Shown: positions 1 to 22,755 of the stretch, piece by piece
How positions within the stretch are numbered: position 1 is the first letter of the stretch
How the letters are laid out: each line of letters starts with the position of its first letter
Virus record (IMG/VR): IMGVR_UViG_3300042883_000327
Span: 1-22,755 of that record
Strand: one strand, 5' to 3'
Source of the DNA: a virus
Length of the DNA stretch: 22,755 bases
The notes under the pieces: generated by a model
What the model was told of the DNA's origin: nothing
Seen by the model: the letters and a program-made list of their open reading frames with translations, nothing else
Database searches by the model: none
Translations under genes and position numbers: made by a program

Positions 1-13
1 CGTATTTCATTGA

Positions 14-685
14 TTAATCAAACATCCTAACTTGTCTCAGTGCGTTTTTGGCTCTTTCGCAGCCAGCCTTGAAGTAGTCCTCGTCCAGTTCCATTCCGAC
101 CATCTCGAAGCCCAGATTGTTGCAGGCAATGACGCTAGACATTGAGCCGAGGTGAGTGTCCAGGATGCGGTGGTCGGGCTTGGCGTAGTTTGTTAAAAGC
201 CATTCGTAGAGCTTTACGGGCTTTTGGGTGGGGTGGATGCGCGCCTCTTTATTTTTCATATCACCTTGAATCATGCCGTTCCATGTAAACTTAAATTTAC
301 GGACTGCTGTGTTAAACGACGTGTAGGCCAGCTCACAATCTGCAAAATCACCAGTATTTTCTTTGTCCCAAACAATCCAGCAAGGGCTTGGTTTTGCTAT
401 GCGGTCAATAAAGTGGTTCGCGCCCCAAACAATCTGGTTGCGGCTCACGCGCTGCAGCTCGTTAAAATACTCAACTGGCGGGGCATCAACATCGCCCCCA
501 GCGAATGCTTTATAATCTTTTGCTACAGCCAACTTGCCTCGGGTGGCGCTCCTGTCGCCATTCTCACCAATACCATAGGGAGGATCAACAATCGCTAAAT
601 CAAACGCCTTGTCCGGCAAGGTTGCCATGTATTCCATACAATCTGCATTGTATAAAGTGGCTTTACCTATTACTGTAGGTATCAT
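14..685 (-). CDS. DNA adenine methyltransferase, beta class
   Basis: Predicted SAM-dependent N6-adenine (or N4-cytosine) DNA methyltransferase of 223 residues. The catalytic motif IV DPPYG is at residues 34-38, HPTQKP (motif X region) at 151-156, and the SAM-binding motif I is at 176-184 as DTHLGSMSS, followed by ELDEDY. The order IV, X, I is the permuted beta class. The usual motif I is D-x-F/H-x-GSG; the third position here is Met instead of Gly, a mild oddity also expected to tolerate SAM binding. The protein is short for the class and has a small target-recognition region (about 60-145). It is the last complete gene of the leftward small-gene block, two bases after the preceding stop, with no restriction enzyme beside it. 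It probably protects phage DNA from host restriction or marks it. The target sequence cannot be read from the protein. Confidence 0.93.
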   Translation of the reverse strand: MIPTVIGKATLYNADCMEYMATLPDKAFDLAIVDPPYGIGENGDRSATRGKLAVAKDYKAFAGGDVDAPPVEYFNELQRVSRNQIVWGANHFIDRIAKPSPCWIVWDKENTGDFADCELAYTSFNTAVRKFKFTWNGMIQGDMKNKEARIHPTQKPVKLYEWLLTNYAKPDHRILDTHLGSMSSVIACNNLGFEMVGMELDEDYFKAGCERAKNALRQVRMFD

Positions 686-687
686 TC

Positions 688-879
688 TTAATGCGTCTTT
701 TCATTGAGTCTAATAGCTGGGAGTTTAGCTGCTTCTATCACATCGCCCAGGTATTGAATGGTGTCCAGCCTTGTCATACCTTGAATTACTGCTGGAAAGC
801 TGCTGACTGGCACTCCATTGGAATCACATACAATCTCGTGCATTGCGTATCCTGCGTGTGTTCGCACCATGCGTATCAT
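688..879 (-). CDS. Hypothetical protein, 63 aa, N-terminus duplicated elsewhere
   Basis: Small soluble protein of unknown function. Its ATG overlaps the stop of the upstream 119-residue gene in an ATGA junction, so it is very probably translated by coupling. The first 17 residues (MIRMVRTHAGYAMHEIV) recur with two substitutions in a 22-residue ORF at 1245-1313, which has the same ATGA overlap at its own start. The remaining part (about 18-63) is hydrophilic with no motif I recognise. The stop lies two bases before the methyltransferase start. No database family is claimed. Confidence 0.7.
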   Translation of the reverse strand: MIRMVRTHAGYAMHEIVCDSNGVPVSSFPAVIQGMTRLDTIQYLGDVIEAAKLPAIRLNEKTH

Positions 880-1235
880 GCTAGAAATTTCAGCTTGTAG
901 ATGGTGCTGTCGATTAACTGTGCTATCTCATCTATTATGTTCTGTAGCTCTGAGTCTTGCGGTAGCTTCTTTCTTTCATATTCAACATACTTACTTAGAC
1001 TTGTCAGATACTTTAGAGGTGGTGTAGGCAGTAGATAATACTTCTCATAATCGCTAATTATTCCGTAGCAACCTTGATACGCCTCTACGAATGAATCTAC
1101 TAGATCTTCTACTTCCTCATAGTACATACCTAGCGCAACGTGTTCGCTATAGCTTTTGGTCTGGAAGTGCAGTATGTGAGCGTTAGTAATGCTGTGCAGT
1201 AGTGTTAGTACGAATTGTTGTGGTGAATGACTCAT
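876..1235 (-). CDS. Phage small helical protein, possibly DUF5856/ferritin-like
   Basis: Protein of 119 residues, predicted all-helical. Residues about 13-58 contain the pattern LHSITNAHILHFQTKSYSEH followed by an acidic helix with EEVEDLVDSFVEAYQG. From memory this resembles the phage family DUF5856, whose His/Glu/Asp spacing recalls ferritin-like or Dps-like diiron helices; this is not verified. A strong Shine-Dalgarno sequence (AGGAGA) lies 7-8 bases before the ATG at 1235. The stop overlaps the next gene by ATGA. It is in the leftward accessory block with the methyltransferase. If the family call is right, a metal-binding or DNA-protecting role is possible; function is otherwise unknown. 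Confidence 0.8.
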   Translation of the reverse strand: MSHSPQQFVLTLLHSITNAHILHFQTKSYSEHVALGMYYEEVEDLVDSFVEAYQGCYGIISDYEKYYLLPTPPLKYLTSLSKYVEYERKKLPQDSELQNIIDEIAQLIDSTIYKLKFLA

Positions 1236-1244
1236 TTATCTCTC

Positions 1245-1313
1245 CTAGTTATTTGATTTTGTAACGATCTCGTGCATTGCGTAGCCGTTATGTGTTTTGA
1301 CCATTCTAATCAT
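1245..1313 (-). CDS. 22-residue peptide, partial duplicate of the 63-aa protein
   Basis: Very short ORF translating to MIRMVKTHNGYAMHEIVTKS then two Asn and a TAG stop. Its start forms an ATGA overlap with the stop of the 72-residue winged-helix gene, exactly the context of the related 63-residue gene at 688-879. The two share 15 of the first 17 residues. In the 48-bp aligned DNA (833-880 versus 1267-1314) there are 11 differences, yet only two change an amino acid. That pattern argues for selection on the peptide rather than a dead remnant, but a recently truncated gene copy remains possible. It ends a few bases before the ribosome-binding site of the 119-residue gene. Confidence 0.45.
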   Translation of the reverse strand: MIRMVKTHNGYAMHEIVTKSNN

Positions 1314-1528
1314 GATCTGCTCTTGTGCTGATAGGCCCAGACTTGTCTAGGCCCAGCACCCTCATTGTCTATCTTGATTCGATCTACCGATCCCTGCCGA
1401 TAGAGGTAGGCAACTGCCATGCTAATCTCCGCAGAGGTTAAGTCAAGTATTTTTTTGATTTGCGACAGGGTGATAAGCCCTTGAGTGTTTGAGATTAGTA
1501 GTCGAATACTCGAGACCGCCCTAGCCAT
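1310..1528 (-). CDS. Small winged-helix-like putative DNA-binding protein
   Basis: Protein of 72 residues. Residues about 16-50 (GLITLSQIKKILDLTSAEIS and the following helix) look like the helix-turn-helix of a compact winged-helix domain, and residues about 47-66 (GSVDRIKIDNEGAGPRQVW) could form the beta wing. No metal site or catalytic motif is visible. It overlaps the preceding membrane-protein gene by 8 bases and the following 22-residue ORF by ATGA. A role in regulating this block is possible but is an inference from fold alone. Confidence 0.72.
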   Translation of the reverse strand: MARAVSSIRLLISNTQGLITLSQIKKILDLTSAEISMAVAYLYRQGSVDRIKIDNEGAGPRQVWAYQHKSRS

Positions 1529-1751
1529 GTATCACCACCGCAATAAGAGTAACCAAACCACCAACGGTAGCAACTACCACAACCTTGACCCACAAAAGGA
1601 AAGCCCTATCGTCATCTTGCCATGTAGACGACCTGTAGCCTCCTACAAGCCCTCGGGGAGCATTTAGGTAGGGTAGGTATCCATCGTGAGACTTATTGCG
1701 TTCTACGCCCTCTCTGAGCGTTCTAGGGCTAGTATCGTAGTTAGAGTTCAT
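1521..1751 (-). CDS. Small single-span membrane protein, 76 aa
   Basis: The N-terminal 50 residues are polar and charged; residues about 52-74 (LLWVKVVVVATVGGLVTLIA plus a short tail) form one hydrophobic segment that ends almost at the C-terminus. This is a tail-anchored arrangement. The ATG overlaps the previous stop by one base (TAATG), preceded by AGAGGTGA. Unknown function; candidate inner-membrane accessory peptide. No signal peptide or lipobox is present. Confidence 0.68.
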   Translation of the reverse strand: MNSNYDTSPRTLREGVERNKSHDGYLPYLNAPRGLVGGYRSSTWQDDDRAFLLWVKVVVVATVGGLVTLIAVVIHG

Positions 1752-1987
1752 TAGAAGTCACCTCTGTTTAGCGGTTCTGCCTGTCCATGACGTGGATCGT
1801 CAAGCACCTCGTCCAAGCCCTGATTCTGTTCTTGCTCTCGGTTGTGGTATAAGGCTTCCTCATACTCCCTGACGATTGCCGTGTAGGAGTCCAGCAGATT
1901 CCTTTTGGTTTCATTGTCTGCTCTGGAAAAGCTAATGACCAACCTAGCTGCTCCAACTTGAAACGCTGTAATTTCGATAATATCCAT
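1751..1987 (-). CDS. Hypothetical protein, 78 aa
   Basis: Soluble protein of 78 residues, probably helical through about residue 50 and ending in a charged, Gln/Glu/Asp-rich tail. The start at 1987 follows GGAGCATAAA, a good ribosome-binding site located just after the stop of the 41-residue membrane peptide. A longer reading frame overlaps it in another phase but lacks such a site. No recognised family. Confidence 0.7.
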   Translation of the reverse strand: MDIIEITAFQVGAARLVISFSRADNETKRNLLDSYTAIVREYEEALYHNREQEQNQGLDEVLDDPRHGQAEPLNRGDF

Positions 1988-1996
1988 TTTATGCTC

Positions 1997-2122
1997 CTAG
2001 CAAGATTGTGAGAGGTACGAAGTGAAGGCAATCGCCATCACCACGATAATAATTACGAGCCAAGGTGTCGGCTCGAAAGGTGGTCTTGCCCGCCTCGGGA
2101 AGAACTCGTCATATTTACTCAT
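1997..2122 (-). CDS. Single-span membrane micropeptide, 41 aa
   Basis: First gene of the leftward block. The peptide begins MSKYDEFFPRRARPPFEPTP, a charged Pro-rich cytoplasmic-type head, then residues about 21-37 (WLVIIIVVMAIAFTSYL) form one membrane span, ending LSQSC. GGAG lies 8-9 bases before the ATG, about 45 bases downstream of the expected start of transcription from the promoter at 2175-2202. Its stop runs into the ribosome-binding site of the next gene. Size, hydrophobicity, start signal and operon position support a real gene; function unknown. Confidence 0.68.
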   Translation of the reverse strand: MSKYDEFFPRRARPPFEPTPWLVIIIVVMAIAFTSYLSQSC

Positions 2123-2174
2123 TTTGCATCTCCAGATTTGTGATCTCTCAGTCCCAGTGACCTCGATAAATAAG

Positions 2175-2202
2175 ATAGTAAACCATTCCTAATATATGTC
2201 AA
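2175..2202 (-). promoter_or_regulatory. Sigma70-type promoter for the leftward small-gene block
   Basis: On the minus strand a perfect -35 box TTGACA (2197-2202) is separated by 16 bases from TACTAT (2175-2180), a 4/6 match to the -10 consensus. The predicted start of transcription near 2168 leaves about 45 bases of leader before the 41-residue gene. A GTAC word (2213-2216) and the GTAC array lie immediately upstream, where an activator or repressor could bind. A -10 with longer spacing (TATCTT) is an alternative. Confidence 0.6.
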
Positions 2203-2236
2203 GTTTTTTATCGTACTAAGATTTCGCACATCGAGC

Positions 2237-2342
2237 GTACCGCTGTACCCCCTCTAAAGAGGGGGGTACGGTACGGTACACTATTCTCGTTTTTGTACCA
2301 AAACGTACCGGTACGCCTCGGTACAGTACGGTACAGTGGTAC
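2237..2342. repeat. Dense GTAC array in the only long intergenic region
   Basis: Twelve copies of the self-complementary word GTAC occur in 106 bp, starting at 2237, 2245, 2266, 2271, 2276, 2295, 2305, 2311, 2321, 2326, 2331 and 2339; about 0.4 would be expected by chance. Five-base and ten-base spacings recur. The decamer GTACGGTACA appears twice (2271-2280 and 2326-2335). CGTACCGGTACG (2304-2315) is a perfect 12-bp palindrome. The array begins right after the primase-helicase stop and ends upstream of the leftward promoter. It could be an operator array, an origin with iteron-like sites, or a phage-specific regulatory site; the sequence does not decide. Confidence 0.85.
2245..2269. other. 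G/C-tract inverted repeat inside the GTAC array
   Basis: GTACCCCCTCT (2245-2255), a two-base loop AA, and AGAGGGGGGTAC (2258-2269) form an 11-bp inverted repeat with one extra G bulged. Neither strand has a U-tract directly after the stem, so it is not a classical intrinsic terminator, though it may still slow transcription leaving the primase gene. Being bounded by GTAC on both sides ties it to the array. Confidence 0.6.
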
Positions 2343-2343
2343 A

Positions 2344-4365
2344 CTACCTTGAATTCTTGTTTATCATCAGTAAGTTACCCCAAACCATATCATTGACCAC
2401 CCACCCATTATCGTGGTCAACGATGGTTTCACCCAGTCTGAGCGACCCAATTAGCTGATCCTCACTCCCCGGCCTCAATTTTCTCGAAATTAGCGTTTCC
2501 GACACCCCATCGGCCTGCAATTTTTCGACCAAACCAGACCTACTTAGGTACGGTTTTTCGTTCCTAACTTCTGCCCCGGCACTCCACCATGCGTTCTCAA
2601 AAACCTTCATATTGACCGATAATTTCGAGTCCTTTTTGACCTCTTTTGGGGCATCAATTTGATTTACAACTGCCGCCATCGAAGGCTCACCGTCCTCATT
2701 TTCCCACCCCGGAACAGCAAATCTCTCAAGCTCCACCCACACAGAATCGGTCAATTCTGAGTCCTTGCTCTTCCTCTGAATGATCTCGATTGGGCCTCCG
2801 CGCTGCTTGCTTGGGACGACACTGATCTCAATATCTAACGCCCCACGCCACGCTGACGAACCCCGCGCTCTGTGCTGTGTCTCCTCAGATACGCCAGTAT
2901 GATGCACCAGAAGCACCGTACATCTGTACTTAGACATCAGAACAGAGCAGGCATCCAGCATACCTTTGGTATCAACCGAGCTGTTCTCATCCCCAAGCAA
3001 GAACCGATGCAGGGTATCTACCACGATAATAGTAGGCTTCTGATTCAAGCTATTAATGTTATCCACAACACGTTGCAAGCCTTCTTTTGTATTCAGATCG
3101 CAGCCATCACGGGAGATGTGCATCCTGAGACGCGGAACATTATGGTAATGCTTCCACCCAGCAACCCGGGACTTGATCCCCTTGTGACCTTCACCCGCCA
3201 GATAGATGACATTACCACCCGGCTTAATCTTGTGCTGCTCCCCGCACCAGTTGGGCAAGTCTGCCGCCATCCTGAGAATCCAATCCAGAACAACGAACGT
3301 CTTACCGCCGGCTGACGGGCCATGCACCATAATCAAGGCTTCTTCTTGAATCCACTTCTTGACTAACCAAGTAATCGGCTCTGGCTTGGAGCAGAACTCG
3401 TCTGCCTGCACGAGCCAATCGAGTTTTGGGGGCATGAGCAGGATTGACAGGTCGCGCCCTGCCGCCACATAATCATTGGCATCCCCTCTCTCGGGAGGAG
3501 TGACTGTGCGCGTCTTATGAATAGCCGATGCTTGATCGGCATAGGATTGCCCAACGCCGGACTCATCATTATCTGCAACAACTACAATATCCTGCTCCAT
3601 TCCATGCCGACCGCGTAAGATTCCAGCAACCTTGACAAGATTCGATGCAGAATACGCCGCCACGCATGGGCGACCGGTTTGCTCATGTATTGTTGCCGCT
3701 GTAGCAAATCCCTCGGCGATATACAGCGTCCCCGGCTCATCGAATGAGCCTACCATCCAGAACTTTCCGTTGGTGGCCCCGCCGATGTGGTACTTCTTGT
3801 CGCCATCAGAATCTATATACTGCAAGGAACATAAGATGGAATTCTCATCATACAGCGGCAGAACAAGCCTACCATCACCAGTAACCCGCGCCCCATGCGC
3901 GTCAATGTCCTTGCGCTTGAGATACGGATGCTCGGTCGTTGCAAAAGTGCATCCAGACCAGATCGTATCGACCACGTTGGCAGCGACCTCTTGCTTCTTC
4001 TCTGTCTCTGCATCCCGCAGTGATCGGGCCTCCACCAGACGATTGGTGTGCGACATCTCCTCGAATGGGGATAACGTCCTGCCAATGTCGGCCCGGAATG
4101 ACATCTCCACACCCGACCGCCAGTCGCCGAACCGACCTGCCGGTATCCCATCACCAAAGCATACATACCAGCCCGACTTATCGCCGTGACCACTACCACC
4201 CTTTGTTCCTGATGGGAAACGATGCAGGCGACCATCGAGCCTAATATCCGCTGGAGGCTCTAGCCCAGCAGACCTGATGGCGTTAAATAACTGTATCTCT
4301 GGTGGGTCAATTTGCTTTGGACTAGATGGCGACCAATCACCCAGAATTTTAGTTAGATCAGCCAT
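2344..4365 (-). CDS. Toprim primase fused to RepA-like replicative helicase
   Basis: Replication protein of 673 residues that would prime and unwind phage DNA at the fork. The N-terminal part (about 25-100) resembles the front domain of phage primase/RepA proteins. A Toprim domain spans about 210-305, with the metal-binding AEGFATA (Glu218), DNDESG (265-270) and DAND (295-298). The C-terminal AAA/RecA-like ATPase has Walker A GPSAGGKT (349-356), Walker B IIVVD (446-450), sensor LVHHTG (486-491) and RGSSAWRGALD (501-511), as in the RepA/AAA_25 group. No N-terminal zinc ribbon is visible. It overlaps the upstream regulator gene by 13 bases and is presumably co-transcribed from 4568-4600. It is transcribed away from the rest of the replication genes. 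Confidence 0.92.
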   Translation of the reverse strand: MADLTKILGDWSPSSPKQIDPPEIQLFNAIRSAGLEPPADIRLDGRLHRFPSGTKGGSGHGDKSGWYVCFGDGIPAGRFGDWRSGVEMSFRADIGRTLSPFEEMSHTNRLVEARSLRDAETEKKQEVAANVVDTIWSGCTFATTEHPYLKRKDIDAHGARVTGDGRLVLPLYDENSILCSLQYIDSDGDKKYHIGGATNGKFWMVGSFDEPGTLYIAEGFATAATIHEQTGRPCVAAYSASNLVKVAGILRGRHGMEQDIVVVADNDESGVGQSYADQASAIHKTRTVTPPERGDANDYVAAGRDLSILLMPPKLDWLVQADEFCSKPEPITWLVKKWIQEEALIMVHGPSAGGKTFVVLDWILRMAADLPNWCGEQHKIKPGGNVIYLAGEGHKGIKSRVAGWKHYHNVPRLRMHISRDGCDLNTKEGLQRVVDNINSLNQKPTIIVVDTLHRFLLGDENSSVDTKGMLDACSVLMSKYRCTVLLVHHTGVSEETQHRARGSSAWRGALDIEISVVPSKQRGGPIEIIQRKSKDSELTDSVWVELERFAVPGWENEDGEPSMAAVVNQIDAPKEVKKDSKLSVNMKVFENAWWSAGAEVRNEKPYLSRSGLVEKLQADGVSETLISRKLRPGSEDQLIGSLRLGETIVDHDNGWVVNDMVWGNLLMINKNSR

Positions 4366-4532
4366 GAGCGACTCTCAAAGTAGTCGCTAAGTAGCTTGAT
4401 GGTCGCATACGATGGCCTAGAGTCTGGCTTAGAGAATCGGTAAAGAGTGCTGGCGTGTATGCCTGCATCCTGAGCAACGCGCCTTAAATTTGAGTTAGTT
4501 AGTCGGACTTTAATATCTTCTGCGGTTAACAT
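4353..4532 (-). CDS. Small helix-turn-helix regulator (Cro-like)
   Basis: DNA-binding protein of 59 residues. Residues about 16-36 (LRRVAQDAGIHASTLYRF) form a helix-turn-helix, with the second helix from about 28; the C-terminal part is helical. The ATG at 4532 is chosen over an upstream GTG (4541) because GAGGG lies 8 bases before the ATG, whereas the GTG overlaps that site. It sits next to the symmetric dyad at 4568-4600 and is followed, with 13 bases overlap, by the primase-helicase. The natural inference is that it binds this dyad and controls its own operon and the divergent recombination operon. Direct binding is not shown. Confidence 0.82.
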   Translation of the reverse strand: MLTAEDIKVRLTNSNLRRVAQDAGIHASTLYRFSKPDSRPSYATIKLLSDYFESRSWLI

Positions 4533-4567
4533 TGTTAGCACCCTCGTAAATTATTTATCGGTAACGC

Positions 4568-4600
4568 TTGCAATATAATCCATTCTGGAATATTATGCAA
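4568..4600. promoter_or_regulatory. Symmetric overlapping divergent promoter and operator dyad
   Basis: A 33-bp imperfect palindrome: left arm TTGCAATATAATCCA (4568-4582), centre TTC, right arm TGGAATATTATGCAA (4586-4600), 12 of 15 positions paired. Read on the plus strand it gives -35 TTGCAA (4568-4573), 17 bases, -10 TATTAT (4591-4596) toward the Sak4-like gene. Read on the minus strand it gives -35 TTGCAT (4595-4600), 17 bases, -10 TATATT (4572-4577) toward the regulator and primase. The two promoters occupy the same DNA and should exclude each other. The rest of the 4533-4655 gap holds the two leaders and ribosome-binding sites. Confidence 0.68.
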
Positions 4601-4655
4601 ATACACATCGACCGGAATTTTTCCAAAAAGATGTGCTTAAACTTAGGAGATTCAA

Positions 4656-5330
4656 ATGTCAATTCAATTAAAAGGCACGGGAAGTATATCCGCCGCCGGA
4701 GTAAAGATGTTGGTTTATGGTCAAGCCGGTGCAGGCAAGACAACATTAATTAAGACCTTGCCACATCCTGTTATTTTAAGTGCAGAGGGTGGGTTGCTGT
4801 CTTTACAAGATGCAGACCTTCCGTACATTGAAATACGCAACGTGAATGACTTGGAAGAGGCTTATAAATGGGTTGTATCTGATGCTGCCAATGGATTTGA
4901 GTCTGTTGCACTGGATTCTATCAGTGAGATAGCTGAAGTAATCCTGTCATCAGAGAAGAAAAACAATAAAGACCCTCGTGCTGCGTATGGCGCTATGCAG
5001 GACAAGATGAGCGAGATTATCCGGGCATTTAGGGACATTACCAACAAGCACGTCTACTTTACCGCCAAGTGCGAAAAGGCTCAAGATGAAACCGGGAAGA
5101 TTCTGTACTCACCAAGTATGCCCGGCAACAAAACTGGTCAGGCACTCCCCTACTTTTTCGATCTAGTAATGGCACTTAGGGTTGAGAAGGGCGAGGACGG
5201 AATTAGTCAGAGGGCGTTGCTGTGTGATTCCGATGGTTCTTGGCTGGCAAAAGACCGTTCATCAAAACTATCTACATGGGAAGCGCCCGATCTTGGTTCA
5301 ATTATTTCCAAGATTGGTGGCTCAAAATGA
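4656..5330 (+). CDS. Sak4-like RecA-fold ATPase (AAA_24)
   Basis: ATP-binding protein of 224 residues resembling phage nucleotide-binding proteins of the AAA_24/Sak4 type, which assist single-strand annealing and recombination. Walker A is GQAGAGKTT (22-30), and Walker B is VALDS with Asp87. The region about 110-150 with YGAMQDKMSEIIRAFRDI and the following TAKCEK strand fits the family. Its neighbours, a DUF669 protein, a Cas4-like exonuclease and a helicase, form a typical phage recombination/replication set. A clear ribosome-binding site (AGGAGA) precedes the ATG, and the gene is the first one downstream of the rightward promoter at 4568-4600. Confidence 0.88.
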   Translation: MSIQLKGTGSISAAGVKMLVYGQAGAGKTTLIKTLPHPVILSAEGGLLSLQDADLPYIEIRNVNDLEEAYKWVVSDAANGFESVALDSISEIAEVILSSEKKNNKDPRAAYGAMQDKMSEIIRAFRDITNKHVYFTAKCEKAQDETGKILYSPSMPGNKTGQALPYFFDLVMALRVEKGEDGISQRALLCDSDGSWLAKDRSSKLSTWEAPDLGSIISKIGGSK

Positions 5331-5716
5331 GTGCTGACATCGAGTATCTAGTCCGTTTGTGGGAGTCTAGCAAATTGGCAGAAGCCGATGCTATGCAAAA
5401 GCGTAGGCGTTTCGAGGATTTAATTGTAGAAGCCCTTGAGATTCCAGAGTCTCTCGATGGGACTGAGAATTTCGATGTCGGGAACTACAAGCTCAAGATC
5501 GTGGGTCGTCTTAATCGTAAGGTGAATTCCGAGAAGTTAGTCGAGTTAGCGGAAGAGAATGGCCTTACCGACCATCTTCAAAGCCTTTTTAGATGGAAGC
5601 CTGAGATTAATGTAACTGCATGGAAGTCAGCAAGTGAAGAAATCACTCGTCCACTTTTGGGCGCAGTGACAACCGAGCCGGGTCGCCCCAGCTTTTCAAT
5701 TCAAATTAAGGAGTAA
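5327..5716 (+). CDS. Phage protein of the replication module, 129 aa
   Basis: Soluble, charged protein of 129 residues. The start at 5327 is preferred over an upstream in-frame ATG at 5240 because it forms an ATGA overlap with the Sak4-like gene and avoids an 87-base overlap. The N-terminal 35 residues look like a helical or coiled-coil segment; the middle includes GNYKLKIVGRLNRKVNSEKL. Proteins of this size and composition commonly lie between Sak4-like and DUF669 genes in phages (DUF7173 is a tentative match from memory). It probably works with the neighbouring single-strand DNA proteins; this is inferred from position. Confidence 0.82.
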   Translation: MSADIEYLVRLWESSKLAEADAMQKRRRFEDLIVEALEIPESLDGTENFDVGNYKLKIVGRLNRKVNSEKLVELAEENGLTDHLQSLFRWKPEINVTAWKSASEEITRPLLGAVTTEPGRPSFSIQIKE

Positions 5717-5721
5717 TAAAA

Positions 5722-6192
5722 ATGGCCTCATTAGGTGAAACTTTTGATCTAAGCAAGATGTCGCAGCCCTCTAACTCTTTTGATCCACTTCCAGTGGGTT
5801 GGTACGATGCAACAATAACCGGTTCCGAGGTAAAGGCTACCAAGTCTGGAACTGGTCAATACATTGCTGTTCGTTTTGACATTACTGGCCCGACCCATCA
5901 GGGCCGCGTTGTGTTCACAAATGTCAATATTCGCAATGCAAATCCAACTGCTGAAAAGATAGGACGTGAGCAATTCGCCTCTATTATGCTTGCCGGGGGC
6001 ATTAGTTCGGCAACTGACTCAGATCAATTGATAGGTGCAAGTATGAAAATTGATCTAGGGATAGAGCGCAGCGAAGAGTATGGAGATAAGAATAAGATTA
6101 AATCTTACAAGGCGCTAGGTGGCGCAATGCCTTCAGCATTAAAGACTTCTGCGCCGAAATCAGCCAATGGCCCAAGTTGGGCAACTAAGTAA
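5722..6192 (+). CDS. DUF669 family, probable ssDNA-binding protein
   Basis: Protein of 156 residues matching the DUF669 pattern: GWYDATITGSEVKATKSGTG (26-45), then YIAVRFDITGPTHQGRVVF, NVNIRNANPTAEKIGREQF and GASMKIDLGIER. DUF669 proteins are beta-rich and are generally taken as phage single-strand DNA-binding or recombination accessory proteins. The final 25 residues are low-complexity and Pro/Ser/Lys-rich, like the flexible tail of SSB proteins. Located five bases after the previous stop, with AAGGAGTAATAAAA upstream giving a good ribosome-binding site. Confidence 0.87.
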   Translation: MASLGETFDLSKMSQPSNSFDPLPVGWYDATITGSEVKATKSGTGQYIAVRFDITGPTHQGRVVFTNVNIRNANPTAEKIGREQFASIMLAGGISSATDSDQLIGASMKIDLGIERSEEYGDKNKIKSYKALGGAMPSALKTSAPKSANGPSWATK

Positions 6193-6230
6193 TAGGAGTC
6201 CCCTCCCGAAAAGGGGGGGGTAATTATATG
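6193..6230 (+). promoter_or_regulatory. Hairpin between a distant Shine-Dalgarno and the start codon
   Basis: TAGGAG (6193-6198) follows the DUF669 stop directly but is about 30 bases from the ATG at 6228. Between them CCCCTCCC (6200-6207), loop GAAAA, and eight G (6213-6220) can pair, with one U:G. Folding this stem would leave only about eight unpaired bases between AGGAG and the ATG, the normal spacing. A similar bridging hairpin is known for phage T4 gene 38. Alternatively the G-run itself pairs weakly with 16S rRNA and the hairpin hides it. Confidence 0.55.
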
Positions 6231-7259
6231 AAAATTCCAGAACCGATTAATTCATTATCTGCATTGATAGACCGCGCCCATGAGGATCGGCAAGAGCCGC
6301 CACGCCCACATATGGGTGCGTCAACGCTAGGACATCCGTGTGATAGATGGCTGTGGCTATCATTTCGGTGGGCGGTAGTAGAGAAGTTTAATGGCAGATT
6401 ATTGCGCCTTTTCCGGCGAGGGCAGAATGAGGAGGCTCAAATCGTTAGCGACCTCCGGTCTATTGGTATCAATATAGTGTCAACTGGTGGCTCTCAGAGC
6501 CGCGTAGACTTTGGCTCTCATGTATCTGGTAGCCTAGACGGAGTGATTACACATGGAGTGCCTGAAGCCCCAGCAAAGAAGCATATAGCCGAGTTCAAGA
6601 CCCACTCCAAGAAGTCCTTTGATGACTTGGTAAAGTCTGGTGTCGAGGCCAGTAAACCCATGCACTATATCCAGATGCAGGTCTACATGATGGGCAAGAA
6701 GATTGACCGGGCGCTGTACGTTGGGGTCTGCAAGGACGATGACCGCATCTATACAGAACGTATTAGATATGTAAAGGAAGTGGCGGAAAAGTATATAGCT
6801 CGTGGGAAAAGAATTACGATGCTGGATCGTATGCCAGAGCCATGTTCTGGAGCTGCACCAGACTGGTATCAATGCAAGTGGTGTCCAGCTCATTCATTCT
6901 GCCACGACACCAAGCTCACCAAAGAGGTGAACTGCCGTACCTGCGCCCACTCTACGGCTACGCCAGACTCTAAATGGACGTGCGCCAGATACGACAATCT
7001 TGAGCTGGCGGTAGAGAATCAACGCACTGGCTGCAATGCTCATGTATTGCACCCAGATTTAGTCCCTTGGAAGAGGGGCGACAGCGAGAGCCTGCATGAG
7101 GCGGTATATATCATTGACGGAAAGCCCGTGAAGAATGGTGCTGCTGATTGCAACTGCTTCTCAAGCAAAGAGATGGTGGCAAACCCAAACGCCTGCGCCA
7201 ATCCCACCAAGGACATTATTGATACGCGAATGATATTTGACGCGAGGATTGTAGGATGA
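6228..7259 (+). CDS. Cas4-like PD-(D/E)XK exonuclease with Fe-S cluster
   Basis: Predicted DNA exonuclease of 343 residues in the RecB/Cas4 nuclease group. Core residues are Asp104 (GSLDG), Glu122-Phe-Lys124 (EFKTH) and the QxxxY motif Gln149-Tyr153. Four cysteines, Cys38 (GHPCDRW), Cys216, Cys219 and Cys225 (CKWCPAHSFC), have the Cas4/AddB spacing for a [4Fe-4S] cluster that staples the domain ends. A C-terminal extension carries four more cysteines (236, 239, 252, 269), probably a zinc-binding module not present in minimal Cas4. It probably resects DNA ends for recombination with the Sak4-like and DUF669 proteins. It overlaps the helicase gene by ATGA. No cas1/cas2 are present, so a CRISPR role is not suggested. 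Confidence 0.88.
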   Translation: MKIPEPINSLSALIDRAHEDRQEPPRPHMGASTLGHPCDRWLWLSFRWAVVEKFNGRLLRLFRRGQNEEAQIVSDLRSIGINIVSTGGSQSRVDFGSHVSGSLDGVITHGVPEAPAKKHIAEFKTHSKKSFDDLVKSGVEASKPMHYIQMQVYMMGKKIDRALYVGVCKDDDRIYTERIRYVKEVAEKYIARGKRITMLDRMPEPCSGAAPDWYQCKWCPAHSFCHDTKLTKEVNCRTCAHSTATPDSKWTCARYDNLELAVENQRTGCNAHVLHPDLVPWKRGDSESLHEAVYIIDGKPVKNGAADCNCFSSKEMVANPNACANPTKDIIDTRMIFDARIVG

Positions 7260-8875
7260 GTGAGGTAACTCTACGGGACTACCAGCAGCGAGTTCTGGAC
7301 GATCTGGACAACTGGTTTAGGACTAGCAAGCTCAAGCACCCATGCCTAGTCCTGCCCACCGGCTCGGGCAAGAGCCACATCATCGCCGCTTTCTGCAAGG
7401 CTGCAATACAGAGCTGGCCCGATACTAAAATCCTGATGCTGACGCACGTCAAGGAGCTTATCGAGCAGAATGCCGCCAGAATGCTTGAGCATTGGCCTGA
7501 TGCCCCGATGGGGATATATTCATCAGGCATGGGATTGCGGCAGCTTGGACAGCCTATTACTTTTGCTGGTATCCAATCGGTTAGAAAGCGCGGGCGTGAG
7601 ATTGGTCATATAGACCTTATCATTATTGATGAGTGCCACCTAGTTGGTCATGGCGCTGAGGGCGGGTATCGGACGCTGATAGATGTTCTGACCTCAATCA
7701 ATCCAAATCTGAGGGTCGTAGGATTGACCGCTACCCCCTACCGTCTAGGGCATGGTGTCATCACCGACAAGCCCGCCATATTCGATGAGCTACTCCAATC
7801 TATTGACATCCCGGAGCTAGTCCATAAAGAGTTCTTGGCAAAATTAAGGTCTAAAAAGACAGAGGCAGAACTTGATACGTCCTCAGTCCACAAGCGCGGT
7901 GGGGAATTTATTGAGAGTGAGCTACAGGCTGCGGTTGATACGGCAGATCAAAATCAGCGTGTTGTGGATGAGGTTATACGATTAGCTGGGGATAGAAGGT
8001 CTTGGTTATTCTTTTGCTCTGGCATAAAGCACTCAGAGAATGTTGCCGCAGAATTGAACCGGCGCGGGATCGTGACAGAGATGGTCACTGGAGATACGCC
8101 AAAACGGGAGCGCACCAGAATTTTGACAGAGTTTCGTAGTGGGGTAATAAAAGCCGTTACGAACGCCAATGTACTCACCACTGGATTTGACCACCCGGAT
8201 CTGGATTTGATAGTCCTGCTGCGCCCAACCATGAGCGTGGGCCTTTATATCCAGATGGCTGGGCGAGGAATGCGACCCAAGCTCCATACAGATCATTGCT
8301 TAGTGCTGGATTTTGCAGGCAATATTCACCGGCATGGCCCTATTACCAATGTCGAGCCGCCTAAAAAGGGTGGGGATGGTGATGGGGAAGCACCAGTAAA
8401 GGTTTGTGATAACTGCCAAGAGATTGTGCATATATCAGTAATGGTATGCCCTGCCTGCGGCACACCGTTCCCGGTAAAGGCTAGGCCAAAGTTGAAGCTC
8501 GGTAATGATGACATTATGGGCATAGACGGTATTGATATGGGGGTCGAGTCGTGGAAGTGGAGTCCTCATGTCAGCCAGCAATCTGGGAAGCATATGCTAC
8601 TTGTAAGATATTACGGGCATAAGCTATCGGATAAGGTTGTGAGCGAATACTTTTGCATTAAACATGAGGGATTTGCCGGTACTAAAGCTGTGGCGACATT
8701 GTTTATGATGGCGCAGCGATCTAGGCAATGCAAGGTTATGTCTGCCGCAGAGTTTAATATTTTGAATGATATGGGAAGGAACTCTATATTTTTGAACACA
8801 TTAAAAGCCCCTAAAAACATAAAGTACAAGTTGGATGGAAAGTTTTTTAGGGTTACACAAAGGAGCTGGGAATGA
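7256..8875 (+). CDS. Superfamily 2 DNA/RNA helicase (DECH box)
   Basis: Helicase of 539 residues. Q-motif-like RDYQQ at 7-11, motif I LPTGSGKSH (33-41), motif II DECH (125-128), motif III LTATPYR near 158-164, and motif VI QMAGRGMR near 330-337. A zinc ribbon CDNC...CPAC lies near 383-399, and about 130 further residues form a C-terminal domain that ends FRVTQRSWE. The pattern resembles the phage DEAD/RecQ-UvsW-like helicases that branch-migrate or unwind recombination intermediates. The ATGA overlaps on both sides couple it to the Cas4-like nuclease and the VRR-NUC nuclease, implying a helicase-nuclease team. Confidence 0.92.
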   Translation: MSEVTLRDYQQRVLDDLDNWFRTSKLKHPCLVLPTGSGKSHIIAAFCKAAIQSWPDTKILMLTHVKELIEQNAARMLEHWPDAPMGIYSSGMGLRQLGQPITFAGIQSVRKRGREIGHIDLIIIDECHLVGHGAEGGYRTLIDVLTSINPNLRVVGLTATPYRLGHGVITDKPAIFDELLQSIDIPELVHKEFLAKLRSKKTEAELDTSSVHKRGGEFIESELQAAVDTADQNQRVVDEVIRLAGDRRSWLFFCSGIKHSENVAAELNRRGIVTEMVTGDTPKRERTRILTEFRSGVIKAVTNANVLTTGFDHPDLDLIVLLRPTMSVGLYIQMAGRGMRPKLHTDHCLVLDFAGNIHRHGPITNVEPPKKGGDGDGEAPVKVCDNCQEIVHISVMVCPACGTPFPVKARPKLKLGNDDIMGIDGIDMGVESWKWSPHVSQQSGKHMLLVRYYGHKLSDKVVSEYFCIKHEGFAGTKAVATLFMMAQRSRQCKVMSAAEFNILNDMGRNSIFLNTLKAPKNIKYKLDGKFFRVTQRSWE

Positions 8876-9198
8876 AGACAGAGCATGAGGAACAGAGGGA
8901 GTTGGTGCAGTGGTTTAGGAGAAGTTTCCCGATTAGGATATTCGCCATACCGAATGGTGGGTTGAGGTCTAAAGTTAGTGCCATGAAGTTAAAGGTTGAG
9001 GGGGTAACTGCTGGAGTTCCCGATCTATTTGTCCCAGAGTGGAGCTTATGGATCGAGATGAAGCGAGAGAAGGGTGGAGTAATCAGTGAGCCTCAACAGG
9101 ACTGGATTGAGTACCTAGAGAGAATTGGGCATACTGTTATTATTGGTCGTGGTAAGGAGGATGCTATATATAAGATTCAAAAATTCATCTCCAGATGA
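8872..9198 (+). CDS. VRR-NUC domain nuclease
   Basis: Stand-alone VRR-NUC nuclease of 108 residues. Hallmarks: Glu4 with EEQ near the N-terminus, AIPNGGLRS (25-33), AGVPDLFVP with Asp51, IEMKRE with Glu62 and Lys64, and Gln76 in EPQQDWIEYL. Phage VRR-NUC proteins act as homodimeric structure-specific endonucleases, for example on Holliday junctions. Its position after a Cas4-like exonuclease and an SF2 helicase fits resolution of recombination intermediates. The start overlaps the helicase stop by ATGA. Confidence 0.93.
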   Translation: MKTEHEEQRELVQWFRRSFPIRIFAIPNGGLRSKVSAMKLKVEGVTAGVPDLFVPEWSLWIEMKREKGGVISEPQQDWIEYLERIGHTVIIGRGKEDAIYKIQKFISR

Positions 9199-9237
9199 AT
9201 GCGTCCTGCGCGAAATAGCCTAGTGCTGACAAAAGTT

Positions 9238-9265
9238 TTGATGCTTAATTGAAACAAGCTATATT
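9238..9265 (+). promoter_or_regulatory. Possible promoter before the 138-aa gene
   Basis: The 82-base gap 9199-9280 holds TTGATG (9238-9243), 16 bases, then TATATT (9260-9265). Both boxes resemble sigma70 consensus, but the predicted start near 9272 falls on the ribosome-binding site of the next gene (AGGAG, 9270-9274), leaving almost no leader. A genuine promoter is possible only if the start is upstream of the usual distance; an overlapping weak one is as likely. No terminator hairpin is evident here. Confidence 0.3.
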
Positions 9266-9280
9266 TTTTAGGAGATTAAA

Positions 9281-9697
9281 ATGGAACACTATTACCCGGT
9301 AGGTGGACAGTATTGCAAGCTGACTGGTAAAGGCTCACTGGCAGGTATAGCCGATGACATCCTCAACATCAGTAAGAATCATAGAGAGAGAAAGGATCGT
9401 GAGGCTATAGCAAGGACGATGCGGACGGTCGAGATGCGCGATTACAAGCGAGAGAGCCGTGCCAAGCCCATCAAGCGTATGACGATGGCGATGCTGGACA
9501 TCATCAAATATATCAAAAAATGGCCCGGTACTAGGCGCAGTGACCTGCTCAATAAGCCGCTGGGAGGCGATACAATCTCACCATCTAGTCTTGGGGCTAG
9601 TCTAGCAGCCCTCGTCCAGCGTGGGATGCTTAAAACCAACGGCTTTACCCATAACCGCCGGTTCTTTGTAACGGGGATCACAGATGATAAAAAATAA
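9281..9697 (+). CDS. Winged-helix-like phage protein, 138 aa
   Basis: The N-terminal half (1-62) is basic and contains many Arg/Lys. The C-terminal half (about 68-131) reads as a winged-helix domain: MLDIIKYIKK, then WPGTRRSDLL, the putative recognition helix SPSSLGASLAALVQRG, and the wing LKTNGFTHNRRFFVTG. No enzymatic motif is seen. AGGAG lies 6-7 bases before the ATG. It heads a second rightward group, so it may regulate late or lysis-like genes; this is inference from fold and position. Not assigned to a named family. Confidence 0.8.
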   Translation: MEHYYPVGGQYCKLTGKGSLAGIADDILNISKNHRERKDREAIARTMRTVEMRDYKRESRAKPIKRMTMAMLDIIKYIKKWPGTRRSDLLNKPLGGDTISPSSLGASLAALVQRGMLKTNGFTHNRRFFVTGITDDKK

Positions 9698-9806
9698 ATT
9701 TATGAGGCGTTTTAGTTATCACGAGTGGTTGATGATCGGCATAGCCGTTACTCCGATAGTGGTGATTCTAGTCATAATTGGGTATCTCATAGGATTGATA
9801 TTATGA
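9684..9806 (+). CDS. Membrane micropeptide of 40 aa (holin-like candidate)
   Basis: Begins MIKNKFMRRFSYHEWLM, with a basic head, followed by a long hydrophobic stretch from about residue 17 to 40 (IGIAVTPIVVILVIIGYL and a short tail). It overlaps the previous gene's end by 14 bases, preceded by GGGGATC, and its own stop overlaps the ATG of the next gene (ATGA at 9803). Being one hydrophobic segment two genes upstream of a wall hydrolase, it could be a small holin or a lysis accessory, but single-span peptides have many roles. Confidence 0.6.
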   Translation: MIKNKFMRRFSYHEWLMIGIAVTPIVVILVIIGYLIGLIL

Positions 9807-9985
9807 ATAACAACAGTGATAACAGAGATGAATTAGCAGCAATGGCAATGGTAGGAATTGTAAGTGGTATAGGAAGGGTTGTTTTTAATAGTACAGACTG
9901 CACTATGACTGCAAATTCTGCTTATAGAATAGCTGATGCAATGATAGCTTGCAAAAAGGGTTGGCCTAAGCCGGAGGTTAAATGA
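9803..9985 (+). CDS. Hypothetical protein, 60 aa
   Basis: The start at 9803 (MNNNSDNRDELAAMAMVG) forms an ATGA overlap with the membrane micropeptide; a further upstream ATG (9725) would run through that gene in another frame and has less support. Ala/Met-rich helix at 10-32, then FNSTDCTMTANSAYRIADAM. Its stop overlaps the hydrolase start by ATGA. No known motif. Short phage proteins with AAMAM...AYRIADAM patterns recur in phage genomes, but I know no function. Confidence 0.72.
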   Translation: MNNNSDNRDELAAMAMVGIVSGIGRVVFNSTDCTMTANSAYRIADAMIACKKGWPKPEVK

Positions 9986-10350
9986 CAGAAATGCTATTGT
10001 GGTTGACCATGACGGTGTACTTTGAAGGTCGCGGTGAGCCTAGTATTTGTCAACAAAAAATTGCCAGCGTAGCATTAAATCGCATGGGGACAGATGGGGA
10101 CATTAAGAAGGTTATCTTAGCTCCTGCACAGTTCTCATGGGTGTCTGAGAAGCTAAATAACGGTGTACTAAAGCCAGAACATAGACCAAATATTGAGTCA
10201 GTAGCATGGAAGAGAGCAGAAGAGTCTGCTAGGACTGCGATATACTCGACGGATGTTTTTAGGGCCACGCATTTCCACGCTATAACAGTCAATCCTAAGT
10301 GGAATTTAACATTTTACAAGACCTGTGGCGGCCACCACTTCTATCTATGA
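9982..10350 (+). CDS. SleB-like cell-wall hydrolase (Hydrolase_2)
   Basis: Peptidoglycan hydrolase of the SleB/Hydrolase_2 type, 122 residues, essentially the catalytic domain only. It shows the family pattern: VYFEGRGEP with the proposed catalytic Glu15, IASVALNRM, APAQFSWVSEKL and ATHFHA. No signal peptide or transmembrane helix is present, so release depends on a holin or on entry with the particle. It is on the plus strand, convergent with the M15 endolysin block, so the phage appears to carry two wall enzymes. ATGA overlap with the previous and the next gene. Confidence 0.88.
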   Translation: MTEMLLWLTMTVYFEGRGEPSICQQKIASVALNRMGTDGDIKKVILAPAQFSWVSEKLNNGVLKPEHRPNIESVAWKRAEESARTAIYSTDVFRATHFHAITVNPKWNLTFYKTCGGHHFYL

Positions 10351-10514
10351 CCAAATTTTGTATGCAGTGCAATAAGCCCGTCTATGTCATAGACAAAGAC
10401 CTGAGCGAATGGAAGGCTATCTACAATAAACTGGGTAAGGTAACAAGAAGGATTTGCCCTGCGTGTGTAGCTGGAAGGAAGAAGTTTGACGCTTCGGGCG
10501 TGTACAAGAAGTGA
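10347..10514 (+). CDS. Four-cysteine zinc-ribbon-like small protein
   Basis: Protein of 55 residues starting MTKFCMQCNKPVYVI. Cysteines form CxxC near the N-terminus and CPAC near residues 38-41, a classical zinc ribbon pattern. The 10347 start (ATGA overlap with the hydrolase stop) is preferred over an in-frame ATG at 10299 inside that gene. It ends in a basic tail (GRKKFDASGVYKK). It is the last gene of the rightward block. Nucleic-acid or protein binding is plausible; function unknown. Confidence 0.75.
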   Translation: MTKFCMQCNKPVYVIDKDLSEWKAIYNKLGKVTRRICPACVAGRKKFDASGVYKK

Positions 10515-10534
10515 TTATATCAATTTATATATCA
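10512..10534. terminator. Possible weak terminator at the convergent junction
   Basis: The 32-base gap between the converging operons is very AT-rich. TGATTATAT (10512-10520) and ATATATCA (10527-10534) can form an AT stem around a six-base loop, with the plus-strand gene's stop codon in the stem. It lacks GC pairs, so strong intrinsic termination is doubtful; convergent transcription or Rho may end transcripts here. Confidence 0.25.
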
Positions 10535-10546
10535 AAACAGGTATAA

Positions 10547-11038
10547 CTACCTAATTAGCGACTGCTCTCTAACCCACTCTTGTAGACTGGAGAGAGTGGT
10601 AGAGTTTTCGTGGCAGATACCGTAATTCCTGATGACTGTTTCGAGAGCGTCTGTAGCGGTAACGGTGGCCTCATCAGAATCTCTGGTGGTGTCGGAAACC
10701 GCATTGTAGACGGCATTGTTGTGGAGCATCCTCCAACCGCCAGACAAATTAACAGTATCTTGTACATAGATTGGTATCTCCTTTATGATCGTTCTGCTCT
10801 TTCCTTGCACAATCTGTACTCTGTCCACATACTTTGTGACCGTTTGATCTGAAACCACAGCCTGTTTGATCCCTGTTTCAATGCTATGCCTCTGCGCCTC
10901 GATTGTAGCCTCATAGCAAGACGATACTCCTAAACGGTTACCAACGTATAGACCCGCCCCAAATAATGCGGCAGCGAGCGTTGTACAGATAGCAATTTTA
11001 CTACTTAGAGATAGTGCCTGTAATCCAGCCCATATCAT
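10547..11038 (-). CDS. Rz: Rz-like i-spanin (inner-membrane lysis protein)
   Basis: Inner-membrane spanin of 163 residues that, with the Rz1 lipoprotein nested in it, fuses inner and outer membranes in the last step of lysis. Residues about 14-33 (KIAICTTLAAALFGAGLYVG) are the single N-terminal membrane span; the rest is a periplasmic, helical domain with ASN/Gln/Thr-rich segments. Its start overlaps the endolysin stop by ATGA. The gene is the last of the late block. The identification rests on topology, position after the endolysin and the embedded Rz1, not on sequence identity, because spanins vary greatly. Confidence 0.82.
   Translation of the reverse strand: MIWAGLQALSLSSKIAICTTLAAALFGAGLYVGNRLGVSSCYEATIEAQRHSIETGIKQAVVSDQTVTKYVDRVQIVQGKSRTIIKEIPIYVQDTVNLSGGWRMLHNNAVYNAVSDTTRDSDEATVTATDALETVIRNYGICHENSTTLSSLQEWVREQSLIR
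10555..10767 (-). CDS. Rz1: Rz1-like o-spanin lipoprotein, nested in Rz
   Basis: ORF of 70 residues, wholly inside the Rz gene in another frame. It starts MYKILLICLAVGGC: a short lipoprotein signal with lipobox ending at Cys14, giving a 57-residue mature lipoprotein. The mature part has the Pro-rich character of Rz1 (PSTMRFPTPPEILMRPPLPL). A very good ribosome-binding site (AAAGGAGA, 10777-10784) lies 9 bases before the ATG, which is unlikely to arise by chance in this position. Embedded spanin genes as in phage lambda are a known architecture. Confidence 0.85.
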   Translation of the reverse strand: MYKILLICLAVGGCSTTMPSTMRFPTPPEILMRPPLPLQTLSKQSSGITVSATKTLPLSPVYKSGLESSR

Positions 11039-11445
11039 GGTTTGAATGTTCTCTTCCCAGACAAAGGCTTACGAGTAGAAAGATGACACCAGTTTGGAGT
11101 TGATGCTGGCTCTTCTCTGTACAAATCATACTTAATTAGCGCGTCTGGGCATTTATCCAGCCACTTATCTAGGCACTGGTCACGATCCACTATGTCTATT
11201 GCCATTCCTAGCTTATGTGCTGACTTTGACGAGCCTGTTGTAGAGGTTGGTAGCCTAAAACCGCCATCACCACCCTTAGAGCCTGAGACTAACGTACCTG
11301 TAACCTTATTGATCTCCGGCAATTTACCAGTGTCAGTTGTATACGCAGCTAGTAAGTTATTCACCCTATATAGTAAAGTTAAAGCGTTTAGATTGTATTC
11401 GTTAGGGTGAGGCTTATCACCAAAGTAGTCTTGCAAGGTAATCAT
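11035..11445 (-). CDS. Endolysin, M15-type peptidase
   Basis: Peptidoglycan endopeptidase of 136 residues in the M15/VanY-like group. Zinc ligands can be assigned: SAHKLGMAIDIVD gives His77 and Asp84 (SxHxxGxAxD), and NWCHLS gives His121. GGFRLPT near residue 64 supplies the usual Arg. It has no signal peptide, so it should reach the wall through a holin. The gene lies between the small membrane proteins and the spanin pair, a typical lysis cassette. ATGA overlaps connect it on both sides. It likely cleaves the peptide cross-bridge, but the exact bond is not given by the sequence. Confidence 0.9.
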   Translation of the reverse strand: MITLQDYFGDKPHPNEYNLNALTLLYRVNNLLAAYTTDTGKLPEINKVTGTLVSGSKGGDGGFRLPTSTTGSSKSAHKLGMAIDIVDRDQCLDKWLDKCPDALIKYDLYREEPASTPNWCHLSTRKPLSGKRTFKP

Positions 11446-11624
11446 TTAATGGCCTCAGAGGTGTAAAACCTAAGAATCATGTTTCCAGCACTAGATATGA
11501 ATATCATAGTTGAGTAGACAATTGGTGGTACAGGAAAGGTAGTAGCTGCTAGTTGAATCAATCCTAGTATTAAGACTAATAGCCCGTTCAGCCACAGAGT
11601 CTTAGACTTGCGCTTCTGTTTCAC
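11442..11624 (-). CDS. Two-span membrane protein, holin candidate
   Basis: Protein of 60 residues with a basic head (MKQKRKSKTLW) and two hydrophobic segments, about 12-30 and 33-52, joined by a short Pro-containing turn (PVPP). It begins with GTG in a GTGA overlap with the preceding gene and ends in an ATGA overlap with the endolysin. Position and topology fit a holin, but three other membrane proteins lie next to it, so which one forms the hole cannot be told. Confidence 0.75.
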   Translation of the reverse strand: MKQKRKSKTLWLNGLLVLILGLIQLAATTFPVPPIVYSTMIFISSAGNMILRFYTSEAIK

Positions 11625-11854
11625 TTATCTGCTTTGGTGTCGAGCTTGATGAATATCTTTTCTAGCGTCAGATCAATCTTATCAAAGCGGCACTGTATGT
11701 CATCTTTGCGGCTGTAATGCGATGGTAAGCAGACTTCTATTCTTTGTATGTCTGTCTTGAGTCTCTCTACAGCATCCCAAAGAGTTCTACAGAGCCAGCC
11801 TATCGTAGCGAGTACAGCACCAGCACCAAGATTAATAAGAGTCTGAGCATCCAT
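11621..11854 (-). CDS. Single-span membrane protein with coiled-coil tail
   Basis: Protein of 77 residues. Residues about 4-24 (QTLINLGAGAVLATIGWLC) are one membrane span; residues about 28-77 are charged and probably helical or coiled-coil (DAVERLKTDIQRIE, DKIDLTLEKIFIKLDTKADK). This topology is common in phage small holin-like or anti-holin-like proteins encoded before endolysins. Starts three bases before the previous stop region ends and overlaps the next gene by GTGA. Confidence 0.75.
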   Translation of the reverse strand: MDAQTLINLGAGAVLATIGWLCRTLWDAVERLKTDIQRIEVCLPSHYSRKDDIQCRFDKIDLTLEKIFIKLDTKADK

Positions 11855-12016
11855 TTATACCATCCAAATAATGAGTCCAACGATTAAGATAATGATGAGA
11901 ACAGTTCTCTTAGAGGACTTGATAAGGTCGAGCGCATGGTCTACTGTGGAGTCAGTCTTAACGATAACCTCATCAACCTTGCCCACTACCTTCTGAGCTT
12001 TGTCTTTAATTGTCAT
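11855..12016 (-). CDS. Tail-anchored membrane micropeptide, 53 aa
   Basis: Not an obvious gene by length, but it has a clear reading frame: MTIKDKAQKVVGKVDEVIVK, an amphipathic helix, then DHALDLIKSSKRT and a C-terminal hydrophobic span of about 16 residues (VLIIILIVGLIIWMV) that ends the protein. It fills exactly the space between the 84-residue and 77-residue membrane proteins, and its TAA is immediately followed by the ATG of the latter. The ribosome-binding site is weak (GGGTGA). It is a candidate lysis accessory, for example an antiholin or an anchored regulator. Confidence 0.65.
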   Translation of the reverse strand: MTIKDKAQKVVGKVDEVIVKTDSTVDHALDLIKSSKRTVLIIILIVGLIIWMV

Positions 12017-12028
12017 ATGTCACCCAAT

Positions 12029-12283
12029 TTACCAGAACAACATTATTAATATTCCTGCGGCAGTACCTAGCCCCCAGAAGATCAAGTCTAAACGGCTGCC
12101 CGGTCCAAAGTCATACCACGCCCTGTCTTCATCATATCTCTGGTATATCTCTCGCATCAACCCAGTCATGGCACTAATGATAGCTGCCGTCCAGAGTGAT
12201 GTGATGAATGAGAATAGTATGACTAGAACTAGAGCAACAATGAAGTGTGCCGGTTGATCTATGAACTCTTTGTTGATTGTCAT
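12029..12283 (-). CDS. Phage membrane protein, 84 aa, lysis cluster
   Basis: Protein of 84 residues with hydrophobic segments at about 13-45 (perhaps two spans) and 66-84; the middle is polar with REIYQRYDEDRAWYDFGPGS. ATGA overlap with the S74 fibre gene. The central motif looks conserved rather than random. It is one of four membrane proteins ahead of the endolysin; a holin or superinfection-exclusion function are both possible. No known family assigned. Confidence 0.75.
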   Translation of the reverse strand: MTINKEFIDQPAHFIVALVLVILFSFITSLWTAAIISAMTGLMREIYQRYDEDRAWYDFGPGSRLDLIFWGLGTAAGILIMLFW

Positions 12284-13191
12284 GCTTCTAGTGCTGCAAT
12301 GCGTACTGCTTGTGCATCTACAATTGCTTTGAGTTCTTGAATGGCTTTGACAAGCGTTGGTATCAAATCTGCACGAACAGCTTTATATGGTTCTTCGCCT
12401 TCTGGAGCAGGGTCTTTCCAATTATCAATCAAATCAGGAAATACTTGTTCAAATTCTTGGGCGATAAAACCACGAACATCTTTTGTGTCGGCTCCTTTTC
12501 CTGCTTTCCAATCAAACTTACGAGGCTTAAGAGCCAATACAGCAGAAAGTCCATCATCTAAATCACGGATATTTTCTTTAAGTCGTTGGTCAGAAATTGC
12601 TGCAATAGTGGTATTTGTGGCGTTTACTTTGCCATCCATTGAAACATAGAAACGATACGCTGCAGCAGAAGATGAATAAACAACAATGCCTTCGGTTACA
12701 TTTGTACTATTAGCAACAGTTGCACAAATACGACCCGGATATGTTGAGCCAGAGCCGGCAATTTGCGCCCCAGCAACACTATCATTTAATGCAGTTTTCC
12801 CCACCAGCACGCTACCGTTGGTGTCGAGGCGCATACGTTCTGTGTCGTTGGTTTTTAATACAAGAGGATGATTTGTTCGAGTTCCAACTTGTCCTAACAA
12901 GTTAGTTTCAGTAGATAAAATTTCAGTCTTTACACTTGCGGTGTTTGCAGAAATTAAAGTTGTTGCGCTAGCAATATATGCTTCAAGAGTCCTTACAGTT
13001 GAACCATAAGATGTAGGGGTTTGCCCAATCCCAACATTACCGCTAGCATCTTTTACCAATCCACCAGCGCCAACATTCAGTGTGTCTGTAGTTGCATCAC
13101 CCAGTATAGTGTTACCAGTGGTTGTTAGAGCGCCCTGTACTGTCTCAGCAGGTGTAGTAATTCCCAGAGTTCCATCGAGCGTAATTGTCAT
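12280..13191 (-). CDS. Tail fibre/spike with S74 intramolecular chaperone
   Basis: Receptor-binding-type fibre of 303 residues. The start at 13191 follows AAGGAG and TAAT after the upstream gene; an in-frame ATG at 13266 would overlap that gene by 74 bases. The N-terminal 1-195 is a beta-rich Thr/Gly/Ser fibre with repeating TTGNTILG-type strands. The C-terminal peptidase S74 domain has SDQRLKENI (Ser200/Lys205, the self-cleavage dyad), GFIAQEFEQVFP (241-252) and a terminal helix (DLIPTLVKAIQEL to the end). S74 domains trimerise the fibre and are then cut off. It is the last of a row of fibre-like genes, so it is probably the distal tip. Confidence 0.9.
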   Translation of the reverse strand: MTITLDGTLGITTPAETVQGALTTTGNTILGDATTDTLNVGAGGLVKDASGNVGIGQTPTSYGSTVRTLEAYIASATTLISANTASVKTEILSTETNLLGQVGTRTNHPLVLKTNDTERMRLDTNGSVLVGKTALNDSVAGAQIAGSGSTYPGRICATVANSTNVTEGIVVYSSSAAAYRFYVSMDGKVNATNTTIAAISDQRLKENIRDLDDGLSAVLALKPRKFDWKAGKGADTKDVRGFIAQEFEQVFPDLIDNWKDPAPEGEEPYKAVRADLIPTLVKAIQELKAIVDAQAVRIAALEA

Positions 13192-13192
13192 A

Positions 13193-13537
13193 TTATTCTC
13201 CTTGTAGCCAAACTTCTGTTGGCGGTGTAGGCCAGACCACTTCACCAGCAGGTGGGTAGACAGCAATAGCCCTGATGACGTTACGGTAGGCTATGAAGTC
13301 TGCTTGGTTGGCTAGATATGGATTGTTTGTAGGACTAGCAACGTCAGCTATGGTTGTCCAGTCAGTGCTGTTTAGAATGCCAACAGCGGTCTGTGCATTA
13401 GTCATCTTCTCTGATTCGAGTTGTACTGCTGCTGCATCATAGATAACTGGATTGCCATCAACATCAAAGGCATCATCGCCAACAGTGCGAACAGTCTGAG
13501 GATAGAGTTTGTATAGTGCTGGAATAAAGTTGTTCAT
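13193..13537 (-). CDS. Phage tail assembly chaperone-like protein
   Basis: Protein of 114 residues. Residues about 54-65 (ILNSTDWTTIADV), then YLANQADFIAYRNVIRAI (74-91) and PPAGEVVWPTPP match the pattern (DW-x-x-x-x-D ... YR-x-x-x-R-x-I ... P) of small tail fibre assembly chaperones (Phage_tail_APC/DUF4376-like). Such proteins help fold the fibre coded beside them. It overlaps the preceding fibre by ATGA and ends 1 base before the S74 fibre start, so it probably serves one or both of these. Confidence 0.82.
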   Translation of the reverse strand: MNNFIPALYKLYPQTVRTVGDDAFDVDGNPVIYDAAAVQLESEKMTNAQTAVGILNSTDWTTIADVASPTNNPYLANQADFIAYRNVIRAIAVYPPAGEVVWPTPPTEVWLQGE

Positions 13538-14148
13538 CCTGCTATCTCCATTAGAGTGATGATAGAAAGTCCGATGCTGTCAGGTTGTACCGATACCGAT
13601 GCCACCGCTGTGTTGTTGGCAAATTGCGTTTTATATGTTGTTGCAGAAGTGGTTGCTGGAGAATCTAAATATTGAGTGGCTGCCTGTGCATAAACATCGG
13701 CAACTGTACCAGTATATGCTGCAACGTATATAATCCGACCCAAATCAGTTGCGCCCCTAAAAAGTCTAATATTTACTCCACTGGAGTTGCTGCCAGTTGA
13801 TTTTTCGGTAGCTTGAGATACAAGAACCAATATTTTACTCGTATTAAATTTTGGCGTTATCGTTGCAGTTAATCCTGTATCAGCATAAGTTATAGTTGAG
13901 TTAGACACCGAAGTAGAGGTGCTTGCACTCACAACCTGTAACACACTCCCCGCTGGCAATGCTGCTGCTGCAATAGTTCCTGTTAACTGAGTAGCTGCTA
14001 TGCTCTTATTCGTCAGCGTATCAGTCGTGGCTTTGCCGATTAGGGTGTCGGTTCCAGTTGGAAGTGTTAGTGTTCCTGAGCCTGCAACCAGTGGCGCACT
14101 GATAGTGATAGCCCCGCTCGTGTTTCCTGCGACAATAATATCTGCCAT
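13534..14148 (-). CDS. Tail fibre-like virion protein, 204 aa
   Basis: Ala/Thr/Ser/Gly-rich beta-strand protein. It starts MADIIVAGNTSGAITISAPL, then TLPTGTDTLIGKATTDTL and LTNKSIAATQLTGTIAAAAL, phrases that recur in phage fibre and baseplate proteins. The second half (about 80-204) resembles a globular beta domain with IRLFRGATDLGRIIYVA. A perfect AAAGGAGGT precedes the start, six bases apart. It lies in the middle of a four-member fibre row. Likely one trimeric fibre segment or adhesin. Confidence 0.82.
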   Translation of the reverse strand: MADIIVAGNTSGAITISAPLVAGSGTLTLPTGTDTLIGKATTDTLTNKSIAATQLTGTIAAAALPAGSVLQVVSASTSTSVSNSTITYADTGLTATITPKFNTSKILVLVSQATEKSTGSNSSGVNIRLFRGATDLGRIIYVAAYTGTVADVYAQAATQYLDSPATTSATTYKTQFANNTAVASVSVQPDSIGLSIITLMEIAG

Positions 14149-14149
14149 A

Positions 14150-14329
14150 TTATGCTACCTCCTTTGGAGGATTAGGATTAACTGCAATTGCACCGTCTTT
14201 AAGTATGAATTTGCCACTAGCTAACTGTTTATATTGTTCAATGTTTAATTCAATAGCGCCAACAGGAAATTCATAGTTATCTTCATGCAGCTCTGTAACT
14301 CCATCCTCTCTTGTAATAGCGTATATCAT
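14150..14329 (-). CDS. 59-aa phage protein between fibre genes
   Basis: Translates as MIYAITREDGVTELHEDNYE, continuing FPVGAIELNIEQYKQLASGK, KFILKDGAIAVN and ending NPNPPKEVA. The start overlaps the upstream fibre's stop by TAATG. Its last codons contain the perfect Shine-Dalgarno AAAGGAGGT for the next fibre. Size, hydrophilicity and location resemble small fibre assembly proteins; the family is unknown to me. It fills the 180-base gap between two fibre genes completely, in frame. Confidence 0.72.
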   Translation of the reverse strand: MIYAITREDGVTELHEDNYEFPVGAIELNIEQYKQLASGKFILKDGAIAVNPNPPKEVA

Positions 14330-14937
14330 TATCGGATTCTCCTTGCTCTAATAACTCCATAAGCACTTGCTGTACTTACGGCAAAAGATGCTCGTGTAAC
14401 TAAATAAACAGTTGTTGTTGACGCTAAAGATAATCTTGTCTCAGGAATAGGAGTAATAAAATCAACAGTTGCAGCTATGGTTGATGGTGTTGTTAACCCC
14501 CCCATTTGTCCCAATGTACCAATGGTAGCTGACGTTGTTGAAGTTCCATAATTTATGTAAGCAAATGTAGTTGTTCCGGGATTACTTATTGCAACAACAC
14601 CTGACACATCCCAATCACCAGCAGTCAAGCTGATACTTGTTATGTTTGCAAAGACTGCGTTAGTAAGAGAAACGCCAGTAGATGCAACAGTTGATGAAAT
14701 ATATTCTCCAATGCTGCCAGCGTTTGCGCTGTTATTAGTAGTAGTTCCAATAACTCCGGCTGTTTGTGATGGAGTTATACCACCCGTAGCACTCAGAGTA
14801 CCAGTTACAGCCACACCAGTAGAGGAAACCGCAGCGACTGTAACGCCGCCACTCTGTAGGTTTAGATTTCCTGTAGCGTCAGAGCTGACAATTACGCCTC
14901 CACCGCCAGACGTACTTGCATTTATCGAACTAGCCAT
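14329..14937 (-). CDS. Tail fibre-like virion protein, 202 aa
   Basis: Ser/Thr/Gly/Ala-rich protein, starting MASSINASTSGGGGVIVSSD followed by ATGNLNLQSGGVTVAAVS, a beta-strand fibre pattern. The C-terminal half (85-202) is a compact Thr-rich beta domain ending RASFAVSTASAYGVIRARRI. The ribosome-binding site is AAGGGAGATATG, upstream of the ATG. Its length and style match the 204-residue neighbour, suggesting duplicated or alternative fibre modules, although the detailed sequences differ strongly. Confidence 0.82.
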   Translation of the reverse strand: MASSINASTSGGGGVIVSSDATGNLNLQSGGVTVAAVSSTGVAVTGTLSATGGITPSQTAGVIGTTTNNSANAGSIGEYISSTVASTGVSLTNAVFANITSISLTAGDWDVSGVVAISNPGTTTFAYINYGTSTTSATIGTLGQMGGLTTPSTIAATVDFITPIPETRLSLASTTTVYLVTRASFAVSTASAYGVIRARRIR

Positions 14938-14954
14938 TTACATATCTCCCTTAA

Positions 14955-16259
14955 TCACAAGACTACCCAACGTGAGCCGCTGGAAATTGTTACGCTTAGG
15001 CCACCCGGTATTGTGAAGCCACTTGATCCACCAACACTGCTTGCACTTTGACCAGAAGCAATAGTATAGCTTGACACCAATGTTGTTGCATTTACAAACA
15101 GTCCATTTAATGCTACTGGCACTCGCGCTTGCAATTCCCCGGTACTAGGCTTGTAGAGTAGATTAGCATTGCCTGTGTATATCGCTAGAGCAGTACCAGT
15201 TGTAGCGCCTAAGAATGCTGGGTATAGGTTAGTCGCTGTGGTCGTATCGTTCGTGATCGCTGACCCACCAACGCTTGACCATGCTGTGCCATTATATCCT
15301 TCAAACTCTGTACTTGTAGTATTAAACCGCAGATACCCTGCTGATGGACTCGCATCTCTCTGTCCTGTTGTTCCAGTAGGTAGAATCTCTGAGCCTGTAG
15401 CAGCACTAATTACTTCTAAACTTACTTTAGCAGCAGCAGCCGTTACCGCATTAGTACCACCATTGGCTATTGGCAGTGTGCCAGTTACACCAGTAGTTAG
15501 CGGTAGTCCTGTGAGGTTAGTAGCTACTCCGCTTGCAGGAGTTCCTAGTGCTGGCGTTACCAGAGTAGGACTTGTAGACATAACTACGTTGCCCGTACCA
15601 GTCATTGTGTTGCTTACTAGACCCTTAGAAGCGTCTGTAAATACAGGTAGTGAAGCGGTTAGGCTAGATACTATTGGCTGTGCTGTGAAAGTAGCTACAC
15701 CAGTTACACCCAGAGTTCCTGAGACTTTAAGATTGGTAAATGAGTTGCCGTTCACTAATTGGAATCTAGTGCCATCATAGATAATCTCAACTGCCTGCCC
15801 GGCAACCATATCAGCAGCGACTAGAGCAGTAGTACCAGTCCTAGTAATTGCTTTAGCGCCAAGACCATCAACATTGATAGTTACAGCGCCAGTATTCGTG
15901 TTAGCTACGACAAAGCTAAACTGGTTGCCCGTAGCATAAGCTGTCAGTGCTGGTGAGGTCGTGCCTGTTATGGTGTCAGTCCCCGCCGCCGTGATGAATG
16001 TTGCGCTACCACCCTGTACTTGATCGAGCCTAGCAGCATCAGAAGCAACAGTACCAGCGGCAAGATTCGTGATCTTAAACGCGCCCATGCCAAGGTTGGC
16101 GGTAGGAGTAGACTGACCATCTTTAGTCAGCGCTGTAGTCAGACCAGTAGCTAAGTCTGCCGTTAGATTGTTGAATGTTGTACTGGAGATGGTTGTACCA
16201 GTGATGACTGGTTGCCCAGCCGTGTTTATATTGAATACCCCAGAACCGTTATAACTCAT
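14955..16259 (-). CDS. Major tail fibre protein, 434 aa
   Basis: Long Thr/Gly/Ala-rich fibre. The N-terminal domain (1-95) has the pattern NLTADLATGLTTALTKDGQS, TPTANLGMGAFKITNLA and ASDAARLDQVQ, widely found at the particle-proximal end of fibres. The centre has the common phrase SPTLVTPALGTPASGVATNL with LTGLPLTTGVTG and TLPIANGGTN. The end is GGLSVTISSGSRWVVL. It is the first fibre in transcription order, preceded by the SD AGGAGGTGA, whose codons are the end of the preceding gene (TAATG overlap). It probably attaches to the tail and carries the other fibre proteins. Confidence 0.9.
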   Translation of the reverse strand: MSYNGSGVFNINTAGQPVITGTTISSTTFNNLTADLATGLTTALTKDGQSTPTANLGMGAFKITNLAAGTVASDAARLDQVQGGSATFITAAGTDTITGTTSPALTAYATGNQFSFVVANTNTGAVTINVDGLGAKAITRTGTTALVAADMVAGQAVEIIYDGTRFQLVNGNSFTNLKVSGTLGVTGVATFTAQPIVSSLTASLPVFTDASKGLVSNTMTGTGNVVMSTSPTLVTPALGTPASGVATNLTGLPLTTGVTGTLPIANGGTNAVTAAAAKVSLEVISAATGSEILPTGTTGQRDASPSAGYLRFNTTSTEFEGYNGTAWSSVGGSAITNDTTTATNLYPAFLGATTGTALAIYTGNANLLYKPSTGELQARVPVALNGLFVNATTLVSSYTIASGQSASSVGGSSGFTIPGGLSVTISSGSRWVVL

Positions 16260-18307
16260 TACTCACCTCCTGAAATTTGTCCTGCTCCAATACCAGTAGC
16301 ACTTGCTCTACGCAAACGCTCTGCCGCTAATCTATCCATCATAGGCTTTAGGTTCTGTAACTCTTGCTGACCGCCCTGACCACGCATCATAAGCAGTCTA
16401 GCCATCTCGTCTCTAGTAGCTTCTGGCATCCGTACCTTGTTCCACATCCCAGCTATCCCTCGTGCGCTTCCAGCTATTGCAGGTAGAGCCTGACCTGAGC
16501 CAATACTTGTAGCTACTTGAGCGGCGTTAGATATTGGCTGTGCGTCCAAGTCTGCCATAGCTGCAATCCTCCCCGCAGTAGGACTACCTCTTCCTACAGC
16601 CTCTATTTCCTTTAATCTAGCTTCTTTAGCTACATCAGCGGCAAAAGACCTGTAATCATTGCCAAATATTTGCTTTAATTTATTGCTAGTTGTTGGCTCT
16701 TTCCACATTTTAAGTAGAGATGTTTGACCACCTTCAAGCCCAACCTTGTCTTTAAGAGACTGTACAGCTCCAATCTTAAATGCTTCTAGTTGATCTTTAG
16801 ACATTCCATCCATCGTATCAGACAAAGCAATTGCGTCATCTTTCATTGATTTACGACCTGCTCGTACCGCATCTTCTAATTGAGATGGGCCTGAGTAGGC
16901 GTTTCTAGCCTGCTTGTAGATAGAGCCAGCCTCGTTCTTAGGAGATAGGTCATCCATCTTATCAGTCAAAGCTCTCCGTAAATCTTTGTACTTGTTGCTT
17001 ACAGGCGTGCTTTCGCCAAACTTACCCTTTGAATTTGTTTCCCAAGTATATAGAGCCTGTTTGACTTGATCCAGAGAATCGAATGAAACATCATCGCCGC
17101 GCTTTAATTTTGCTAAATTTATTGGTGGCAATTGGCCCACTTCATTCAGCAGTTCAGCGGTACTGTGTGCGCTTTTAGATGCGGTAATCAAACTTTGCAG
17201 CTCTGGGTCTATCTTGACGCTAAAACCTCGTATCTGGTCATATAGCGGCCCTGCTTCTGTTCTTTTTTGCTCTATCAAACTGTTAATAGTGTCTTTGTAT
17301 CCAGCACCTTTAGTACCTAGAGCTTCATCAGCAGCAGCAGATAATCTACCAGCGCGACCAGATTGTCTTTGATGTGTTAATCCCTCTGCCAGTTGCTTTG
17401 CCCTACCCGGCAACGTAGCTAGAGTATCAAATAAAGTCCTAGTGCTTATTCCACCTGCATCAGCTATCGTAGCTTCTGGCCCTAATTTCTCCATTCTACG
17501 CGCAGCTATGTTTGCATACGAGTCAGGTGACATAGTGCCTCTAGCATCCCTTCCAAGAGCCTCTGCCAGCTTCTCACGAGCTACTTGAGTTGCACCACTT
17601 CCCCTTATCTGGTCTTGTAATTTACCCGGAGACATTCTCTGCGTTATGTTACTTGCTATACCGCCTATTGCTGACCCCGCGCCGCTTAATCCACCACCAG
17701 CTACGGCACTTAAAGCCGCGCCAGATAGTGCATCACCGCCTAGACCTTCTATATCTTGAGCAGTGGACTCGCCGACTCCTTGAGCAGCGCCATATCCAGC
17801 GCCTACTTTTGCTGCTTGCAGAGCTTTAGCTAGTGTTGTAGCTGTACGAGCTTGCCCGCCGGGTATTAAAGCCAATGGCAACGATGAAACGCCTCTAGCT
17901 ACTTGTGAGCCAATAGGATAGTCCTCTTCATGCTGCTTAACAGCGCCACGAATGTAGTCACGACCAGACTCATAACCCGGAGTGTATCCCTTTCCTTGTA
18001 GGGCAGACAACGCACCAGAACCCACTCCAGCAGCCTCATCTAAGAAGCCTAGTGTTGGGCCTTGCAATGCGCTTAAAACGCCACCAGTGAGGCCTCCAGT
18101 GCCTCTACCGCGTGTCATAGAGCTAGATTCTGCTGCTTTTTGTGAAGGAGCAGTTTCTGATTGATTACCACCATCTATATTGACAATGGCCTTGCCATGT
18201 TCTTGCGTAGCACGTTGATGCACCTGCTCTGGTGTTATATCGTCAGGTACGCCAGCATATTGATGCGATGTGCCATCATCAAAGGTAATCGTTATATTTC
18301 TTGGCAT
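16259..18307 (-). CDS. Large virion protein, probable ejection/internal protein
   Basis: Protein of 682 residues; the start at 18307 directly follows TAAT after the upstream gene and GGAAGC. An N-terminal beta/alpha cap (ITITFDDGTSHQYAGVPDDI, then TPEQVHQRATQEHGK) occurs in many phage internal proteins. Hydrophobic Gly/Ala-rich stretches follow, about 140-150 and 190-220 (SGAALSAVAGGGLSGAGSAI), a feature of membrane-inserting ejection proteins. The rest is long helical sequence with Lys/Asp/Glu. No lytic transglycosylase active-site pattern was recognised. Most likely injected into or across the host membrane with the DNA, but a tail role is not excluded. Confidence 0.82.
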   Translation of the reverse strand: MPRNITITFDDGTSHQYAGVPDDITPEQVHQRATQEHGKAIVNIDGGNQSETAPSQKAAESSSMTRGRGTGGLTGGVLSALQGPTLGFLDEAAGVGSGALSALQGKGYTPGYESGRDYIRGAVKQHEEDYPIGSQVARGVSSLPLALIPGGQARTATTLAKALQAAKVGAGYGAAQGVGESTAQDIEGLGGDALSGAALSAVAGGGLSGAGSAIGGIASNITQRMSPGKLQDQIRGSGATQVAREKLAEALGRDARGTMSPDSYANIAARRMEKLGPEATIADAGGISTRTLFDTLATLPGRAKQLAEGLTHQRQSGRAGRLSAAADEALGTKGAGYKDTINSLIEQKRTEAGPLYDQIRGFSVKIDPELQSLITASKSAHSTAELLNEVGQLPPINLAKLKRGDDVSFDSLDQVKQALYTWETNSKGKFGESTPVSNKYKDLRRALTDKMDDLSPKNEAGSIYKQARNAYSGPSQLEDAVRAGRKSMKDDAIALSDTMDGMSKDQLEAFKIGAVQSLKDKVGLEGGQTSLLKMWKEPTTSNKLKQIFGNDYRSFAADVAKEARLKEIEAVGRGSPTAGRIAAMADLDAQPISNAAQVATSIGSGQALPAIAGSARGIAGMWNKVRMPEATRDEMARLLMMRGQGGQQELQNLKPMMDRLAAERLRRASATGIGAGQISGGE

Positions 18308-18308
18308 A

Positions 18309-19469
18309 TTATTGCTTCCAGTTAGATACAGTTGTGCCTGTAGGAAGTGCGACAGCGGCGCTGCCACCTATAATAGGTTTAGGTGATGCCATTGATTTAA
18401 AGTCCATTGGCTCTGCACCATATTCTTTTCTCATAGTGTTTATAGCAGTTTCGTGCTGATCTCCAGCGCGTTTACTAAGTCTTATTAGCTCTCCGATTCT
18501 ATTTTTAACATTTTTAGTATCTCCCAAACTACCCATAAGTTCATTCATTGCTCTTTGAGAATCACCCTCTGTTTGTGTACCAGTGTTTAAACGAACAACA
18601 TCGTTTCTCATTTTTTCCATTGTGTTTAAAAAACTAGAATACTTAATGCTTTCTGGCGTAGAGTTTCCAAACTTGTTTTTTAATTCATTTTCTAAATTAC
18701 GTCTTGGCCCAAGAACTAATCGTCCAGTTTCTAAATCTTTCAATACCCCGGTTAAATCTGCTGTTATTGAGTTAACAGAAGCTCTTTTATCAAGACGCTC
18801 TTGTTGCGCTTCAATACCTTTTGGTGGAAGTTGGGGTTTAGCTTCAGAGGTTTCCTTTCTTTTCTGCGCCGCCTCATCTCTAAGAGTTTTAAATTCACCA
18901 GCTCTAATGTCTATATCTTCCTGTCTCTCGCGCTGCCTTGTTGCTTCCGTAACCGCTTTATCAGCAGCCTTAGCTTCATCCTGCGCCATAGCATTTTGCT
19001 GCTCGTACTGCATACGGCCCATATTAGCCACTTGTGGAATGTCGCTTCCAACGCCACGCATTGCGTGAGCTAGTAACTCTCCTCGTGATTTTGGAGTAGA
19101 GATGGTTGCTGGTGTACCGTAATCTCCCGGGCCGCCAGAAGGCCCAGCACTAAGTGTTGGCTCAAATCCCTTCATGTAGTCAGCAACCTCACCTCTGCGC
19201 CGTTCCTGTTCAGCAACTAACTTCTGTTCAGCAGCAGCCTTCTCACTAGCATACGACTTGTCCATCTGATTCTGCTGGTAGCCAGCAAGAAGAGCAGCAG
19301 CCATCTTAGCAACGCCCTGTACTGGATGAAGAGGAGCTTCTATGCCCTTGTAACTAGCACGTTCAATTGGTGCAGCAGCCTGATCCTGTAGCATTCTGGC
19401 GTACTGATTCCTCCGATACATATCAGCAACATCTTGCGAATTAAAGTTAATGAATTGATTGTCTGCCAT
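18309..19469 (-). CDS. Helical internal virion protein, 386 aa
   Basis: Protein of 386 residues dominated by charged helices with coiled-coil character in about 75-100 (SEKAAAEQKLVAEQERRRGE) and 160-215 (AKAADKAVTEATRQRERQED). Starts MADNQFINFNSQDVADMYRR; AGGAGATAG precedes the ATG. No enzyme motif. Located between two other putative internal proteins and similar in composition to ejection/core proteins of podoviruses; function inferred from position. Confidence 0.8.
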   Translation of the reverse strand: MADNQFINFNSQDVADMYRRNQYARMLQDQAAAPIERASYKGIEAPLHPVQGVAKMAAALLAGYQQNQMDKSYASEKAAAEQKLVAEQERRRGEVADYMKGFEPTLSAGPSGGPGDYGTPATISTPKSRGELLAHAMRGVGSDIPQVANMGRMQYEQQNAMAQDEAKAADKAVTEATRQRERQEDIDIRAGEFKTLRDEAAQKRKETSEAKPQLPPKGIEAQQERLDKRASVNSITADLTGVLKDLETGRLVLGPRRNLENELKNKFGNSTPESIKYSSFLNTMEKMRNDVVRLNTGTQTEGDSQRAMNELMGSLGDTKNVKNRIGELIRLSKRAGDQHETAINTMRKEYGAEPMDFKSMASPKPIIGGSAAVALPTGTTVSNWKQ

Positions 19470-19471
19470 AA

Positions 19472-19888
19472 CTATCTCCTAAACGCACTCATAAACTTAC
19501 CGCCTAATTGAGACGCTCCCCTACCGAATGCAGAAGCACTCTCCTGCAATTGATTGCCTAATCTTTTAGTAGCACCAAACATTCCACGCTGCGCTTCAAG
19601 TGGTGCGCTTGGATTCCATCCCATCTCAGAGCCACCACCCGGAGCATTGTAGCTTTTCATAATTTGCCCAGCCCGTTGCTGCTGTGGAGTTTGTGGTTCA
19701 CGCATGAGCATACCGTTTCTTACTTGCTGATCGAATGCGTTAGAAAATGATCCGCCTTCTTGATCCGCGCCATATCGTCTAAGCCTATCTGCTAGAGATT
19801 GACGTTTCTGCTGTTGAGTTCCAACAGCCTGAGGTTGTTGCATCTCACCCGGTTGCTGCATCTGGAAATTTACGATTCTGTTTGCCAT
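19472..19888 (-). CDS. Gln/Gly-rich small virion protein, 138 aa
   Basis: Low-complexity, basic protein: MANRIVNFQMQQPGEMQQPQ at the start, Gln-rich through residue 30, and GASQLGGKFMSAFRR at the end, with an amphipathic helix near the C-terminus. GAGGTAGTT precedes the ATG. It sits with the internal proteins and could be a small ejection or scaffold-like protein. No family recognised. Confidence 0.75.
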   Translation of the reverse strand: MANRIVNFQMQQPGEMQQPQAVGTQQQKRQSLADRLRRYGADQEGGSFSNAFDQQVRNGMLMREPQTPQQQRAGQIMKSYNAPGGGSEMGWNPSAPLEAQRGMFGATKRLGNQLQESASAFGRGASQLGGKFMSAFRR

Positions 19889-19890
19889 AA

Positions 19891-20574
19891 CTACCTCATT
19901 AGCTCAACAATTGGAATGATTGTACCCTTTAATTTGCTCATGTTTAACGCATACTTATCATATAGTTCTGGATGGTTTACTTTAGTCCATTCAACCCTAT
20001 CTGCTGAGTCCTTCATAAAGCCCGTGCAGTCATAACAGTCAAGGCTTGTATGGTTTAAGCTAAAGTGTTCAGGCAGTTGACCGCGCTGCGTTGCTACAAA
20101 GTCTAATACCTGTTTACTCGTCCACTTCTCTATAGGTTGTATGTACTCTATACCGTCTACAACTACTCCATGCCTAGAATCGCTCTTAAACGAGTCGTCA
20201 TTACGCTGACCCTTGATAAGCTGAGTAATGCCCCTCTTTTTCATTGCTTCAAGCAGCGGTAGAGTAATATTCTCCATGCAGCAGTTTAAGTGACTCTGTA
20301 TTAAAACATCCTTCTTGCCCGATACAATCATTCCATCTAACGTATTGGCAATCGGCACGATGTCGCTAGGTATGCCATTAGCGTCAATCTGAGCCTGTTG
20401 ATCTACATTAATCTCAATGAATTCGACTGCTTCTGCTCTAATCTCTTCTACTATAGCTAACGTCTCAGGGTAAGCCTTGCCAGTATTAGCAAAGAAAACT
20501 ATAGGATTCTTAGCTTTGTATAGATACCAGCAAGCAAGAGAATCTTTACCGCCTGAGAAAGCTAGTCCTAGCAT
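19891..20574 (-). CDS. PP-loop ATP pyrophosphatase, PAPS-reductase family, Fe-S type
   Basis: Protein of 227 residues. SGGKDS (7-12) is the PP-loop; FANTGKAYPET (28-38) is the second signature of the phosphoadenosine phosphosulfate reductase fold; GQRNDDS (122-128) the substrate loop. Cys98-Cys99 and Cys180-x-x-Cys183 are separated by 80 residues, the CC...CxxC pattern that binds a [4Fe-4S] cluster in APS reductases. The C-terminal ECGLH-type catalytic tail of true reductases is absent; the protein ends IVELMR. So it probably activates a substrate by adenylation or transfers sulfur rather than reducing sulfate. Sulfur modification of nucleic acid is conceivable. TAATG overlap with the Gln-rich virion gene; its presence in a late block is odd. 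Confidence 0.88.
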   Translation of the reverse strand: MLGLAFSGGKDSLACWYLYKAKNPIVFFANTGKAYPETLAIVEEIRAEAVEFIEINVDQQAQIDANGIPSDIVPIANTLDGMIVSGKKDVLIQSHLNCCMENITLPLLEAMKKRGITQLIKGQRNDDSFKSDSRHGVVVDGIEYIQPIEKWTSKQVLDFVATQRGQLPEHFSLNHTSLDCYDCTGFMKDSADRVEWTKVNHPELYDKYALNMSKLKGTIIPIVELMR

Positions 20575-21968
20575 TACATCATGCCCATTCCAGCGCCACC
20601 AAGAGAACCGCCAAGACTCATTAAGCCGCTTGTAAGGTTATTTTTAGCTTGCTGTCTGATGCCGTACTGATCCATCTGACCTTGAAACGTATCTTGTACG
20701 CCTTGATAGATCGGAGCAGCCGCAATATTAGCGCCTTGATAGCCTTGAAACTGAGGCATCTGTATCTGTGATCCACTCATTAAGCCCGTGATCTGGTTTA
20801 ATGGCTGGTTACGCAATGCAAGTTGCTGATCTAGGCTCTGTTGCTGTGCTGTATTGCCAAACTGAGCCATACCTAGTTGCTGATTGTAGTTTTGTGCAAT
20901 AGCAGCGTTTTGAGCAGTCTGTGCAGCCAGTTGGTTTTGGTAGTCTTGCTGGAGCGCCGTATTGCCCATGCCAGCATTCTGCAAAGCAGCGTTAAACTGT
21001 GATTGCTGCGCTTCATTACCAAATTGAGCCATACCTAACTGCTGGTTGTAGTTTTGAGCAATGGCTGCATTCTGAGCAGTTTGCCCGGCTATTTGGTTTT
21101 GATAATTCTGTTGAAGCGCAGCGTTTCCTAATCCAGCATTCTGCAATCCAGCATTAAATTGAGCTAGTTGAGCTTCATTACCAAACTGACCTTGTGCCTG
21201 AGCCTGTCCAAAACCTTGCTGATTCATCATTGCATCAAGATTAATACCTTGTGCAGCAGCTTGTAGCTCTAAGTCATTTCTGTTCTGGCCCATAGTACGC
21301 ATTTCATTGTTGTAAGCCTCGCCACCAGTGACTAGACCTTGATTTGCAAGACGCTGCCTTGTTGCATTCTCATTCTGTGTTAACTGAGGCTGTAACCTAG
21401 ACATAATTGCTTGCTGACCAGTCATCCCCGCGTTTACAGGCATTGCTGCTATTCCTGACGTATCAATACCTTGCCGTAGATTAGGGCCAGTAACATACCC
21501 TTGTGCATTGCCTGCGGTAAATGCTGATTGATTGACAGGAATAGGTGTATTTATACCTTGCTGAAAAGTAGGGCTAGCTACAGACCTCTGCGCGTTCCCA
21601 GCATTGTATGTAGCTTGGTTAACTGGTGAAACTGACTCTGCAATGCTTGTATCTATACCCGGCAGGTTAGGATTAAACGGCGTTCCTAGTATGGTTTTAG
21701 CTTGTGCAACACCTTGCTGACCTAATTCTGCAAGCGATCTTTCTACACCCTGTTGCGCTCCTAAAGTAGCTTGTGCATCTGGTGTTAGACTCTGACGAAT
21801 AGTAGGTATATCACCCTCGTAGCTAATAGTCTGACTGCCTAATGGCCCGTAGATGTTAGGATTACCTAACTTTGCTGTAGCTCTAGCAGCATCTACGTTA
21901 GCCGCACCTTGTGCTACGGCAGCGCCAGCATAGTCTGGTACTGGCGGTGGAGTTGATTTCTTACCCAT
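20574..21968 (-). CDS. Gln/Asn-rich virion protein with 54-residue repeats
   Basis: Protein of 464 residues, low in charge. It begins MGKKSTPPPVPDYAGAAVAQ, a start seen in phage structural proteins. Residues 115-170 contain two 29-residue spaced copies with PVNQ...AGNAQ...QGI. Residues 261-388 hold two and a third units of a 54-residue repeat with QFGNEAQ, LQNAGxGN, QNQ and AAIAQNYNQQLGMA. The final segment is Gly/Met-rich (GGSLGGAGMGMM). AGGAGGC precedes the ATG. Probably a helical, elongated internal or tail component; the position before the internal proteins fits. Confidence 0.82.
   Translation of the reverse strand: MGKKSTPPPVPDYAGAAVAQGAANVDAARATAKLGNPNIYGPLGSQTISYEGDIPTIRQSLTPDAQATLGAQQGVERSLAELGQQGVAQAKTILGTPFNPNLPGIDTSIAESVSPVNQATYNAGNAQRSVASPTFQQGINTPIPVNQSAFTAGNAQGYVTGPNLRQGIDTSGIAAMPVNAGMTGQQAIMSRLQPQLTQNENATRQRLANQGLVTGGEAYNNEMRTMGQNRNDLELQAAAQGINLDAMMNQQGFGQAQAQGQFGNEAQLAQFNAGLQNAGLGNAALQQNYQNQIAGQTAQNAAIAQNYNQQLGMAQFGNEAQQSQFNAALQNAGMGNTALQQDYQNQLAAQTAQNAAIAQNYNQQLGMAQFGNTAQQQSLDQQLALRNQPLNQITGLMSGSQIQMPQFQGYQGANIAAAPIYQGVQDTFQGQMDQYGIRQQAKNNLTSGLMSLGGSLGGAGMGMM
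20805..21188 (-). repeat. Tandem 162-bp coding repeats (54 residues, 2.4 copies)
   Basis: Unit 1 is 21027-21188 and unit 2 is 20865-21026; a partial third unit extends over about 60 bases to 20805. At the protein level units 1 and 2 differ at roughly 9 of 54 residues and keep the reading frame. Such direct repeats favour copy-number variation by slippage or recombination. It is not a CRISPR array because units are contiguous and protein-coding. Confidence 0.85.
21459..21626 (-). repeat. Two diverged 29-residue coding repeats
   Basis: Residues 115-141 and 144-170 of the Gln/Asn-rich virion protein share PVNQ, AGNAQ, a Pro, then QGIN/DT at the same spacing. They are diverged from each other and unrelated in sequence to the 54-residue unit, showing that the protein grew by more than one repeat event. 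Confidence 0.65.
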
Positions 21969-22365
21969 ACTTGCCTCCTAAAAATTTACATTTATCTTTC
22001 AACAGCGTAAAAAATATCATATCACCGTTACTTCTCGCAATTCTAGCCTCTTCAGTGAAGCCCATATTCTTTACTAGCTTAATGCTTTTATCGTTCTCTT
22101 CAGTGATCGGCACTACTATCTTCTCTACGTTACATACTATAAACGGGTAGTTAAATATCGCAGCTATGAATGTCTTATTCATTCGCCCTGCTACTGCAAT
22201 ATGACAGGTAATGGTGGTGTCCATAAAGCTCTCGTAGATCACCCCTGCAACTATCTGTCCTTCTCGTTCCAGCCCTATAGCTGATGAATTGCAATGGTAC
22301 GATCCTGTGGTCTGTTCTGCTACCCATGCACCAACAGAATCGCCTTGTACTATATGCCAGCCCAT
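21961..22365 (-). CDS. GNAT-family acetyltransferase-like phage protein
   Basis: Protein of 134 residues. The segment about 88-106 (PITEENDKSIKLVKNMGFTE) is the C-terminal GNAT motif B (N-x-K/R-S-x-x-L-x-x-x-MGF), and the core beta strand MDTTITCHIAV precedes it. It has no clear Q/RxxGxG/A pyrophosphate loop, so acetyl-CoA binding may be altered. Such proteins (MGWHIVQGDSVGAWVAEQTT) are found among structural genes in tailed phages. Overlaps the virion genes on both sides by 16 and 8 bases. Substrate unknown; a virion protein or host factor are both possible. Confidence 0.78.
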   Translation of the reverse strand: MGWHIVQGDSVGAWVAEQTTGSYHCNSSAIGLEREGQIVAGVIYESFMDTTITCHIAVAGRMNKTFIAAIFNYPFIVCNVEKIVVPITEENDKSIKLVKNMGFTEEARIARSNGDMIFFTLLKDKCKFLGGKYG

Positions 22366-22755
22366 CCAGTTTGATACACTACGTCAGTTGCCGCCCATTC
22401 TAATTGCAAGGTCTGTGATGCGCTTTTAAGGTGTATGCCGCCGCAATACCCTATCCCTGTAACTCCTTGAAAGTTATTAGTAATCATCAATCCTTGACCC
22501 CAAGACGACGAATCCCATATTCCTGTATCCCATAGCCCATACGAGCTAGGAGAGTAAGACAGTGCTGCCGTAGGATCAGATATATCGTAGTCAATGTTCA
22601 CTGAGACTAGGATAGAAGGCAGTCCGTCCGTAAATATAGAAGGTCTAGCTCTAGTAAAGTATTTCTTTACACCACGTTGCTCAAAGTAGTTAAACGCTTG
22701 CAGCACGTTAGTATTAATGTCTGTTGCATTGTCTGCATAGGTTGTGTCCCAAGCC
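22350..22755 (-). CDS. Virion protein, N-terminus cut by the window edge
   Basis: The reading frame is open to position 22755, so the 5' end is missing; the visible C-terminal ~134 residues start AWDTTYADNATDINTNVLQA. A GTG at 22706 inside the frame should not be taken as the start. Then EQRGVKKYFTRARPSIFTDG, with GLWDTGIWDSSSWG (the WD-rich repeat typical of head-tail stopper or DNA-stabilisation proteins in podoviruses, an inference from memory) and TNNFQGVTGIGYCGG. It ends TGWAGI and overlaps the GNAT gene by 16 bases. Confidence 0.75.
   Translation of the reverse strand, partial: AWDTTYADNATDINTNVLQAFNYFEQRGVKKYFTRARPSIFTDGLPSILVSVNIDYDISDPTAALSYSPSSYGLWDTGIWDSSSWGQGLMITNNFQGVTGIGYCGGIHLKSASQTLQLEWAATDVVYQTGWAGI

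Follow-up and report, generated by a model that had tools for sequence, protein, structure and literature searches.

Does the short intergenic region from which two sets of phage genes diverge carry a genuine pair of opposed promoters on one symmetric site, or does it merely look like one? The window examined here, a virus record of 22,755 bases taken at its whole length, holds at 4568-4600 a dyad made of TTGCAATATAATCCA, the central TTC and TGGAATATTATGCAA, with 12 of 15 arm pairs complementary. The first-pass annotation described it as two fully overlapping, opposed promoters, and the sequence agrees with the dyad, its coordinates, its pairing, the boxes and the 17-bp spacing on both strands (Table 1). 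Each -35 box overlaps the -10 box of the opposite strand by two bases.

The symmetric site and the genes beside it

Within the window, two other sites (near 2294-2325 and 19815-19847) equalled the 12/15 palindrome score in a scan of the whole sequence; taken alone at that scale, the palindrome is a weak signal and unremarkable. In 1000 mononucleotide shuffles of the 123-bp intergenic region, however, 12/15 was reached just 9 times. The promoter-like sites there were near expectation (6 observed vs 4.8 ± 2.1 in shuffles). Only the comparison with relatives could be decisive.

Table 1. Features of the control region and its flanking genes in the window
Feature	Position	Strand	Basis
Mirror-symmetric 33-bp site carrying both predicted promoters	4568-4600		Sequence; comparison of the 32 sequences of the window clade
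Rightward -35 box TTGCAA	4568-4573	+	Promoter scan; position kept in relatives
Rightward -10 box TATTAT, 17-bp spacer; predicted start ~4603	4591-4596	+	Promoter scan
Leftward -35 box TTGCAT	4595-4600	-	Promoter scan; TTG here in 71/86 divergent relatives and 0/15 co-directional (sites not independent)
Leftward -10 box TATATT, 17-bp spacer; predicted start ~4565	4572-4577	-	Promoter scan
Predicted 5'-terminal leader hairpin of the rightward mRNA	4603-4635	+	Fold, covariation, covariance model
Hairpin stems, outer and inner	4604-4609/4630-4635; 4614-4617/4621-4624	+	
59-residue HTH transcriptional regulator (PHROG 18104; weak HTH_26)	4353-4532	-	Profile matches
Likely ribosome-binding site of the HTH gene	4541-4545	-	Sequence
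TOPRIM/AAA_25 primase-helicase, overlapping the end of the HTH gene	2344-4365	-	Profile matches
Sak4-like single-strand annealing ATPase (AAA_24; PHROG 124), first gene of the rightward operon	4656-5330	+	
Likely ribosome-binding site of the Sak4-like gene	4645-4649	+	Sequence
Remaining rightward operon: DUF7173, DUF669 (SSB-like), Cas4-domain exonuclease, ResIII-type helicase, VRR-NUC nuclease	5327-9198	+	

Both the left and the right operon act in the replication and processing of phage DNA. The AlphaFold model of the 59-residue protein (single-sequence input) had four helices with a mean pLDDT of 83.5, and the profile of its family gave weak matches to XRE/Cro-type and LacI headpiece structures. 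Judged by the position of its gene, the HTH protein is likely an autoregulator acting through a putative feedback on this region.

Two further elements were seen in the window. The near-palindrome at 2294-2325, TGTACCAAAACGTACCGGTACGCCTCGGTACA, stands directly 3' of the primase stop codon and could be a terminator or an operator. A perfect TATAAT at 4574-4579 on the plus strand, within the rightward spacer, overlaps the leftward -10 box; with a weak upstream -35, it could form a second rightward promoter or one of the shared -10 type.

Promoter geometry in related phages

To gather relatives, we searched viral contigs with five protein queries, the primase and four Sak4 sequences, and added named phages; at the DNA level, a megablast of the window against phage records returned only an unrelated 256-bp match. 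We collected 333 Sak4-bearing loci, in 256 of which a small HTH gene lay divergent and upstream. The regulator belonged to the window's type in 199 of these and to a second type in 57, a tested member of which matched Pfam P22_Cro (E = 7e-17). Fewer than 250 bp separated the HTH and Sak4 genes in 173 loci, which gave 66 non-redundant intergenic regions. We chose the best sigma70-like promoter on each strand independently and defined the span as the distance from the outer edge of one -35 box to that of the other; the matrices were E. coli-like approximations that may not fit the sigma factor of the host.

Of the 66 regions, 46 had a span of 33-36 bp, including 37 with exactly 34 bp, as against 5.1% and 1.6%, respectively, of 3763 real-sequence windows from the same loci; these regions are mutually related, and 34 of them fall in one Sak4 cluster. 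For spans of 31-37 bp, the values were 69.7% of regions vs 6.9% of dinucleotide shuffles, and the mirrored geometry was present in 10 of 17 Sak4 protein clusters. Leftward scores anchored solely on the rightward promoter also peaked at a span of 34 (z = 5.2). Taken one by one, the leftward -35 signal was raised at offset 34 and the -10 signal at offset 11, which amounts to a 17-bp spacer. The leftward -10 signal, at the offset matching the box at 4572-4577, was seen in class A, in class B and in the groups that have no HTH regulator. Columns 9-10 of the rightward spacer, which hold the initial TA of the leftward -10, were 79% conserved at each base, yet the rightward promoter needs nothing there. 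Thus the overlapping, opposed arrangement recurs in relatives far above chance.

The first-pass annotation had made its case depend on the palindrome being kept at the same site in relatives; a mirror-symmetric site with both promoters does recur there, and the proposal withstands that check. All 32 sequences of the window clade retained both -35/-10 pairs, whereas arm pairing ranged from 9 to 12 of 15. As the hexamer pairs were kept while the dyad pairing varied, the conserved unit is the promoter geometry and not a long palindrome; the latter was rejected as such a unit on this decay of the inner arms, and because matching beyond the hexamer was at shuffle level.

The rightward promoter was usually nearer to consensus than the leftward one. 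Two clades count against a promoter pair. A TTGCAA clade (L033-L058) had a poor leftward -10 (CATTTT, CAGATT). In another clade (L060, L285, L286 and L330) we found, instead of the mirrored promoter of 33-35 bp, a TTTACA-15-TGTAAA dyad with a 27-bp span and neither a good promoter nor good -10 boxes, which is possibly a different operator. The HTH-less loci L021, L022, L028, L030, L047, L230 and their relatives kept divergent promoters with an extended -10 (TGnTA), and their leftward gene was a primase or a PAPS-reductase-like gene.

A natural control came from promoters of the same type that lie between co-directional genes. These were located through the leader hairpin described below, which marks the promoter type independently of the arms. 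Their rightward median score was 11.0, vs 10.1 at divergent sites, while the leftward score was -2.2 vs 8.3. The mirrored TTG arm was found at none of the 15 co-directional sites and at 71 of the 86 divergent ones (Fisher p = 5e-10, with sites that are not independent, the 15 stemming from about six or seven families). Three loci (L120, L124 and L128) hold both kinds of promoter. Since the arm is absent from equally strong co-directional promoters, the mirror is not inherent to the rightward promoter. Judged from these sequences, the mirrored arm occurs where leftward transcription is needed.

Second copies of the promoter and leader hairpin that had no mirrored arm were seen in L118, L120, L124, L128, L140, L153, L037, L196, L228, L048, L025 and L169, and they precede another small gene pointing the same way.

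The predicted leader of the rightward transcript

Directly 3' of the predicted rightward start, the segment ACACAUCGACCGGAAUUUUUCCAAAAAGAUGUGC folded at -9.7 kcal/mol (z = -3.8). When 39 relatives were compared, an outer stem of six pairs and an inner stem of three formed in 88% of cells, and changes on both sides of a pair numbered 99, vs 31.8 ± 4.6 in shuffles; the signal was lost when the partner was slid by one to three columns. Covariance model R1 matched the window at 4598-4652 and found matches in nearly all loci searched, every locus match being on the rightward strand. Among 33 records searched, 29 had one copy, 3 had two or three and 1 had none. The counts of GU (13) and AC (11) cells in the hairpin are insufficient alone to fix the strand, which we assigned as rightward from the position after the predicted start and the folding.

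The hairpin opens the Sak4 operon in most of these phages, and its inner motif GA-x-CGGA..CCGA is conserved. On the other hand, the hairpin was absent from phages of Pseudomonas, Moraxella, Variovorax, Sulfitobacter and Escherichia whose Sak4 is about 48-53% identical. Rfam gave no curated family at gathering score for the leader of the window and 12 relatives. With clear covariation and no Rfam family, the hairpin is a separate RNA element in most of these phages. In L046, an int-alpA RNA (RF02996) scored above the gathering threshold at 2844-2913 on the minus strand, some 0.6 kb away from the control region.

A role for the hairpin in translational control of Sak4 alone was weakened by two findings: where other genes have been inserted ahead of Sak4, the hairpin remains with the promoter and the HTH gene, and its second copies stand before genes other than Sak4. 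A genome-wide nut- or put-like site on both early operons was unsupported, given mostly one copy per record and locus matches that are all rightward. The hairpin travels with the promoter and the HTH gene and not with Sak4, which suggests a role at the level of the transcript, probably in stability, antitermination or protein binding; we take this as a lead and not as a conclusion. A larger proposal, which we consider possible but rather doubtful, is that the locus represents an undescribed compact early-control cassette, in which a mirror promoter would select the orientation of RNA polymerase and, coupled to it, a structured 5'-terminal leader would be carried by the rightward transcript only. 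That leader would then be a new class of cis-acting phage RNA (e.g. antitermination, stabilising or protein-binding) and would tip the shared site in favour of the recombination operon once transcription has begun.

Function of the site and its place among divergent promoters

We consider it likely that the site is a true reciprocal pair of divergent sigma70-type promoters, fully overlapping and sterically exclusive, which serves as a shared early control site of this phage group; the reading is drawn from sequence comparison. The pair would initiate two early DNA-metabolism operons, the leftward one with the small HTH regulator and the primase-helicase, and the rightward one with the Sak4, SSB, Cas4 and helicase genes. 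RNA polymerase would sit in one orientation at a time, which would give both operons a single loading site, and expression would be split between them by relative promoter strength, so that the rightward operon could dominate. That only one polymerase could bind, as claimed in the first-pass annotation, would follow from the geometry of the overlapping boxes, and the starts at ~4603 and ~4565 are likewise predicted ones.

One alternative, which we find unlikely, is that the dyad serves chiefly as an operator for the small HTH protein, which would bind the two TTG(A/C) arms as a dimer, block both promoters and regulate its own gene; the resemblance of the left strand to a promoter would be a by-product of operator symmetry. 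The arms do co-vary at hexamer positions 3 and 4 (G/T, A/C) above shuffles (z 6.9 and 4.2, uncorrected for kinship), some clades have perfect arms of 8-9 bp (GTGTTGACA/TGTCAACAC in L048 and L120, GTGTTGAC/GTCAACAC in L097), and the arm is absent from co-directional promoters that do not adjoin the regulator. However, the arms and their span recur beside two unrelated regulator families, the PHROG 18104 type and the P22_Cro type, and relatives that have no regulator retain the leftward -10 and, for the most part, the TTG arm, which weakens an operator specific to the HTH protein. Half-sites about 30 bp apart are also wide for a small Cro-like dimer. The suggestion that the promoter has a built-in operator for the 59-residue protein is not supported: the arms match each other outside the -35 consensus only at the two hexamer positions and elsewhere no more than expected, the inner palindrome decays in close relatives, and the geometry is also found beside the P22-Cro-type regulator and in many relatives that have no regulator gene. 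Given the two regulator families and the regulator-less relatives that keep the arm and the leftward -10, we take the arms to be -35 boxes in the first place, with binding of an HTH protein possible.

We regard as improbable a true switch, in which the HTH protein or rightward firing silences the left operon and thereby separates a primase-helicase phase from a recombination phase. The geometry would let RNA polymerase act as its own repressor, a comparable pair belongs to a switch in pLS20 (PMC4207663), and in E. coli one direction is repressed when the other is strongly activated (PMC12825309). E. coli bidirectional promoters compete only if one direction is strong, however, and none of the five tested competed at basal activity (PMC12825309). 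Phage DNA replication requires the genes on either side, and the promoters are kept in regulator-less relatives. A choice of replication versus recombination, as had been proposed, thus finds no footing, because the primase-helicase and the Sak4/DUF669/Cas4-like/helicase operons both belong to replication and processing and nothing shows alternation between them. We find it more likely than such a decision that expression of the two operons is coupled, with a ratio set between them, and that the HTH protein regulates its own gene.

That AT-rich intergenic DNA merely resembles promoters on both strands by chance, as the near-expected promoter count in the window and the two other places with an equal palindrome score might suggest, is very improbable against a geometry that recurs in 46 of 66 regions, where about 5% would be expected, and is absent at co-directional sisters.

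Among known arrangements, lambda PR and PRM stand back to back and overlap only partly, with three defined operators in the cro/cI control region. Like the reciprocal pair proposed here, they are early phage promoters that point away from each other next to a small regulator gene of the Cro/CI type. In the window, on the other hand, the two promoters lie on the same stretch of DNA. No separate operator was recognised; only the promoter arms are symmetric, and no other operator-like repeat was seen in this intergenic region.

Bacteria commonly have bidirectional promoters (PMC12825309, PMC10268837). In the shared -10 promoters described by Warman, Grainger and colleagues, the starts are usually 18 bp apart, within a defined range of 7-25 bp (PMC10268837). 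There too, pseudo-symmetric DNA loads RNA polymerase either way, one at a time, and gives divergent RNAs (PMC10268837, PMC12825309). The phage site differs from this definition, which includes reciprocally overlapping -10 elements, since its -10 boxes are separate, 13 bp apart and each set against the opposite -35, and its predicted starts (4603 and 4565) are 38 bp apart.

The closest likeness is with the Pr and Pc promoters of the Bacillus subtilis plasmid pLS20, in which the -35 and -10 boxes were inferred to coincide with the -10 and -35 boxes of the other promoter (PMC4207663). By window coordinates, and by the 33-36 bp span in 46 of 66 relatives, each -35 of the phage site likewise lies on or against the -10 of the other promoter. 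In both, an HTH-type regulator gene stands on one side and a long functional operon on the other, with promoters of unequal strength (PMC4207663); the HTH gene is the first leftward gene in most phage loci, and some relatives have none. In contrast to the phage site, pLS20 has mapped starts, a weak promoter that depends on Rco for activation and DNA looping mediated by the regulator (PMC4207663). In the phage, both promoters are consensus-like, the symmetry is strong, the genes are those of replication and recombination and the starts are predicted from sequence; looping sites were not identified there. The description of the design as unusual finds no support, since the exchange of -35 and -10 was already inferred for pLS20 and bidirectional promoters are common (PMC4207663, PMC12825309, PMC10268837). 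The papers on related phages that we consulted gave neither a description of the mirrored site nor expression data for these phages. The site appears to represent an arrangement already known from one plasmid at least, and not a brand-new switch.

Bidirectional promoters are mostly regarded as by-products of the symmetric -10 element. Here, the reciprocal geometry persists across many phages while most of the neighbouring sequence changes, and it is missing from sister promoters of this type for which one direction suffices, which offers a natural system for asking whether evolution purposely maintains a choice of polymerase orientation.
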